Positions 1-64,000 of a stretch of DNA of 64,000 nt are shown here, piece by piece. This stretch comes from Chloroherpetonaceae bacterium (GTDB lineage Bacteria > Bacteroidota > Chlorobiia > Chlorobiales > Thermochlorobacteraceae): assembly GCA_033763895.1 (NCBI GenBank), contig JANRJQ010000010.1:314146-378145 (forward strand), read 5' to 3'. Made by a program: the position numbers and the translations under genes. The notes under the pieces are model-generated. The model worked only from the letters and a program-made list of their open reading frames with translations. It did no database searches and was not told where the DNA came from. Every line of letters begins with the position of its first letter. Position 1 is the first letter of the stretch.

Positions 1-1
1 A

Positions 2-241
2 TATGATGAAGAGGCGATTGGAACTGCGGCTGTACTTTCGGGAATTGCTTATGCAACAACGATTGAAACCGCTGAAGCGGCACTTGCTGGTATTCAAGAA
101 TTGAGAAAATCATCGTTTCGCGTGAAATCTCTTCAAGACTATTTGGGATACAAAAAGCCAAAAGCAATCTCGCCAAAGCGAAATCCAAGTTCCAAAGGAG
201 TCACCAAACAAAAAGGCGCAAAAAATATAAAAGCCCGATAA
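2..241 (+). CDS. C-terminal end of an unidentified protein (partial)
   Basis: An open frame runs from the window edge to TAA at 239-241 and gives the last 79 residues of a protein. The first half reads as an Ala/Gly-rich helix (GTAAVLSGIAYATTIETAEA), followed by a basic tail rich in Lys, Pro and Ser. The stop codon lies inside a terminator hairpin, which supports this as a true gene end. The Ala/Gly helix faintly recalls the C-terminal end of sugar kinases of the FGGY type, but this is too weak to name a function. It converges with the STAS gene on the other strand. Confidence 0.7.
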   Translation, partial: YDEEAIGTAAVLSGIAYATTIETAEAALAGIQELRKSSFRVKSLQDYLGYKKPKAISPKRNPSSKGVTKQKGAKNIKAR

Positions 242-251
242 TCGGGCTTTT
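229..251. terminator. Bidirectional Rho-independent terminator
   Basis: The arms AAAAGCCCGA (229-238) and TCGGGCTTTT (242-251) form a perfect 10-bp stem with a TAA loop. A-tracts and T-tracts flank the GC core, so it can stop transcription of the plus-strand partial gene, whose stop codon is the loop, and of the secD-secF-STAS transcript from the minus strand. Confidence 0.85.
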
Positions 252-273
252 GAAAAGTTCTCACTTTTAGTAG

Positions 274-609
274 TTAGTAGCTTGCAACTGCTTCGTCTTG
301 GGTTTCATAAATCTCGAAAATTCGATCGAGCTTTGTAACCACAAAAAGCGACTTGATTCTCTCCGATGCTTGGCACAACTTCAAATTTCCGCCTGAATTC
401 TTTACAAATGTCAGTGCCGATGTCATAGCCCCAAGTCCGGAAGAATTCATATATGAAACCTTGGCGAGATCAACCACAAACTGCTTCGAGCCCTCAGTAA
501 GGAGCAAACGCAAGGCTTGATGAAACTCTTGAGCATCTGTGCCGCTGAGTACATCTGTTTGAAATTCAAGCACGAGAATTTCGCCAATTTGCTTTTTGCT
601 AAAGAGCAT
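274..609 (-). CDS. STAS-domain protein, anti-sigma-factor antagonist type
   Basis: A 111-residue protein made of one STAS domain, as in SpoIIAA/RsbV. These proteins bind an anti-sigma or kinase partner and are switched by phosphorylation of a Ser. The signature MNSSGLGAM sits near residues 54-62 and contains the expected phospho-Ser. I chose the ATG at 609 because it starts the fold (MLFSKKQIGE) and has AGAGGA six bases upstream. That ribosome site overlaps the last codons of secF, whose TAA ends two bases before this ATG, so translation is probably coupled. A longer frame reaching 654 would run into secF and is unlikely. No anti-sigma kinase or phosphatase is nearby, so the partner is unknown. 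Confidence 0.88.
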   Translation of the reverse strand: MLFSKKQIGEILVLEFQTDVLSGTDAQEFHQALRLLLTEGSKQFVVDLAKVSYMNSSGLGAMTSALTFVKNSGGNLKLCQASERIKSLFVVTKLDRIFEIYETQDEAVASY

Positions 610-611
610 GA

Positions 612-1535
612 TTATCCTCTTAATTTGATTTTTTCTCCCGATTTTTCTTGCCAATCAAGAACAATCGCTGAAGCGATAAAGATTGAGGAATAAGTACCAA
701 CAAAAATTCCAATTAACATCGCAAAAGCAAAACTTCTGATAATTGACCCGCCAAAAATAAAAAGAACCAAGACAGAAAGAAGAACAGTACCTGATGTAAT
801 AATGGTTCGGCTTAAAGTTTCATTAAGGCTATCGTTGAATACCTTTTCATAAGGCTCGGTTTTTCTAATCTTTAAATTCTCGCGAATACGGTCATAAACG
901 ACGACTGTATCAGTTATCGAATATCCAACGATTGTAAGAAAGGCGGCAATTACGGTTAAATCAACTTCAAGAGACATAAAACTAAAGACCCCGCCAAAGA
1001 GACTAAAAAGCCCTGCTACAAATAGAACATCATGAAAGATTGCGAAAACACCCGCAGCTGCAAACTTAAACTCAAAACGGAAAGAGACATAGATAAGAAT
1101 AATTACCAAAGCGCCTAAAAGAGCATAAACGGCCGATAATTTGAGGTCGTTGGCGATTGTTGGACCAACGGCATCAATTTTCAAGATTTCAAAAGGGTTT
1201 TGTGCAAGTTCCCGCTTTAAGCCGGTTTCCAATCGCCCTTGTAAATCATTTAAATCGCCACTGAAATCAGTAGTAATCATTACTTCTTTAGGGTTTCCGA
1301 ATTCTTTGATTACCCCGCTTATTTCCACTGAAGAAGCAATTGCACGGATTTTTGCAATTTCAACCGGTTCTTGAAAACGTAGAACAATTTCAGTTCCTCC
1401 TTTGAAGTCTATTCCGTAATGGAATCCGCGGATGGCCATTGAACCTAATCCAACAAAGAGCATGACTGCAGAAATCACATAAGCGATTTTTCGCTTACCG
1501 ATAAAATCAAAATTTGTGTTGTGTAAAAGTCGCAT
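612..1535 (-). CDS. secF: Protein translocase subunit SecF
   Basis: A 307-residue inner-membrane protein, the usual length for SecF. With SecD it uses the proton gradient to pull exported proteins through SecYEG on the outer face of the membrane. Visible features: a first membrane helix near residues 17-35, the periplasmic motif FKGGTE near 44-49, and a block of five helices in the C-terminal half with the family motif GYSITDTVVVYDRIREN near 207-223. The gene follows secD by 48 bp in the same direction and precedes the STAS gene by two bases. Family assignment is secure. Confidence 0.97.
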   Translation of the reverse strand: MRLLHNTNFDFIGKRKIAYVISAVMLFVGLGSMAIRGFHYGIDFKGGTEIVLRFQEPVEIAKIRAIASSVEISGVIKEFGNPKEVMITTDFSGDLNDLQGRLETGLKRELAQNPFEILKIDAVGPTIANDLKLSAVYALLGALVIILIYVSFRFEFKFAAAGVFAIFHDVLFVAGLFSLFGGVFSFMSLEVDLTVIAAFLTIVGYSITDTVVVYDRIRENLKIRKTEPYEKVFNDSLNETLSRTIITSGTVLLSVLVLFIFGGSIIRSFAFAMLIGIFVGTYSSIFIASAIVLDWQEKSGEKIKLRG

Positions 1536-1583
1536 TTCTATTTAAGATTATATAATTCCTATTATTGACTTGAATTTGATTGT

Positions 1584-3464
1584 TTAGCCGAATGAGACGG
1601 ATGAGGTTTGCTCACGGTCATGAATCCAATCAAGAACAATTTTGGTAATGACAATGGCAGTAAAAAGACTTACCGCAATTCCAATCATTAAGGTTACGGC
1701 AAAGCCTTTAATTGGCCCAATTCCGAAAAAGTATAAAAGGGCACCGGCAGCAAAGGTTGTCACGTGTGAATCGAGAATTGCAGAAAAAGCCTTGTCATAT
1801 CCAAGGTCGATAGCAAGTTTCATCATTTTACCTCGCCCAGATTCCTCGCGAATGCGCTCAAAAATGAGCACATTGGCATCAACAGCCATACCAATCGTAA
1901 GCACTAACCCGGCAATGCCCGGAAGCGTGAGTGTGGCACTAAATCCGGCAAGTGCTGCAATCACAAAAACGATATTGAATACGAGAGCTAAATTTGCAAT
2001 CATACCAGCAGAGCGGTAGTAAACAATCATAAAAAGCCCCACGGTAACAAAACCAAAGAGCAGCGATAGCATTCCATTTCTAATGGAATCGGCACCGAGC
2101 GAAGGTCCAACAGTTCTCTCTTCAGCAATCATCACCGGCGCAGGAAGCGCACCTGCTTTTAAAACAATTTCAAGGTCACTCGCTTCTTGCATACTTTCAA
2201 GACCATTAATAACCGAGCTGCCGTTGGCAATTTTAGATTGAACCACAGGCGCTGAGAAAACCGTGTTATCAAGCACAATCGCGATTTGCTTATTAATATT
2301 AGCACCGGTAACACGGCCCCAAATTTTTGCGCCTTCATCATCCATTTTCATCGTAACCTCGGGGCGAGAGCCGTCGATACTCATTGTCGAGCGGGCTTCG
2401 GTGATATTCTTTCCTGTAAGTTCAGCTTCTCGTTTGAGAGAATAAAGCCTGTATAGTTTAAGCCCGTCTTCGGTGTTTGAAAAAGGCCGTGCATCAAAGG
2501 CAAAATCAAAATCGGTAGGAATTCTCCGGCGAACATCGGGTCTTGTGAGAAGCTCTTGAAGTTTGACGCGGTTGATTTCGGTGGTGTAAATCAGGTTTTG
2601 CTCAACGCCAAGTAAAGCAAAAAGTGGATTTTCACGCTTTAATTCGTCTTGTGATTTTAAAGAATCCGGACGCGTGGAAAGTGAATCTTGTAACCGTTTT
2701 TGTGCAAGTGCAGCAACCGATAAAAGAGAATCCGGAAGCGGTGCACCAAGCGAATCGAATTGGTAAGCTTTTGCCAAATAGGTATTGACATCTTGCAAAA
2801 CTTTGAAAGCAAGTGCATTATCACGAACCAATTTAAATTCAAGTTTTGCGGTTCCCTTTAAGAGGCGTCGAACACGCTCTTTATCAGAAACGCCGGGAAG
2901 CTCAACGATAATTCTTCGGCCTCCCTGCGTGGTGATTGTGGGTTCAGCAACGCCAAATTGATCAACACGGTTTCGGATAATCTCTTTTGCACGGTTTACT
3001 GCCGATTCCGATTCAGAGAGAAGTTTCGCAGTAATTTCTGCGTTCGAAGCACGAAGATCATCATAAAAATAGCGGCTTAAACGCAATCCCTCTGCATCAA
3101 AAGCATTTGAAAGCAATGTTGGAATTGGCGTGCTGTTGGTTTTTATTTCTTGTTTTACACCCAATAAAATCTTATCGAAAGATTCATCACGGTTTCTTGC
3201 TTGAGCTTCAATGAGACCAAGTACGTCAACTTCAAGGACCACGTGCATTCCGCCTTGCAAGTCAAGGCCAAGTTTCAATTGCTTGTCTTGCGCTGATTGT
3301 ATGGATTGGCGGTTTGAATTGACATATTCAATACTGTCTTCAGGTGTGCTGAAAGAAGCGAGCTTACCTGTAAATCGATAGCTTTGGAATGTTGGATATA
3401 GCAGTACACCGGAGAATAGAATTAACGCCAGTGTCAAAAAAATTCGGAATTGATTTTTCTTCAT
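1584..3464 (-). CDS. secD: Protein translocase subunit SecD
   Basis: A 626-residue inner-membrane protein. Helix 1 spans about residues 7-27, followed by the motif KLGLDLQGGMHVV (64-76), a large periplasmic region, and five C-terminal helices from about 455. The motif GMAVDANVLIFERIREE in the C-terminal block carries the conserved Asp used in proton coupling. The periplasmic P1 region is longer than in many proteobacterial SecD proteins around residues 225-300, where a Ser/Leu/Asp-rich stretch seems to be inserted. ATG at 3464 is the only start that keeps the first helix. It is the first gene of a secD-secF-STAS operon with a likely promoter near 3652-3682. Confidence 0.97.
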   Translation of the reverse strand: MKKNQFRIFLTLALILFSGVLLYPTFQSYRFTGKLASFSTPEDSIEYVNSNRQSIQSAQDKQLKLGLDLQGGMHVVLEVDVLGLIEAQARNRDESFDKILLGVKQEIKTNSTPIPTLLSNAFDAEGLRLSRYFYDDLRASNAEITAKLLSESESAVNRAKEIIRNRVDQFGVAEPTITTQGGRRIIVELPGVSDKERVRRLLKGTAKLEFKLVRDNALAFKVLQDVNTYLAKAYQFDSLGAPLPDSLLSVAALAQKRLQDSLSTRPDSLKSQDELKRENPLFALLGVEQNLIYTTEINRVKLQELLTRPDVRRRIPTDFDFAFDARPFSNTEDGLKLYRLYSLKREAELTGKNITEARSTMSIDGSRPEVTMKMDDEGAKIWGRVTGANINKQIAIVLDNTVFSAPVVQSKIANGSSVINGLESMQEASDLEIVLKAGALPAPVMIAEERTVGPSLGADSIRNGMLSLLFGFVTVGLFMIVYYRSAGMIANLALVFNIVFVIAALAGFSATLTLPGIAGLVLTIGMAVDANVLIFERIREESGRGKMMKLAIDLGYDKAFSAILDSHVTTFAAGALLYFFGIGPIKGFAVTLMIGIAVSLFTAIVITKIVLDWIHDREQTSSVSFG

Positions 3465-3651
3465 CGCTTGGAGATCAATCCTGTAAGATTAAATCGTTTA
3501 GTTGAAAAAAATATGTTTTGAAAACTTTTCTTAATAACTCAATTAGTAACAACCGATCGGAAAATGATTCCTTAAATTTCGAAAACTGAAATCCAAAATA
3601 AGTTCAAACAAGATGAACGAATGATTTCAAGACCTCTTGAAAAAAGAGCCG

Positions 3652-3682
3652 CAAAGTTAAGACTTCTTTACAACTCTTCCAA
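3652..3682 (-). promoter_or_regulatory. Bacteroidota-type promoter of secD-secF-STAS
   Basis: On the minus strand TTGG (3682-3679) is followed, 20 bases after its TTG, by TAACTTTG (3659-3652). This matches the Bacteroidota -33 (TTTG/TTG) and -7 (TAnnTTTG) elements at the usual spacing. The start of transcription would lie near 3645, giving a leader of about 180 bases before secD. The same layout with the same TTGG and N20 occurs at 55119-55149. The rest of the 3465-3825 gap is AT-rich with no reading frame that I can support and no clear terminator for the gene ending at 3826. Confidence 0.6.
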
Positions 3683-3825
3683 CGCTTTATCGTGATGACC
3701 ATTGGAATATTGTGGGCAAAAAAGAGAAATGAGAGGAAAAAAGGCTAAAGTTGAAATTATTGTGCTTTTCGAAGTCGAATTTCGTTGTTTAGTGATATGT
3801 ACTTAAATGGTATTGACTCTATAAA

Positions 3826-5202
3826 TTAAAGAATTAGCCCCGGATTTGTTGCCCGAACTAACGACGACTCAAAGGAGGAGCCATAGTGATAAGCGTGAAC
3901 CGGTAAATGAGATAGTTCTTGAGCGATTTCTTCAACATCCATTAAATCGGTATGAACCGGGTCTTTAACGACGGTGGTATCGTGAAGTAAAAATTCTGCA
4001 TCTGAATACCACGATGGGGCGAGCAAATCATAAGTCGCTTTATTAATGGCTCCGATTTTAAGGCGTGAGTCAAGAATCACTTTTTTGTAAAGAATATCAC
4101 CAGAAATGGCCACCTTTCTTCCGTTGTAACTGAATTTGAAGCCAAGCGTTGGAATGGGGTGATAATTTTCGCGTACTTCAATATTGCAACCAAAATAATT
4201 TGAAGTCATCGAACGGTCATTAATATCAAGGAAATCGATGTGAGGTTCAATTCCGCCAAAAATCGGATCGAAAATTGTTTTGAGCTGCACAAGAATCTGA
4301 GGTGTCGTTAACAAGCGCATTTTGTTTCCACGGTCGATGATGCGCTTAAGCGAGGAGCTAAATCCTTCGATATGGTCTTCATGACAATGGGAGATGATAA
4401 AATCAGTGATATAGTCGGGGTGAATGTCAATATTGACCGCCTTTTCAAACATTCTTGCCGGAGGATCTATCCACATAATCCGATCGCCAAACCGAACAAT
4501 AAAGTTGCTTGTGATGCCGGGTTTGGTTCCGATGCCATTACCAACAACAATCACATTTAATTTTTCTTGAAAAGAAGGTGGATTTAATTGTGAGAGGAGG
4601 GTATCAACATAAAGTGTCCCGGCATTTTCGGTACTCATTGTGGGATAAATGTCTGAATCGAAAACGATTTTCCCTTTATCAAAAATTTTGACACTGTCTT
4701 TCCCAATTTGACATACAACTTTCCCTAAGATAAATTCATCTTTAACAGGTTGCCAGTCAAAAACATCATCAACCCAACGGCGGTCAACAAAGGAAGCTTG
4801 CTTGACACCATTGGAATCCTCTACAAAATCACCATTCATTGTAATTTCTAACCGGCTATAAAGCGATTTGAGCACATTTTCTGCTCCAAGGAATTTGACT
4901 TTATGCGGGTTTTGGAAGTTCATAAAGCGTGAAGTCCAAAGTTCAAATTCGAAACCCGTTTGGGTGTCGCCTGTTTGCGAAACAAGCGGTGAAGTCATAC
5001 AAACAGCGGTTGGGAGTTTTTTTATGTGGGGAAAATAAGATTTGAAGAGTTCGGGAACCGTGTTGACTTGAATGAGCCCAGATGAGGTTTCAACCAAATA
5101 AGCGCAGAGCGAGAGCTCTGGGCCGCCGATTCGATAAATATCATTACCAAAGGCATAAAAGTTATAATCAACTCGTTTAGGCGGTTTAACCGTCAAGCTC
5201 AT
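3826..5202 (-). CDS. MBL-fold metallo-hydrolase, substrate unknown
   Basis: A 458-residue cytoplasmic protein. The second half holds a metallo-beta-lactamase fold: ISHCHEDHIEG gives the HxHxDH metal site, SGDILY and LHDTT supply later acidic ligands, and HAYHYG near the end supplies the last His. Roughly 200 residues precede this domain and contain no motif I recognise. I chose ATG 5202 because AAGGAG lies nine bases upstream; that site overlaps the stop codon of the gamma-carbonic-anhydrase gene. The two genes are therefore probably cotranscribed and translationally coupled. The fold is certain. The reaction is not: hydrolases, nucleases and sulfur-carbon lyases all share it. Confidence 0.85.
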   Translation of the reverse strand: MSLTVKPPKRVDYNFYAFGNDIYRIGGPELSLCAYLVETSSGLIQVNTVPELFKSYFPHIKKLPTAVCMTSPLVSQTGDTQTGFEFELWTSRFMNFQNPHKVKFLGAENVLKSLYSRLEITMNGDFVEDSNGVKQASFVDRRWVDDVFDWQPVKDEFILGKVVCQIGKDSVKIFDKGKIVFDSDIYPTMSTENAGTLYVDTLLSQLNPPSFQEKLNVIVVGNGIGTKPGITSNFIVRFGDRIMWIDPPARMFEKAVNIDIHPDYITDFIISHCHEDHIEGFSSSLKRIIDRGNKMRLLTTPQILVQLKTIFDPIFGGIEPHIDFLDINDRSMTSNYFGCNIEVRENYHPIPTLGFKFSYNGRKVAISGDILYKKVILDSRLKIGAINKATYDLLAPSWYSDAEFLLHDTTVVKDPVHTDLMDVEEIAQELSHLPVHAYHYGSSFESSLVRATNPGLIL

Positions 5203-5215
5203 AAGGGTTAACTCC

Positions 5216-5800
5216 TTAATTATTTTCTTTAAGGCCAATGGAAAAATGTGAATCCTTGGCTCGGTTCGTAAGTGCTAAGTACTCGGTATCGCATTTATAA
5301 TTCGTAGAATACCGAATGTAATTTTCTGCTGATTCTTCAAGCGAACGAAGTTCATCGTTGGTTAATTGTCTCATCACTTTAGCCGGTGTTCCTGCTACTA
5401 AAGTTCCATATGGAACACGAAACCCTTTTTTAACGAGCGAACCAGCTGCAACGAAAGAATAGGGTTCAAGATGACAGTCGTCAAGCAAAATTGATCCCAT
5501 TCCAACTAATGAGAAATCCTCAATGGTACAAGCATGTAAAACGGCATTATGCCCTATGGTAACATTATTGCCAATCGTTAAAGGGCCTATATCATGAGTT
5601 ACATGAAGTGTAGAATTATCCTGAATATTGGTTCTTGCTCCTATTCGTATCGGACAAACATCCCCTCTTACTACGGCATTAAACCAAACGCTTGTATCTC
5701 TCCCAAGAGTAACATCACCAATAACAAATGATCCCTCAGCAAGAAAAACGCTTGGATCAATAGATGGAAAAACGCCTTTATAGGGTAAAATTTTCGGCAT
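5216..5800 (-). CDS. Gamma-carbonic-anhydrase family protein
   Basis: A 194-residue protein with left-handed beta-helix hexapeptide repeats, close in layout to YrdA/CaiE/Cam proteins. The three zinc His are present: one in TLHVTHD and two in IGHNAVLHAC. The helix covers about residues 10-150 and ends in a C-terminal alpha-helix (NDELRSLEESAENY). Whether it hydrates CO2 cannot be told from sequence, since many family members lack measured activity. I used ATG 5800; a TTG directly before it is the only alternative and no good ribosome site decides between them. Its upstream region holds a CRP/FNR-type palindrome. The MBL-fold gene follows directly. Confidence 0.9.
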   Translation of the reverse strand: MPKILPYKGVFPSIDPSVFLAEGSFVIGDVTLGRDTSVWFNAVVRGDVCPIRIGARTNIQDNSTLHVTHDIGPLTIGNNVTIGHNAVLHACTIEDFSLVGMGSILLDDCHLEPYSFVAAGSLVKKGFRVPYGTLVAGTPAKVMRQLTNDELRSLEESAENYIRYSTNYKCDTEYLALTNRAKDSHFSIGLKENN

Positions 5801-5962
5801 CAAAAATGAAATGGTGCTTTAATTATGACAGAAATCGACTGAAAAAAATGTGAAACCGATAGATACAGCAGCGTTAATATCTAAGTCATCCTCAGCGACA
5901 AATTCAACAAGAATTGAATCATCAGTGAAGGGATTAAAGTAACCCTTGTATTTAAGAAGTCG

Positions 5963-5980
5963 ATGTGATAATTATCACAT
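5963..5980. promoter_or_regulatory. CRP/FNR-family operator, perfect palindrome
   Basis: ATGTGATAATTATCACAT is an exact 18-bp palindrome containing TGTGA-N6-TCACA, the consensus of CRP/FNR-superfamily regulators. It is centred about 170 bp upstream of the gamma-carbonic-anhydrase ATG and 145 bp beyond the end of the aldo/keto reductase gene, in a 315-bp gap (5801-6115) with no other supported feature. It most likely controls the gamma-CA/MBL pair. No CRP/FNR-type regulator gene lies in this window. Confidence 0.65.
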
Positions 5981-6115
5981 TTTTAAATATGGTGTGACGA
6001 GCAAATATTCTCACTTCTGTAAGATAAAGGTTTATTTCTCATAAATAAAAAAGGAAAATGGAATCCTTTCATATTTTTCAGATTCGATATAATGCATTAA
6101 AGTTTATCGTGAGAA

Positions 6116-7138
6116 TTAAACCCGATGGTTTTGGATACGATGTTGCGTACTTCCAAATATGACATTACGAGTAGGTTCATTGGTGAGAAAATCGTGCGGA
6201 AACCCTAATTCAATTTTGCTGATATCGTTGAGCTTCGTCATCAACTCAGGTGGAATGACCACACCGAGTGTTTTAAGGTTGTCTTCAAGTTGCTCGGCAC
6301 TTCTTGCGCCGATAATCGGAATCGTTTGTTGATTATTTTGACGAGACCATTGAATTGCCACTTGTGCAGGAGATACGCCTAAAGTTTCGGCAACTTCTAA
6401 AACAATGGTAGCGATTGAATTGGCTCGATCGCTTCGCCTTGCGCTGTGTGTCGGCACGCGTCCCGATTCCCCTTTAAGGTATTTTCCCGTTAGTGCCCCT
6501 CCGCCAATTGCTCCCCAAGGTGTTACAGCCATATCGAAGGCTTTGGCCATTGGAAGTAAATCACGTTCAGGTGTGCGTTGCAGCAAACTATATTCAATTT
6601 GCAAGGCAATAAATCTTGACCATCCCCGTAAATCTGCCATTGTGTTTAGTTGTGAAACAACCCAAGCCGGTGTATCGGAGATACCGATGTAGAGAACGGA
6701 GCCATTGCGAATTAAATCGTCAAGCCCTCTAAGAACTTCTTCAACTGGTGTTGTGAAGTCCCACGCGTGAACCCAAAGCAAATCAATGTAATCAGTGCCT
6801 AAGCGTTTCAGGCTATCGCGAACAGATCGCATCATGTTTTTTTTATGATTTCCCGAAAAAGATGGATCTCCTTGGCGGTCAAAGAGTGTATATTTTGTGG
6901 CAACGACAAATTTATCGCGGTCGTGTTTAATGAATTCACCGAGCCATTTTTCACTTGTGCCTTCGGTGTATCGATTGGCAGTATCGAGAAAGTTACCATC
7001 TGCTTTAACATAAGTGTCGAAGACTTTTTTTGAAGTTTCATAGTCGCTGCCCCATCCCCATTCTGTTCCAAAAGTCATCGTACCTAAAGCAAATTCAGAA
7101 ACACGAAGTCCTGATTTTCCGAGAAGTTTGTAATTCAT
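6116..7138 (-). CDS. Aldo/keto reductase
   Basis: A 340-residue NADPH-dependent oxidoreductase with a TIM-barrel fold. The catalytic tetrad is visible: Asp and Tyr in FLDTANRY, Lys in VVATKY and His in LLWVHAWD. The late cofactor motif is present as IPIIGARSAEQLEDN. The sequence resembles the YajO/Tas branch with the N-terminal phrase LGKSGLRVSEFALGTMTFG. I chose ATG 7138, which starts the first beta-hairpin (MNYKLLGKSG); the open frame continues to a TTG at 7171 that would add only 11 unlikely residues. It stands alone and diverges from the GH13 gene across about 54 bp. The substrate is not predictable. Confidence 0.9.
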   Translation of the reverse strand: MNYKLLGKSGLRVSEFALGTMTFGTEWGWGSDYETSKKVFDTYVKADGNFLDTANRYTEGTSEKWLGEFIKHDRDKFVVATKYTLFDRQGDPSFSGNHKKNMMRSVRDSLKRLGTDYIDLLWVHAWDFTTPVEEVLRGLDDLIRNGSVLYIGISDTPAWVVSQLNTMADLRGWSRFIALQIEYSLLQRTPERDLLPMAKAFDMAVTPWGAIGGGALTGKYLKGESGRVPTHSARRSDRANSIATIVLEVAETLGVSPAQVAIQWSRQNNQQTIPIIGARSAEQLEDNLKTLGVVIPPELMTKLNDISKIELGFPHDFLTNEPTRNVIFGSTQHRIQNHRV

Positions 7139-7192
7139 TTGAATTTGTGTTGCTTCGTTTCTAAAAACCAAGTTATTTAATTAATCAAATTT

Positions 7193-9073
7193 ATGGCTAT
7201 TGATTGGAAAGAAACCATATTTAGTGATGGGTCAGAAAATTTTATTATCCCCCAAAATCCCAAATTGGGTGAAGATATCAAAATTAAACTTAGAGTTTGG
7301 GTACATGCGCCAGTTGAACGCGTCTTTTTAAGGCTTGCACCGGAGGGAGAGCAGTATTTGGAAGAAATGCATGAAGAGCAAGAGCAAGATCACTTCTTTA
7401 AAACTTTTTCTGCCAAAGTGAAAATTCCAAGTCGAATTTTGAAATATCGATTTATGATTTACACGAAAGAGGAAGGAAAAGCATATCAATATTGGTATAA
7501 TCAAACGGGTTTGAAAGACTTTCATCCAACGGATGAGCGCGATTTTACAGTGATTTCAGATTTTGAAAATCCGGATTGGGCGATCGATAGCATTTTTTAT
7601 CAGATCTTCCCTGATCGCTTTTATGACGGCAACTCTGAAACCAATGTTCAAACCGGAGAAATTAAACATCCACATTTCACCTCACGAGCGCGCAAATGGG
7701 GCGAGCTGGACATTACTTGGTATGATTTTTTTGGAGGAGATCTTGAAGGCATCCGATTGAAGATTCCATACCTCAAAGACCTTGGGATTGGGGCGCTTTA
7801 TTTAACACCCATTTTTACTGCGCCAAGTAATCATAAATATGATACCAGCGATTTCAAAGTGGTTGATCCTCACTTTGGAACCAATGAAGCTTTTGCTGCG
7901 CTGGTTGAGGAATTGCATCGAAATGGGATACGAATCATTTTGGATGCAGTCATTAATCATATCGGAAGCGGTCACCCTTGGTTTAATAAGCATCAAGAGT
8001 ATCCGGTCTCCGGAGCATTTTCTGATCCGCTGCATCCCAATCGTGAATTCTTTATTTTTAAGAATAACGATTATGTCTCTTGGCAAGGGTATGATACGCT
8101 TGTGAAATTAGACTATCGTTCTGAAAAATTGCGCGATGAAATGTACCGTTTACCCGATTCGGTGACCCGCTTCTGGCTTCGTGAACCCTATAATATTGAT
8201 GGTTGGAGAATTGATGTCGCAAACATGACTGCTCGTTACGAACATGTTCAACTTCACGGAGAGGTTTGGGAAGAATTTCGAAAGTCGCTAAAGACTGAAA
8301 AAAGGGATTGCTATCTCTTGGGCGAAACATTTTATGACCCAAAGGAACTTGTTAGCGATGCACGGCTCGATGGCGCAATGAATTACGCAGGTTTCCGTAA
8401 ACCCCTCATTAAATGGTTGAAGGGTGAAGAATATGCTCACGATGCCACTTTCCATAATGGGTTTAAGTTTCAATTTTCGTTTTCTGCTAAGCAAATGATG
8501 AATCAATTGGAAGAGTTTCGAACCTCGCATGCGTTTCAAAATCAACTCTTGATGTATAATCTGCTTGATTCTCATGATAGTGAAAGATTTATGCATACCA
8601 TTCATCAAGACATGAAACGCTTTAAGCTTGGGGTGCTTTATCTCTTTTCATACATCGGAATAACAGGTATTTATTACGGAGATGAAATTGGAATGACCGG
8701 CGATCGCGACCCCGACTGTCGCCGCTGTATGGAGTGGAATGAAGAAAAATGGAACCTTGAAGTCAGAGCATTATTTAAGAAGTTGATCGACGTAAAAAGA
8801 AAGAGCAATGCATTGAAACGGGGATCTATTCAATGGATTTATGCTGACAATCATACTTTGGCTTATGCGAGGTTTAGTGGTAATGAAATTTTGGTGGTTG
8901 TTCTCTCGAATGCAGAAAAACCTTATACGGTGGTATTTCCAATTTGGAAGCTTGGGGTTACAAATGGGGAATTGGAAGATTTAATAAATGGAGAAACATT
9001 TAAAATTTACCGTGGTGAATCAATGATTGAATTGAAGCCTTGCTCGGGATATCTCTTTACGGTGAAAACATAA
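7193..9073 (+). CDS. GH13 alpha-glucosidase, maltodextrin glucosidase/neopullulanase type
   Basis: A 626-residue enzyme that cleaves alpha-1,4 (perhaps alpha-1,6) links in maltodextrins. An N-terminal beta-sandwich (about 1-120) precedes the (beta/alpha)8 barrel, which opens with SIFYQIFPDRF. The catalytic residues are the nucleophile D341 in GWRIDVANM, acid E378 in LLGETFYDP and D462 in LLDSHDSER. The phrases PIFTAPSNHKYDT and YYGDEIGMTGDRDPDCRR are close to E. coli MalZ and neopullulanases. There is no signal peptide, so it should act in the cytoplasm, for instance on storage glycogen. No ribosome site is seen before ATG 7193; the upstream sequence is A/T-rich. It is monocistronic and converges with the DUF58 gene. 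Confidence 0.93.
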   Translation: MAIDWKETIFSDGSENFIIPQNPKLGEDIKIKLRVWVHAPVERVFLRLAPEGEQYLEEMHEEQEQDHFFKTFSAKVKIPSRILKYRFMIYTKEEGKAYQYWYNQTGLKDFHPTDERDFTVISDFENPDWAIDSIFYQIFPDRFYDGNSETNVQTGEIKHPHFTSRARKWGELDITWYDFFGGDLEGIRLKIPYLKDLGIGALYLTPIFTAPSNHKYDTSDFKVVDPHFGTNEAFAALVEELHRNGIRIILDAVINHIGSGHPWFNKHQEYPVSGAFSDPLHPNREFFIFKNNDYVSWQGYDTLVKLDYRSEKLRDEMYRLPDSVTRFWLREPYNIDGWRIDVANMTARYEHVQLHGEVWEEFRKSLKTEKRDCYLLGETFYDPKELVSDARLDGAMNYAGFRKPLIKWLKGEEYAHDATFHNGFKFQFSFSAKQMMNQLEEFRTSHAFQNQLLMYNLLDSHDSERFMHTIHQDMKRFKLGVLYLFSYIGITGIYYGDEIGMTGDRDPDCRRCMEWNEEKWNLEVRALFKKLIDVKRKSNALKRGSIQWIYADNHTLAYARFSGNEILVVVLSNAEKPYTVVFPIWKLGVTNGELEDLINGETFKIYRGESMIELKPCSGYLFTVKT

Positions 9074-9080
9074 ATTGAGG

Positions 9081-10004
9081 TTACTTCATCATAAGGGTTC
9101 GTTTTTTTAAGTAAGAAAGAAGAGCGATATCAAATGGTTCGGAGGTATCAATCATTGTGTATTCAATTCCGGAATCCATCAAAGGATTTGCGAAGGAAAC
9201 GGTATGATGATGAAATGCCTCTGCATAAGCACGCTTGATGAGCTCCGGGTTTGTGGCAATTCTTTCCCCACTTTCTGAATCAACGAGTTCTAAAGAATTT
9301 TTGAAATCAAAAGTTCTTTCTTTAGGATCAAGAATGTGGAATACAATGATTTCATGATGTTGATGATGAAAGTGCTTAAGGGCAGACGCGATTCGCTCCG
9401 GAGAATCCCAAAAATCACTGAGAACGATAATTAAACTTCTTTTTTTCAATCGGTCAGAAAGGTTTGAAAGCGAAGTTGCAAGATCCGTTTTTTCCCCGCT
9501 GCTTTCTTTTACTCCTTTTGAAATCCTTTCGAAAGTTTTCAAAAGCAAGTTATAGTGAGAGGCTTTCAAACTTGGTGGAAAATATTCTTTCAAAGTAGTA
9601 TTAAAAGTTACTAACCCCACGGCATCTCTTTGGCCCATCATCAGTGAAGAAAGTGCGGCAGCCAAAACCGAACTATATTCGATTTTTGTCATTACTTCAT
9701 TCGATGATTGAAATTTCATAGAGCTTGAAGTATCCAACAGAATAAATGCGCGGAGATTTGTTTCTTCTTCGTACTGTTTAATGTAATATTTACCGGTTCT
9801 TGCAAATACTTTCCAATCTAAATGCCGAAGCTCGTCCCCTCGTGTGTATTGACGATGTTCCGCGAATTCAACGCTAAATCCGTGATATGGGCTTTTGTGC
9901 ATTCCGGTAATAAATCCTTCAACAATAAACTTTGCTCGAAGCTCAAAAGATTTAATTTTTGAAATGACATCAGGAAGCAGATATCGTTTATAATCATCAT
10001 TCAT
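9081..10004 (-). CDS. DUF58-domain protein (MoxR-associated, vWA-like)
   Basis: A 307-residue protein with the DUF58 core YTRGDELRHLDWKVFARTGK and a following von Willebrand A-like domain whose metal site reads LLDTSSSM. Family members are usually encoded next to a MoxR AAA+ ATPase and membrane vWA proteins, and are thought to help assemble or mature envelope or metal-dependent complexes. No moxR gene is visible on either side here, which is unusual. I chose ATG 10004 (MNDDYKRYLL); the open frame runs on to 10181 but that stretch is low-complexity and would overlap the hemL leader. The molecular function is unknown. Confidence 0.88.
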   Translation of the reverse strand: MNDDYKRYLLPDVISKIKSFELRAKFIVEGFITGMHKSPYHGFSVEFAEHRQYTRGDELRHLDWKVFARTGKYYIKQYEEETNLRAFILLDTSSSMKFQSSNEVMTKIEYSSVLAAALSSLMMGQRDAVGLVTFNTTLKEYFPPSLKASHYNLLLKTFERISKGVKESSGEKTDLATSLSNLSDRLKKRSLIIVLSDFWDSPERIASALKHFHHQHHEIIVFHILDPKERTFDFKNSLELVDSESGERIATNPELIKRAYAEAFHHHTVSFANPLMDSGIEYTMIDTSEPFDIALLSYLKKRTLMMK

Positions 10005-10221
10005 TATGTATGGAAGAGTTTTATCTTTTTTTTTGAAATCAAAATGTAAAAATGCGACGAAGCAAAAAATTTGATTAACGAAAAACAAACAACTGAAGTT
10101 AACGCTTTCAGTTATACTTTTTCGGAGCAAAGAGGGAGAAACCGGTTTGAATCGGGGAAGTAGTAGAGAATACTTAGTCATAAAAGAAATTTATTTTGTT
10201 TACCTAAAAAAATATCAGGAA

Positions 10222-11517
10222 ATGAATTTTCATAATTCAGAAGCGCTCTTTGAACGGGCAAAAAAATCAATTCCGGGTGGAGTCAATTCTCCAGTGCGGG
10301 CATTTAAGTCTGTTGGCGGAACGCCAGTATTTATGACCCGAGGCGACGGGGCTTATATTTTCGATGCGGATGGAAACAAATACATTGATTACATCGGATC
10401 TTGGGGACCCTTCATTTTAGGTCATTCACATCCTGCTGTTAACGCAGCGATCGAAAAAACATTGAAGACGGTCACAACAAGTTTTGGCGCACCCACAGAA
10501 TTGGAAATTGAGTTGGCAGAACTTGTCAAATCACTTGTTCCCTCGATTGACCTTATTCGAATGACTTCCTCTGGAACAGAAGCCTGCATGTCGGCGATTC
10601 GGGTTGCCCGCGGGTTTACGGGGAGAGATAAAATTATTAAGTTTGAAGGATGCTATCACGGCCACGGCGATTCCTTTTTGATTCGTGCAGGTTCAGGCGC
10701 GCTTACGCTCGGTGTGCCCGATAGTCCGGGAGTTACAAAAGGGACTGCGGCTGATACGCTGAATGCAACTTATAACAATCTTGATTCAGTCTTGAAATTA
10801 GTCGATGAAAATGCAGGAAATATTGCAGCAATAATAATTGAGCCGATTGGTGGAAATATGGGTGTTGTACCGGCATCACGTGAATTCTTAACAGGACTGC
10901 GCGAGATTTGTAATCAAAAAAACATTGTATTGATTTTTGATGAGGTTATGACCGGCTTTAGAGTTGCACTTGGAGGTGCACAATCGCTTTTTCATATAAA
11001 GCCCGATATGACAACCTTTGGTAAAATCATAGGCGGCGGTTTACCTGTTGGAGCCTATGGAGGTAAAAAAGAGATAATGGAATCAGTGGCTCCGCTCGGG
11101 CCTGTGTATCAAGCTGGAACACTTTCTGGAAATCCGCTTGCAATGAGTGCCGGACTCGCCACCTTAAAATTACTTCGCGATGAGAATCCTTATCCATTAT
11201 TAGAAAAAACGACTGCCGAACTTGAAAAAGGATTGAAGGATACACACCGAAAACTTGGAATTGAACATTGCATCAAGCGAGTAGGGTCAATGATTTGTGA
11301 GTTTTTTACGGATCAAGATGTTACTGATTTCCAAACCGCTACGAGTTCGGATACCAAAAAGTTTGCGGCGTATTTTCATCAAATGCTAAGGCAAGGAATA
11401 TACTTGCCTCCAGCTCAATATGAAGCAATGTTTCTTTCAATTAAGCATGAGAGGGTTGAAATTGATGCCACAATTCATGCTCACGAAATTGCATTAAAAG
11501 AAATCTATACGAGTTAG
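10222..11517 (+). CDS. hemL: Glutamate-1-semialdehyde 2,1-aminomutase
   Basis: A 431-residue PLP enzyme that makes 5-aminolevulinate, the first tetrapyrrole precursor in the C5 pathway. The PLP lysine is K268 in TFGKIIGGGLPVGAYGG, and the phrase MTSSGTEACMSAIRVARGFTG is diagnostic. Length fits the family (about 430). I chose ATG 10222, with AGGA just upstream; an upstream TTG in frame would add 25 unrelated residues. This pathway feeds both heme and (bacterio)chlorophyll, which fits the bciB gene 20 kb away. Its TAG stop directly abuts the stop of fmt on the other strand, leaving no room for a terminator between the two. Confidence 0.96.
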   Translation: MNFHNSEALFERAKKSIPGGVNSPVRAFKSVGGTPVFMTRGDGAYIFDADGNKYIDYIGSWGPFILGHSHPAVNAAIEKTLKTVTTSFGAPTELEIELAELVKSLVPSIDLIRMTSSGTEACMSAIRVARGFTGRDKIIKFEGCYHGHGDSFLIRAGSGALTLGVPDSPGVTKGTAADTLNATYNNLDSVLKLVDENAGNIAAIIIEPIGGNMGVVPASREFLTGLREICNQKNIVLIFDEVMTGFRVALGGAQSLFHIKPDMTTFGKIIGGGLPVGAYGGKKEIMESVAPLGPVYQAGTLSGNPLAMSAGLATLKLLRDENPYPLLEKTTAELEKGLKDTHRKLGIEHCIKRVGSMICEFFTDQDVTDFQTATSSDTKKFAAYFHQMLRQGIYLPPAQYEAMFLSIKHERVEIDATIHAHEIALKEIYTS

Positions 11518-12465
11518 TTATGATGGCAGGGGAGTGATATCAAATCGCTCCCCTTCTTTTTTTCGATATCCCCTAAGAAATTCTTGAGCGGTCATTTCCT
11601 TCTTTCCCTCGGGATGCAACAGAAGAATTTCTATTTCTCCAACGCCGCAATTGACAATAAAGGATGAGGATGTAAGATTCCAAAGCCCAAATGTATCGTT
11701 CGTCGTTTCTGATGAAGAGCGTTTTGATTTTAGAATTCTGAAAGTTTTACCCTCAAAGGTTGTCCAAGCTCCCGGATGTTTAGAAAGCCCCCGAATAAAA
11801 TTATGGATTTCCTCAGAAGTAAGCCGCCAGTTTATTTGTGTGTTTTCCTTAAAAAGCTTAGGTGCTTTGGTAGCTAAGGCATTGTTTTGAAGCGTCGTGA
11901 CAACTTGCGAATGCTCGATAAGTTTCAAGGTTTCAGCAACCGTTTCGGCACCCAAGTAAGAAAGTCGTATTGCCAATTCTGAAGCGGTTTCGTCAGGATT
12001 AATTTCTGTTCTTCGTTGAAGAATCATTGACCCGGTATCTACCTTTTCTTGAAGAAAAAAAGTGGTGACACCCGTTTCAGTTTCTCCTTTGATTATAGCC
12101 CAATTGATAGGTGCTGCGCCGCGAAATTTTGGAAGCAAAGAGGAATGAAGATTAAAAATCCCTTTGGGGGGAATCGAAAAAATCTCTTTTGGTAAAATTT
12201 TAAAAGCGACAACAACGATAACATCGGGTTTCTTTTGATTCAACAGCTCAAGAAATGAAGGGTCTTGAACTTCCTCAATTTCTTTTACATCGAGCCCGAG
12301 CTCAATAGCTGCTTTTTTTACGGGAGTTGCCTCCGGCGAGTCTGTGGCCTTACGCCGTGGCTTATCAGGACTGGTAACAACAAGACTAATATGATGATTT
12401 TGAGCGATTAACCGAAGTGAAGGCACTGAAAAATCGGGTGTTCCAAAAAAAATAACATTCAACAT
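11518..12465 (-). CDS. fmt: Methionyl-tRNA formyltransferase
   Basis: A 315-residue enzyme that formylates initiator Met-tRNA. The N-terminal Rossmann-like domain has IFFGTPDFSVPSL, the catalytic block NLHSSLLPKFRGAAPINWAI and VDTGSMI, which carries the active-site Asp. A smaller C-terminal beta-barrel domain follows from about residue 205. Here fmt stands without def, which often accompanies it. ATG 12465 starts directly at the first beta strand. Its 3' end is flush with hemL. Confidence 0.96.
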   Translation of the reverse strand: MLNVIFFGTPDFSVPSLRLIAQNHHISLVVTSPDKPRRKATDSPEATPVKKAAIELGLDVKEIEEVQDPSFLELLNQKKPDVIVVVAFKILPKEIFSIPPKGIFNLHSSLLPKFRGAAPINWAIIKGETETGVTTFFLQEKVDTGSMILQRRTEINPDETASELAIRLSYLGAETVAETLKLIEHSQVVTTLQNNALATKAPKLFKENTQINWRLTSEEIHNFIRGLSKHPGAWTTFEGKTFRILKSKRSSSETTNDTFGLWNLTSSSFIVNCGVGEIEILLLHPEGKKEMTAQEFLRGYRKKEGERFDITPLPS

Positions 12466-12505
12466 TGAATAGATTTCCTTAATTTAAATGTATTAATGAT
12501 GTAAT

Positions 12506-12524
12506 TACCTAAATTAATTAGGTA
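12506..12524. repeat. Inverted repeat TACCTAA-N5-TTAGGTA, possible operator
   Basis: Two perfect 7-bp arms, TACCTAA (12506-12512) and TTAGGTA (12518-12524), are separated by ATTAA. The site lies 41 bp upstream of the fmt start codon and about 100 bp upstream of the likely susC-like -7 element. It has the size of a dimeric repressor site. In such AT-rich DNA it could still be chance. Confidence 0.35.
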
Positions 12525-12627
12525 TAATTCTATTTTATTCGATAGATTAGACAAAGGATTTATTAACAAAATAATTCTCTAATTAATCCTTACATACTTG
12601 TACAGAACATTTATTAAAGTACGCTTA

Positions 12628-12635
12628 TAAGTTTG
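12628..12635 (+). promoter_or_regulatory. Probable -7 element of the SusC/SusD operon
   Basis: TAAGTTTG matches the Bacteroidota -7 consensus TAnnTTTG. No good TTG is found 19-22 bases upstream, so the -33 half is weak, and this promoter may need help or be regulated. The transcript would start near 12641 and carry a leader of about 58 bases. Confidence 0.45.
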
Positions 12636-12650
12636 GTAAGTGGTACGTCG

Positions 12651-12664
12651 TTGCCTTAAGGCAG
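12651..12664. promoter_or_regulatory. Palindromic operator-like site, TTGCCTTAAGGCAG
   Basis: The 12-bp core TGCCTTAAGGCA (12652-12663) is a perfect palindrome just downstream of the expected transcription start. The run TTGCCTTAAGG is identical to the core of the MntR box known from Bacillus (TTTGCCTTAAGGAAAC). A repressor bound here would block the SusC/SusD promoter. The alternative is a small mRNA hairpin in the leader. Confidence 0.45.
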
Positions 12665-12698
12665 AACAACAACAAAATAAACAACAACAGGAGGAAGA
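12664..12698 (+). promoter_or_regulatory. CAA-rich unstructured leader with strong Shine-Dalgarno
   Basis: The leader consists of repeated AAC/ACA units (12665-12688) with no G or C-G pairing potential, followed by AGGAGG (12689-12694) four bases before ATG 12699. Few genes in this window have such a clear ribosome site. The layout suggests high translation of the SusC-like receptor. Confidence 0.7.
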
Positions 12699-15653
12699 AT
12701 GGAGCTTTTTCTATGGAAAAAGTTAGGGAAGGGGATTTTTGCTCTAACCTTATTATTCACTTTTATTTCGGGGGCTAAGGCTCAAATGGCGGGTGAAGTG
12801 CGCGGGATTGTTAAAGACGCGTCTAGTGGTGAATTGCTTACGGCTGTTTCAGTTCAAGTCGAAGGGCTGAAATTGGGAAGCGTCACCAATGTCAATGGAG
12901 AATTCGTCATCCGTCGAGTACCATATGGAAAATATAAAGTACAGGCTCGGCTTGTTGGATATAAATCCACAACAGTAGATGTTACAGTTGGGGAGGTTAA
13001 TCAACCAATAACGATCTTAATGGCAGTCACCGCGGTCACCTCGGATGAAATTGTCGTTACCGGTCAAGGTGCTGCTATTCCAAAAAAGCAATTACCTTAT
13101 TCAGTCGAATCAATTTCATCTGAACAAATTAACCGACCGGGTATCACATCCGTTGATCAAGCCTTGCAAGGACAAGTTCCGGGATTAAGTTCGTTTAATG
13201 CCACAGGCGTACCGGGAACGGGAGCAAGAATCCAAACCCGCGGCGTAAAGAGCGCGCTATCAAATACCACGCCCGTGATTTATGTTGATGGGGTTCGTGT
13301 GGATGTGGCAGATAACTTTCGCTTAGCCGATGGAACAGGCGGCGCAACTAGTTCATCACTTGCAGATTTAGTAACAGGCGATATCGAACGAATTGAAGTA
13401 ATCAAAGGAGGAGCTGCATCTGCCCTTTACGGGGCGGAAGCCGCAAACGGGGTTATCCAAATTTTTACCAAAAAAGGAAAAGCCGGTGATGCCAGAATTC
13501 GGTTTCAACACCAAAGCGGTGCCGATGTTCCTGAAACCAAATTTGTATTTGAACAGCGAACAAAAGATTTGCTCTATCGCACCGGTTACTTCAATCGTAA
13601 CTCGCTGAATGTGACGGGTGGTAATGAGGCGCTTTCATATAACGCATCCGGAAGCATTCAATATGGTAATGGCGTTTTCACTGAAAACGAACTTTCCAAT
13701 CAACTCTATAATGTTACGGGCGGAATCAAAGCCGTTCTCTCTTCAAAATCCGACTTAGAATTTTTTGCCAATCTTACGAGAAATCAATTTGGGCGAACCT
13801 TAATGGGAAATGCCTATGATGTTTCGCCATTAACATTCTTAGAAGCAGGATCTGAACTGAGACCGGGAAATTATGTGTTTCCTGATCCGGGTTCAATCGA
13901 TGTAACAGATCCGGCGGCCGTTGAAAGAGCATTTCGCCCAAGAATGCTGATTGATTACCGAACCGTGACGAACAGAGTGATTTCCGGATTAACATTCAAT
14001 ACCTCACCGGTTGCAGAATGGGCGAATCGATTTACCATTGGGGTTGATTATCGAAAAAGTGAGGAAAGAAACTTCGTGCCTGTTGCGTCAGTAATTGAAC
14101 AAGTATTTTCGGTGAGTGAACAAGCTCGCTCCGACCGTGAATTTCTTACGCTTACCCTCGAGTACGCTGGATCATACAAGTTGCCGATGTTAGGCGAGTT
14201 CTTAAGCCAAACATTAGCTTTTGGTGCAAGAGGATTCAGAATTGAAGATCGCGAATCATTCATCAACGGTCAAAACTTCCCAATACCCGGAACAACCGAA
14301 GTCAACAATGCTAATACGATCACCGCAGGAGAAAGCAACCGTGCATTATTCAATGGTGGGTTTTATTTGCAAGATCAAATTGGAATCCAAGATAAAATAT
14401 TTATCAATGTTGCCGGTCGATTAGATATTAATACGACTTTCGGTACCGATCAAGGAATTCAATTTTTCCCAACGGTTGGTTTAGCTTATAACATCTCGGA
14501 TGAATCGTTTTTTGAACCACTGAAAGAAATTGTGACTTCATTAAAGCTACGTGGTTCTTGGGGAAAAACAGGGAATTTTGCTCCTAATCCATTTTCAAGA
14601 GATCGTTCTTTTGTTTTTGGGCGCTATAACGCTACAGCGGGAGGTTTAACTTTTGGCAACCCCGGTAATCGAAATTTAGGGCCAGAGTTTACAACTTCTA
14701 TTGAATATGGTTTCGACCTTGGTATATGGGAAGATCGAATTTCTGTTGAATTCAGCTATTACGATCAAAAAACAACAGCGAGTTTGCTAAATAAGCCAGA
14801 GGATCCAGCAGGAGGTTTGGCAGACCAAGTGAGAAATGTTGGAACCATTACCAACAATGGTATAGAATTAGCCGTCAAAGCAATTGTTCTTCAAGAAGAA
14901 GACTATACTTTGTCACTTCGAGGGTCTCTGACTACAGTAGCTAATCGACTTACGAGCCTTGGTGGTGCAGCACCATTTACAATAGGCGGTTTTGCATTTT
15001 TACCGATGCGTGCCGAGGAAGGTCAACCCCTTGGTGTTTATCGTGTAACAATTCCTACCGATGAAAATGGAAATCGAATTGATGGCCCAGTACCCGCCGG
15101 AGGTTTTGGTCAATTTTTAGGTGACTTTGAAACCATATTATTTGGAACTCCAACGCCAACCGCATTTGGGTCGTTTGGGTTTGACCTTACACTTTTCAAC
15201 GACCTTACCATTACCGCTTTGGGAGAATTTGCAACAGGTCATTCAATTCTGAATCAAGCCCTCGATACCCGTTTTTATCAAGGCTTTAATGATATTGTGG
15301 GAAATGAGATGGGTGATTATTCAGCCGCAAATTCAATTGCAAATTACAACTCGGGCTTTCTTCCAAATGACAATTATGTCACGGATAATTTCACAAAAAT
15401 ATTGGTTGAAAAGGCCAATTGGTTTAAGATTCGGGAAATCTCTGCTCGCTACAAAGTTCCGAAAGATCTTATTGATGGTGTAAATATCACGCTTAGTGTA
15501 AGAAATCCGTTCATTTTTGGAACAAGCGCACGTGGGATTGACCCTGAACTAGCAACAGTTCGAGCCGGAGGAGCACTCGATTTAGGGGGCGTTGGAAACT
15601 TAGCAGTGTCTGCTCCTCGCCAGTTCCGGTTTACCATCGATTGGTCATTCTAA
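12699..15653 (+). CDS. SusC/RagA-family TonB-dependent receptor
   Basis: A 984-residue outer-membrane receptor. Order: signal peptide (1-29, cut after GAKA), a carboxypeptidase-regulatory-like beta-sandwich (about 33-118) and a TonB-plug domain (about 120-255, with the SusC phrase ITSVDQALQGQVPGLS and the plug end KGGAASALYGAEAANGVIQI). A 22-strand barrel follows and ends in the usual C-terminal aromatic (FTIDWSF). It imports a large or scarce ligand with energy from TonB. The downstream SusD-like lipoprotein, 40 bp away, is its expected lid. No glycoside hydrolase, sulfatase or ECF sigma gene is next to the pair, so the ligand is not evident; the operator-like site ahead hints at metal control. 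Confidence 0.95.
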   Translation: MELFLWKKLGKGIFALTLLFTFISGAKAQMAGEVRGIVKDASSGELLTAVSVQVEGLKLGSVTNVNGEFVIRRVPYGKYKVQARLVGYKSTTVDVTVGEVNQPITILMAVTAVTSDEIVVTGQGAAIPKKQLPYSVESISSEQINRPGITSVDQALQGQVPGLSSFNATGVPGTGARIQTRGVKSALSNTTPVIYVDGVRVDVADNFRLADGTGGATSSSLADLVTGDIERIEVIKGGAASALYGAEAANGVIQIFTKKGKAGDARIRFQHQSGADVPETKFVFEQRTKDLLYRTGYFNRNSLNVTGGNEALSYNASGSIQYGNGVFTENELSNQLYNVTGGIKAVLSSKSDLEFFANLTRNQFGRTLMGNAYDVSPLTFLEAGSELRPGNYVFPDPGSIDVTDPAAVERAFRPRMLIDYRTVTNRVISGLTFNTSPVAEWANRFTIGVDYRKSEERNFVPVASVIEQVFSVSEQARSDREFLTLTLEYAGSYKLPMLGEFLSQTLAFGARGFRIEDRESFINGQNFPIPGTTEVNNANTITAGESNRALFNGGFYLQDQIGIQDKIFINVAGRLDINTTFGTDQGIQFFPTVGLAYNISDESFFEPLKEIVTSLKLRGSWGKTGNFAPNPFSRDRSFVFGRYNATAGGLTFGNPGNRNLGPEFTTSIEYGFDLGIWEDRISVEFSYYDQKTTASLLNKPEDPAGGLADQVRNVGTITNNGIELAVKAIVLQEEDYTLSLRGSLTTVANRLTSLGGAAPFTIGGFAFLPMRAEEGQPLGVYRVTIPTDENGNRIDGPVPAGGFGQFLGDFETILFGTPTPTAFGSFGFDLTLFNDLTITALGEFATGHSILNQALDTRFYQGFNDIVGNEMGDYSAANSIANYNSGFLPNDNYVTDNFTKILVEKANWFKIREISARYKVPKDLIDGVNITLSVRNPFIFGTSARGIDPELATVRAGGALDLGGVGNLAVSAPRQFRFTIDWSF

Positions 15654-15693
15654 TTCAAAATTGACGCGAAAAATTAAAACTCAACTATTCATT

Positions 15694-17157
15694 ATGAACA
15701 AACGATTTGTTTCATTCATCTTTGCATCACTCTTCGCACTTAGCCTTTTGGGATTAACCAGTTGCGAACAGTATGACCCAACTGAGGTGAAGAATCCATC
15801 GATCACTGAAGAAAACCTTTTGGCGAATCCGCTTGGATCTACTGCCATTTTAGTGACCGGGGTTCGACGCCAATTTTCAATAGCAACCGGACCGGTGGTC
15901 TATACTTCTGAAATCGTCTCAGATAATTACGATTACGTATTTGTCACGCTTTCACCACTGCTTGATCGACCGGCAAGTCTCACGCCTCTCGATCTTACCA
16001 TCAATGGTTTAGGCGGTCCTTACTTCACAACGCAGAGATTGAGAGCCCTGTGCGACTTTGGCATAAATCAACTTTCTAAGCTTGATGCCAATGCATCGAA
16101 CGCTCAACTATCGGAGCTCTATTTCTATAAAGGGATGGCTCTTCTCTTTCTCGCTGAAAACTTTAGCAATTTTCCTATTCAAGAATTGGGATTGCCGGTT
16201 ACATCTGCCGTTGCCTTAGATTCTGCGGTTGCTCAATTCAATCAATCCCGAGCTTTAAGCACCGGCTTTGCGACATTAAGCCGCTTAGCAGCAGCACGCG
16301 CACTCCGATTAAGAGGAAATCGTGCTGCAGCAATTTCCGAAGCGAATGCAGCTTTGGCAGCGTCAAACTTTTCAACAGCTACTCTTCAAGCGCTTTACAC
16401 TGAAGCTATCTTGGATAACGAAAACAATTTCTTTTTCTTTAGAAGCACAGCCAATCAAACACAACCCTTACCGAGATTGGATTTCTTAGATCCGAAAAAT
16501 ACAACTCAGAGAGGATCAACGATTACAATGCTTAAAGGTGAAGAAGCGCATTTGATTTTGGCTGAAGCGGCAATATCTCAAGGAAATTTGGCTGAGGCTC
16601 GAGAGCAAATGAAAAGGGCTATTACTTTAGCAAAAAGCCGTGCGACATTAACATACACTGACCGTGCGCGTCGCCCAAGCAGACCAAATAACGACACTCT
16701 TCTTATAAAAATGAGTTCAAACCATACACATTCTGATACGACATTGCGTTTTTCGGGCTTGATCGTTGCGAGAACAGCGGGTAGAACTTTAACAACATCC
16801 CCTATCTCAAACACCAGCCTTGATACGAATGCGATTAACGCCTTACCTGCGACAAGCGAGCGGGAGCATTTCTACACTTTGTATTTGCTCCGCCAGCATA
16901 TCTTTTTTCTGGAAGGGCGTCGTATGAGCGACTTAGGAATCCGTCTTCCGGTGATGCAACGCCAAATTGAAGGCTCGCCCAATATGCCTGATGGTTCGCC
17001 CGGGACACGCGTTGTTGTTCCATCGTATATTCCAAATAACGATGAAATGGACGCCTTTACGATAAATTCAACCACTGGCGTTGTTACCATTACGCACGAC
17101 ATGAATGGGGTTTTGGCTAATAACAGAGCGACTGTATCTCCTTTTACTTTACCTTAA
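15694..17157 (+). CDS. SusD/RagB-like surface lipoprotein
   Basis: A 487-residue lipoprotein. The signal ends in a lipobox, LLGLTSC, with acylated Cys near residue 24. The body is helix-rich with TPR-like units typical of SusD (EAHLILAEAAISQGNLAEAREQMKRAI near 280-306) and a late segment REHFYTLYLLRQHIFFLEGRR that corresponds to the conserved C-terminal helix pair. It would cap the SusC-like barrel from outside and capture ligand. I chose ATG 15694; the open frame reaches back to a TTG at 15661, which lacks a reason to be used. The gene is second in the operon and ends 18 bp before a strong terminator. Confidence 0.9.
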   Translation: MNKRFVSFIFASLFALSLLGLTSCEQYDPTEVKNPSITEENLLANPLGSTAILVTGVRRQFSIATGPVVYTSEIVSDNYDYVFVTLSPLLDRPASLTPLDLTINGLGGPYFTTQRLRALCDFGINQLSKLDANASNAQLSELYFYKGMALLFLAENFSNFPIQELGLPVTSAVALDSAVAQFNQSRALSTGFATLSRLAAARALRLRGNRAAAISEANAALAASNFSTATLQALYTEAILDNENNFFFFRSTANQTQPLPRLDFLDPKNTTQRGSTITMLKGEEAHLILAEAAISQGNLAEAREQMKRAITLAKSRATLTYTDRARRPSRPNNDTLLIKMSSNHTHSDTTLRFSGLIVARTAGRTLTTSPISNTSLDTNAINALPATSEREHFYTLYLLRQHIFFLEGRRMSDLGIRLPVMQRQIEGSPNMPDGSPGTRVVVPSYIPNNDEMDAFTINSTTGVVTITHDMNGVLANNRATVSPFTLP

Positions 17158-17175
17158 AAAAGGAAACGACTTACC

Positions 17176-17213
17176 AAACAAAAAACCCGAGTGTTAACTC
17201 GGGTTTTTTGTTT
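17176..17213. terminator. Strong Rho-independent terminator after SusC/SusD
   Basis: A perfect 16-bp stem pairs 17176-17191 with 17198-17213 around a TGTTAA loop; the GC core is ACCCGAG/CTCGGGT and the lower stem is A-rich on the left and T-rich on the right. It can work in both directions, stopping the SusC/SusD transcript and the minus-strand gene that ends at 17293. Confidence 0.9.
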
Positions 17214-17292
17214 GATCTAATCTAAAAAATTTATAAAAAGTCTTTTGAGCGAAATCAGAATTGAAATCAATAAAAAGTGAGGTTCAATTCAA

Positions 17293-17850
17293 CTAAAGTT
17301 TGATTGAAATTTTATTCTCAGCCTCAAAGTAACGAAGCGATGCGAAATAAGATCCAAAAATGACCGTTGTGAAAAATAAATCTCCTGTGATTTGATTGCG
17401 CAAAAATGGCAAAGCTGCCACATAGCAAAGCGTAAGACCTTGCATGTTTTGAGGATAATATCCGCTACCGAGCCAAACGCCAAAATTGGTGACGATAAAA
17501 AAGACAAACGAAGAAACAATTGAAGCCCCAGCGAGTTTGGTGATTTCAAGATAACCGGGTTTGGTTGCGCTCTTCAGCCAAAACCCAATAAAAGAAATTA
17601 ATGTCACAGCTAAGTAAACATGCCACATTCCAGTATGAAAACCTGCAAAAGGATTCACACCAACACGGTAAAGAATTTCAAGCGCGATATCAGAAACAAG
17701 CATCGCGGCAACAGGTACAAAAAGACCTTCGATTTTAGAATTGAAACGAAATGACCCAAACAATGCGACGGCTGCGATTGCGGTCATGTTTGCCGGGTGT
17801 GGTAAAACTCTGCTCAAAACTGCAAAAAGAATTAAAGAAGTAACCAACAT
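17293..17850 (-). CDS. DUF6580-family integral membrane protein
   Basis: A 185-residue protein with about five to six membrane helices. It begins with the family phrase RVLPHPANMTAIAAVALFGSFRF (quoted in part: residues 14-36), and later has ANFGVWLG-like and YY..NMQGL.LCYVAALPF segments, as in DUF6580 proteins. The family is of unknown function; its size and helix pattern resemble substrate-binding S components of ECF vitamin transporters, which is inference only. It is monocistronic, between two terminators. Confidence 0.8.
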   Translation of the reverse strand: MLVTSLILFAVLSRVLPHPANMTAIAAVALFGSFRFNSKIEGLFVPVAAMLVSDIALEILYRVGVNPFAGFHTGMWHVYLAVTLISFIGFWLKSATKPGYLEITKLAGASIVSSFVFFIVTNFGVWLGSGYYPQNMQGLTLCYVAALPFLRNQITGDLFFTTVIFGSYFASLRYFEAENKISIKL

Positions 17851-17949
17851 ATAGATGTAAGATTGATTGAGTCGGAAAACGGTTTATGTTTGCAAAAATA
17901 GCTTAAATGGCGATTGAAACAATAGAATCTTTCACTGAATTTAAAAACC

Positions 17950-17976
17950 AAATAGCGCGGGGTGACCGCGCTATTT
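17950..17976 (-). terminator. Terminator of the lipoprotein gene
   Basis: AAATAGCGCGG (17950-17960) pairs with CCGCGCTATTT (17966-17976) around a GGTGA loop. Read on the minus strand, the stem is followed by TGGTTTTTAA. It lies 20 bases beyond the stop codon of the lipoprotein gene ending at 17996. Confidence 0.85.
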
Positions 17977-17995
17977 GAGCAAAAGAATTCAAAGT

Positions 17996-18985
17996 TTAAT
18001 TGCCTCTTTTCATTCCGTCTTCCAATCCGCCTTTGAATCTAAGACCTTGAGCACCGAAGCCGCCGATATCAAGTGTGAAATTGTCACTTGTGGTATCGCT
18101 TGAGAAGTCAACTGTGAAGTCACGATTCACACTTCTAGAGCGAGTCGAATCTCCAACAGTTACAACCCGATCCGCTTTGTAGTTTCCAGTTAATGTGCCG
18201 GAAGTCGGGCGGCTATACATTCCACGGAATCTGCGAGACATATTGACCCGAACGACTACATCTTTCAAAGACATTGTAATCACTTGGTCGGTAACTCTTT
18301 TTACTTGTCCAAACGCAACAGTATCTGTCGCTGAACGTTTATAAGGAAGGGTCGAATTGATGGTCATTGTCGTATCAGTTCCAAGAGTAATTACCCCTTC
18401 AACTTTTCCTTCTAACCCTAAAAGTTTATGACTAACAACAGGATTTTTGAAAGAACCAGAACAAGAATCAGAAACAATTTCAAATTCAATTTTATCAGCA
18501 ATGGTCGAATTCACTCTTAAAAACTGTTGTCCAACCCCATTTCGGCTGTAGCGATATTTATACTGTCTTGTCCAAGCAGCGCTGCGAAGAATGTTGGAAT
18601 AATTTCTCACAACGGTAACTGTCCAGTATTGCGAGGTTGAATCATAAGAGCGTCGTCGAATCAAACCGTGGCGAGTTGAGTTATTGCTATTTGAATTATT
18701 TGCAGAAATTGAAGGCATTTCTTCTTCGAAACCAAACTTAGAGCCTGAAAAAGAAGAGAAAGATGCTCCACCGTTAATGGAAAGATCGGCTAAGTCGGTG
18801 AGTTGGTCGTTTAAACCTCCGTTATCGGAACCTACTGCGCCTATTACACTTTCGGCGGCTTCGGTGGTTGCTTGTACGGAAGTATCATCGGTTGTGCTGG
18901 AAAGATTATCATCCTTACAGCTTGAGAAAGAGAAAGCGACGAAAATTGCCGCCATTATAGCCAAGAAAACTGGATTGCGTTTCAT
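17996..18985 (-). CDS. Putative lipoprotein of unknown function
   Basis: A 329-residue exported protein. The N-terminus is a type II signal (MKRNPVFLAIMAAIFVAFSF) with lipobox FSSC, Cys near residue 23. A Thr/Ser/Asp-rich linker of about 80 residues follows, then a beta-rich domain with repeated short strands (ITLGTDTTMTINSTLPYK, VVTVGDSTRSRSVNRDF), suggesting a beta-sandwich or lipocalin-like fold. I do not recognise a family. It is monocistronic with a clear terminator. Confidence 0.8.
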   Translation of the reverse strand: MKRNPVFLAIMAAIFVAFSFSSCKDDNLSSTTDDTSVQATTEAAESVIGAVGSDNGGLNDQLTDLADLSINGGASFSSFSGSKFGFEEEMPSISANNSNSNNSTRHGLIRRRSYDSTSQYWTVTVVRNYSNILRSAAWTRQYKYRYSRNGVGQQFLRVNSTIADKIEFEIVSDSCSGSFKNPVVSHKLLGLEGKVEGVITLGTDTTMTINSTLPYKRSATDTVAFGQVKRVTDQVITMSLKDVVVRVNMSRRFRGMYSRPTSGTLTGNYKADRVVTVGDSTRSRSVNRDFTVDFSSDTTSDNFTLDIGGFGAQGLRFKGGLEDGMKRGN

Positions 18986-19116
18986 AAAAATGATGGATTA
19001 GATTGTTGAAATTGTAATTAAGATTGCTATCAGAAATCTGCGCTTTATTTTCTGTTCGTAGGGTTTGACTGACTTGAAATAGAAAGGTTTAACCCATTGG
19101 TTAAAAAAAATGACGT

Positions 19117-19132
19117 TGTGCGTTAGCGCACA
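19117..19132 (-). terminator. Probable terminator of the ten-gene run
   Basis: TGTGCG (19117-19122) and CGCACA (19127-19132) form a 6-bp GC-rich stem with a four-base loop, and on the minus strand eight T residues follow six bases later. It sits directly after the stop codon of the DUF3293 gene. A second hairpin, TTTAACC-N4-GGTTAAA at 19088-19105, comes next. Confidence 0.5.
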
Positions 19133-19134
19133 TT

Positions 19135-19569
19135 TCAACGCGTGAATTCTTCAACCCAAATGAGTTTTGGGGTAAAATCTGTATTAACAAAAAGAAAAGC
19201 GTTTTGTCGATATTCAATCGCTATTCTCAAAACTTCCTGAAAAGGGATTGAAAGAATAAAGAGACTTTTTTCCTCTGGCCAATTAGTGTGATTTGGAATT
19301 CCAGAAGCAGGAAAGAAGTGATAATTCAGTGAAATAATCTTTGTGAATTGTTGAAACACAAGCTCATTTTCTTGAGGCGAATGTTGGATAGAATGAGGAT
19401 TTTGAGAGGTTATAAACGCGGCGGTTTTTGCTTGATTTATCTCCATAACAAGTTTGCACGCTTCATTAAACATATCGATTTCCAAATCAAATGATCCTTT
19501 CGGATGGAAAACTCGGTACCGTGTATCACGATACACCGCATCAAACAGTTCTTTTTTCGTGGGATTCAT
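19135..19569 (-). CDS. DUF3293-family protein
   Basis: A 144-residue cytoplasmic protein that resembles DUF3293: an early AAFITSQNPHS phrase, an internal helix ENELVFQQFTKII, and the late phrase RIAIEYRQNAFLFVNTD matching the family ending with a GQNA-like motif. The function of the family is unknown. Its ATG overlaps the TGA of the preceding fatty-acid-hydroxylase gene (ATGA at 19566-19569), so the two are translationally coupled. It is the last gene of the run that starts with hmgA. Confidence 0.78.
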   Translation of the reverse strand: MNPTKKELFDAVYRDTRYRVFHPKGSFDLEIDMFNEACKLVMEINQAKTAAFITSQNPHSIQHSPQENELVFQQFTKIISLNYHFFPASGIPNHTNWPEEKSLFILSIPFQEVLRIAIEYRQNAFLFVNTDFTPKLIWVEEFTR

Positions 19570-20396
19570 CGCTTAAATGGGCTAATCCAAAATAAAACGA
19601 CATTCGTTTGGGTTGATTCCCCTTCGATACCTAAAGAAAAATCTCCGTCTTTTTTGAGGTAAGTACCAAAAATTTTATCCCAAAATGAAAGGAAACTTGA
19701 AAAGTTATGAAGGCTTTCGTGGTGATTTCGTGAATGATGAACTTGGTGCATTGGCGGTGTTACAATCAAAACGGATAAGAACTTATTTACAAATGGATTC
19801 AGAGAAATATTCGCATGATGAAATAAAATTACTGTTAGGGAGAGAAGATCATAAATCAACCAAGTGGCGGGAGGAATAGGGAATACAGCAAACAGGAGCG
19901 ATCGCAAGCCGTAGGAAAAAACGATTTCAACCCAATGGAAACGAAAGGTAGAGGTCAAATTCATCGACGACTCCTCGTGGTGAAGTTTATGAAATCGCCA
20001 CAAAAATTGATTGTGATGATAATATCGGTGAAGGAAATACATCATTACATCAATGGAAAGTATTCCGAAAACAAACATGATGTATATAGTTGAAGGGAGC
20101 GTCATCGTTTTTGGAGAAAGTCCTATCATTTTGAATAAATACTCCAAAATCGAGATTCCAAAAATTGATTGTAAATGGAGTGTAAGAAAAAAAAATAAAA
20201 GTGGAATTAAAGTATTAATGAGACCGATGCAAAGATTAAAAATGCGACCCTTGATACTTAGGATAAAGTTTCTTTTGGGAAAGAATATCTCAAAAATAAA
20301 TAAAATGATAAAGTGAAAGGCGAGAAGTAGAAAGATGTTGAATTTGGTGAAAACGTTTGAGTTATCAAGGAAAACAAAGAATGATAGGGTGAACAT
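19566..20396 (-). CDS. Sterol desaturase / fatty acid hydroxylase family membrane protein
   Basis: A 276-residue membrane protein with helices near 13-35, 47-72 and 92-115 and the di-iron His clusters of the family: HRYYHH, HKLHHEE, a single HHAN and HQVHHSRNHHE. These enzymes use O2 to hydroxylate or desaturate lipids, carotenoids or sterol-like molecules. No gene nearby tells which lipid. It follows the small lipoprotein by six bases and overlaps the DUF3293 gene by four. With hmgA it is one of two oxygen-dependent enzymes in the same run. Confidence 0.9.
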   Translation of the reverse strand: MFTLSFFVFLDNSNVFTKFNIFLLLAFHFIILFIFEIFFPKRNFILSIKGRIFNLCIGLINTLIPLLFFFLTLHLQSIFGISILEYLFKMIGLSPKTMTLPSTIYIMFVFGILSIDVMMYFLHRYYHHNQFLWRFHKLHHEESSMNLTSTFRFHWVEIVFSYGLRSLLFAVFPIPPATWLIYDLLSLTVILFHHANISLNPFVNKFLSVLIVTPPMHQVHHSRNHHESLHNFSSFLSFWDKIFGTYLKKDGDFSLGIEGESTQTNVVLFWISPFKR

Positions 20397-20402
20397 AAAA
20401 TT

Positions 20403-20636
20403 TTATTCTTGTTCCTTTGACTTTTCCTTTTTCGTTGGGGTTCCAAATTCTTGTTTTTTCCCAGAGTAAGGCTTCTTTAAGCGGTCTTTATACTTTGCTT
20501 TTTTGGAATCTTGCATTTCCTGATATGGATCGGTAGGCTCGCAAGAAGCGAGTGAGGAGGATAAAATTCCGAGAAGAAGCGCTAAAATTAGAGCGCTGAT
20601 TGAGGATTGGTATCTTGGTTTCAAATTGGTCTCCAT
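20403..20636 (-). CDS. Small lysine-rich lipoprotein
   Basis: A 77-residue protein: basic N-terminus, hydrophobic stretch (about 15-30) and lipobox LASC with Cys near residue 32, then a mature part of only about 45 residues rich in Lys, Glu, Pro and Tyr. It begins 12 bases after dapB and ends six bases before the hydroxylase gene, so it is held in the operon. I do not recognise a family. Confidence 0.75.
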   Translation of the reverse strand: METNLKPRYQSSISALILALLLGILSSSLASCEPTDPYQEMQDSKKAKYKDRLKKPYSGKKQEFGTPTKKEKSKEQE

Positions 20637-20648
20637 AATTAAAAACGG

Positions 20649-21440
20649 TTATCTTCGAAAAGACGCGTCTTCTGCTAAATCATCGTGTCGTGATTTCTTA
20701 TTTAAGATATCATCAATGTAATCATCAATGGTATAAAATCCTTTCTTTCCGCCTTGCTCGCGAGACATCCATTTTGCTACTTCAATTGCGCCTTGAGCAA
20801 AACCAATTCGATTTTTAGCCTGATGAGAAATTTCAATTGAATCGAATTCTGAATCGGCGTGAAACCGATGAATGCCAAAAACTTTTCCAAGCCTCATTGA
20901 AGAAATGAGCAATTGACTCGGGTTACCTATTTCTAACAAATTAGCATCTGTAATAATTTGCTTCTTTCTCGGCATTTGTGCAAGAATTTCTTCTGCCGCT
21001 TTTAATGCGGTTCCGCTTGGATAATCAACTTTTGAATTATGATGTACTTCAGAGAGTGAAACATCAAAATGCTCAAATGATTCTAAAAGCCGCGAAGCCT
21101 GACGCACCAACCTAAAAAAAATATTGACTCCCAACGAAAAATTGGCGGCAATAAGCATACCCGAGCCGTTTCTTAAAACTCTATCTCGAACTTTAGCTTC
21201 TTCATTATTCCAACCGGTTGTTCCTACAACAATTGGTTTTTTGCTGGTCAAAAGCACGTCAATATTTTTGAGAAAAGCTTCTCGGTGAGTGGCTTCGATA
21301 ATGATATCAGCCTCGGAGAATAAATCAGGTTTCAGCACTGTGTCTGAGCCGTATTTCCCAACAATGGTATGACCTTCTTTAATTGCCATTTCCTCAATGA
21401 CAGAATTGAGTTTTCCTTTACCAACAAGTGAGATTTTCAT
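20649..21440 (-). CDS. dapB: 4-hydroxy-tetrahydrodipicolinate reductase
   Basis: A 263-residue enzyme of the lysine/diaminopimelate pathway. The signature EVHHNSKVDYPSGTAL, with the catalytic His and Lys, identifies it, and GTTGWNNEE and ANFSLGVNIFF are also typical. The NAD(P)-binding loop is odd: it reads GKGKLN near residues 7-12, where the usual GxxGxMG or GxGxMG pattern has a last Gly. Residues R and H in IHRFHADSEFDSIE match the C-terminal domain. It is mid-operon, six bases after rnhB. Confidence 0.93.
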   Translation of the reverse strand: MKISLVGKGKLNSVIEEMAIKEGHTIVGKYGSDTVLKPDLFSEADIIIEATHREAFLKNIDVLLTSKKPIVVGTTGWNNEEAKVRDRVLRNGSGMLIAANFSLGVNIFFRLVRQASRLLESFEHFDVSLSEVHHNSKVDYPSGTALKAAEEILAQMPRKKQIITDANLLEIGNPSQLLISSMRLGKVFGIHRFHADSEFDSIEISHQAKNRIGFAQGAIEVAKWMSREQGGKKGFYTIDDYIDDILNKKSRHDDLAEDASFRR

Positions 21441-21446
21441 TACCTT

Positions 21447-22064
21447 TTATCCTTTTTCTCCTAAAGCCTTCAATAAAAATGTTTTTCGGTGAATTTGTGA
21501 GCGACCCAATTTACGAATTGCATTGATATGTTCAGAAGTTGCGTAACCATAATGATGAGCAAATCCATACCCCGGATATAACTGATCGAATTCTTTCATG
21601 ATTCGGTCTCTCGCTGTTTTGGCAAGAATTGAAGCTGCTGCAATCGAATAGACTCGTGAATCTCCCTTAACAACGGTTTCAAAGGGAAGAGGAAGCGCAG
21701 GACTAAACCGATTCCCATCAATAAGCAAATAACTTGGGAGCGGGCTAAGTGAAGCGATAGCTTCATTCATTGCTTGAAATGTTGCGTTCAAAATATTGAT
21801 TGAATCGATGACTTCATGAGTAACCGACTTTACTGAAAAACCGTATGCCGATTCCTTTATCGCAACCTCAAGCGAAGCCCGCTCACTAATTGAAAGTTTT
21901 TTTGAGTCAGTAACATTCTTAAGAATTCCATTCGGAGAAAATCCTTTTGGAAATACTACAGCGGCTGCAACAACCGGACCTGCCAAAGGCCCTCTTCCGG
22001 CTTCATCGACGCCGCAAACAAAGTCATGTGTACGCCATAAGTGGCGTTCGAAATCGGTATCCAC
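21447..22064 (-). CDS. rnhB: Ribonuclease HII
   Basis: A 205-residue enzyme that removes RNA from RNA-DNA hybrids and single ribonucleotides from DNA. It has the start motif VCGVDEAGRGPLAGPVVAAAV (residues 17-37 region, quoted in part) with the catalytic Asp-Glu pair, LLIDGNRF with another Asp, and ASILAKTARDRIM. The length is normal. It lies 10 bases after the transketolase gene and six before dapB. Confidence 0.96.
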   Translation of the reverse strand: MDTDFERHLWRTHDFVCGVDEAGRGPLAGPVVAAAVVFPKGFSPNGILKNVTDSKKLSISERASLEVAIKESAYGFSVKSVTHEVIDSINILNATFQAMNEAIASLSPLPSYLLIDGNRFSPALPLPFETVVKGDSRVYSIAAASILAKTARDRIMKEFDQLYPGYGFAHHYGYATSEHINAIRKLGRSQIHRKTFLLKALGEKG

Positions 22065-22074
22065 AATGATGTTG

Positions 22075-22983
22075 CTAAAAATCTCCGAAACGAGTTTCTA
22101 CGAGTTCAACCAACGCTTTATCTCCCTGCTCTTTCGAAGGCGCTTTCCCGTGCCAATTTGTTCCATCGGGCATAGTTCCTTCAAGAAATGAAACTCCTTT
22201 CCCCATTACGGTATTTGCAAGGATAACCGTCGGCTTTCCTGAACCTCTGTTTTTTTTAGCTCTATCAACGGTCGAAAGAAAATCGATGATGTTATTTCCG
22301 TCGCAACCTAAAACATGCCAACCAAACGACAACCATTTTTCATGAAAGGGTTCAATCCCCATCACTTTAGAAACTTCACCATCGATTTGTTGATTGTTAA
22401 AATCAATGATGGAAATGAGATGATCAACTTTGTGATGCGATGCCGAAAGAGCTGCTTCCCAAATTTGCCCCTCTTGACACTCACCATCGCCCATTAAACA
22501 AAACACCGAGTTTTCATTTCCGCTAAGTCTAAACCCAAGCGCTGCACCGATCGCAACTGAAAGCCCTTGTCCAAGAGAGCCTGAAGCGATTCTTATACCT
22601 GCAAGCCCTGTATCTGTTGCCGGGTGCCCTTGCAGGCGAGAATTAATTTTTCTGAAAGAGGCAAGTTCAGAAATTGGAAAATATCCGCTTCGTGCAAGCG
22701 TACTATACCATACGGGAGAAATATGTCCGTTTGAAAGAAAAAGGAAATCTTGATTGGGATTGGATAAAAAGTGTTCGCGGTCGTGCTTAAGAATTTTGAA
22801 ATAAAGAGCAGTGAAAATATCCGCCATTCCTAAAGAGCCACCTGTATGACCCGACTGTGAAAGCACAAGCATACGAATGATATCTCGGCGAATTTGACGA
22901 GCCATTTCTTGAAGATCTTCATTCGTATTTAGTTTTGGAACAAGATAGTCTTTGGCGAAAGGCAGTTCTTGAAGCGTTTGCAT
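22075..22983 (-). CDS. Transketolase, N-terminal (TPP-binding) subunit
   Basis: A 302-residue protein that corresponds to the first half of transketolase. The thiamine-pyrophosphate motif is complete: MGDGECQEGQIWEAA followed by IDFNNQQIDG. SGHTGGSLGMADI and SNGHISPVWYS are typical of this subunit. The pyrimidine-binding C-terminal subunit is not adjacent: rnhB follows and plsY precedes. Split transketolases are normal in several phyla, but the partner genes usually sit together. It is either supplied from elsewhere or this protein has another acceptor role. ATG 22983 is used. Confidence 0.9.
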   Translation of the reverse strand: MQTLQELPFAKDYLVPKLNTNEDLQEMARQIRRDIIRMLVLSQSGHTGGSLGMADIFTALYFKILKHDREHFLSNPNQDFLFLSNGHISPVWYSTLARSGYFPISELASFRKINSRLQGHPATDTGLAGIRIASGSLGQGLSVAIGAALGFRLSGNENSVFCLMGDGECQEGQIWEAALSASHHKVDHLISIIDFNNQQIDGEVSKVMGIEPFHEKWLSFGWHVLGCDGNNIIDFLSTVDRAKKNRGSGKPTVILANTVMGKGVSFLEGTMPDGTNWHGKAPSKEQGDKALVELVETRFGDF

Positions 22984-23012
22984 TGGATTGACCTGATAGA
23001 ATAGAAAAGTCT

Positions 23013-23603
23013 TTAATTACGAAGGGCGATTTTATAAACATCGCGGTGAGCGAGTAAAATAAACCCAGATAGAAAAATGATGAAATAAAGCATGCTCACA
23101 TTTTCAAAAAAAGGAGCAATGAGGAGCATCCCAACCGTGCCTGAAATGTTACAGAAGTGAATGTTTTTTGAATAACCCCAAGCGAGAGCCCAAACAATAA
23201 TCCACGATATCGGAAGTGATAGCGCAAAAAGCACCGTTGCGCCAAAAGCGGTTGCTAAACCTCTTCCACCCTTAAAGCGAAGCCACAAAGGAAAAATGTG
23301 ACCTACAACGACAAACAGTGCTGCAACGGAATTAATAAAGGCAGGACTTTCGGAATAAGCTGCTGGAAATAAATTTCGTGCAACTAAAACGGCAGCAATT
23401 CCTTTAAGCCAATCTAATATGCCAACTAAAACTCCTAAACCTTTTGATCCGGATACTTCAAAAGTATTCATTGCTCCTACATTTCCTGTCCCGAACTGCC
23501 GAATATCTTTTCCTTGACTAAACTTGAAAAGAATAAATGCAAATGGAATCGATCCAATCAAATAAGAAATCAAAATAAGTAAGGTTTGATCAGAAAGGCT
23601 CAT
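23013..23603 (-). CDS. plsY: Glycerol-3-phosphate acyltransferase PlsY
   Basis: A 196-residue membrane protein with about five helices that moves an acyl chain from acyl-phosphate to glycerol-3-phosphate. The family motifs are present: FGTGNVGAMNTFEVSG near residues 38-53, DWLKG, and FKGGRGLATAFG, where the usual GGKG is GGRG. ATG 23603 is preferred; the frame continues to a TTG at 23618 that overlaps the end of the peptidase gene. It follows that gene by four bases. Confidence 0.92.
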   Translation of the reverse strand: MSLSDQTLLILISYLIGSIPFAFILFKFSQGKDIRQFGTGNVGAMNTFEVSGSKGLGVLVGILDWLKGIAAVLVARNLFPAAYSESPAFINSVAALFVVVGHIFPLWLRFKGGRGLATAFGATVLFALSLPISWIIVWALAWGYSKNIHFCNISGTVGMLLIAPFFENVSMLYFIIFLSGFILLAHRDVYKIALRN

Positions 23604-23607
23604 ACGA

Positions 23608-24747
23608 TTAGAGTTCAATTAAATGTTTTGGTGCCTTTGGATAGGGATCACCTCCAAAAGCCGTGACTTCAACTATGTCTTCGATACGAATGCCGAATTC
23701 GCCCGAAAAGTAAAGGCCGGGTTCTATTGTTACTGTTGCACCAAGCGGTAAAGTCATTTTTCGATTTCTTCCCAAAATTGGATTTTCGTGAACTTGTATG
23801 CCAATACTGTGACCCAACGAATGTGTAAAAAATTTATCCAATCCTTTTGTCGAGAAATAATTTCGAACGATGGAATCTATTTCCTCACCGGTTTTATTTG
23901 GTTCGAGTGATGCAATGCCAAGCAAGTGGGCTTCAAGTACATTCTGATAGGCTTCTCGCGCTTTTTGACTTGCTTTTCCCAAGACAATTGTTCGTGTTTG
24001 ATCGGAGCAATAGCCTTGATAAACGGTTCCCATATCAATCACAATCATCTCGTTAGGAAGCAAGCGTTGTTTGGTTGCTCGTGCGTGAGGGAGAGCACTT
24101 CGGGCACCGGAGGCGACAATAGGATCAAAGGAATCTTTTTCGCCACCATATTTCTTATTCCAATACGAAATTTCAGCCGCCAAATCAAGCTCTGTCATTT
24201 GAGGGGTAATCAACGAAAGTAATTTCTCAAAAACTTTATCGGTAATCGAAACTGCGGCTTTAATAAAATCTCGTTCAACCGTTGATTTCGCAGCAACCCA
24301 TTCATCAAAAAACCCTATTTGTGCATTCCACTCCAATTGAGGGGTTGCTGCCTTGAGCTTTTCAAATTCAGAAACAGAAAGTTTATCTGACTGGAAACCA
24401 ATCGAATGAATTGTTGCAAGCCTGCCGTTGGTGACTGAATCAACCTTTAATTCATGAGCGAGTCCTTCACTTGAAATAAATCCAAATCCTAGAAGCAACT
24501 CATTTTTTAATTGCTCTGTATATCGACCATCCGTAATAAGCCATAAGTCATTTGCATTAAGAATTACCGATGCATTTGAACCGGTAAATCCGGTCAGCCA
24601 ACGAATAATTGGAATATCGGTAATTAGGAAAGCGTCAAGGTTGAGATTCCTTAATTTATTTTGAATGGCAATTCGTCGTTCATTCGCAAAATGAGCAGGC
24701 GGCGTATCCCTTTGAATTGGATGAAGTAACTCGGTATAAGCAGGCAT
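23608..24747 (-). CDS. M24-family aminopeptidase P (Xaa-Pro) type
   Basis: A 379-residue metallopeptidase. An N-terminal creatinase-like domain (about 20-140) is followed by the pita-bread domain. Metal ligands can be read in order: Asp in IVIDMGTVYQGYCSDQTRT (two Asp), His in HSLGHSIGIQVHENP, and Glu in TIEPGLYF and IRIEDIVEV. Such enzymes remove N-terminal residues next to proline. No signal peptide is seen, so it acts in the cytoplasm. It lies nine bases after the HNH gene and four before plsY. Confidence 0.93.
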   Translation of the reverse strand: MPAYTELLHPIQRDTPPAHFANERRIAIQNKLRNLNLDAFLITDIPIIRWLTGFTGSNASVILNANDLWLITDGRYTEQLKNELLLGFGFISSEGLAHELKVDSVTNGRLATIHSIGFQSDKLSVSEFEKLKAATPQLEWNAQIGFFDEWVAAKSTVERDFIKAAVSITDKVFEKLLSLITPQMTELDLAAEISYWNKKYGGEKDSFDPIVASGARSALPHARATKQRLLPNEMIVIDMGTVYQGYCSDQTRTIVLGKASQKAREAYQNVLEAHLLGIASLEPNKTGEEIDSIVRNYFSTKGLDKFFTHSLGHSIGIQVHENPILGRNRKMTLPLGATVTIEPGLYFSGEFGIRIEDIVEVTAFGGDPYPKAPKHLIEL

Positions 24748-24756
24748 TGAAATGAA

Positions 24757-25272
24757 TTAACTCATGAAAAGATAAGGCTTCCAAGATTCGGAAACATTGC
24801 CTATGAATCGCTGCATAAACATAATATGATTGGGCCGAACGGGACGGCGAAAAAGATGCATCCCTGCTTGTTCAGGCGTACGATTAGCCTTTCGGTTGTT
24901 GCATTTCGTACAGGCAGTAATGAGATTTTCCCAAGTATCAGCACCTCCTTGTGATTTAGGAACCACATGATCTATGGTTAAGGGCAAGTCAACCCGCCCG
25001 CAATACTGGCATTTATTGCCATCTCTGCGTAAAATATTTCGACGCGTGAGCATAATTTTTTTGTATGGAACAGCGATAAACATCACGAGCCGTACGACGC
25101 AAGGCATTGGAAATTTTCTTGAAACGGTATGAATAAATTCATCCGGATATGAAGCGACAAGTTCCGCTTTTCCGGCGAAAATGAGAATAATCGCTTTGCG
25201 AACATCGCAAATCGTCATAGGCTCATAGCTTTGATTGAGCACGAGTACTTTTTGCCCAAGCCGGTTAATCAT
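24757..25272 (-). CDS. HNH endonuclease family protein
   Basis: A 171-residue protein with an HNH domain in the middle: zinc-type CQYCG and CTKCN pairs surround [13 protein letters not shown], with [17 protein letters not shown] supplying the Asn and second Cys pair. The N-terminal part ([20 protein letters not shown]) is typical of a widespread single-copy family in Bacteroidota and Cyanobacteria. Its biological role is not known; it is not next to a phage, restriction or toxin gene here. It sits 14 bases after hmgA. Confidence 0.9.
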
Positions 25273-25286
25273 TGTTAGAATCTATT

Positions 25287-26438
25287 TTAAATTTTCCAAC
25301 TCATTACATACTGTTCATCGTCGAAAAGAGCAGCTTCTTTCGTCAGAAAGAGAGGTCGAAATGTATCAACCATCACTGCATATTCTTTGGTTTCCTTTGC
25401 GCCAATACTTTTTTCAACCGTGCCGGGATGCGGCCCGTGCGGAATCCCGCCCGGATGCAAAGTCAGAGAAGCAGTATCGATACCTTTTCTACTCATAAAA
25501 TTTCCATCCACGTAATATAGGACTTCGTCCGAATCAATATTACTGTGGTTATAAGGCGCCGGTATTGCAGAGGGATGGTAATCGAAAAGCCTTGGAACAA
25601 AATTACAAACCACCATTTGTGAAGTTTCAAAAACTTGATGAACCGGAGGCGGCTGGTGAATTCTTCCCGTAATCGGTTCAAAGTCGTAAATGCTAAAAGC
25701 ATAGGGATAATAAAATCCATCCCAACCAACAACATCAAATGGATGACGGTCGTAATGAAATCGCGCGTAAAGCAAACCTTTTTTTACTCGGATTTCAAAA
25801 TCTCCTTTTTCTTCACGTGCAAGAAGAGATTCGGGTGGGCGAAGATCGCGCTCGCAAAATGGGCTATGCTCCAAAAGTTGCCCGAACTCATTTCGGTAGC
25901 GTTTGGGTGTTTGAACAGGAGCAAGCGACTCAATAATAAAAAACCGATGGGGTACATCGGCAAACTTGAATTGATAGGTTACTCCGCGAGGAATAACCAG
26001 ATAGTCGCCCTGTTTATAACGGAGTTTACCTAAGAGCGTATCCAATTCACCCTCACCCTCATGAACAAAAAGAATTTCATCGGCACTTCCATTTCGATAA
26101 AAATATTCCATCGAATTTTCGGGTAGAGCAATTGAGATAACGATGTCGCTATTAAAAAGAATCGGTGTTCGAGCGGCAAAAAAATCACCACCGCGCTTTG
26201 CGGATTTCATTCTTAAATGGTGATGGCGAAGCCGCTTCTCGTCCCAAGGGTCAAGTTTTAAAACTTCTGTTGAGCCGAGATCAGTAATATTTGTTGGTGG
26301 TGCCAAGCGATAGGCATTTGTATAAACACCGCTAAACCCTTTGGTGCTCATCAATTCCTCGGCATAAAGCGATCCGTCAGGCTTTCGAAACTGAACATGT
26401 CGTTTATGTGGAATCTCGCCAAGTTTGTGATAAAACAT
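25287..26438 (-). CDS. hmgA: Homogentisate 1,2-dioxygenase
   Basis: A 383-residue cupin-type non-heme iron enzyme that opens the ring of homogentisate with O2 in tyrosine and phenylalanine breakdown. The C-terminal active-site block LHPGGIPHGPHPG and the Fe-binding region YHPSAIPAPYNHSNIDSDEVLYYV (start quoted only in part: residues around 292-315) are clear. The protein is shorter than human or proteobacterial forms (about 430-445), mostly from gaps in the N-terminal half. The next enzymes, maleylacetoacetate isomerase and fumarylacetoacetase, and the preceding HPPD are not in this window. It is the first gene of a ten-gene run. Confidence 0.92.
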   Translation of the reverse strand: MFYHKLGEIPHKRHVQFRKPDGSLYAEELMSTKGFSGVYTNAYRLAPPTNITDLGSTEVLKLDPWDEKRLRHHHLRMKSAKRGGDFFAARTPILFNSDIVISIALPENSMEYFYRNGSADEILFVHEGEGELDTLLGKLRYKQGDYLVIPRGVTYQFKFADVPHRFFIIESLAPVQTPKRYRNEFGQLLEHSPFCERDLRPPESLLAREEKGDFEIRVKKGLLYARFHYDRHPFDVVGWDGFYYPYAFSIYDFEPITGRIHQPPPVHQVFETSQMVVCNFVPRLFDYHPSAIPAPYNHSNIDSDEVLYYVDGNFMSRKGIDTASLTLHPGGIPHGPHPGTVEKSIGAKETKEYAVMVDTFRPLFLTKEAALFDDEQYVMSWKI

Positions 26439-26493
26439 TTAGTGTGATTTAAAAAAATAAAATAACTCTTGAAATTTAATAAAGTCGGTTGGT

Positions 26494-29400
26494 TTAACGA
26501 AGAATAAGTAGTTTTTCTAATTTTTCTGCATGAAAGGCCCCATCATTGGCATGAAGGGTAACTTTGTAAAGATAAACGCCGTTTGCAAGTTCATTGCCAT
26601 CGGTATCGCGACCATCCCACTCGATTTTAACTTGCGACCCACCCGAGACAAATGGCGAGTCGATTGCTTTAAGCAACCTCCCCGAAACGGAATAAATTCG
26701 AATCGTAGCGGTAAGTGAAGATGAAACCGGTGCATTATGAGTGAAAACGAAAGCAGTAGTACTTCTAAATGGGTTTGGATAATTATAGACCGCAAAAAGT
26801 GAAGGTTCAGAAGAATTCTGAACCGTAAAATTCAGAATGCGCTCGGAGGAATTATTGAATGTATCCCAAACCTTGAACTTGAGTTCGTATTTACCATCGA
26901 CGAGATTTTTAAGCGGGTATCGAACCGTGCCATCGGTAAAGCTTTCCGGGGCAGATTGAAAAAATTCATTTAAGATGACGGGATTGCGTTCATCATTATT
27001 AAGTACAAGAGATATTTCTTGACCCACGCGTTGTGTGAGGTTGATTCCGTTGGGGTCTGAAACTGTTGCCAAGAAAACCGGATTTTGAGAAACTAACCCA
27101 CCTGAAACAAAGCCGGGTTCATCAAATGAGACTTCAATAAATGGACCCTCGGTATCTGCGGTAGCGTTGCTATTGGTTCCAAACAAGCGAATCTGATTAA
27201 AAAAGCCTTGCGCGTTTTGGTTGAGTAAATTGCTTTGTGAATTGGCAGATTCTTGCCAAGCGGTGAGTGAAATTCGTCCTGTTCGAAGCGAATCGTAACT
27301 GATGTTTTTTGGGATTACAAAGTTAACCCGAAACTTCCCATTCTGAATATTGACAGTACCCCGATAAATGGCGGCGTTTTGAACCTCAAAGAAACTATCA
27401 AAACTGCCTGCGGCATTGTTATCTGTTCCAAGCTGGCGTGAAGCGTCGAATACAACAATTGAAGCTTTCCCATTAAATCCGGTTGAAATGGTGGAATCGA
27501 TGTTGCGAATTGACCCTGAAATCGTTGCTCTTCCTAAAGCAGGAAGATTGATTACCCCTATTGGCGTGGGTGAAGTTGAATTAATCGAATCAATCGATGC
27601 TGTAATTCCACCGCCCACCAATCGCAACGCCGGGTCACCCAAAAGAAAAAACTTTTCAATATCATTTAAAAATCCGCTTGCATATAGACTAGACTTGAAT
27701 CGAAAGAGAATTTCGCCTAAAGTAAAATATTGAAGATTTGAATCGCGCTCAAAGATTGAACGGAATAGAATAGGCGGATAAGCGGAACCACTTGAAATTA
27801 GGATTGAGCGGCTATTGGTGATTAAAGCGATTGCGCCACCATCTTGAAGGAGAAACATCGCCTCGCCACCACTTTGTGAATTCGGGTCGTCGGCCCGTCC
27901 AAAGTCGCAAGTGGCAGTAACTGCCAGCGTCATTCTCTTACGATTTGAAATTAAAGGTAGTGAAAATGAGGGTTCAAAAATTCGCTCTGCTGTCCATACC
28001 GTTGGATTGCCGTGACCGATGTAATTCGTGGCGACGGCACCCAAGTTAATTTGACGAATGATTTCATTGAAAGCGTCGGGACGGCGAAGTCCGCCGGTGG
28101 AGCGCTCAAATCGATAAAATCCTGAATACACTTTCACAGGATTCATATAGGGTGCGGTTGTTAGCATTTGGCTGATGGTGAATTCGCTATCAAAACAGAA
28201 GCGATTCCCATCATTTCCTTCATTGCCATTTGGGCCATCATCAGCAACAAAAATTGCACGATTTCGCCAATCCCCTTGGTCTGAGGCGGTTTCATATTCA
28301 ATGATTTTATCAACAGCAAGCGCGGCATTCGAAGCTGTTTGAACAGTAATTCTCCCTATTGCAAGATCCGGGCGAATATCTTCACCATCAACGGCAACAA
28401 AAAAATCGTCGGTTGTTTGAATTTGATTGGTGTAACTAAAAAGGTTTTCTTCTGTTTGATGTGTTGGCACTTTTGAATAACCTGCGCCCAAAATATTGCG
28501 AGGATCCCAATCGCCATCGCCAAAAAGGAGAACGTGCTTGGGTTTTGCAGTTTCGCTTGGGGCATTGTCATAAAGAAACTTCACAAAATCTCTTATGGCC
28601 GTGAAATCTTGCTTACCCCCCGAAAATTCGTTAAAGATGGATTCAACCGAAACCGTTATCCCATTCAGCGCTTCAGCTCCCCATAGTGTCCGGTTTGAAC
28701 GATAGTCGCGAAGTCTCTCTGCTGCCGCTTCGAAATCCTTCCCATAAACAATGATGTAATTTGGATAAGCTGATTGAGAAAGCAAAGAGAGTCCCTTTAA
28801 ATTTTGATTAGCAACTGCACTGGCAGAGACTGGCCGTTTAAAGGAAATACCATCTCCGAAATACACATATTCACGGTAGGAATTCAGGAGTGATGTTGCT
28901 CGAAAACTCAAGACGCCTGAATTAAAAGTCGTTCCAGTTAGAGCAGTGATTTCAGATAAATTTGTGATGTCCCAAATTGTGCCGGATTGAGAAGCATTTC
29001 TCACTCGGTATTCAACAATGCCCGAAGCGGTTTGTCCGGTTAAAGAATTGAATTTCAGAAACCCGTTTCTTGCTTCGATTCCACGCCAGTATTGTAATTC
29101 TGCCCAGTCAGGATAGAATGTTGAAGCTGAATTTGAAGCGGAAAAATCAAGATCAAGCCTTGAGGTTTCACCGGTTATTCTGGTGGCATCAACAGTTGCA
29201 TTGAGATTAAGCAAGGTTGATTCTTGATAAAATCCGCTTGGTTGAAATACGGATACTTGTCTGATTTGACGGCCATTTTCGGTTAGGGTAAAGAGTTCTG
29301 TCTGGCGGCTTTGTGCTACGGCGCGAACTCGGTAAGTAATGGGTCGATTGCGATCAATCCCCTCTGCAGATATGGTATAGGTTTGCCGCGAAAGTGTTGA

Positions 29401-30714
29401 ACTTAAAGCACGGTCATAAAAATTTAGGCTGGTGTTAGCAAAATTCACACGGTCGTTCTCTACAAAACTTAGGGTTTGAAACGATTCCGGACTTGAGATG
29501 GGATTGCCGGTTTCTGAAGGCAAAGATAAAATCCTTTTTCCATCCTCTCCCTCAGTTGAAAGAAAAGCAAAAGCTGAATTCGATTGACGATTCAAGTAAT
29601 GTGAAAGTTGATTGTTTCTGAAAACAAAACCCGAAGCACCTGTTGCATAAAACAAAATGGCATCACCATCATCAAACCGTCCATCACTTTCTCCGGTAAC
29701 AAGGATGGGGATTTCACGCAAATCTTGAATTCGTGAAGTGTTTACTTTTAGATCAAGTTCTTCGGCACCATTGAAGTAAATCTTGAGTTTCCGAGGATTT
29801 AAGCCGGAGGTAGAAATTCCAATGGATTCGAGATAGGCTCTATCTAAGCGATAAATACCTTCCTCCCGAAGCTCTAAGCGAACGAATCTTCCTGTTTTTA
29901 AGACGCTTTCCCGAAAGGTGTTTTGAAGTTTTGGGATGGAGAATCGGTTGATAACGCCATAGTTAAGAAATTGAGAAAAGAAGTTGTGCTCACCTTTCAC
30001 TTGTTGCGAAGAGCGATTAAAAAAAGCATTTGTAGGAGGTGAATCAACGGTGGCGTAACGGATTTTGAGTGTGATCCTTTCAATTTTTTCTAAAGTTTTT
30101 CTTTTAGGTGAAAATCGCAAAGGAGAGATGATTACGCTTATTGACGGGTATCCACGAACGATTTCAACCTTTCCAACTTGAACCGGTGAAACAAACGACT
30201 CCAAATTGTATTTATTTCCTTGGTTGTAAGAAATAGAGCCACTTTTAAAATTTTCAAATGGAATCGGAACAAGTGTTGTGTTTTGAAGGGAAACAGATTT
30301 TATTTCAAGAATCTCAACTGTTGGATTTGCCATCGAAGGTAATAAAAGTGGGACGATACGGCTTGGGGATTTTGGGTCACCGGGCTCACCAAGTGTGACA
30401 CCATTGAGAAATTGATACTCTTGAAATGTAACTCCCCCCGATTGAATAATTGTGGCTTGACCATTCTTTTCCCATTGAGGGATAAATGAAAAAATGATTT
30501 CGTTTTGATTTTGAGAAAGAACCGTGATGTCTTTAGTTGAAGCAATCTTTGGCTGTGAATATGCGGTATGACCAAAAAGAAAAAGGATGGAAAAAAGTAA
30601 TCGGATTGAATCAAAAAATTCAACTGAATTGATGTTACAATGACGAACATCATAACGAATTCGATAGATAAAGTCTTTGAATTTGAAAAGGGAGAAATGG
30701 CACAGAACGGTCAT
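26494..30714 (-). CDS. porU: Type IX secretion system sortase PorU (peptidase C25)
   Basis: A 1406-residue exported protein. PorU cuts the C-terminal signal from T9SS cargo on the cell surface and attaches the cargo to lipopolysaccharide. The C25 (gingipain) catalytic pair is visible as His901 in NYIGHGNPTVW and Cys936 in VTATCDFGRADDP. A signal sequence core lies near residues 38-53 (LLFSILFLFGHTAYSQ), after an unusually long N-terminal stretch; ATG 30714 is the only ATG before it. The C-terminus has a T9SS/FlgD-like beta domain beginning YNYPNPFRS and ending GVYLYKVTLHAND. It is longer than the Porphyromonas protein (about 1160). It diverges from bciB, and 55 bases separate its stop from hmgA. 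Confidence 0.92.
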   Translation of the reverse strand: MTVLCHFSLFKFKDFIYRIRYDVRHCNINSVEFFDSIRLLFSILFLFGHTAYSQPKIASTKDITVLSQNQNEIIFSFIPQWEKNGQATIIQSGGVTFQEYQFLNGVTLGEPGDPKSPSRIVPLLLPSMANPTVEILEIKSVSLQNTTLVPIPFENFKSGSISYNQGNKYNLESFVSPVQVGKVEIVRGYPSISVIISPLRFSPKRKTLEKIERITLKIRYATVDSPPTNAFFNRSSQQVKGEHNFFSQFLNYGVINRFSIPKLQNTFRESVLKTGRFVRLELREEGIYRLDRAYLESIGISTSGLNPRKLKIYFNGAEELDLKVNTSRIQDLREIPILVTGESDGRFDDGDAILFYATGASGFVFRNNQLSHYLNRQSNSAFAFLSTEGEDGKRILSLPSETGNPISSPESFQTLSFVENDRVNFANTSLNFYDRALSSTLSRQTYTISAEGIDRNRPITYRVRAVAQSRQTELFTLTENGRQIRQVSVFQPSGFYQESTLLNLNATVDATRITGETSRLDLDFSASNSASTFYPDWAELQYWRGIEARNGFLKFNSLTGQTASGIVEYRVRNASQSGTIWDITNLSEITALTGTTFNSGVLSFRATSLLNSYREYVYFGDGISFKRPVSASAVANQNLKGLSLLSQSAYPNYIIVYGKDFEAAAERLRDYRSNRTLWGAEALNGITVSVESIFNEFSGGKQDFTAIRDFVKFLYDNAPSETAKPKHVLLFGDGDWDPRNILGAGYSKVPTHQTEENLFSYTNQIQTTDDFFVAVDGEDIRPDLAIGRITVQTASNAALAVDKIIEYETASDQGDWRNRAIFVADDGPNGNEGNDGNRFCFDSEFTISQMLTTAPYMNPVKVYSGFYRFERSTGGLRRPDAFNEIIRQINLGAVATNYIGHGNPTVWTAERIFEPSFSLPLISNRKRMTLAVTATCDFGRADDPNSQSGGEAMFLLQDGGAIALITNSRSILISSGSAYPPILFRSIFERDSNLQYFTLGEILFRFKSSLYASGFLNDIEKFFLLGDPALRLVGGGITASIDSINSTSPTPIGVINLPALGRATISGSIRNIDSTISTGFNGKASIVVFDASRQLGTDNNAAGSFDSFFEVQNAAIYRGTVNIQNGKFRVNFVIPKNISYDSLRTGRISLTAWQESANSQSNLLNQNAQGFFNQIRLFGTNSNATADTEGPFIEVSFDEPGFVSGGLVSQNPVFLATVSDPNGINLTQRVGQEISLVLNNDERNPVILNEFFQSAPESFTDGTVRYPLKNLVDGKYELKFKVWDTFNNSSERILNFTVQNSSEPSLFAVYNYPNPFRSTTAFVFTHNAPVSSSLTATIRIYSVSGRLLKAIDSPFVSGGSQVKIEWDGRDTDGNELANGVYLYKVTLHANDGAFHAEKLEKLLILR

Positions 30715-30885
30715 AACCGAATTACGATTCCGATTGATTTTGATGATAAAGTAAAATTTAATATAGCACCCCCGTTGTGTGAGGACAAGTATTGAATTTT
30801 CTCTTTTTCAATTGAAAAAAACAGAATTAAATCCTTAATGAAATTGGCTAACTTTCAGGAGAAAAAAAATGAAAGGAGTTAACCA

Positions 30886-32181
30886 ATGCCGCCATATTCC
30901 CAATTTCCCAATAAAACCAATGGTGATAAAGACTATTCGCCTGTGAAAACACTCATCCCCAATAAGCCAAATGAAACACTTTGCAGCAGTTGTGGGCTTT
31001 GTCATATCAGAACTTGGCCTGTAAAGGAAAGCTTTGAAAGTTGTGTTTTTGAAAACGGATGGCTTTCGGGTGAGGCTCAGCTTTTTGGGCGAAGTCGATC
31101 ACTTTCTGATGAAAAGGGCAATCAAGATGAATTGCGTTTTGGAATTTATAAGAAGCGCTTTATTGCCAGAATGAAAAAGCCGGTTGCAGAATCTCAATGG
31201 AGTGGGATCATCACCTCAATCGCGACAAAGGCACTGAGCTCAGGACTTATCGAGGGTGTGGTAACACTTCACAGAAGCAAAGCGGATTTCTTTTTCCCGG
31301 AACCTGTACTAGCCACAAACCTTGAGGATATTCAAAAAGCAAAAGGAAATAAACCGGTGATTTCACCCGTATTAAAGAGCCTCGAAACGGCTTACGAAAA
31401 GGGGTTCAAAAAATTACTTGTTATCGGTGCAAGCTGTCATATTCATGTCTTGAGAGATTTTCAAAAACGACATCCTTATCTCAGAGACATTGAAATTTAT
31501 ACTGTAGGTATTCCCTGTGTGGATAACATCAAGCCAAAAAATCTTCGGTGGATTCTTTCAAAAATTTCCCACAACCATCAAACGGTCAATCATTATGAAT
31601 TTATGCAGGATTTCACGGTTCACTTAAAGCATCACGATGGCGAGTTAGAAAAAGTTCCTTATTTCAGTTTACCTCAAGAATTAACCCAGACCGATGTTTT
31701 TGCTCCAAGTTGTCTCTCATGTTTCGATTACTTTAACAGCCTTTCTGATATTACGGTAGGTTATGCCGGTGCACCGCTTGTGGGAAATGAAAAGCTTCAA
31801 TGGGTATTTCTTCGAACTGAGAAAGGTGAAGCTTTATTGAATCTCATTGAAACTGAATTGGAGATTTTTCCGGAAGTAAGTGGAGGGAATCGAAAAGAGG
31901 CTGTGAAAGAGGGAATTAAAGCATTTATCAATCGATTACATTCAGATAAAATTGAATCGGGAAGAAAAATACCGATTTGGGCGGGGATGCTGCTCGCAAA
32001 ACTCTTTCAAAAAATCGGGGTGAAAGGGGTGGAATTTGCTCGGTACTCAGTGGATTATCATTTAATTCGAAATTATTTTTTCGTGAAAAAAAATTATCCC
32101 GAGAAATTGAAATCGCTTATCCCGCCAAATGTCTATGTGATTTTGAAGGAATACGGCTTTGAGAATGAAAAAAGCTCCTAA
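30886..32181 (+). CDS. bciB: 3,8-Divinyl (proto)chlorophyllide 8-vinyl reductase, BciB type
   Basis: A 431-residue iron-sulfur flavoprotein of the FrhB/FdhB C-terminal family. BciB uses reduced ferredoxin to reduce the C8 vinyl group in (bacterio)chlorophyll synthesis. Cluster Cys: C33, C36, C39 in LCSSCGLC and C52 in ESCVFENG. The internal run HYEFMQDFTVHLKHHDG, then EKVPYFSLP and FAPSCLSCFDYFNSLSDITVGY, is strikingly like cyanobacterial and green-sulfur BciB, which sets it apart from F420-reducing hydrogenase or dehydrogenase subunits. The start has AAAGGAG upstream of ATG 30886. No other pigment gene is adjacent; hemL lies 20 kb away. It converges with the PyrK-like gene. Confidence 0.82.
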   Translation: MPPYSQFPNKTNGDKDYSPVKTLIPNKPNETLCSSCGLCHIRTWPVKESFESCVFENGWLSGEAQLFGRSRSLSDEKGNQDELRFGIYKKRFIARMKKPVAESQWSGIITSIATKALSSGLIEGVVTLHRSKADFFFPEPVLATNLEDIQKAKGNKPVISPVLKSLETAYEKGFKKLLVIGASCHIHVLRDFQKRHPYLRDIEIYTVGIPCVDNIKPKNLRWILSKISHNHQTVNHYEFMQDFTVHLKHHDGELEKVPYFSLPQELTQTDVFAPSCLSCFDYFNSLSDITVGYAGAPLVGNEKLQWVFLRTEKGEALLNLIETELEIFPEVSGGNRKEAVKEGIKAFINRLHSDKIESGRKIPIWAGMLLAKLFQKIGVKGVEFARYSVDYHLIRNYFFVKKNYPEKLKSLIPPNVYVILKEYGFENEKSS

Positions 32182-32215
32182 TACTTGATTTGAGATGATC
32201 GAAAAAATAGGTTGC

Positions 32216-33007
32216 TTAATCAAACAAAATTTCTCTTGAATCGATAACGCTGCCGTATTGGCATAAAAGTTTGTAGGTAAAACCTCCGCCGCTCTTAATT
32301 CGAATCGGACAGCCGTAACAAATGCCGATTCCGCAACCCATTGTTGATTCAATTGAGACTTCGCAAGGTATTGAGTTTTCGTTACACAAATTCGAGAGTG
32401 CCGAAAGCATCGGGTTTGGACCGCAAGAAAATACGCGAAGTTTTTCACCGTCAAATTTTGGAAGCATTGAACTAAAGAGTTGAACGCTGTTTCCCTTGAA
32501 TCCCTTGCTGCCATCGTCTGTGGCAACGGAAATATTACTTAGTCCTTTTTCTATAATTTCGGATGCATTTCTTGCGCCAATAATGTTTACTACTTTTTTG
32601 CCAAGCTTAAGAAGGGTTTCTTCTAAAAGAGCCATCGGCGCAACACCAATTCCGCCCGAAATCAAAACTGCTGTATCAAAGTCGTTTTTATCGTAACCAA
32701 AAGTATTTCCAAGTGGGGCAAGCGTTTGCAGCCGGTCTCCTTTTTTGCAACGGTAAATCAGGTCTGTTCCAATGCCAACGCGTTTGCTCATAATTTCAAT
32801 GGTTTCTCCCGAAATGGAATGAATTGAAAAGGGACGACGAAGCAAAGGAGTTAAGCTATCGGAAACCTTGATTTCTAAAAATTGCCCTGCCTTTAAGGCT
32901 TTTGAAAATGTTGGGGCATGAAGCGAAACTACATTTATGCTTTCGGTAAGGTGATGATTTTCAAGGACTTCTAAAAGCTCATCTGTCGGATTAGGCGACT
33001 CTGTCAT
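32216..33007 (-). CDS. pyrK: PyrK-like dihydroorotate dehydrogenase electron-transfer subunit
   Basis: A 263-residue flavoprotein with a ferredoxin-reductase fold: FAD-binding beta-barrel with RRPFSIHS near residues 57-64, NAD-binding domain with ISGGIGVAPM, and a C-terminal [2Fe-2S] site at C225, C230, C233 and C249 (MGCGIGICYGC then LLCQYG). In PyrDB-PyrK enzymes it passes electrons from dihydroorotate to NAD+. No pyrD gene is adjacent, so the assignment rests on sequence alone. ATG 33007 is chosen over a TTG at 33037. Confidence 0.88.
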   Translation of the reverse strand: MTESPNPTDELLEVLENHHLTESINVVSLHAPTFSKALKAGQFLEIKVSDSLTPLLRRPFSIHSISGETIEIMSKRVGIGTDLIYRCKKGDRLQTLAPLGNTFGYDKNDFDTAVLISGGIGVAPMALLEETLLKLGKKVVNIIGARNASEIIEKGLSNISVATDDGSKGFKGNSVQLFSSMLPKFDGEKLRVFSCGPNPMLSALSNLCNENSIPCEVSIESTMGCGIGICYGCPIRIKSGGGFTYKLLCQYGSVIDSREILFD

Positions 33008-33067
33008 GATAAAGAAAATTGATTTGAAAGAGTGCAAAGAAAACCAATTAAACGGGGATAGACAAGT

Positions 33068-35434
33068 TCACTTTTTTGGATTCTGTCTTTGTGGCGGATT
33101 TGATTTTTGCTGAGTTTGAGAAGGAAGAGAAAATAGTGACTTTGATTGAGCGGTATCTGGCGTGCTTCTTTCCGGTTTTGATGGAGAAGAAGGGAGAATT
33201 GCCGGAGAAATTGAACCCGGCGGCTTTACTGAATTTTCCTTGTTAGGTAATGATGAACTTTTTAACGAATCGTTTAATGGAATAAAATTTGGTGCTTTTG
33301 AAGAATCAGAAGAAGTAGGTTTGATTGATTTGCTGCTATCAATTCCATTTAAATAGGCTTCCCAAATCTTCAATTTTTCAGAAATCGTATTGAATTCAGG
33401 TGAATCGGGAAAGCGAGAAGCAAGCAACTGATATTCAGTCAATGCTGAGTCACGATTTCGAAGTTCGGTTTCAAAGAGATATCCTTTTGCTAAAATGGCT
33501 TTGGGAATAAAACTTGATTTCGGAAAAAAAGATTGTAGGGAATCAAGCAATTGAAAAGCTCTTTTTGCATTTCGGTCATTGGTCGCTTCGACTGCTTTGG
33601 CGTATAAAGCCTCGTCAGGCTTGATTTCTGAAAGCATCGGGAGATTATAAAACACGCGTATCCGATTGGAATATCTTCCCTTCGGGTAAGATTTAAGGAT
33701 AATTTGAAACAGAGAATCTTGAACCACTGCGTTATTCATTGAGCGATAAACATCTGAGAGTGAAAAAAGACAAGTCTCTTTAAGGCGTGAAACAGCCATT
33801 GCAAGACTATCCGGAAATTTTCTTTCCTCCTCAGTGCATTTTTTTACTGTAAACTTGTACCAGTAAATCGCAGAATCTGGAATGGGGAGCGTAAAATGGA
33901 AAAATGAAGCAATCTCAGAATAGCGGTTCAGAAGTTCGAATTTATAATTATAAAGTGTTGAAGTATCCGGCGCAGTTTTGTAGGTTTTTCTTTCCTTAGA
34001 TCTCAAAACGAGCTGATTGCCAACGGAAGCAATTTCATTGAACGCATCACGAAAACCCATTGATACAAAAAATGTTCTTCGATATTCAAAGCGTTTACGG
34101 CGATTAAGGAGCGATGAGGTGCCTTGGGTTAGTGCCAAGGAATCTTGAATACGCTTGGCTTCTTTAAGGCTATCGACCATTTTACTCTCTTTCGTTACAG
34201 CAACAACGCCCAATTGTATGGTGCTGTCAAGAGTTCCGATAGTTTCATAGAGCCAAAGAATTTTTTCAACGCGTTCGGAAGCTATTTTCGCTTCTTGCGC
34301 GATTTCGCCTTGTGGGTACTGAACTCGCGCTGTGTCGTAAAGAGCTTTGGCTGCTTCATAATCACGAGAGATTTCTTGGCGAATTCGACCCAACCTAAAA
34401 AAACTCTTTGCAGCAGATTCAGTTCGCGGGCTTTTTCGAATAATTTCAAGATAGAGATTGATTGAAACACCTAAACGCTCAATCTGTGTGTAACACTCGG
34501 CGAGTTCGTAGCGGATATCACCAAATTTTTCGAAGTTCTTATCGTCTCCAAGCATATCCTCAAATACACGGATGGCTTCATCATAGACCTTTTGTTCGCG
34601 GAGATCGATGCCATAACTTAGTTCTGCGGTGTACTTTAAATCAAAATTTGGGTCGAGCGTTAAGATGAGTTTGTACGACTCAGCAGCCTTTTTGAAATCA
34701 CCGATTTGATCATAAACCCGGGCGAGCACAAAAGCTGCTCGTGCACGCAAATCGTAATCTTTCACCAACGGTATTCCCAATTCTATTTGCCTCGTGGTTT
34801 CTGCAAAATCGTTATCGGACAATGCTAACTGTGCTAAGACAAAATGTGCCTCCCCACGAACATTAGGCGAGCTCTTTTCGGATAAAATCACAGAACCTAA
34901 AACTGCTCGAGCTTCTTCAAAAATCTGCATAGCTGCAAGGGTTCTGCCATACCAAAAAGTTGCCTCATCAACAACATCGCCTTCAGGATAATTAGAAAGT
35001 ATTTCCTTAAACTTTCGTTCAGCCGGTTGAAATTCTTTTTGATGGTAGTAAGCTTTTCCTAAAAGAAGGAGCGCATCATCCGAGAGATCGCTTGCTGCAT
35101 GCGCTTGCAATACAATCGAGGTTTTTCGAATGACATTATCAAAAAATTGCTTTCCTGAAGCAGCATTTTCGAGAGATGGAAAAATGGTGAGCTTTGCTTT
35201 TTTTGAATAGTCTTGTGTTGTCCGAATTGCAATAATCCCACGCTCATATTCAAGTTTGGCGTTATGGAAGGCGTTAAAGTAGCCAGTAAAATTATGATAA
35301 ACCTTCCCCATAATGCTGTCATCTGTGCTTTCACAAGACAAGAGAGAGAGAACGAAAATCAAGTAACCTGCTCCCGAATACATTCGAAAAGCATTTTTTG
35401 AAAACCGAGTGTTACAGCGTTTAACTAGATTCAC
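33068..35434 (-). CDS. PorW/SprE-like TPR lipoprotein of the type IX secretion system
   Basis: A 788-residue TPR-repeat lipoprotein. The signal ends with lipobox LSLLSC (Cys near residue 34). The mature start, GKVYHNFTGYFNAFHNAKL, fits the family trait of SprE/PorW, which has HN-T--YN--FN just after the lipid Cys. About ten TPR-like helix pairs follow (ALLLLGKAYYHQKEFQPAERKF and similar), with an unstructured Ser/Pro/Lys tail of about 90 residues. PorW links PorN/M and the Sov translocon and is needed for T9SS secretion and gliding. The start is GTG 35434, favoured because it supplies positive residues before the signal helix; ATG 35383 would leave an acidic-free but uncharged short signal. 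Confidence 0.75.
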   Translation of the reverse strand: MNLVKRCNTRFSKNAFRMYSGAGYLIFVLSLLSCESTDDSIMGKVYHNFTGYFNAFHNAKLEYERGIIAIRTTQDYSKKAKLTIFPSLENAASGKQFFDNVIRKTSIVLQAHAASDLSDDALLLLGKAYYHQKEFQPAERKFKEILSNYPEGDVVDEATFWYGRTLAAMQIFEEARAVLGSVILSEKSSPNVRGEAHFVLAQLALSDNDFAETTRQIELGIPLVKDYDLRARAAFVLARVYDQIGDFKKAAESYKLILTLDPNFDLKYTAELSYGIDLREQKVYDEAIRVFEDMLGDDKNFEKFGDIRYELAECYTQIERLGVSINLYLEIIRKSPRTESAAKSFFRLGRIRQEISRDYEAAKALYDTARVQYPQGEIAQEAKIASERVEKILWLYETIGTLDSTIQLGVVAVTKESKMVDSLKEAKRIQDSLALTQGTSSLLNRRKRFEYRRTFFVSMGFRDAFNEIASVGNQLVLRSKERKTYKTAPDTSTLYNYKFELLNRYSEIASFFHFTLPIPDSAIYWYKFTVKKCTEEERKFPDSLAMAVSRLKETCLFSLSDVYRSMNNAVVQDSLFQIILKSYPKGRYSNRIRVFYNLPMLSEIKPDEALYAKAVEATNDRNAKRAFQLLDSLQSFFPKSSFIPKAILAKGYLFETELRNRDSALTEYQLLASRFPDSPEFNTISEKLKIWEAYLNGIDSSKSIKPTSSDSSKAPNFIPLNDSLKSSSLPNKENSVKPPGSISPAILPSSPSKPERSTPDTAQSKSLFSLPSQTQQKSNPPQRQNPKK

Positions 35435-35593
35435 TTATCCTGATGCAAAAGCAAAATGAAGGGATGAAAAAATTTAAGATTTAAGTTAACACACCGCAAT
35501 CAAAGAAAAGAGGGTTAAATGGGTGTAAAAACCAATTGAGATTTTAGGCCGATTCTTAAGGGGGGAAGCCGACTTAAACTTTTTGAAAATTGA

Positions 35594-35986
35594 TTAAAGA
35601 TTACTTCCTGCTTCTTCCTGAAATGCATGAAGTTGAAGCGATTTCAAAGTCACATAACGAAGTACCGCTTCATGTGTTGATTTCAAGATCACTTTGGGAG
35701 CCAGTCCGGCATCAAAGGCCTCCTTCCAACGCGATGCACATAAACACCATTTGTCACCCGACTTTAATCCCGGAAATCGGTATTCCGGGCGTGGGGTAGA
35801 AAGGTCGTTTCCCATTGCACGCGAAAATTTTAGGAATTCATCGGTCATAATCGCACAAACCACATGTTTCCCGCGGTCATCGGGTCCGGTTTGGCAAAAC
35901 CCATCTCTATAATAACCGGTTAAAGGTGAAGTGCAGCAGCATTCAAGTTCGCCGCCCATTACATTTTTTGCTTTTGCTAGTGACAT
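35594..35986 (-). CDS. DUF2237-family protein
   Basis: A 130-residue protein that spans the whole DUF2237 family: NVMGGELECC, SPLTGYYRDGFCQTGPDD, HVVCAIMTDEFLKFS, GNDLSTPRPEYRFPGLK, and DKWCLCASRW. The many conserved Cys suggest a metal or redox role, but function is unknown. It starts at ATG 35986, 17 bases after the response-regulator stop, so it is probably cotranscribed with it. Confidence 0.92.
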   Translation of the reverse strand: MSLAKAKNVMGGELECCCTSPLTGYYRDGFCQTGPDDRGKHVVCAIMTDEFLKFSRAMGNDLSTPRPEYRFPGLKSGDKWCLCASRWKEAFDAGLAPKVILKSTHEAVLRYVTLKSLQLHAFQEEAGSNL

Positions 35987-36002
35987 AGGGTTTAGCTGTA
36001 GG

Positions 36003-37013
36003 TTAATAGGTTTTCTTTTCAGATTCAGCTGCTTTTGATAAACGCACTGCCTCATTGATACCTTTTGGCTCGAATGATTTAGGCATCTGTTTCAAGGGAT
36101 GTTTCGTTGCTAAACGATTGAAAAAAGGGTTGGATTCCGGATGTTCCTTATAGAGTAATGAGGTTTTAAACCCTTCTGCTAATGACTCTAAAAGATAAGA
36201 ACGCTTGAATGGTTTTATAAGGTACTTATAAATATTGACTTGATTAACCAATTTCATCGCAACCTCTGCATCCTGACTATCAGTGAGAATAATAATCACA
36301 AGGTGGGGATGAGTATATTTAACGGCTCCAATAAAGTCGTTAAATTGAAAGCCTGAATCCCCCGAAAATACTTCTGTCACCAGAATTGAAATAGGCCGCT
36401 GAACAATGACTTCATACGCTTGAAGTGCACTTGTAAATGAATGAAGGGAAAAGTTGGAAGAAAGGAGTTCTTGAAAGGCGCTGAGATGTTTCGGGTTTTG
36501 ATCAATAAAAACAATTTCCGGCTTAATTTTTTTGATTGAAGAATCAAGAACTTTGGAGGGTGAATGAATTACATCGAGTTTTTCATTCTGGAATTGATGA
36601 TTTATCCGCTCTTTTGTTGCTTCAACCGCTTTGCTCCGTGCATTTCTTGAATATTCAATTCCAAGCTCAACGGTACTAATCAATCGCTCTCGATTCCAAG
36701 GTTTCATGATGTAGCGAAATATTTCTCCATTATTGACTGAAGAAATAGTGGCATCAAGATCGGAGTAACCGGTGAGCAAAATTCGCGTTGTGTTAGGAGA
36801 CATCACCTTTGCTTTTGCAAGAAATTCAGATCCGGTCATTTTAGGCATCCGTTGATCGGAAATAATGACATCAATATCTTTGTTCTTTTCAAGGATTTGA
36901 ATGGCATCGAATCCGTTTGATGCCTTGAAGATGGTAAACTCTTCAAAAAGATAGGTGAGGGTCTGAAGCATATATTCCTCATCATCAACAATTAATAAGC
37001 GCCCTTTTTGCAA
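36003..37013 (-). CDS. Response regulator with two receiver domains, the second degenerate
   Basis: A 336-residue cytoplasmic protein. Receiver 1 (3-120) is intact: acidic pair D10/D11, phospho-acceptor D53 in ISDQRMPK, T81 in LLTGYSD and K104 in MKPW. A coiled linker (about 121-160) leads to receiver 2 (166-285), where the acidic pocket is reduced to D171 and the acceptor position is E214 (ILVTEVFSGD), which may mimic the phosphorylated state. No output domain follows; the last 40 residues are basic. RpfG-like sequence features in receiver 1 (TGYSDLDATISSVNNGEIFRY) are typical of regulators with HD-GYP outputs, but no HD-GYP is present. No ATG or GTG precedes the DDEE motif; TTG 37013 is the best start. 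Confidence 0.88.
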   Translation of the reverse strand: MQKGRLLIVDDEEYMLQTLTYLFEEFTIFKASNGFDAIQILEKNKDIDVIISDQRMPKMTGSEFLAKAKVMSPNTTRILLTGYSDLDATISSVNNGEIFRYIMKPWNRERLISTVELGIEYSRNARSKAVEATKERINHQFQNEKLDVIHSPSKVLDSSIKKIKPEIVFIDQNPKHLSAFQELLSSNFSLHSFTSALQAYEVIVQRPISILVTEVFSGDSGFQFNDFIGAVKYTHPHLVIIILTDSQDAEVAMKLVNQVNIYKYLIKPFKRSYLLESLAEGFKTSLLYKEHPESNPFFNRLATKHPLKQMPKSFEPKGINEAVRLSKAAESEKKTY

Positions 37014-37069
37014 AATAGAAGAATGAATGAATTGTGAATGAAAAAGGAATATTTATGAGGGTTAAATAC

Positions 37070-37321
37070 TTACTTTTTAGAAGACTTTAATAGCTCAGAA
37101 AGCTTTTCACGCTCTTCAGGAGACATTTTCTTTACCTTGTCTTCTACAGAATCTTCTTCAAGTGATTTATTGAATTCTTCTTCAAGACCGGTTTGCGCAC
37201 GCTTAAATTCGTTGATGCTCTTTCCTAATCCACGTGCCAACTCGGGAAGTTTTTTTGCACCGAAAAAAAGCAACGCGATAAGAAGGATAATAATCAGCTC
37301 TTGTCCACCCAATCCGAACAT
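37070..37321 (-). CDS. tatA: Twin-arginine translocase subunit TatA/E
   Basis: An 83-residue protein with the TatA pattern: a short N-terminal membrane helix (GGQELIIILLIALLFFGAKK), an FGxxKLPELARGLG hinge, an amphipathic helix to about residue 40, and a charged tail of Glu and Lys. Multimers of TatA widen the membrane for folded proteins. The tatC gene is not in this window. It is first of a tatA, response regulator, DUF2237 run with gaps of 56 and 16 bases. Confidence 0.94.
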   Translation of the reverse strand: MFGLGGQELIIILLIALLFFGAKKLPELARGLGKSINEFKRAQTGLEEEFNKSLEEDSVEDKVKKMSPEEREKLSELLKSSKK

Positions 37322-37525
37322 AGTTGTAAACTTTTGGTAAAAATTAATAATTGATTAACCTTAAAATACAAAACAAGTCCTTTCAAATTACAGCCCTGAG
37401 AGATTTTTACAAGTAAAAATTTTGGTACGGAAGAAATCAAGGAAGTTTCCTACGATTCCAATATCTTCGCGAAGTTTTCACTTTAGTAAACAGGGTGCTT
37501 GCCTTAAGAATTTAGTCGCTACGAA

Positions 37526-38341
37526 ATGTTAGGGATGATAATCAATCACATTTCAAGATTGTTTAACCTTGAAATGGCCTTTTTTCGCCTTTGTTTTACG
37601 AGGGAATTGCAATTCCGAGCCAATTTCATTCTCATTTTTTTTATGGATGTGGTTTGGTACGGAGTGAATTGGTTGTTTTTCGAGATAATTTACCTTAATA
37701 CGGAAAGTATTGCCGGGTATAATCGAGAGGAAGTCCTGTTCTTTATCGCCACAACGTTTGTGATTGATGGAATAGATATGACTTTCTTTGCCTCATCAAT
37801 GTGGATGCTTCCCGATGCGGTTCGTAAAGGCGATTTTGATTTAATGCTCTCAAAACCGGTTTCACCGTTAGTTTATGCAACAATGCGCAATGTGTCTTTG
37901 GGCTCCTTGTTAGACACAATTCTCGCCTTTCTCATATTAGGATATGCTTGGAGTCAGTTAAACATTGTCCCTTCAGGTTTTGAAGTCGTTGCTTACATTT
38001 GCTTGCTTCTTTCAGGCCTTGCGATTATATACTCATTGCAACTCTTTTTCTCTGCGCTCAGTTTTATTTTCGTTGGTCACGGCAGCGGTTTAAATATGAT
38101 GTTTCATCATCTCTATCAATTTGCAATGAGACCCGAGGCCATTTATAAGGGCGGGTTAAGATTTTTCTTGCTGTTTTTATTACCAATGATTGTCATTTCT
38201 GCTCTTCCGGCAAGAGTCATCATAAAAGGATTTGAACCGGAAAATTTTATACTTTCTTTGGCTGTTTCAATAGCATTTTTTTTTGGGGTTCGCGCTTTTT
38301 TTTATTGGGCGCTTCGCCGATATGAGAGTGCTTCAAGTTAG
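37526..38341 (+). CDS. ABC-2 family (DUF990-type) transporter permease
   Basis: A 271-residue membrane protein with six predicted helices and the ABC-2/DUF990 pattern: FRANFILIFFMDVVWYGVNWLFFEIIY near 31-57 (quoted in part) and the loop LMLSKPVSPLVYATMRN, where the RGDFDLMLSKPV phrase is typical of the family. The usual two-permease plus ATPase set is incomplete: no ATP-binding gene and no second permease is near. ATG 37526 is used; ATG 37535 is also possible. The 25 bases before it contain TTGCCTTAAG, a partial match to the box before the SusC-like gene. Confidence 0.85.
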   Translation: MLGMIINHISRLFNLEMAFFRLCFTRELQFRANFILIFFMDVVWYGVNWLFFEIIYLNTESIAGYNREEVLFFIATTFVIDGIDMTFFASSMWMLPDAVRKGDFDLMLSKPVSPLVYATMRNVSLGSLLDTILAFLILGYAWSQLNIVPSGFEVVAYICLLLSGLAIIYSLQLFFSALSFIFVGHGSGLNMMFHHLYQFAMRPEAIYKGGLRFFLLFLLPMIVISALPARVIIKGFEPENFILSLAVSIAFFFGVRAFFYWALRRYESASS

Positions 38342-38377
38342 TTAAGATTTACTTTTTACTAAACACCAATCAATCCA

Positions 38378-39337
38378 ATGGCAGTTCAATTAGATTCTCA
38401 AGTAAAAGCAATGATTTCATTGCTTGATGATGATGACGAAAGCATCTTTAATGTTGTATCCCAAAAACTTTTACCGCTTGCAGGTACAGATAAGCCTGAA
38501 GCAGCAGAAATCCTCAAACTGATTTTAGAAAAAAAGAATGAATCGAAGGAGCGGGTGCAAATTCGCATTGATAACTTTATTGATAAACTTCAATTTGAAA
38601 AATTGAAATCAAAGTTCAATGCAGCTTTGATGGAAAATGCTTCGATTGAAGATTTTTCTTTCCTAATTGCTCAAATCGGTTTTCCGGAACTTGAAGTTAA
38701 AAAGTATCGTGAAGAATTGAACCGCTTGGAAAGTGTCTTGCGCCTTGATTTTGCGGGAAATCGCGATATGACCGATATCGATAAAATCATTATGATTAGT
38801 GTTGTCCTTTTTGAGCGTGAAGGATATCGCGGGAATTCAGGAGCCTATTATGAACCTGATAATAGTTATCTCAACCGTGTGATGGATCGCAAACTTGGAA
38901 TCCCAATCAGCTTAGGAGCCGTTTTTCTTGCTTTAACAGATCGGCTCGGGATTCCTGTTTTTGGGGTCAATATGCCTTCGCATTTTATGCTAAAATATGA
39001 ACAGAAAAAGTTTGGGCCTGAGATTTATGAGATTTTTATCGATCCGTTTAATCAAGGGAGAATTCTTGAAAAGCAAGATTGTATCCGTTTCTTAACGAAT
39101 TCCGGTTATGGCTTTGTGGAACAATACCTTGCAAAGGCTCAAACCATCGATATTGTTGAGCGCATGCTGAATAATCTCCGCAACAGTTACACCGAATTAA
39201 GCCTTTCTTCTAAAGTCATTTTAATAGAACGCTACTTGGATCTCATTCGTGAGTTTCGTGGTGATGAAATGAGTCAAGACGACGGCGCTTTAGGCTTAAG
39301 CGAATCAGATAGCGATTTGGATGAACCGGAGGAATAA
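38378..39337 (+). CDS. SirB1/transglutaminase-like family protein
   Basis: A 319-residue cytoplasmic protein. The central SirB1 phrase is clear: SYLNRVMDRKLGIPISLGAVFLAL (residues 168-191, quoted here in parts), then GVNMPSHFMLKY and EIFIDPFNQGRIL. The N-terminal 110 residues are helical and the C-terminus is acidic (SESDSDLDEPEE). The fold is transglutaminase-like but SirB1 proteins mostly lack the Cys-His-Asp triad, and none is clear here. Function is unknown. The gene follows the permease by 36 bases and precedes the DUF1207-like gene by 11. Confidence 0.85.
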   Translation: MAVQLDSQVKAMISLLDDDDESIFNVVSQKLLPLAGTDKPEAAEILKLILEKKNESKERVQIRIDNFIDKLQFEKLKSKFNAALMENASIEDFSFLIAQIGFPELEVKKYREELNRLESVLRLDFAGNRDMTDIDKIIMISVVLFEREGYRGNSGAYYEPDNSYLNRVMDRKLGIPISLGAVFLALTDRLGIPVFGVNMPSHFMLKYEQKKFGPEIYEIFIDPFNQGRILEKQDCIRFLTNSGYGFVEQYLAKAQTIDIVERMLNNLRNSYTELSLSSKVILIERYLDLIREFRGDEMSQDDGALGLSESDSDLDEPEE

Positions 39338-39348
39338 GATTCACTTCA

Positions 39349-40278
39349 ATGACACATAATTCTTGTATTTCGAATGCAGCAAAAATTGCTGTCCTTTTTA
39401 TTTTTTTGCTATTCAATCCATCTTTCGCGCAATCGCAAACTCTCGAAAGCAAATGGCGATATGAACTTTCGTCACCCCTATTTCGCCCACTTCTTGCCGA
39501 CAACAAAGAGCCGAGAATAGGGGTAACCAACTATCTCGAGGGCAACCAATTGCTTTTGGATATTGGCGCCACAACGGATTTGGTTGAATATGAAACAGCT
39601 AAAATTTATGAAGGTGATACATTGCTTACCACCTATGCTTTTGGAGCCGATTTTGGAACATTTTCGTTACTACGCAAAGATCCTAATTTTAAGTTTCCTG
39701 TTGAAGCCGCCGATTATATTTTTGGCTTTTATTTGAGCTTTCAACGTCCTTTAGGTGATTTTTTTGGTGAAGAAACATATCTCTCCGCAAGGCTTCGGGT
39801 CTCACATATCTCTGCTCATTTAATTGATGGTAGCTATGACAATACCCTTGGTGTATGGCGAAATGGCGAACCCCCGTTTGTTTTCAGCCGTGAATTCATC
39901 AATCTTGTATTGGGTTATGGGTCAGATTTGTTCCGGTTCTATTTGGGCTACGAGTTTCTGATTCATACAATTCCGAATGGCTTTTCAGCTCATAGCTTTC
40001 AGGCCGGTTTGGAGCATCTCGTTCCTAATCTTGCAGGTACAGGCGTTTCTCCTTTTGTGGCGGTCGATTTCAAACTTACGCCGGTTTGGCGACGAGAAAT
40101 CCAAATGACACAAGGATTAGCTGGCACAACCAGTGTCATGATTGGGGCAAAAACTGGCGACATTGGTAAACGTGGGATTCGCTTGTTTTACAATTATGTT
40201 GGTGGGAATGGATGGCGAGGAATGTATCGAACGGAAAGCGTAGAATATCATAGCCTTGGGTTTATAATCGACCTGTAG
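39349..40278 (+). CDS. DUF1207-like outer-membrane beta-barrel protein
   Basis: A 309-residue exported protein with a signal peptide (cut near AQSQT, about residue 28) and alternating beta strands throughout, ending in hydrophobic EYHSLGFIIDL. The segment ARLRVSHISAHLIDGSYDN and the following FSREFINLVLGYG-like stretch resemble DUF1207 proteins. It is likely an outer-membrane or periplasmic beta-barrel of unknown role. Last gene of the three-gene plus run; no clear terminator follows. Confidence 0.7.
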   Translation: MTHNSCISNAAKIAVLFIFLLFNPSFAQSQTLESKWRYELSSPLFRPLLADNKEPRIGVTNYLEGNQLLLDIGATTDLVEYETAKIYEGDTLLTTYAFGADFGTFSLLRKDPNFKFPVEAADYIFGFYLSFQRPLGDFFGEETYLSARLRVSHISAHLIDGSYDNTLGVWRNGEPPFVFSREFINLVLGYGSDLFRFYLGYEFLIHTIPNGFSAHSFQAGLEHLVPNLAGTGVSPFVAVDFKLTPVWRREIQMTQGLAGTTSVMIGAKTGDIGKRGIRLFYNYVGGNGWRGMYRTESVEYHSLGFIIDL

Positions 40279-40330
40279 CAAGCGAGTATGTCCTAAGCTT
40301 TTTGAAGTGAAATTTCGAAACGACTTAATA

Positions 40331-40630
40331 TTAAAATTCAGGGTCTAAACCGTGCATCACAGCACACATTCGACATATTTTTTTAGACTCGTGTTTCATA
40401 AACCATTGTTTTTTGGCGTTGAACCATAAATCACAATCGTCTTCTTCACACTTCTGAAATCCGATATCTTCAGCAAATTGATGAATCATTTCAAGTGTCA
40501 CATCACCGCTTATGGGATTCCCTTTGAGCGACTGTTCTTCAATAAGTGCAGCTTTGATAACACCAATGCTGGCAACAGTTTTGAAAAGCTGTAATCGCTC
40601 TAACGCTGTGTATTTATTTGGCTGGAACAT
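40331..40630 (-). CDS. Small protein with two Cys pairs
   Basis: A 99-residue cytoplasmic protein with no signal or membrane helix. Cys pairs CEEDDC and CRMC in the last 40 residues, with two nearby His, could bind zinc or a cluster. The first 55 residues look helical. It is separated from the divergent pgsA by about 50 bases that contain a palindrome. I do not recognise a family. Confidence 0.7.
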   Translation of the reverse strand: MFQPNKYTALERLQLFKTVASIGVIKAALIEEQSLKGNPISGDVTLEMIHQFAEDIGFQKCEEDDCDLWFNAKKQWFMKHESKKICRMCAVMHGLDPEF

Positions 40631-40639
40631 AAATTCTCG

Positions 40640-40654
40640 ATAATCTCAGATTAT
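40640..40654. repeat. Palindrome ATAATCTCAGATTAT between divergent genes
   Basis: A 15-bp perfect inverted repeat (7-bp arms, single central base) lies 10 bases upstream of the small Cys-protein ATG and 30 bases upstream of pgsA. It may be an operator shared by both genes, or a chance palindrome in AT-rich DNA. Confidence 0.35.
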
Positions 40655-40683
40655 AGAAATGTTCAAAATCAAGTGAAAAATGA

Positions 40684-41286
40684 ATGGCTGAAGAAGTTTT
40701 AACAACGAATGAAATAAGCAAAGAGAAGCTTTTAACGTTCTCAAATGCGTTAAGTGTTCTTAGAGTGGTGTGCGTTCCTTTTTTTATTTGGTCACATCAA
40801 GCAGGAGAAAATTCGCTTGCAATGATCATTTTTGCGATTGCCGTTGCAAGTGATTGGTTTGACGGGAAAGTGGCTCGATGGACAAACACGGTTTCTGATT
40901 TAGGAAAAATCTTAGACCCTTTAGCCGATAAAATCACCGGTATTCTCGTGGCCGGTTATGCCGCATACATTAATGAGATACCGTTTTGGTTTCTTTTTCT
41001 CTTGGTTATTCGCGATGGTCTTATTTTCAGTGGAGGAATTTATGCGAAAAGAAAAAAGCATTTAATTACCACTTCGCTTTGGGCGGGAAAAGTAGCGGTA
41101 GGTTTTCTTGCAGGGATGCTCGCCGCGGCACTCTGGCGAGAACCATTTTTTGACCCATATCTCTCAAGGGTTTTTGTAAGAGATGCTTGTATGTGGATTT
41201 CGCTTTTTTTATTGCTTTATTCCTTCGGTCAATATGCTGTTCGCTTTTACGATATTTTGAAAGGGAAGCCAGTTAAAATGCTTTAG
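40684..41286 (+). CDS. pgsA: CDP-alcohol phosphatidyltransferase, phosphatidylglycerophosphate synthase type
   Basis: A 200-residue membrane protein with five to six helices. The CDP-alcohol signature DGx2ARx8Gx3Dx3D is complete in DGKVARWTNTVSDLGKILD plus PLAD, near residues 60-83. PgsA joins CDP-diacylglycerol and glycerol-3-phosphate on the way to phosphatidylglycerol. The family also includes phosphatidylserine and cardiolipin synthases; length and the ADKITG continuation favour PgsA. metF follows by 25 bases. Confidence 0.9.
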   Translation: MAEEVLTTNEISKEKLLTFSNALSVLRVVCVPFFIWSHQAGENSLAMIIFAIAVASDWFDGKVARWTNTVSDLGKILDPLADKITGILVAGYAAYINEIPFWFLFLLVIRDGLIFSGGIYAKRKKHLITTSLWAGKVAVGFLAGMLAAALWREPFFDPYLSRVFVRDACMWISLFLLLYSFGQYAVRFYDILKGKPVKML

Positions 41287-41311
41287 TTCTAACCATTAAT
41301 TTTGAGTTGAA

Positions 41312-42199
41312 ATGTTGGTAAAAGATATTCTAGAAAAAAATAAGGTTTCGTTCAGTTTTGAATTCTTTCCTCCCAAGCAAGATGCAGATTGGGATAAGCT
41401 TTTTCATAATATTGCGGAATTGATGTCATTACGACCGGCATATGTCAGTGTTACATATGGCGCTGGTGGAAGCACGCGAGACCGCACGCACAATTTGGTC
41501 GTGCGCCTTCAAAATGAAACCAATCTTACTGTTGTCTCTCACCTGACAACTGTTGGCGCAAGAGAAGAAGACATTTTTGATATTCTTAAGCGTTATGATG
41601 AAAACAATGTTCACAACATTTTAGCCTTACGTGGAGACCCGCCAAAAGGTCAAATTGAAAATAGCAATCCCCATCAAAGCTTTAAATATGCCGCCGAGCT
41701 CGTGATGTTCATAAAAAAGAATTTTCCTTCGATGGGCGTTGCCGTAGCAGGTTTTCCAGAAGGCCACCCTGCAACACCAAATAGATTAAAGGAAATTGAC
41801 TTTTTAAAAGCAAAAGTTGATGCAGGTGCGGACTATATCGTTACTCAACTTTTTTTTGATAACTACGAGTTTTATGACTTCTGCGAGCGCTGTGATCTTG
41901 CCGGAATCAAGGTTCCAATTGTAGCAGGGATAATGCCCATCGTAGGTCGCTCCAATATGCAACGGATGGCTGAGCTTTCTCCCGGAACACGTTTTCCGGC
42001 AAAATTATTGAAAGCCATAGGGCGTGTCAGTGATTCAGATGTTGAAAAGGTTGGTCTTCATTGGGCAACCGAGCAAGTTAATGACCTCTTAAATAATGAT
42101 GTAAGAGGGATTCATTTCTATACACTTAATAGCTCAAAATCTACACTCAAGATTTGTGAAACATTAGGGCTCGCTTCGCAAAAAACAGAAGTCGTATAA
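41312..42199 (+). CDS. metF: Methylenetetrahydrofolate reductase
   Basis: A 295-residue flavoenzyme that makes 5-methyl-tetrahydrofolate for methionine synthesis. The fold starts with FSFEFFPPKQDADWDKLF, then VSVTYGAGGSTRDRT, LALRGDPP, GFPEGHP and DYIVTQLFFDN, all family signatures, including catalytic Glu in FEFFPP and the FAD-binding DPP region. Length matches the bacterial enzyme. It ends with TAA inside a short tandem duplication (42191-42213). Confidence 0.96.
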   Translation: MLVKDILEKNKVSFSFEFFPPKQDADWDKLFHNIAELMSLRPAYVSVTYGAGGSTRDRTHNLVVRLQNETNLTVVSHLTTVGAREEDIFDILKRYDENNVHNILALRGDPPKGQIENSNPHQSFKYAAELVMFIKKNFPSMGVAVAGFPEGHPATPNRLKEIDFLKAKVDAGADYIVTQLFFDNYEFYDFCERCDLAGIKVPIVAGIMPIVGRSNMQRMAELSPGTRFPAKLLKAIGRVSDSDVEKVGLHWATEQVNDLLNNDVRGIHFYTLNSSKSTLKICETLGLASQKTEVV

Positions 42200-42213
42200 A
42201 GTAGTCGTATAAA
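42191..42213. repeat. Tandem duplication at the metF stop codon
   Basis: GTCGTATAAA occurs at 42191-42200 and again at 42204-42213, the first copy containing the metF stop codon. It looks like a recent 13-bp tandem duplication that duplicated the gene end without changing the protein. Confidence 0.6.
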
Positions 42214-42243
42214 ATTAATAACTGGTAATAATAACCTTCCTCA

Positions 42244-45200
42244 TTAAGGCTCAAGCGCAGTTTTAGGTTGGTTTTGAAGGCTATCGGTTGGGTTGATGCG
42301 TCTCGAAGAATCAGGCGAAGCTTGAAGCAAAGCTTTATTTTCTTTGCGCTGAGGTTCTTCACCGAGTAAACCAAATAAGGTTTGAACATATGTTCCCCAA
42401 CGGTCAAAAAATTCATTCCAACTTCGAAAGTTTTCTCGATAACCAACACTAAACCCCCATACCGTTGGATTGACTTGGGCAAGCGTATTGAATTGAGCTG
42501 CATTTTCAGCTCGGTAAGCTTCAAATACAATGCTTCGGCTAAATTGATATTCCAATCGTTGAGTATTACTACTTCTTAAATTTTGATTTAGATTCTGAGG
42601 GTCATTCGGGTTCTCTGATGTTTGGGTTTGATTTGTAGCGCTTCCTAAGTTTGAAGCCGCGCCAACAAACGTCAGTTTTCCACCGGTGCCCGGAATGCTG
42701 TAAGCTAGCGATAAATCGAGACCACTGATTCCGCCTTGCGCATCGCGGCCAATCCCGACATTAATGGATTGAATTCCTGCGATCTTTGAAGTCAATCTTG
42801 AAAGCTGCGCAGAAAGCAAACCGGCACTTGCTGTAAGACCGGCGCCAGCAAAAGCGCCTTGTATGGCATTTCCTAAACTCACTTGTGAGAGTTCGCCGGG
42901 TTTGGCATACCACTGCCGTGCATAAAGTAAAAGCACGAAATTCGGAAATGCGTAAGGGTCATCAGTCCCTTCAAGGGTTGAGTTTGGCTCCTTATAGAGT
43001 ATCTCAGTAGCTTGGGCACTATTTTCGCGTAAGCTGTAACCACTTTTAACATCGGGGCTCATAATCGTACCTAAAATTTTCAACGAGAGAGAGACAAAGT
43101 CAATGACATCTGCAGCGTTCTTTTTTCCGGGAATTCTTAGAATTTCCGAGTAGCCCGCATTGATATCCAATTTTGCATCTAAAAAGCTGCCACTTTCCCA
43201 ATAAATGCGACTTCCGGGGCGGATATCAAATCGCGTGCTGTAAAAGTCATAAGTTCCTCCAGAGACTATTGCATCGCCATAAACGGTATAAACCCCGCTT
43301 TTCTTTTGAATCCGTAGCCTTAACTGATCAAGATTTGCGCTAAGACTTTCGCTGATGAGCCGGTTAAAGATCATTGCATAACTAAATCGTTGGCTAGATT
43401 GAAGGGTGAGATTCATTTCCAAAAGATCCAAAAATGTCGGTTGATATGCGATGACCTTCGACTCTGAAAAAAATGTTTCAGAGCCTGTTTGAATACCAAG
43501 ATTTAGGGTAGGATCTTCAGGCGGTTTTGGTTTAATAAGCGTATCCTCAACAAAAACAGTCGAGATAAATTTATTTGCTTCTGCAAATTCTTGAGAAACC
43601 ACAGAGCCGGAGCGATACTGGGTGAGGTCACTCTCTCCAAGGGTGACTGTGCCGGTCAAATAAGGCTGGTCTAGCGTTCCGGATAAACGTATGTTATCGG
43701 TAGAACCTCGAATAACCCCAAAATAATCGGAGCCTTTTGAATCAGGCTTTTGCATTAAAGTGAAATTTCTTGCAATCGCGGAAATCGTTATGTTTTTGGG
43801 AGAAAAAAAGTCGAGTTCCAATTTGCCATTAAGAAACGCATACCCCCCGGCATCATCGTCAAGTCTAAGTCGGTTCCAATCAATTAAGTCGGGAGTAATT
43901 CGAACTTCTCCATTAAATACATAGGGCGTTTCGGTTCCATAAATTACACTTCGAACATCGGTCAGCATGCATAAAAGTGAAATGGATAATTTCTTTGAAC
44001 TTCCGCCAAATTCTCCATCGAGCCTGATATCTCCGGTCGTATTTGTCAAAAAGGGCATAAAAAATTCGAGAATTTTTGCATCGATATCTGTTGATGATAG
44101 TTGCCCTTTAACAGGTTTATCTGGCAAGCGATCTTCAACTTCAACCATTTGAAGATTTATGGGAAACTCCAAATTACCGATGATATGATTTTTTCGATAT
44201 CGTTTCGATGAAGGTGAGGGAATCAAATTTGAATCAACATTAGCCTTAAAATTTAATGCAAGAATTTCCTTGGAATAATTGCCGTCAATGGAAAGATTCC
44301 CAATATCAATTGTCTCATAACTGAAATCATTTAGTGAAGAGCGGAGCTTGATGATTGGGCTATTTAAATTCCCCTCGATATTTAGATCAAGATTGATTGC
44401 GCCTTCCAAGCGGGTATCGGGGTTTTCAAAGACAAATTGACGGATATCTGAAAGAAGGAAATTTTGAATTGAGACATTGATTTTACCATTACCGGTGCTT
44501 TCTAAAGTCCCATCGATAAAAATTTTCTGATTATTGTTTTGAAGCTCAAAATTTTTGAATTGAATGGCATTTGATCCAACCTCGGCGTGAGCTCCCGGTT
44601 TCATCTCCCAAAGATAGTCACGAGTGGCAAAAGAGAAATTGGAGATGTCAAGGATATAAAATCCTCGCTGAAATTTACCAGTTGCAATAAGGTCAATAAG
44701 TCCGTTGGTATTGGCATTGGTTGAGCGAAGGTTGATTCCAAATCCTGTACTATCATATCGAATTCCGAAGTTGCTTCGAAAAAAATCTTGATTGACCGAC
44801 GAGGCACGGAAGGCATCTCCTCGAAAACGCACTGACGGGTAAAAGCGAAGTGTTGAAGAATCAATTGCGACCAATGTATCTCTGTAGAGAGATGTCCCGC
44901 GTAGCCTCCGAATATCAAAAAGCCTTGCATAACCGGCAGAGTCAATTTGTAGATTCGAATTTATGGTCAGAGACCGAGTGGTTGTGATAAATTTACCGGT
45001 CAACTTCCCTGAGGCATTGAAAGCTTCAGCCTTGAAAACAGGAGCCAATTCCGAAATACTTTTTAGCTTTAATGAATAATCAAAGTATAAATCTGGGTAA
45101 ACAGAAACCGAGGAAATTTCAATCGGTGGAGAGTTCTTTTGTTTTGGGTCAGAAGCGGGAATGGTATAGTTTAATTCTGAAATCAGGCTGGAATATCGAC

Positions 45201-47193
45201 TGCTGCTGGTATCACTGGTGCCGTAAAATTGATTGCTTTCAATTTCTGCACTGAGTTTACGTGTTTCGAAATCAATAATCGAAAACAGAGATTCTAAATC
45301 AAAATGCCCGTCGATTTCTGCATCGGCAAGGCTGCTACGCAAAGAAAGGCTCGCATCACCCTGATTTTGTAGGAGAATGAGTGTCGCCGTTGTCCCGCTA
45401 GGAAAAACGAGTTTACCAAAACGGGAGGTGTCAAAGGTTAGACTTGCATTGAGAGAGATATCTTTAAGTGTAAAATTTTCACCATTGATTTCGTAACGGA
45501 ATGAAAGATCTGTAGAAAGTGAATCATTCATCAACCATTTTCCCAAAGAAAGATGAAGAAATGATCCATCAAAAGAAAATTTTGGTTTCGAAGGCTCTTG
45601 GAAATTAATTTCGCTGAGAAGAGAAACCTCTTCTTTTCCTGAGTTCAAAGTTAGATTGGCAGAAAGAAGTCTCTTTTCATATTCAATCGTAACCATAGCT
45701 GTATCGATTTGACGGCCTAAGAAGGTTGAAGATTGAATTTGCAGATAACTGAAAAGCTCGAGAGTTTGAGCCGAATATCCGCTTCCAGAAAACCGTCCTT
45801 TACAGTTAAGATTCGTAGTGTAAACCTCACTTTTCAAAAGGCTCGATAAATCCAATTGACCCACTTCAAATGACCCTGAAAAATTTCGTTTAAGACTATC
45901 TGAGGGGTTTAAAACTTCGAGTACACCGTTTACCTTTCCGATTTCAGTTACGACATTGAATGCCGAGGTCACTGAATTTTTTGTTCCTTTAGCGGATCCA
46001 GTAAATCTCACAATTCCTATTTCAGGAGCATTTGATAAATCAAAGCGGGGAAACTGTTGAGCAAGATTCTGAATATCAATCAAGCCTTCTGCTTTATCGA
46101 AAGAAAATGAAAGGAGTAATGGGTCAAGAGGATTTAGAATTTCACCGGTTAAATCGACCTTGGTATCTCCAACTTTAGCGTTAAATCGAGATATTGAAAT
46201 GGAATCTGTGTTTCCCCCACCTTTCAAATAAAAACTGCAAGTGCCTTGCATTCCATAGAGAAAAGGAAAAAAGGGTTTGAATTCTGAAATATGAAATTGA
46301 CTTGATTTCAATTCAAGAGTAAAAAGAGGTTTCGAATTGATTCTTCCTAAAGAATCTGAATGGGTATCAGAGTCTGAACCTAAAATTGGAAATCGAGAGA
46401 GGCTTGATGAAAATGAAATATCTGTAGAATTGGTTTTCATCATAAATGCGATCAAATCGAGGCGCGTAGCACCAAGAGAAAAGAAACCGCTTCCTTCATT
46501 GAGTTCAAATCCTGTTTGATGAATCTGGAAAGAAAGGTGGTTCAGCATGCCGGAAATCAATTCACGGTCAGTTTCAGCACTGAGTGAAAGTGAAAGCCGA
46601 GAGAAGTGAATGTCCTCAAGATTGATAGGCTCAATCCCCTCGCTTCGAAGTTGAGCGGCATCTTCACCTGATGGCGCAAGACTTAGCCTTCGGTGCCACA
46701 ACAGCTCGCCATTCGTAATTGTAATGGCCTTAAACTTCATTTTCGGTAATTCACTTTTTCCGGTATCTGGCTTTATCAGCGAACTAAAATTGAAGTCTCC
46801 ATTTTTCAATTGAATCAACCGCACCATTGGAGCGTGAAGTGAAATCTCTTCAATGATGACGGTTTTCCCCTCATGTAAAAGTGCATTATTCAAAACATCA
46901 AAAAAATCAAGTTTCAAGGTGATTTTTTCTGCGCTAATGGTCGGGTTCTTATCGGATGGTAACGTTAGGCGAGGTTCTTCAAGTACAACTTCAAACGGAA
47001 ATCGTATCTGAAGTTTCCAAATTTCAAGCTTTCCTTCTGTCGATTCGGCAAAGCTATTCTCAATCCGATTTTTTAACCAGAATTGAAAGGCTTTGGTTTG
47101 AACAATCGAAACAGCAGTGAAGAAAAATATCAACAGCAGCGATGTGAACCAGAAAAAACCTTTTAATAGTATTTTAAGAATTGGATGAGACAA
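42244..47193 (-). CDS. tamB: Translocation and assembly module TamB-like protein
   Basis: A 1649-residue protein with a single N-terminal membrane anchor (about 10-32), then long AsmA/TamB-like repeats of beta strands. The C-terminal TamB domain (DUF490) is recognisable: GDAIVSGGTYDFYSTRFDIRPGSRIYWESGSFLDAKLDI in the last quarter (positions about 1305-1343, quoted only in part). Such proteins bridge inner and outer membrane as a hydrophobic groove for lipids and help to insert outer-membrane proteins. The last 50 residues are Gln, Asn and Pro-rich, unlike most TamB ends. No TamA or BamA homologue is next to it. It follows the heptose adenylyltransferase gene by 68 bases. Confidence 0.88.
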   Translation of the reverse strand: MSHPILKILLKGFFWFTSLLLIFFFTAVSIVQTKAFQFWLKNRIENSFAESTEGKLEIWKLQIRFPFEVVLEEPRLTLPSDKNPTISAEKITLKLDFFDVLNNALLHEGKTVIIEEISLHAPMVRLIQLKNGDFNFSSLIKPDTGKSELPKMKFKAITITNGELLWHRRLSLAPSGEDAAQLRSEGIEPINLEDIHFSRLSLSLSAETDRELISGMLNHLSFQIHQTGFELNEGSGFFSLGATRLDLIAFMMKTNSTDISFSSSLSRFPILGSDSDTHSDSLGRINSKPLFTLELKSSQFHISEFKPFFPFLYGMQGTCSFYLKGGGNTDSISISRFNAKVGDTKVDLTGEILNPLDPLLLSFSFDKAEGLIDIQNLAQQFPRFDLSNAPEIGIVRFTGSAKGTKNSVTSAFNVVTEIGKVNGVLEVLNPSDSLKRNFSGSFEVGQLDLSSLLKSEVYTTNLNCKGRFSGSGYSAQTLELFSYLQIQSSTFLGRQIDTAMVTIEYEKRLLSANLTLNSGKEEVSLLSEINFQEPSKPKFSFDGSFLHLSLGKWLMNDSLSTDLSFRYEINGENFTLKDISLNASLTFDTSRFGKLVFPSGTTATLILLQNQGDASLSLRSSLADAEIDGHFDLESLFSIIDFETRKLSAEIESNQFYGTSDTSSSRYSSLISELNYTIPASDPKQKNSPPIEISSVSVYPDLYFDYSLKLKSISELAPVFKAEAFNASGKLTGKFITTTRSLTINSNLQIDSAGYARLFDIRRLRGTSLYRDTLVAIDSSTLRFYPSVRFRGDAFRASSVNQDFFRSNFGIRYDSTGFGINLRSTNANTNGLIDLIATGKFQRGFYILDISNFSFATRDYLWEMKPGAHAEVGSNAIQFKNFELQNNNQKIFIDGTLESTGNGKINVSIQNFLLSDIRQFVFENPDTRLEGAINLDLNIEGNLNSPIIKLRSSLNDFSYETIDIGNLSIDGNYSKEILALNFKANVDSNLIPSPSSKRYRKNHIIGNLEFPINLQMVEVEDRLPDKPVKGQLSSTDIDAKILEFFMPFLTNTTGDIRLDGEFGGSSKKLSISLLCMLTDVRSVIYGTETPYVFNGEVRITPDLIDWNRLRLDDDAGGYAFLNGKLELDFFSPKNITISAIARNFTLMQKPDSKGSDYFGVIRGSTDNIRLSGTLDQPYLTGTVTLGESDLTQYRSGSVVSQEFAEANKFISTVFVEDTLIKPKPPEDPTLNLGIQTGSETFFSESKVIAYQPTFLDLLEMNLTLQSSQRFSYAMIFNRLISESLSANLDQLRLRIQKKSGVYTVYGDAIVSGGTYDFYSTRFDIRPGSRIYWESGSFLDAKLDINAGYSEILRIPGKKNAADVIDFVSLSLKILGTIMSPDVKSGYSLRENSAQATEILYKEPNSTLEGTDDPYAFPNFVLLLYARQWYAKPGELSQVSLGNAIQGAFAGAGLTASAGLLSAQLSRLTSKIAGIQSINVGIGRDAQGGISGLDLSLAYSIPGTGGKLTFVGAASNLGSATNQTQTSENPNDPQNLNQNLRSSNTQRLEYQFSRSIVFEAYRAENAAQFNTLAQVNPTVWGFSVGYRENFRSWNEFFDRWGTYVQTLFGLLGEEPQRKENKALLQASPDSSRRINPTDSLQNQPKTALEP

Positions 47194-47261
47194 TGCTTGA
47201 CTAATCGGTTTATGAATCGAATTTTTTCACTTTAAACACTCTTGCATACACTTTTTGAAAT

Positions 47262-47744
47262 TCAATGGTATGCTTTCAAAACTTTTTCGATGACATTTGA
47301 AGTGGAGCGCCCTGCCAAAAACGAAATCGTTTTCACTTCACCTCCGTGTGCTTCAACAATATCTTTTCCAACTATATTTTCGATAGCCCAATCTCCGCCT
47401 TTCACAAGAACATCGGGTATCAATGCTTTGATAACCTCGTAAGGGGTATCTTCATCAAAAACGATTACGGCGTCAACTGAACGAAGCCCTTTTAAAACAT
47501 AAGCACGATCTTCTTCAGTATTGATGGGTCTCTTTTCACCCTTAATGCGTTTTACTGAAGCATCACTGTTTATCGCAACAACAAGCAAATCACCCAAATC
47601 ACGCGCCTTCTGTAAATACTGAACATGTCCGGCATGAAGGATATCAAAACAGCCATTGGTAAATACAACCGATTTCCCTTTGTTTTGATTTGCTTTCACA
47701 AGCGCCTTGGCTTCACTTAGTAAAAGAATTGACGAATCCGACAT
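47262..47744 (-). CDS. rfaE2: D-glycero-beta-D-manno-heptose 1-phosphate adenylyltransferase
   Basis: A 160-residue nucleotidyltransferase. The start motif FTNGCFDILHAGHVQYL carries the HxGH site, and later ISFLAGRSTSNVIEKV has the second nucleotide-binding patch. It matches the C-terminal half of HldE/RfaE as a free protein, as is usual in Bacteroidota. It activates heptose for lipopolysaccharide core synthesis. No kinase half (RfaE1) is next to it. Probably cotranscribed with the TamB-like gene downstream. Confidence 0.93.
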   Translation of the reverse strand: MSDSSILLLSEAKALVKANQNKGKSVVFTNGCFDILHAGHVQYLQKARDLGDLLVVAINSDASVKRIKGEKRPINTEEDRAYVLKGLRSVDAVIVFDEDTPYEVIKALIPDVLVKGGDWAIENIVGKDIVEAHGGEVKTISFLAGRSTSNVIEKVLKAYH

Positions 47745-47867
47745 TTTATTGATTTTTTATTATTTTCTTAAGCCTTAAAATTACGGTCATTTTTTGAGAA
47801 TATCGAAAAGTCTTCTAAAACGGCTTTTGAAATAAAATGATCTAGTTCACTATTCAATTTCATTCGA

Positions 47868-49874
47868 ATGAATTTATTGCATTATTTACCTCACGCATCT
47901 GTACAATCAAGCCCAACCATAAAAAATACAATTGGCGTTTCGAAATCATTTCTGCTCTTGATTTTATTAATTCTTTTTTGTGTAAGGGGTAATGCTCAAT
48001 ACTCAAGTGAAATCGAACCCAAAGAAAAATACTATCAGGTTAAAATCAGCCTTTCTCAATATGGGGTAATGGCTAAGCTTCAAATGATGGGAATTTTGGA
48101 TCATGCAAAACGTGAAGGAAATGCGTTGATTACCGTTTTCTCGGAAAGCGAATTGGAGTTACTTCGTAAGGCTCAAATTTTTTATGAAATCGCTGTTGAA
48201 GACCTTGAAAATTATTATCAACAAAGGGCTTCCGAGGAACTTCAGATTCTAAATGAAAAGGGAAGTAAAGAGTTTATAAGAGGTACATTTAATCAAACAA
48301 CTACACAAGCGCAAAGTATAGTTCCAAAAAAATTTAGACTTGGCAATGTCGGAGGCTTCTTAAGTATTAATGATGTGGCAGCGGAATTGGATTCAATGGT
48401 AGCGAATTACCCAAATTTAATCTCGAAAAGAAGAACACTTGGGAGCAGTGGTGAAAGTCGCCCAATTTGGTATGTCGAATTGGGTTCAGAATCTTCTGAA
48501 GGTAAACCGCAAGTGCTTTATACCGCAATGCATCATGCTCGGGAACCCGGTGGTATGATGGCACTCATCTACTTTATGTGGTGGTTGCTTGAAAATTATT
48601 CAACAGACCCCGAAGCGAAAGCGTTACTTGATTCAAGAAGAATGACGGTTGTTCCAATTGTCAATCCGGATGGGTATGCTTATAACATTCAGAACTCTCC
48701 GAATGGTGGCGGGCTTTGGCGGAAAAATCGAAAAAGAAATTCAAGCAATTCTTTTGGAGTTGACTTGAATCGGAATTATGGCACTTATGATTTTTGGAAC
48801 TCCGCTTTTGGGGGTTCCAGTACATCCCCTTCGAGTGATACCTACAGAGGAACCGATCCTTTTAGCGAACCCGAAACCGCGGCACTTCGCGATTTTATTG
48901 CCATCAATCAATTCAAGGCTGTGTTGAATTATCATACATTCAGCAACCTTCTTATTTATCCCTATGGTTACGCAAGACGTGAAACCCCTGATGCGCCAAT
49001 CTTCCGGGAATATGCAAAGAGAATGACGGAATTCAACGGCTATACTTATGGGCTTGATATTGAAACGGTTGGTTACAACACACGTGGAACATCAGACGAT
49101 TGGATGTACGGCGATTCTCTAACGAAGCCGAAAATGATAGCAATGACGCCCGAAGTGGGTGCACAAAGCGATGGCTTTTGGCCTGTACCTTCAAGAATTA
49201 CAGGGCATTGCCAAGAAAATCTCTTGCCTAATCTTTTCCTTGCTTGGGCTGCTGGGCCTTATTTTGCAACATCTTACGACTATGCATTTATTCCAAAAAA
49301 TACGGTTGTATCCTTGCCCTTTACGATTAAAAATATAGGTCTCGAATCGGGAAAAAAGGTGAAAGTCTCGTTCAATTCAGATAATCTTGGAGTTCAGTTT
49401 TTGAATCAAACAATGGTTTTTGATTCAATTGGTAGTTGGGAATCGATTTTTACAGATGGCATAAAAGTTAAAATTTCATCGTCAATACCTGATGGCCCAA
49501 TGACAATCACAATGAATGTTGCACAAGATGGAGGGTATGTAACATCAGTGCCGTATTCAATAGCATTAGTGACCCCGCTGTCAATTCGTGATGAATATTC
49601 TCAAGTGGATTTTGCTCTTGAACAGAATTATCCCAATCCGTTTAATCCATCAACAATTATCAAATTCAGTATTCCCTCACAAATGCAGGTTCGTTTAGAA
49701 GTTATAGATGTAATGGGAAGAAATGTAGTCACACTTCAAAATGGGTTAATGAGAGCAGGAAGTCACTCATTTACATTTGATGGTTCAAAATATGGTCTAA
49801 CAAGCGGCGTATATTTCTATCGTTTGATAACCAGCGGGTTTCAACAAACTCGAAAAATGATGCTCTTGAAATAA
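47868..49874 (+). CDS. M14 zinc carboxypeptidase with T9SS sorting domain
   Basis: A 668-residue exported peptidase. Signal peptide core is near 27-42 (SFLLLILLILFCVRGNAQ). The catalytic M14 domain (about 150-440) has the zinc motif H223-x-x-E226 (HHAREPGG), a later His in VLNYHTFSNLLIYPYGY and the catalytic Glu in MTPEVG. A linker beta domain follows, then a typical C-terminal type A sorting domain: QNYPNPFNPSTIIKFSIP, GRNVVTL, SGVYFYRL and a terminal KMMLLK. It should pass the Sec system, then T9SS, and be cut by PorU. It is the one clear T9SS cargo in this window. Confidence 0.94.
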   Translation: MNLLHYLPHASVQSSPTIKNTIGVSKSFLLLILLILFCVRGNAQYSSEIEPKEKYYQVKISLSQYGVMAKLQMMGILDHAKREGNALITVFSESELELLRKAQIFYEIAVEDLENYYQQRASEELQILNEKGSKEFIRGTFNQTTTQAQSIVPKKFRLGNVGGFLSINDVAAELDSMVANYPNLISKRRTLGSSGESRPIWYVELGSESSEGKPQVLYTAMHHAREPGGMMALIYFMWWLLENYSTDPEAKALLDSRRMTVVPIVNPDGYAYNIQNSPNGGGLWRKNRKRNSSNSFGVDLNRNYGTYDFWNSAFGGSSTSPSSDTYRGTDPFSEPETAALRDFIAINQFKAVLNYHTFSNLLIYPYGYARRETPDAPIFREYAKRMTEFNGYTYGLDIETVGYNTRGTSDDWMYGDSLTKPKMIAMTPEVGAQSDGFWPVPSRITGHCQENLLPNLFLAWAAGPYFATSYDYAFIPKNTVVSLPFTIKNIGLESGKKVKVSFNSDNLGVQFLNQTMVFDSIGSWESIFTDGIKVKISSSIPDGPMTITMNVAQDGGYVTSVPYSIALVTPLSIRDEYSQVDFALEQNYPNPFNPSTIIKFSIPSQMQVRLEVIDVMGRNVVTLQNGLMRAGSHSFTFDGSKYGLTSGVYFYRLITSGFQQTRKMMLLK

Positions 49875-49904
49875 TGAGAGAAAAAAGGAGATTCTATTAT
49901 TTCC

Positions 49905-50957
49905 TTAAACCTTAAAGAGAACCAATTCTCCTTCGATACTTGCAACGGCGAGAAACTCATCAGAGTGTGACCATTGAAGGGCTGAAATTTCTTTTGAGAG
50001 AATTGAAGTTAAACTCATATCAGTATTTTTTTTAGGATTCCAAATTGAAACAACGCCATTTTGGTCGCCTGTTGCTAATTTGTTACCGCGATGTTGAAAC
50101 CGAATGGATGTCACCTTTCCAAGATGCCCGTTGAGTTCCAAAGGCATTTTCCCCTCTGGGCCGGAACCCGTAATATCCCAAAGCATAACTGAATTTGCGC
50201 AGTTCGAGGCTAAAGTTGTACTGCGTGCATCATAGGCAAGTTCTGTAACTTTATTCGGGTATCCGCTCATGTGCAAATCACTTTCAGGTTGGTAGGGTAA
50301 AATCCAAAAGTGAATGTCTTGCTCTTGTGTGCCCGCGGCTAAAAATTTTGAATTCGGACTTAGGGCCAAAGAAATGAAAGAGGTTTTCCAAAAAAGCGTT
50401 TGATTCGGTTCTGGCGATAATAGCTTATGGAATCTTACCATACCATAAGAAGCGGTAAGAAATGTATCACCGCTCCGCTCCCATTGAAGACTGGTGATGG
50501 TGGATGAGTGGTCAAATGATTTCCAAAGTATTTCACCTTGTTCATTGCCTACAAACAATTCTTTTCCGGCTGATACTGCAAAGTGAGAGCCTTGTGGGTT
50601 CCACGCATAACGCTCAACCCAAGCGTTCTTCATTTTTTCTTCTTTGAAAAGCGAAAAACTTTTGTCAGGATTCCATAATCGAAAAAAACCGTCTTGACCG
50701 TGAGTGGCGAGTATTCCCTTTTTTGAAAAACTTGCTCCAAAGCCGCCAAATTGATGAGCTTGAATAGAATTAAGAATAAATCCTTTTTTCGAATCGATTA
50801 AAAACACTTTTCCCGAACTTGTCATTACAGCAAGTGTTTCACTGGAAGGGGAAAAGGAAAGTGATAGGATAAAATCATCCAATTGTGCAATCCAAACCTT
50901 CGGTAAAGTCTCTCGAATTGGCGTGCGAAAGCCTATACTTGTTCGTGAATAAGACAT
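49905..50957 (-). CDS. WD40-repeat protein coupled to the CobW gene
   Basis: A 350-residue protein of about seven WD40 blades, for example FGASFSKKGILATHGQDGFFRLWN, VTSIRFQHRGNKLATGDQNGVVSIWN and LAVASIEGELVLFKV at the end. There is no signal peptide, so it is cytoplasmic, a scaffold for other proteins. Its ATG at 50957 lies within the last 25 bases of the CobW-type gene in another frame, so translation of the pair is linked. A protein-binding propeller tied to a metal-chaperone GTPase suggests it helps target the GTPase to a client. The client is unknown. Confidence 0.88.
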   Translation of the reverse strand: MSYSRTSIGFRTPIRETLPKVWIAQLDDFILSLSFSPSSETLAVMTSSGKVFLIDSKKGFILNSIQAHQFGGFGASFSKKGILATHGQDGFFRLWNPDKSFSLFKEEKMKNAWVERYAWNPQGSHFAVSAGKELFVGNEQGEILWKSFDHSSTITSLQWERSGDTFLTASYGMVRFHKLLSPEPNQTLFWKTSFISLALSPNSKFLAAGTQEQDIHFWILPYQPESDLHMSGYPNKVTELAYDARSTTLASNCANSVMLWDITGSGPEGKMPLELNGHLGKVTSIRFQHRGNKLATGDQNGVVSIWNPKKNTDMSLTSILSKEISALQWSHSDEFLAVASIEGELVLFKV

Positions 50958-52411
50958 GAACGAAATCCTTCAATTAATTCGGTTCTGTTAAGATTGCGCC
51001 CAATAAATACTATTTGATTTTTCTTCTGTTCTTTTTCGTGCCAAGGTCGGTCAGCTTTTCCATCAAACATCATGTGAACGCCTTGAAACACATACCGGTA
51101 ATCTTCTCCTGCAATGCAAATAATGCCTTTCATCCTAAAAATATCTTGACCCTTTTCGCGAAGTAACAAAGAAAGCCACTGATTGATTGAAGGGCCATCG
51201 ACCTCGCCAAATTCTTCAATACCAACTGAAGTTATTTCAGCGTCATGCTCGTGGCTATGAGGAAAAGAATAAGTTCGCGTTTCTGCAATCAGTTGACTCG
51301 TATCTTTTCTTTTAAGTGTAAAAGCAACCTCTGCTTGATGATGCTCAAAGAAAAAGGCATACATTCCGCTTTGTTGAATGTCTAACATAAAAGTCTGTTC
51401 TCCCTTGCTGGTATTGGGTGTACAGAAAAACAACATACGGTCGTTCAACTGTAAATGATCTCCACTTCGGCAAAGTGTTACTTCAGAAGAGAAGGCAATA
51501 ACGGCATCACGCTTTAAGGCAATAAATTTTGGATGGTTCGGTGTTTTTTCATCGGAATGCTCATGATGATTATGTGAGTGATGATGATCATGATGATGGT
51601 TTTCATCTTCGTGATGATTGTGTTGGCAATGAGAATTCGGGAGTGAATGAACCCAATCTGAAGCAACGGAGGAAATAAATAACTTTAGTGATTCTGATGA
51701 ACGAAAGGATAATGAGTAAGTGCCTTGTTCTAATAAAAAAAATGATACCGATTCAAAGGGGACCTCTTCTTGCAAAAATGACGGATGAAGATCAGTTTTA
51801 TCTTTAAGATCAAATGCATTGATATTTAAAATCTTTTCAGGTTCAATTTGCCCATTCTGAGTTTTATGCATCGCTGCTTGCGAATTGATGGAGAGAAGCT
51901 TTCGTTCTAATTGATTTAACTCCAGTTCAGAGACCAAGTCTGTTTTGTTCAGCAGTATCACATCGGCAAAAGCCACTTGCTCGCGGCATTCGTCCGATGA
52001 ATCAAGGTGTTGCCCAATATGCTTAGAATCAACTACGGTCACGATTCCGTCAATCCAAAATGATTCTTGCATTTCAGGGTCAACAAAAAAAGTTTGGGCC
52101 ACCGGAGCGGGATTGGCAAGCCCCGTCGTTTCAAGTAGAATGTAATCGAATTTGTCCTTTCGCTTCATCAAATTTCCCAACACGCGAATCAAATCGCCAC
52201 GAACCGTGCAGCAAATACACCCATTACTCATTTCAAAAACTTCTTCGTCGGCATTGATGACAAGTGCTTGATCGATACCAATCTCGCCGTATTCGTTTTC
52301 AATAACGGCAATTCGCTTACCGTGTTTTGCCGAAAGCAAATGATTGAGAAGCGTCGTTTTACCCGCGCCTAAAAAACCGGTAAGTACGGTAACTGGAATT
52401 CGAGAAGTCAT
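50933..52411 (-). CDS. CobW/COG0523 metallochaperone-type GTPase with His-rich insert
   Basis: A 492-residue G3E GTPase. Walker A is GFLGAGKTT (12-20), the COG0523 metal site is CICC (65-68), switch region LETTGLANP follows, and NKTD provides base recognition. A His/Asp/Glu-rich metal-binding tract lies near 257-289. After it comes about 100 residues of beta-rich sequence not found in standard COG0523 proteins (TFMLDIQQSGMYAFFFEHH), another His patch (FPHSHEHDAE), then the normal CobW C-terminal domain (MKGIICIAGEDYRYVFQGVH). Standard members have about 320-400 residues. It likely delivers Zn, Co or another metal to a client protein. No Zur box is evident upstream. Confidence 0.92.
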   Translation of the reverse strand: MTSRIPVTVLTGFLGAGKTTLLNHLLSAKHGKRIAVIENEYGEIGIDQALVINADEEVFEMSNGCICCTVRGDLIRVLGNLMKRKDKFDYILLETTGLANPAPVAQTFFVDPEMQESFWIDGIVTVVDSKHIGQHLDSSDECREQVAFADVILLNKTDLVSELELNQLERKLLSINSQAAMHKTQNGQIEPEKILNINAFDLKDKTDLHPSFLQEEVPFESVSFFLLEQGTYSLSFRSSESLKLFISSVASDWVHSLPNSHCQHNHHEDENHHHDHHHSHNHHEHSDEKTPNHPKFIALKRDAVIAFSSEVTLCRSGDHLQLNDRMLFFCTPNTSKGEQTFMLDIQQSGMYAFFFEHHQAEVAFTLKRKDTSQLIAETRTYSFPHSHEHDAEITSVGIEEFGEVDGPSINQWLSLLLREKGQDIFRMKGIICIAGEDYRYVFQGVHMMFDGKADRPWHEKEQKKNQIVFIGRNLNRTELIEGFRSCLIHEQV

Positions 52412-52534
52412 AGGTTAAAGAAAGAAATGAAAAGATGAAAATTGATTACTAAAATTGTTTTTTATTTTAAGCATAAATCACTTTCGGCAAGATACTTTTC
52501 AAGGTTAAAAAAGAAACGAATCTTCAGCATAATC

Positions 52535-53140
52535 ATGCATCGCATCATTCATCATATTTTAAAATTACTCGTTTGGCTTTTATCAATAGGTACTTTCTTA
52601 TTTATTCAATCTTGTGCATCAACAACTTCCACAAAAAGGTATCAATCTAAACCAGCAACCGAACGCGAAATTAAAGCACTTGAAGAAGAAGCCGAGAAAT
52701 CTGAAGCTGAGATTGAACCATCCTCTCCCTCAAAATCATCTTCATTAAAAAAAATTTCTCATTCCGGTATAGAGAGGCTCCAAGAAGAAATCAACCAATA
52801 TCTTGGAACACCATACCGTTATGGGGGTGAAAAGTTTACTGGTATGGATTGCTCCGGCTTTGTAATGCGAGTGTATCAAGATGCCATCAAACTAAAATTG
52901 CCAAGAACATCAAGCGCAATGGCCCAATTTGGCGAATTCGTATCTCAAACCAAACTTAAATTCGGCGATTTGGTCTTCTTTCGAATCAAAAGTTCTAAAA
53001 TCTCTCACGTAGGAATTTATATCGGCGAGGGCGAATTCGTTCATTCTTCTTCTTCGCTTGGTGTTACTGTTAGCAAATTAAGCGATAAGTACTATCAAAA
53101 ACACTATGCCCTTTCACGCCGAGTCATCGAAACGGAATGA
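52535..53140 (+). CDS. NlpC/P60-family lipoprotein peptidase
   Basis: A 201-residue lipoprotein. A signal with lipobox FIQSC (Cys near residue 27) and an acidic Ser-rich linker precede an NlpC/P60 domain from about residue 78. The catalytic Cys is in GMDCSGFVMRVYQD and the His in KISHVGIYIGEGEFVHSS. It cleaves peptide links in cell-wall peptidoglycan, at the membrane. ATG 52535 is chosen; the open frame reaches back to a TTG at 52442, which would put 31 charged residues before the signal. Confidence 0.92.
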   Translation: MHRIIHHILKLLVWLLSIGTFLFIQSCASTTSTKRYQSKPATEREIKALEEEAEKSEAEIEPSSPSKSSSLKKISHSGIERLQEEINQYLGTPYRYGGEKFTGMDCSGFVMRVYQDAIKLKLPRTSSAMAQFGEFVSQTKLKFGDLVFFRIKSSKISHVGIYIGEGEFVHSSSSLGVTVSKLSDKYYQKHYALSRRVIETE

Positions 53141-53169
53141 TAAATTTCCACTCTTGATCTTAGAAAAAT

Positions 53170-53937
53170 TTATTCTCCCTTGATTTTATCAAAGAGTTCA
53201 GTTGCTTCTTTTTTTCGCTCGTCGTCACCGACTTCAAGTAAGCTTAATCTAGAAATTAGAGAAAGTTGACTTTTTGCCTCAGCAAAGTTCTTCTTTTTTA
53301 TCAAAGCTTTCCCATACTCTAAGTGAAACATGATAAAATTTGGGCGGAATTCAATTGCTTTCTTCAAATTGCCAAGAGCTTCATCTAAATTTCCCCAGTC
53401 AAGCCCGATTGGTTTTCGAAGCACTTTCGGCGTTTCGGTGAGCTTTAAATGGGTTCTTCCTAAGATGTAGTGAGCTGTGGCTTGCCATTGAAGCCCGCCA
53501 TTATTCAGTTCAATCGCTTTTTGAGCATCGTCTTTTACACTCGTGACATAATCGGCCGCGTCTAAAACACCCTTGAAGAGCGCAATTTTTCCATTTGCTG
53601 CTGCTCTTCGTATATACCCGATGCTTAAGTTTGGATTTGACTGAATTGCTTCATTGGCAAATTCGAGTGCCTTCGAATAAATCCCCTCTTGAGCTTCTTT
53701 AGTAGCGGCATCTCCGGCAAGGAGATAGACTCTCGATGCACGCCAAAGGACATCAAATGATTTTGGATGATTACGAAGGGCTTGGTCAATGGTCTCTTTT
53801 GCCTTACTAATTTGAAGGTTGTCTATTTGATGGTCAACGAGTGTTGAAAATTCTTCCACACTTTGAGCCTGAATGAAGGGTTTCATCAAAAGAAAAGTGA
53901 AAAGCAAAGACGCGAATGTTGTCTGGCGAAGTGTCAT
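53170..53937 (-). CDS. Periplasmic TPR-repeat protein
   Basis: A 255-residue exported protein: signal peptide with cut near IQAQS (residue 25), then four to five TPR-like helix pairs (AKETIDQALRNHPKSFDVLWRASRVYLLAGD in the first half, LGRTHLKLTE and LEYGKALIKKKNFAEAKSQL later, cited in parts). The layout resembles the RMD/FAM82-like TPR family. Role unknown. It lies 53 bases after tilS and converges with the NlpC/P60 gene. Confidence 0.8.
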   Translation of the reverse strand: MTLRQTTFASLLFTFLLMKPFIQAQSVEEFSTLVDHQIDNLQISKAKETIDQALRNHPKSFDVLWRASRVYLLAGDAATKEAQEGIYSKALEFANEAIQSNPNLSIGYIRRAAANGKIALFKGVLDAADYVTSVKDDAQKAIELNNGGLQWQATAHYILGRTHLKLTETPKVLRKPIGLDWGNLDEALGNLKKAIEFRPNFIMFHLEYGKALIKKKNFAEAKSQLSLISRLSLLEVGDDERKKEATELFDKIKGE

Positions 53938-53990
53938 TTCAGATAGATAAAAGTAAATTTTAAAAAGCTTAAAGCCTTAGATTAAGCGAG

Positions 53991-54986
53991 TTAACAGAGT
54001 TGAAATTGAATAAATTCTCTCTCTCGTTTTGCGATAAGTTGCTTTGAGATTTGAACTTTTTTTCCCGTTTCTAAATCGGGCATCAAAGCGAGTCTTTCAA
54101 GCATATCAAAATCGGGGCTAACCCCATAAATTGCAACAATCCGCTTCATACATTCTTTCTTCTCAAATGCGGTGAGCGAATTAAACCGAGGTAATTCTAA
54201 AATGCCCGTTTCTGCATGAAATGCGCCTCCAAGAAAGTGAAGAAAGCGTTCATCTAAAAAATCTCTGATTTCCTCTGCCTGTGAAGCCAATCGGGTTAGC
54301 GATGGTTTAAATTTTCCCTCAAAGCGCTTTTCTAATAATGGAATCAATTTCAGTCGTACAAAATTTCTGTCAGGCTCTAACGAGTGATTGGAGATGTCTT
54401 CTCGGAAACGCTGTTTAACTGACTTGAGATAATCATTTAATTCTTTTTTTGAAAAGGGGAGAAGCGGTCTTATCACGACACCATCAAGCAAATCTTCTCG
54501 AACGGCACGAATCCCCATTAAACCCGAAAGTGAGCTGCCCCGAAGCAAATTAAACAAAACCGTTTCAGCGTGGTCATCCAAGTGGTGAGCGGTTAAGAGT
54601 GCCTCAAAGCCGTGGGTTTTCATCAGCTCTTCAAAATAATTATATCGAATCTCGCGAGCAGCAGTCTCAACTGATAGCTTGTGGGTTTTGGCATATACTT
54701 TTGTGTGGAATGCACGTTCAAAAAATGGAATATCTAATTTTTTGCAAAGTTTCCTGCAAAATGCGGCGTCCAAATCGGAGTCTTTTCCTCGCAACTGAAA
54801 ATTGCAGTGAGCCGCTGAAATGTGAACCTTATGAATTCTTGAAAGCCGACGAAGTAATACAAGGAGGGCAACCGAATCTGAGCCACCCGATAGAGCGACG
54901 AGAATTTTATTATGATTGCACAACAATTGTGAGTAATTAAGATGAGATTGAAATCGCGCCTCAAACTTCTTATGAACAGTTTTCAT
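53991..54986 (-). CDS. tilS: tRNA(Ile)-lysidine synthetase
   Basis: A 331-residue N-type ATP pyrophosphatase that turns C34 of the AUA-reading tRNA(Ile) into lysidine. The PP-loop SGGSDS is at 33-38; AHHLDDHAETVLFNLLRGS and GIRAVRE are family motifs; a C-terminal domain follows from about 250 and is shorter than in E. coli (432 residues). ATG 54986 starts a good N-terminal part. It is monocistronic or leads to the TPR gene. Confidence 0.94.
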   Translation of the reverse strand: MKTVHKKFEARFQSHLNYSQLLCNHNKILVALSGGSDSVALLVLLRRLSRIHKVHISAAHCNFQLRGKDSDLDAAFCRKLCKKLDIPFFERAFHTKVYAKTHKLSVETAAREIRYNYFEELMKTHGFEALLTAHHLDDHAETVLFNLLRGSSLSGLMGIRAVREDLLDGVVIRPLLPFSKKELNDYLKSVKQRFREDISNHSLEPDRNFVRLKLIPLLEKRFEGKFKPSLTRLASQAEEIRDFLDERFLHFLGGAFHAETGILELPRFNSLTAFEKKECMKRIVAIYGVSPDFDMLERLALMPDLETGKKVQISKQLIAKREREFIQFQLC

Positions 54987-55118
54987 AATCGATTTTCAGG
55001 TTTTTAAAATTCCGTTATTTGCAAAGCAATAAAATTTACGACATTAATTTATTTCATAATTAAGTTTTTTGAGCAAAAAATGAGCCTTTTAACTTAACAC
55101 TTTGTTAAATCACTTTTA

Positions 55119-55149
55119 TTGGTTAATGAAAATGCGCGTTCTATCTTTG
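55119..55149 (+). promoter_or_regulatory. Bacteroidota-type promoter of the Oar-like receptor gene
   Basis: TTGG starts at 55119; TTG is followed by 20 bases and TATCTTTG (55142-55149). This is a full match to the -33/-7 consensus. Transcription should start near 55155, leaving an 80-base leader that includes CCTCCTAG (55170-55177), an anti-SD-like stretch. Confidence 0.75.
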
Positions 55150-55237
55150 CGCCTACAAATCCTCCTAGTATTAAACCCTTGTGATTGTTAATAGGGTCAT
55201 TTACCTGATTCAACGCATAATAAACAAATAAACAGCT

Positions 55238-58200
55238 ATGCAAAATCGTTACAAAAAGGTTGCGTTTGCCTTAATGAGTGCTCTTATGTTTTTGGGCATT
55301 TCGGAAAGTGCATTTTCGCAAGTTACAACCGGCTCAATGAGCGGTAGTGTTTTTTCTCGTAAGGAAGAGGCAGTAGTAGGGGCAAGGGTCGTCGCAACCC
55401 ACCGTCCGACAGGTTCTCGTTTTGGTGCAATCGTATCTGTTGACGGAAGATATTTAATTCGCAACATGAAAGTAGGCGGACCTTATGTGGTGAAAGTCTC
55501 TTTCGATGGCGGCGAATTTCAGTCCAAAACTATTGACAGCTTGTACATCGAATTAGGACAGAACCTCAATGTGAATGTTGTTTTGGAAGAAAAGAACATT
55601 CAAACGGAGGAAATCGTCATTACCGCCGATCGTAACACTGACATAGATCGTAGCAAAACCGGTGCTCAGATTTCAATTCCCGAGCGTCAAATTAAGAACT
55701 TACCTACAATCGCTCGGGACTTTACAGAGTTTGCTCGGCTTTCCCCTCAATTCAATGGCAATAGCGCCGGCGGAAGAAATAATCGCTACAACAACATTCA
55801 AATCGACGGTGCTGTTAATAATGACCTCTTCGGTCTTGCTGCAAGCGGAACGCCGGGAGGCCAAGCAAGCACATCGCCAATCAGTTTGGATGCTATTCAA
55901 GAATTCCAAGTATTGGTCGCCCCTTACGATGTTCGACAAGGCGGCTTTACAGGGGGTTTAATTAACGCGATTACCCGAAGCGGAACCAATAAAATTGAAG
56001 GTTCAGTATTTTCTTACGGTCGTAACCAGACCATCTTAGGCAATAGCCCCGACGGTTTAGGAACTGCACCACGCGATTTTCGAGAATTGCAAGCCGGGTT
56101 TCGTGTTGGTGGGCCAATTATTCAAGACCAATTGTTTCTTTTTGTGAACGGTGAAATTACCGACCGTGTGCAGCCAAGAAACTTCTTTGTTGGCGGTACA
56201 GGTGCTTCTGCTTTTGGCGTTGTGCAAGGTGTGTTTCCTAACGGGTTACCAGCTGATTCAGCCGCACGCTTTGAAAATGCACTACGTACTTTGGGTTATG
56301 AAACTGGTACAAACGGCTCTTTTGATGTAACGCGAACCAGTCAGAAACTCTTTGGTAGAATTGACTGGAATATTAGCGATGAGCACAAACTTACACTCCG
56401 TCATAATTATGTGAATGCCGCTGACGATAACGATGGCAGTAGCGTCACTCGGTTTTTCTATCCCAATTCATATTATGCTTTCAAAAGCACTACAAATTCT
56501 ACAGTTCTTCAGTTAAACAGCGTCTTTGGAAAGTTCTATAACGAATTCCTAGTAAATTTTACCACAGTCCGAGACCGACGCGAAACACCCGGAAGCACAT
56601 TCCCGCGCGTTCAGGTCAATGTAGGGCGTCAAACAACTGGTGCTCATGTCAATAGCGGTATCCAACTTTATGCAGGTACTGAAGAATTTTCGGGCAAAAA
56701 CAGTTTGGATCAAGATGTTCTTGAAATTACCGATAACTTCACCACCTTTTTAGGTGCGCATACTATTACGTTAGGTACCCACAACGAATTCTTCCGGTTC
56801 AAAAATCTCTTTTTAAGAGAATTTTATGGTGCCTATGAATTCAACGGAATTTTTGCTTTTGAACAAGCCGCTGCTTTAGCTGCTGCTGGAAACGGTCGAA
56901 ATCTTCCATCTGCGTTCAGACCATCCGTAACCGCAATTACCTATGGAAGAGCAGGCTTTCCTGAGTCGCCAATTGCTGAGTTGGGTGTTAATCAATTTGG
57001 CTTTTATGCTCAAGATGAATGGGCTGTTTCACCCAAGTTTACCTTGACCTATGGAATTCGTGTTGATATGCCTTTCTTTACCAGTGCGCCATTCAGAAAT
57101 GATTCTTTAAATGCCTTGGTTGCAAATCCAACTTTGCTTTCAAATGAAGCACGCGAATTAAGACCAAGAACGGATGTGAAGCTTGATAATATTCTATGGT
57201 CTCCGCGTGTTGGGTTCAACTACGATGTTACCGGAGATAAAGAATTTCAAATTCGTGGGGGTATTGGTGTTTTCACCGGAAGAACACCTTATGTTTGGAT
57301 GTCCAACAACTATGGTAATACCGGTGTTGATGTTACAAGAACAAGTGTTGCAACCGCACAAAGAACCTTTTTCTTAACGAATAGAGATAGTATTCTCGCG
57401 GCAATTGGCAATCCACAATTGAATCCAAACAATCCTCAACCTGCTACAGAAATTAATGTGGTTTCTGAAAATTTCAAGTTCCCACAACTCTGGAGAACGA
57501 ATTTAGCAGTAGATTATAAGCTTCCAGCGGGATTTGTTTTCACCGGCGAAGCGATTTACTCCAAAATTATGAACGACCCTCTGTATAAGGATCTTAACCT
57601 TCGAGCATCAACCTCGAACTTTATCGATGGTCGTCCTTTATATGGAACACCACTCGCCGCTGGTGGTAGTTCAACAAACCTTTCCAATGTAAACCGTGCG
57701 AATACCACGAATTTTACCAACATTATTTTCATTGGAAATACTGATAAAGGTTATACTCTCCAGTTAACCGGAGAAATTAGAAGAACAGTTGGAGAATTGA
57801 CAGGAGGCATTGCTTATACCTACAGCCAAGTGCGAGATGTTAACAGTGTCACGTCTTCACAAGCTATCTCAAACTGGCGTTTTAATGTGATTAGCGGAGA
57901 TCCAAATAATCCGGATGCAGGGATTTCAAATTTTGAACTTCGCCACCGCTTTGTTGCGAATATCAATTACGAAATCAAGTGGAACGAAAATTTCAACACC
58001 AACATCTCGCTCATTTATGTTGGCCGCGAAGGTCGTCCATTCTCTTATCGTTACCAAGGCGATTTAAATGGTGATGGTCAAGCGCAAAACGACCTCGTAT
58101 ATGTTCCATCCTCCCCAACAGATCGAATTGTTTTGAGCGGAGATGCTGCTTCACAAGCTGCTCAATGGGCTGCTTTGGATGCATTCATTAGCCGTGACCC

Positions 58201-58543
58201 CGCTCTTGTGGCTGCTCGCGGAAGTATCATTGAGCGTAATGCCGCTCGCGAACCTTGGAATCATCAACTTGATCTTCGGTTAACCCAAGGCATCTCATTT
58301 ATTGAAGGTCAAAATCTTGAATTGACCTTCGATTTACTCAATGTGTTGAACTTTATTAATAACAACTGGGGTCGGTTAGAAACAGCTTCAAACCAAAACT
58401 TTGCTTTATTAACGCTTCAAAGTGTTGATGCAGCAACTGGTTTTCCTGTGGTATCATTTAATACCAATAATACAACGCCATTCCAAGTTGATCCACTCCT
58501 TTCACGATGGAGCGCGCAATTCGGTTTGCGTTATTCTTTCTAA
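55238..58543 (+). CDS. Oar-like TonB-dependent outer-membrane receptor
   Basis: A 1101-residue outer-membrane protein. Order: signal peptide (1-28, ending AFSQ), carboxypeptidase-regulatory-like domain (about 33-115), TonB-plug domain with IVITADRNTDIDRSKTG and the phrase RNNRYNNIQIDGAVNNDLFGLA, then a large barrel ending in FGLRYSF. The pattern matches Oar proteins, which in Myxococcus and Bacteroidota are involved in adhesion, secretion or protease export. No SusD partner follows. The gene stands alone with its own promoter and a terminator 20 bases after the stop, so expression is probably substantial. Confidence 0.93.
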   Translation: MQNRYKKVAFALMSALMFLGISESAFSQVTTGSMSGSVFSRKEEAVVGARVVATHRPTGSRFGAIVSVDGRYLIRNMKVGGPYVVKVSFDGGEFQSKTIDSLYIELGQNLNVNVVLEEKNIQTEEIVITADRNTDIDRSKTGAQISIPERQIKNLPTIARDFTEFARLSPQFNGNSAGGRNNRYNNIQIDGAVNNDLFGLAASGTPGGQASTSPISLDAIQEFQVLVAPYDVRQGGFTGGLINAITRSGTNKIEGSVFSYGRNQTILGNSPDGLGTAPRDFRELQAGFRVGGPIIQDQLFLFVNGEITDRVQPRNFFVGGTGASAFGVVQGVFPNGLPADSAARFENALRTLGYETGTNGSFDVTRTSQKLFGRIDWNISDEHKLTLRHNYVNAADDNDGSSVTRFFYPNSYYAFKSTTNSTVLQLNSVFGKFYNEFLVNFTTVRDRRETPGSTFPRVQVNVGRQTTGAHVNSGIQLYAGTEEFSGKNSLDQDVLEITDNFTTFLGAHTITLGTHNEFFRFKNLFLREFYGAYEFNGIFAFEQAAALAAAGNGRNLPSAFRPSVTAITYGRAGFPESPIAELGVNQFGFYAQDEWAVSPKFTLTYGIRVDMPFFTSAPFRNDSLNALVANPTLLSNEARELRPRTDVKLDNILWSPRVGFNYDVTGDKEFQIRGGIGVFTGRTPYVWMSNNYGNTGVDVTRTSVATAQRTFFLTNRDSILAAIGNPQLNPNNPQPATEINVVSENFKFPQLWRTNLAVDYKLPAGFVFTGEAIYSKIMNDPLYKDLNLRASTSNFIDGRPLYGTPLAAGGSSTNLSNVNRANTTNFTNIIFIGNTDKGYTLQLTGEIRRTVGELTGGIAYTYSQVRDVNSVTSSQAISNWRFNVISGDPNNPDAGISNFELRHRFVANINYEIKWNENFNTNISLIYVGREGRPFSYRYQGDLNGDGQAQNDLVYVPSSPTDRIVLSGDAASQAAQWAALDAFISRDPALVAARGSIIERNAAREPWNHQLDLRLTQGISFIEGQNLELTFDLLNVLNFINNNWGRLETASNQNFALLTLQSVDAATGFPVVSFNTNNTTPFQVDPLLSRWSAQFGLRYSF

Positions 58544-58562
58544 TCGAAGAAACCTAATTATC

Positions 58563-58598
58563 AACAAAAAAGCACCGGATTTCCGGTGCTTTTTTGTT
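58563..58598. terminator. Rho-independent terminator after the Oar-like gene
   Basis: A 16-bp stem (58563-58578 with 58583-58598) closes an ATTT loop; the core is GCACCGG/CCGGTGC and T-tracts follow on both strands. It probably also ends the charged-protein transcript that stops at 58610 on the minus strand. Confidence 0.9.
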
Positions 58599-58609
58599 AT
58601 CTCAAAAAA

Positions 58610-58987
58610 CTAATTCTGTGTTCCGGCGGCGGGTACACCTGCTTCAGGCTTCTTTTCTTCCTTTTTTTGTTTGCGCGCTTCTCGACGTTCATTGGCCTTT
58701 GCTTTCATTTCTTCAGCATAAGCTTTGCGCTCTTCAGGCGTCATGTTTTTCATTTTTTCTTTGATCGCAGCGCGGCGTTCATCGCGGTTTTCCTTTCTTT
58801 CTTCACGGTTTTCTTTTCGATCTTCGCGTCGTTCTTGACGGTTTTCTTTTCGCTCTGCACGGCGCTCAGCACGCTTTTCTTGGCGGGCTTCTTTACGAGT
58901 ATTGGCGGGTGCTTCTTGTGCAAAAATGTCGCAAGTCGAAACAAGCAACGCGCCTGAAAGGATGGATAATAAGACTGTACGTTTCAT
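58610..58987 (-). CDS. Small exported protein of Arg/Glu/Lys repeats
   Basis: A 125-residue protein. Signal peptide 1-23 (VLLSILSGALLVSTCDIFAQ), then about 90 residues made almost only of R, K, E, N, D and Q in a loose seven- to eight-residue pattern (RKENRQERREDRKENREER), followed by MTPEERKAYAEEMKAKANERR and a Pro/Ala tail. The composition predicts a single long charged helix. The MTPEER unit recalls the LTxxQ-type helices of periplasmic Spy/CpxP chaperones. The Cys before the signal end (STCD) could make it a lipoprotein. Its repetitive DNA explains a long open frame on the opposite strand, which is not a gene. Confidence 0.75.
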   Translation of the reverse strand: MKRTVLLSILSGALLVSTCDIFAQEAPANTRKEARQEKRAERRAERKENRQERREDRKENREERKENRDERRAAIKEKMKNMTPEERKAYAEEMKAKANERREARKQKKEEKKPEAGVPAAGTQN

Positions 58988-59190
58988 TGTTGTAAAAAAT
59001 TTGAATTAAAAAAAAGAGTTACTGAGTAAGCTTTATAGTTTATCGCTCTCACAAGATTAAGACAAAAGAAGTTTTACACAGGTTTAATAGAAAAAAAATT
59101 TTTTCTGGCTTACAAACAAGTATTCATCTAATCGAAATTGGTTAAATTGAGTCTTTTCCAAGATAAAAGTCGGAATCGGGTCAAGATTAT

Positions 59191-61251
59191 ATGCAAGAAA
59201 AAGCACTTTCCCTATTATTTGAATTTCAAACCAACTTGGCAAAAGAATACCTTGCTTTGTTTTCCAAAACATTCCCTTGCACCATATCCGATTTTCTTTC
59301 TCTTCCATTTCCAAAGTCTCTCAATTTTATTCTGAAAAAGCAGATTTTTTTTACTTTCAAAAAAAGAATTGAAAAAGGCTCAAATCAAGAGTCGGACTGT
59401 TTGTTTGACATCGATACATTTTCTCTCAAAGAGTGGGGCAATTTCGAAAATGTCTTTCAAAGAATTGCACTTCAGGAGCGGTTTGTAAAAACGGTACTCC
59501 AAAAAGCAATTCAAGAATATGTTCAATTTCTTATCGCTCCAAAAAGCTATTGGGTGAATCAAATTTTTGGTGGTGAGGCCTATTCGAACCCAGATAGAAA
59601 AGTTAAAGTTGAAGCAGTAAAGACATTATTGATTTCATTGAATGATTACCCCTATTTAACCAATGTTTTCTTCCAATACCTTGAGCGAAAGCAACTTACC
59701 GAAATCTCTGTTGAACGATTTGAAAAAATCATCGGAGATATCGATCGCAAAGTTATTTCAACGTTTAATGTTGAAGATTTTCAAACACTTCTTACCCCAT
59801 TTCTTGTTTTTCCTGATCAAAAAGAAAAACTCTTGCCAATTGAACTTTTCAGGTTATTCTTTTATGAAAAAGAGCTGTATCGAGAAACAGAAATATTTCA
59901 AAACGCCTTAAACCGCGGAGTACTACAAGTTTCACTTTATGAAGCCATTGAGTTGATTTCGGGTAAAGAAATCACAAGGATGAGTAAAGTCGATGTTAAA
60001 CAGTCTGAGCCAACCAAAGAAGATGATCGCATTGAATTAAATATCGATAAACCTTTAGTAAAGCCTCAAATACCGAGACAAGAAGAAGACAATGTGACAT
60101 CGGTTATACTAACAGAATCGATGCAACAGCCAAGTCTTGAAAAACAAGAGCAAACGGTATTAATTCAGGATGTTGAAACTGAAAATAAAGAAAGCGAAAC
60201 CAATCCTCCATCTATCGAGAAGATCGATTCTGAAAATTCTCTTAAGTCAAAAAGTTTAGAGGGCATACAACCTAGCGAAGCATTTCAAAAACTATTTCAA
60301 GCTGAAGATCTGCAAAAGCTGAGGGATGAAATTGCTAAAAGAGAAGCAAACCAATCGAATTCGGAGAAAGAAGAAAAACATAATGAGGAGATGTTATTTG
60401 AAAAAGAATCACTCCAAACGGTTTTTTCAGAAACAAATTCGATAAAGGTTCAACAAGAAGAATCGAAAGAAAAGTTAACTTCTAAGGATGTAAAAGGAGA
60501 CGATTATCCACCGTTTGATATTTCATCACAAGTTCCTGTTCAAGCAAAGTCATTTGAAGAATTGCTTAAAGCGATAAAGGAGAAATCAGAAAAGATTCAT
60601 CAGAAAAGAGACATCGAAAAGCAAGAAAGTGAAGCATTAGAACAAAATCAAAACCAACCAGTTTCTCCCCTTGCCTCACTTGATGTAAACGAAATTCACG
60701 CTGAACAAACCAATCCTCATGTCGATATTTCAACACGGAAAGATTCGTTTTCAGCTTCTGAAGATACTGAACAAAGATTAAGTGAAAAGACTCCTCAAGA
60801 AGACATAAAAGCCAATCAAGAGCCAATTCAAATTGTAAATGAAGTCGTTGAACTTCAGAAAACGATTGATAGGAATGAACCCTCAAAATCGAGTCCTTCG
60901 CTTTTAAATCAAAGTGTTATGAATGCTCCGGTCATTTCAGAAAGAAAGGAACCGCTTTCAGGAGACTCATTTGCATACGAACCTTTCAAACCTCTTCTCG
61001 CCCCAGAACGAAGTGTCTCTATAGAAACTCTTTTCTCTCATGATGAAAAAAAGCGAATCGTCAAAAAGGTTTTTAGGGGAAATGGTGATGATTTTGATAA
61101 TTCAGTCTTAAAGCTCGATTCGTGCAAGACTTGGAGAGAAGCATCGATTTTTATCGATCAAGAAATCTTTACGCGTTTCAAAGTGGATGAATATTCTGAA
61201 GAGGCGATTTTATTTACAGATTATGTTTTTAATCATTTCTTCACAAAGTAG
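59191..61251 (+). CDS. Unrecognised 686-residue protein with disordered centre, upstream of ychF
   Basis: I do not recognise this protein. The N-terminal 1-265 looks folded, alpha-helical and rich in Phe and Leu (LFEFQTNLAKEYLALFSKTF; VFFQYLERKQLTEISVERFE). Residues about 270-590 are low-complexity, acidic and Gln, Glu, Ser and Lys-rich, with repeated short KE and EKQEQ runs, and are surely disordered. The last 80 residues are folded again: LFSHDEKKRIVKKVFRGNGD, TWREASIFIDQEIF and EEAILFTDYVF. That ending resembles the C-terminal helices of uncharacterised Bacteroidota proteins that I remember, which is not firm. There is no signal peptide or membrane helix. ychF starts 27 bases downstream. 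Confidence 0.8.
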   Translation: MQEKALSLLFEFQTNLAKEYLALFSKTFPCTISDFLSLPFPKSLNFILKKQIFFTFKKRIEKGSNQESDCLFDIDTFSLKEWGNFENVFQRIALQERFVKTVLQKAIQEYVQFLIAPKSYWVNQIFGGEAYSNPDRKVKVEAVKTLLISLNDYPYLTNVFFQYLERKQLTEISVERFEKIIGDIDRKVISTFNVEDFQTLLTPFLVFPDQKEKLLPIELFRLFFYEKELYRETEIFQNALNRGVLQVSLYEAIELISGKEITRMSKVDVKQSEPTKEDDRIELNIDKPLVKPQIPRQEEDNVTSVILTESMQQPSLEKQEQTVLIQDVETENKESETNPPSIEKIDSENSLKSKSLEGIQPSEAFQKLFQAEDLQKLRDEIAKREANQSNSEKEEKHNEEMLFEKESLQTVFSETNSIKVQQEESKEKLTSKDVKGDDYPPFDISSQVPVQAKSFEELLKAIKEKSEKIHQKRDIEKQESEALEQNQNQPVSPLASLDVNEIHAEQTNPHVDISTRKDSFSASEDTEQRLSEKTPQEDIKANQEPIQIVNEVVELQKTIDRNEPSKSSPSLLNQSVMNAPVISERKEPLSGDSFAYEPFKPLLAPERSVSIETLFSHDEKKRIVKKVFRGNGDDFDNSVLKLDSCKTWREASIFIDQEIFTRFKVDEYSEEAILFTDYVFNHFFTK

Positions 61252-61278
61252 AACTAATCAATAAGCTTATAAATACCA

Positions 61279-62370
61279 ATGGGACTTCGAACAGGAATTT
61301 TGGGTTTACCAAATGTCGGTAAATCAACATTGTTTAATGCGATAACGGCTCAACAAGTGGATGCACAAAACTATCCATTTTGCACGATCGAACCGAATGT
61401 TGGAACTGTCGCCGTTCCTGATAAAAGGATGAAGGATTTGGCGGGGATTGTCAATACAAAAATTCTTGTTCCTGCAACGCTCGAAATAGTTGACATCGCT
61501 GGGCTTGTTCGCGGTGCTTCAAAGGGTGAAGGACTTGGAAATAAATTTCTTTCTCATCTCCGCGAAGTCGATGCGCTTATTCATGTTGTCCGATGCTTCG
61601 AAGATAGCAATGTGGTTCATGTTGATGGAAGCGTCAATCCCAAGCGCGATATTGAAACCATTGAGACCGAACTGATTTTCTCTGATTTAGACTCCCTTGA
61701 AAAGCGAATTCCGAAACTTGAAAAGGATGCAAAGAAAGATTCAAAGTTGCAACCTCAAGTTGATTTCATGAAGCGAGTTTATGAATTATTGAATACCGGT
61801 AAACCGGCACGGCTCGCCGCGCAAAATGATGATGAAAAGGCGATGCTGAAATCACTTTTCCTTCTTACCTCAAAACCTGTATTATATGCAGCCAATGTCA
61901 ATGAAAATGATGTAGTATCCGGAAATTCCTTTACCAATGAGGTGGAAGCCATTGCAGCCATTGAAGGGGCAAAAGTAGTTGTGGTGTGTGCAAAAATCGA
62001 ATCTGAAATTGCGATGTTGCCCGAAGAGGAAAAACCTGAGTTTTTAGCAAGCCTTGGTCTTGAAATGTCTGGACTTGACCGCGTCATTCGAGCCGCTTAT
62101 GATTTGCTGGGATTACAAACCTACTTTACCGCTGGCGAAAAAGAAGTGCATGCTTGGACAATACGTAAAGGGGCGAAAGCACCTGAAGCTGCAGGGGTAA
62201 TCCACACCGATTTTGAAAAGGGGTTTATCAGAGCCGAGGTGATGAAGTATCAAGATTTGGTTCAGTTTGGGAATGAACAAAAAGTAAAAGAAGCCGGAAA
62301 GTTATCGATTGAAGGAAAGGAATATGTTGTTAATGATGGCGATGTCATGCTTTTTCGATTTAATGTTTAA
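61279..62370 (+). CDS. ychF: Ribosome-associated ATPase YchF
   Basis: A 363-residue Obg-family P-loop protein. The G1 motif GLPNVGKST lies at 9-17, G3 appears as [17 protein letters not shown], the G4 position is NVNEND (the non-GTP form), and a C-terminal TGS domain is seen in [17 protein letters not shown]. It hydrolyses ATP, binds the ribosome and acts in stress and redox control. ATG 61279 has only a weak ribosome site. The gene upstream is the unrecognised 686-residue protein; a DedA gene converges from the other side. Confidence 0.97.
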
Positions 62371-62418
62371 TTCAGTTCAATGAGGGGTGATTGATCAAAT
62401 GCGAAACAGAGCTAATAA

Positions 62419-63093
62419 TTAATCCAGTTTAGCGCTTTTCGCATTTTTAATCTTAAGAGTTTTCAAGTATCGATAACCAAAAAATCCAATAACACCAAGG
62501 ACAAGGACTGTGAAAATCAAACCATAAGTAGAAATATACTTTCCTAATGCTTCCCAGTTATCACCCAAAACATATCCGCCATACAATAATAAAATATTCC
62601 AAGTCAGGGCGGAAAGGCTTGCACATAATAAGACAGGAATCCGATGAAGATGAGATATTCCGGCTGCAATCGAGATAATTGCTCGTGAACCCGTCATAAA
62701 ACGATTGGCAATGATAAGCCAATAGCCATACCGAGTAAATTTTAACTTCACTGCATCCAAAGATTCAGGAGGAAAAAAATCACGAACGGCTTTTGCAAAA
62801 CCGTGCTGAATTTTTCCGGATTCTTCACCGCTTCCATACGCATAAAACCGCATGCCAATAAAAAAACCAACGAAATACATAGTTGCAAATCCAAGCACGG
62901 AACCAAGAGTAGCAGATAATAAACACCAAAGAGGCGAAAGATCATCAATAGCAATTAAAGACCCTACAAATGCTACCGGTAAATCGCCCGGAATGGGAGG
63001 AATAACATTTTCAAAATAGGCGATAAGAAAAAGAAAAATATAAATCGTATTGTTATCAAGCTTGCCAACAAGTTCAATCAAATCATTTAGCAT
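62419..63093 (-). CDS. DedA-family (SNARE-associated) membrane protein
   Basis: A 224-residue protein with about five helices. The family features are PPIPGDLPVAFVGSL near residues 30-44, GSVLGFATMYFVGFFIGMR, and FMTGSRAIISIAAGISHL, the DedA [F/Y]xxx[R]xxxxxxxG motif. DedA proteins are needed for envelope integrity and may move lipid carriers. ATG 63093 is chosen, seven bases after the purC stop; a frame upstream that overlaps purC is unlikely to be used. Confidence 0.93.
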   Translation of the reverse strand: MLNDLIELVGKLDNNTIYIFLFLIAYFENVIPPIPGDLPVAFVGSLIAIDDLSPLWCLLSATLGSVLGFATMYFVGFFIGMRFYAYGSGEESGKIQHGFAKAVRDFFPPESLDAVKLKFTRYGYWLIIANRFMTGSRAIISIAAGISHLHRIPVLLCASLSALTWNILLLYGGYVLGDNWEALGKYISTYGLIFTVLVLGVIGFFGYRYLKTLKIKNAKSAKLD

Positions 63094-63100
63094 GATAAAA

Positions 63101-63826
63101 TTATTGGCTATTTGAAAGCGATTGACCAAAAATGCGCCGATAGACTTCTTGATAGGCATCTTCAACTTTACCCAAGTCGAATCGGAAGCGATCTTTATCT
63201 AATTTTTGAAGGGTTTCAATATCCCATAGCCGGCATGTATCCGGGCTGATTTCATCGCCCAATAAAATTTCGCCCTTGTGTTTGCCGAATTCCAATTTGA
63301 AATCCACAAGCAAAAGCCCAACAGATTTCAGCTCCGTTTGAAGAATTGAATTTATTGAAAGTGAAAATTGACGAAGTATTTGAAGCTCTTCATGCGTCGC
63401 AAGCCCAAAAGCTTTGGCATGATCTTCGCTCATCATTGGGTCTCCGAGTTCATCGTTCTTTAAATAAAGTTCAACAATTGGAAATTGAAGTGCGTCCCCT
63501 TCAATAAGCCCAAATTTTCGAACCAATGAACCAGCTGCGATATTGCGGGTCACGACTTCGATTTTGATGATATCAAGTTTTTTGCAAAGCATTTCTCTTG
63601 GCGAAAGCTTTTCAACAAAATGGGTCGGTATTCCTGCTAAAGAGATTTTATTAAAGAAGTATTCTGAGAGTGCGTTATTGATAATGCCTTTATCGGCAAT
63701 CGTGCCTTTCTTTTGAGCATTAAAGGCTGTCGCGTCGTCCTTGAATTCTTGAATAATTAATAAGGGATTGCTGGAAGCGAATACTTTTTTCGCTTTCCCT
63801 TCATAAAGTTGGTGAAGTTTAATCAT
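63101..63826 (-). CDS. purC: Phosphoribosylaminoimidazole-succinocarboxamide synthase
   Basis: A 241-residue purine enzyme that joins CAIR and aspartate. Family motifs are YEGKAKKVF at 8-16, RNIAAGSLVRKFG, LVDFKLEFGKHKGEILLGDE and ISPDTCRLWD. Length is normal. It follows the partial gene at the window end by 13 bases and precedes the DedA gene by seven, so the three are likely one transcript. Confidence 0.97.
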   Translation of the reverse strand: MIKLHQLYEGKAKKVFASSNPLLIIQEFKDDATAFNAQKKGTIADKGIINNALSEYFFNKISLAGIPTHFVEKLSPREMLCKKLDIIKIEVVTRNIAAGSLVRKFGLIEGDALQFPIVELYLKNDELGDPMMSEDHAKAFGLATHEELQILRQFSLSINSILQTELKSVGLLLVDFKLEFGKHKGEILLGDEISPDTCRLWDIETLQKLDKDRFRFDLGKVEDAYQEVYRRIFGQSLSNSQ

Positions 63827-63839
63827 GTTTTATAGGTGT

Positions 63840-64000
63840 TTATCGTTTGCTTTGTCTTTCAAGTGAAAGCAACCGTTGTTCTTCACGCTTGATTGCTTTA
63901 AGACTGTCCTGTTTTGCTCGCATCGCCGTTCGGTAAAGTTTTACGTTTTGTTCATGCTCTTCGGGAGTTATTGCAAATCGGTGTCCGCCTTTTCCTGTAG
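63840..64000 (-). CDS. C-terminal end of an unidentified protein (partial)
   Basis: The minus strand is open from the window end to TAA at 63842-63840 and gives the last 52 residues (partial codon at the edge). The sequence is charged and helical: TPEEHEQNVKLYRTAMRAKQ then KAIKREEQRLLSLERQSKR, which looks like a coiled-coil end. No family can be named. It lies 13 bases upstream of purC and probably belongs to the same operon. Confidence 0.6.
   Translation of the reverse strand, partial: TGKGGHRFAITPEEHEQNVKLYRTAMRAKQDSLKAIKREEQRLLSLERQSKR

Follow-up and report, generated by a model that had tools for sequence, protein, structure and literature searches.

A bciB gene in a Thermochlorobacteraceae genome with no recognisable E-ring cyclase or protochlorophyllide reductase

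The window analysed here, a stretch of 64,000 nucleotides, carries a gene that is predicted to be an ordinary bciB of the chlorophyll pathway. The genome to which it belongs keeps bchH, bciB and bchXYZ, and no known enzyme was found in it for two successive steps of the pathway. The interest lies in this missing E-ring cyclase and protochlorophyllide reductase, whose absence emerged from searches, and in what may have replaced them. We hold with considerable confidence that the gene encodes the BciB of a chlorophototroph of the family Thermochlorobacteraceae, and consider it somewhat probable that the gap in its pathway is filled by enzymes still to be discovered.

Identification of BciB

The product of the gene (Table 1) contains the Pfam domains FrhB_FdhB_N (67.7 bits) and FrhB_FdhB_C (90.7 bits). 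Its best match among solved structures was 7-hydroxymethyl chlorophyll a reductase (HCAR, PDB 5dqr; 277 bits, E = 2.4e-81, residues 28-410), followed by the F420 hydrogenase beta subunit FrhB at 67 bits. The protein is 60-67% identical to those of other members of the family and 53% identical to that of a member of the Chlorobiaceae. Matches were found in 57 of 296 genomes of the phylum, the strong ones all within the phototrophic order. All eight cysteines listed in Table 1 were invariant in an alignment of 19 BciB-type proteins and, judged from the sequence, would supply two [4Fe-4S] clusters.

In a tree of 21 proteins, with few outgroups, the protein grouped with BciB of Chlorobiales and a BciB-like protein of Thiodictyon (support 96/97), and the FrhB-like proteins of Haladaptatus and Parabacteroides fell far outside this clade. 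An earlier note, made from the DNA letters, had named the gene as bciB from Cys33/36/39 and two sequence blocks, all of which are present in the 431-residue frame, and had proposed such a tree as a check. As the protein did not group with F420-dependent enzymes, that identification stands.

The same evidence bears on the possibility that the protein is a subunit of an F420-dependent oxidoreductase (FrhB/FpoF type) with no role in chlorophyll synthesis. Both Pfam domains are common to the FrhB type and NCBIfam FrhB and FpoF models do match, but far below the equivalog cut-offs (82.7 against 331.5 bits and 68.6 against 475 bits). Moreover, the HCAR structure scores four times higher than FrhB, the tree excludes the FrhB-like proteins and the host carries the Bch pathway, making this alternative so improbable as to be negligible.

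By homology, BciB would carry FAD and two [4Fe-4S] clusters and, with ferredoxin as its electron donor, convert the 8-vinyl group of divinyl-(proto)chlorophyllide to an ethyl group. This step would feed chlorophyllide a to BchXYZ, BchF and BchC, giving BChl a, and to the branch leading to the chlorosome pigments.

HCAR shares the fold family over 380 residues; unlike BciB, it is a plant enzyme that reduces the C7 hydroxymethyl group. We know of no sign of chlorophyll b in the Chlorobiales. The nearest characterised relative is the ferredoxin-dependent 8-vinyl reductase of Chloroherpeton thalassium, which has been assayed (PMC7242693). Genome G005 is probably that of C. thalassium, and its protein (59.7% identity) shares the eight cysteines, the order and the pathway context with ours. 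The two differ in that our host belongs to an aerobic family without BchE and that its substrate is assigned by sequence comparison.

The BciB-like gene of Thiodictyon, a purple sulfur bacterium, has approximately 37% identity and lies on pTs485, a plasmid that carries photosynthesis genes. It is close to bchI, bchD and bchO, and its sole annotation is as an F420 hydrogenase domain protein.

Table 1 Positions of bciB, its cysteines, its neighbours and other genes discussed (numbers without a locus label, L, are window positions)
Feature	Position	Strand	Evidence or remark
bciB, predicted ferredoxin-dependent C8-vinyl (proto)chlorophyllide reductase, 431 aa	30886..32181	+	PDB 5dqr match; Pfam FrhB_FdhB_N/C; tree
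Cys33, Cys36, Cys39, Cys53 (first cysteine cluster)	30982..31044	+	invariant
Cys184, Cys211	31435..31518	+	invariant
Cys276, Cys279, within block FAPSCLSCFDYFNSLSDI	31711..31722	+	invariant; aligned to 5dqr
'hmgA', 383-aa cupin protein	25287-26438	-	56.4 bits; homogentisate dioxygenase cut-off 510.75
porU, type IX secretion sortase, divergent neighbour of bciB	26494..30714	-	NF033707, 922.7 bits; cut-off 420
PyrK-like FAD/NAD/[2Fe-2S] electron-transfer protein, convergent with bciB	32216..33037	-	NF000799, 155.7 bits, under cut-off 314; PF10418
PorW/SprE-like TPR lipoprotein	33068..35434	-	NF052312, 189.8 bits, under cut-off 250
Putative M14 protein	47868-49874		T9SS-like type A C-terminus by pattern
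bchX, own genome	L160:9028-10488	+	C-terminal extension, PF08281, 30.4 bits
Split Mg-chelatase H, own genome	L162:8170-10611	-	
Split Mg-chelatase H, own genome	L161:8775-10220	+	
Split BchH genes, G133	L163:7550-9967 and L164:6544-7935		
CarH-like regulator adjoining pscA	L209:12044-13027	-	MerR type, two B12-binding domains
bchNBL cluster, G125	L171:2483-11197		flanked by PucC-like MFS transporters and bchJ (147 bits, cut-off 74)
Broken bchL, G268	L242 (G268:C1) 6699-7530		two frames
BciB-like gene, Thiodictyon pTs485	L197:6007-7251		

Genomic neighbourhood and type IX secretion

No conserved neighbours of bciB were found across genera, and in relatives no copy of the PyrK-like gene adjoins bciB. 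Since the neighbourhood varies in this way, the PorU and PyrK-like neighbours carry no functional message.

The earlier note had read a type IX secretion system (T9SS) and oxygen-using enzymes from the window. PorU scored well above its cut-off, TIGR04183 matched its C-terminus, and the putative M14 protein has, by pattern, a C-terminus like the type A sorting domain of T9SS cargo; the PorW-like protein is a homologue that falls short of its model's cut-off. The supposed hmgA is a cupin protein with no more than remote kinship to the homogentisate dioxygenases, so that the evidence of oxygen use drawn from it fails, and the supposed di-iron hydroxylase is a member of the fatty-acid-hydroxylase family whose likeness to OlsE is weak. 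By pattern, 10 of the 824 frames examined, PorU itself included, have a T9SS type A sorting domain.

When 61 Chlorobiales genomes were searched, PorU exceeded its cut-off in all 12 outside the Chlorobiaceae and in none of the 49 Chlorobiaceae, one of which matches the model in its sorting-domain part only. This distribution indicates that phototrophy with T9SS is a trait of the clade and not a peculiarity of this genome. A 2016 survey found T9SS restricted to Bacteroidetes (PMC4793230) and later reviews extend it to the wider superphylum (PMC11205867). An aerobic Chlorobiota phototroph with T9SS, as judged by PorU, had been called unusual, but it is not so for a genome of this family, which has been described as aerobic.

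The host as a chlorophototroph

The genome, which is 99% complete in 14 contigs, contains BchH (1489 bits), BchX (400), BchY (533), BchZ (605), BchC (311) and BchF (190), all above curated cut-offs. It also contains pscA, whose product is 69-86% identical in relatives. A lack of all other bch genes, which the earlier note had named as a refutation, is thus not seen: of its search list bchF, bchX, bchY and bchZ are present. Part of the set forms a bchFCX cluster, an arrangement known from Chlorobi and Chloroflexi (PMC13025772). Together, bchH, F, C, X, Y and Z and pscA identify the host as a chlorophototroph with a type-1 reaction centre, and judged from these genes it would make (bacterio)chlorophyll.

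By relatedness the host belongs to Thermochlorobacteraceae, a lineage described as aerobic photoheterotrophs (PMC4161750, PMC9342728). One relative, GBChlB (Ca. Thermochlorobacteriaceae bacterium, JPGV01), is an aerobic, photosynthetic member of the Chlorobi with fmo and with bacteriochlorophyll and chlorosome genes (PMC4161750). It is represented in our set by G133, which was assigned to the window's family and whose bciB contig equals JPGV01000040. Its bciB product is 65% identical to ours, and dark-operative-type protochlorophyllide reductase (DPOR; BchN, BchB and BchL) and BchE are absent from both genomes. It differs in belonging to another genus and in having only a split BchH.

Three further observations concern these pigment and reaction-centre genes. 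A Mg-chelatase H paralogue in our genome is encoded by two separate genes that lie far apart, corresponding to BchH residues 1-786 and 824-1271; the split form is the sole BchH in G133 and G268, and probably also in G296. BchX has a long C-terminal extension, conserved among family members, that ends in a helix-turn-helix resembling Sigma70 region 4. Finally, a CarH-like regulator lies beside pscA at every locus read from Thermochlorobacteraceae and its sister family (also L210, L211, L212 and L213), which suggests that the reaction centre is regulated by light or B12.

Two missing steps

Genomes were compared between Thermochlorobacteraceae (f1), its sister family (f4), Chloroherpeton-type organisms (f2) and Chlorobiaceae. 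The cyclase BchE (TIGR02026, cut-off 481) scored no higher than 92 bits in any of the ten f1 and f4 genomes, ours included, and more than 750 bits in the five Chlorobiaceae and f2 genomes searched. AcsF (TIGR02029) was found in none of 15 Chlorobiales genomes, a known Roseobacter AcsF giving 523 bits as the positive control. With both absent, no known E-ring cyclase remains in the f1 and f4 genomes. A 2026 paper also reports AcsF missing from Chlorobi and assumes that BchLNB is present (PMC13025772).

Two radical SAM proteins that score weakly with the BchE model were considered as cyclases and rejected. The first, of 467 residues, has orthologues of 60-63% identity in genomes that do bear BchE, including two in one Chlorobium-type genome (BchQ/BchR-like). 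The second, of 547 residues, has a 59% orthologue in G005.

For DPOR, a search of our genome with PF00148 yielded only BchY and BchZ, and with PF00142 BchX was the only close match. BchN, BchB and BchL were likewise absent, with BchX, BchY and BchZ alone remaining, from seven of the ten f1 and f4 genomes: our own, G133, G079, G233, G284 and G297 (Thermochlorobacteraceae) and G276 (f4), two of the seven being incomplete assemblies. The three proteins are present in genus g3 (G125, G268 and G296) and in Chloroherpeton-type and Chlorobiaceae genomes. The light-dependent enzyme LPOR (TIGR01289, cut-off 331) exceeded its cut-off in none of 41 Chlorobiales genomes, the best score in ours being 63 bits.

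Gaps in assembly or binning might be suspected, as every genome is a draft and several are incomplete. Our own is nearly complete, though, and BchE is missing from ten and DPOR from seven of ten independent genomes in which BchX, BchH-type proteins and PscA were nevertheless found, so that an artefact of this kind is extremely improbable.

The double absence is not mentioned in the literature searched; Liu et al. 2012 and one 2017 review lay outside that search. The former, reportedly the first account of Ca. Thermochlorobacter aerophilum, may itself deal with the missing genes.

In a tree built from BciB, BchX and PscA, f4 was sister to Thermochlorobacteraceae (support 100/99) and g3 fell inside the family, whose internal branching is without resolution. 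In g3 the DPOR genes are in the order N-B-L, as in the Chloroherpeton-type genomes, and BchN and BchL are approximately 72% identical to theirs. Horizontal gain was considered and discarded, since this arrangement and similarity are consistent with vertical descent, the probable origin of DPOR in g3. Read together with the tree, this implies a single loss of BchE ahead of the f1-f4 divergence and at least two subsequent losses of DPOR. That DPOR was lost repeatedly suggests that the common ancestor already had a substitute. In G268, which retains DPOR, bchL is broken into two frames; this may be DPOR in the course of being lost, or a sequencing error.

Filling the gap

If synthesis is de novo, the chemistry of DPOR or LPOR and of BchE or AcsF is still required, and none of the four was detected in our genome. 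Either two enzymes still to be found, probably oxygen-tolerant, carry out these steps, or the cell imports a late precursor of the pigment.

In the case of uptake, chlorophyllide or chlorophyll a would be salvaged from mat cyanobacteria and converted by BchXYZ, BchF and BchC. Both middle steps could then be lost without any need for new enzymes, and relatives do share hot-spring mats with cyanobacteria (PMC5459899, PMC11788075). On the other hand, our genome retains a full-length bchH, G133 and G268 retain it as two conserved split genes, and f4 keeps bchD (equivalog, 642 bits). Furthermore, bciB, which would be superfluous for monovinyl precursors, retains all its cofactor cysteines in every aligned BciB row. 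Salvage is thus rather unlikely. BchM and BchI were not found within the 1.02 Mb (29%) of our genome read base by base, which took in most of contig C4; the gene searches reported above extended to the rest of the genome.

A second alternative is that BchXYZ (COR) reduces both protochlorophyllide and chlorophyllide in the genomes without DPOR. COR is homologous to DPOR, is known to reduce the 8-vinyl group as a side activity (PMC7242693) and comprises the sole nitrogenase-like pigment enzymes left. However, BchX is 66-75% identical to our protein whether DPOR is present or not, with no sign of acceleration, and the missing cyclase would be left unexplained. We regard a dual role for COR as distinctly unlikely.

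It was also considered that a short-chain dehydrogenase (SDR) resembling retinol dehydrogenase had become a light-dependent protochlorophyllide reductase by convergence. The best SDR of our genome matches LPOR structures at 65 bits, and a 335-residue SDR of f4 finds plant POR as its best solved structure (76 bits). With the LPOR model, though, the scores are 63 and 87 bits against the cut-off of 331, generic SDR models fit better, and the clade has no single highly conserved orthologous family, identities to our protein being 36-48%. The LPOR-like SDRs were therefore rejected as substitutes, and convergence of this type is very unlikely. An SDR beside bchH was rejected too, being a generic SDR in a position that is not conserved.

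The explanation that we favour, and consider somewhat probable, is de novo synthesis with a cyclase and a protochlorophyllide reductase that are not homologous to the known ones, are probably oxygen-tolerant and would date from the ancestor of f1 and f4; BchE would then have been lost once and DPOR repeatedly. The more general proposal is that f1 and f4 make BChl de novo with an E-ring cyclase and a protochlorophyllide reductase that each represent a third class, are probably oxygen-tolerant and replace BchE/AcsF and DPOR/LPOR; this we judge to be evenly balanced.

Conclusions

The gene in the window is predicted to encode the 8-vinyl reductase of a pathway in which the two steps missing from the genome would be carried out by new enzymes. 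This makes for a compact gene hunt: the protein sought would occur throughout Thermochlorobacteraceae and its sister family and be missing in Chlorobiaceae. Metagenomic surveys that use bchL or bchN as markers of phototrophy would overlook such organisms. For the family itself, the finding points to a way in which oxygen could have been accommodated by a pigment pathway that is strictly anaerobic.
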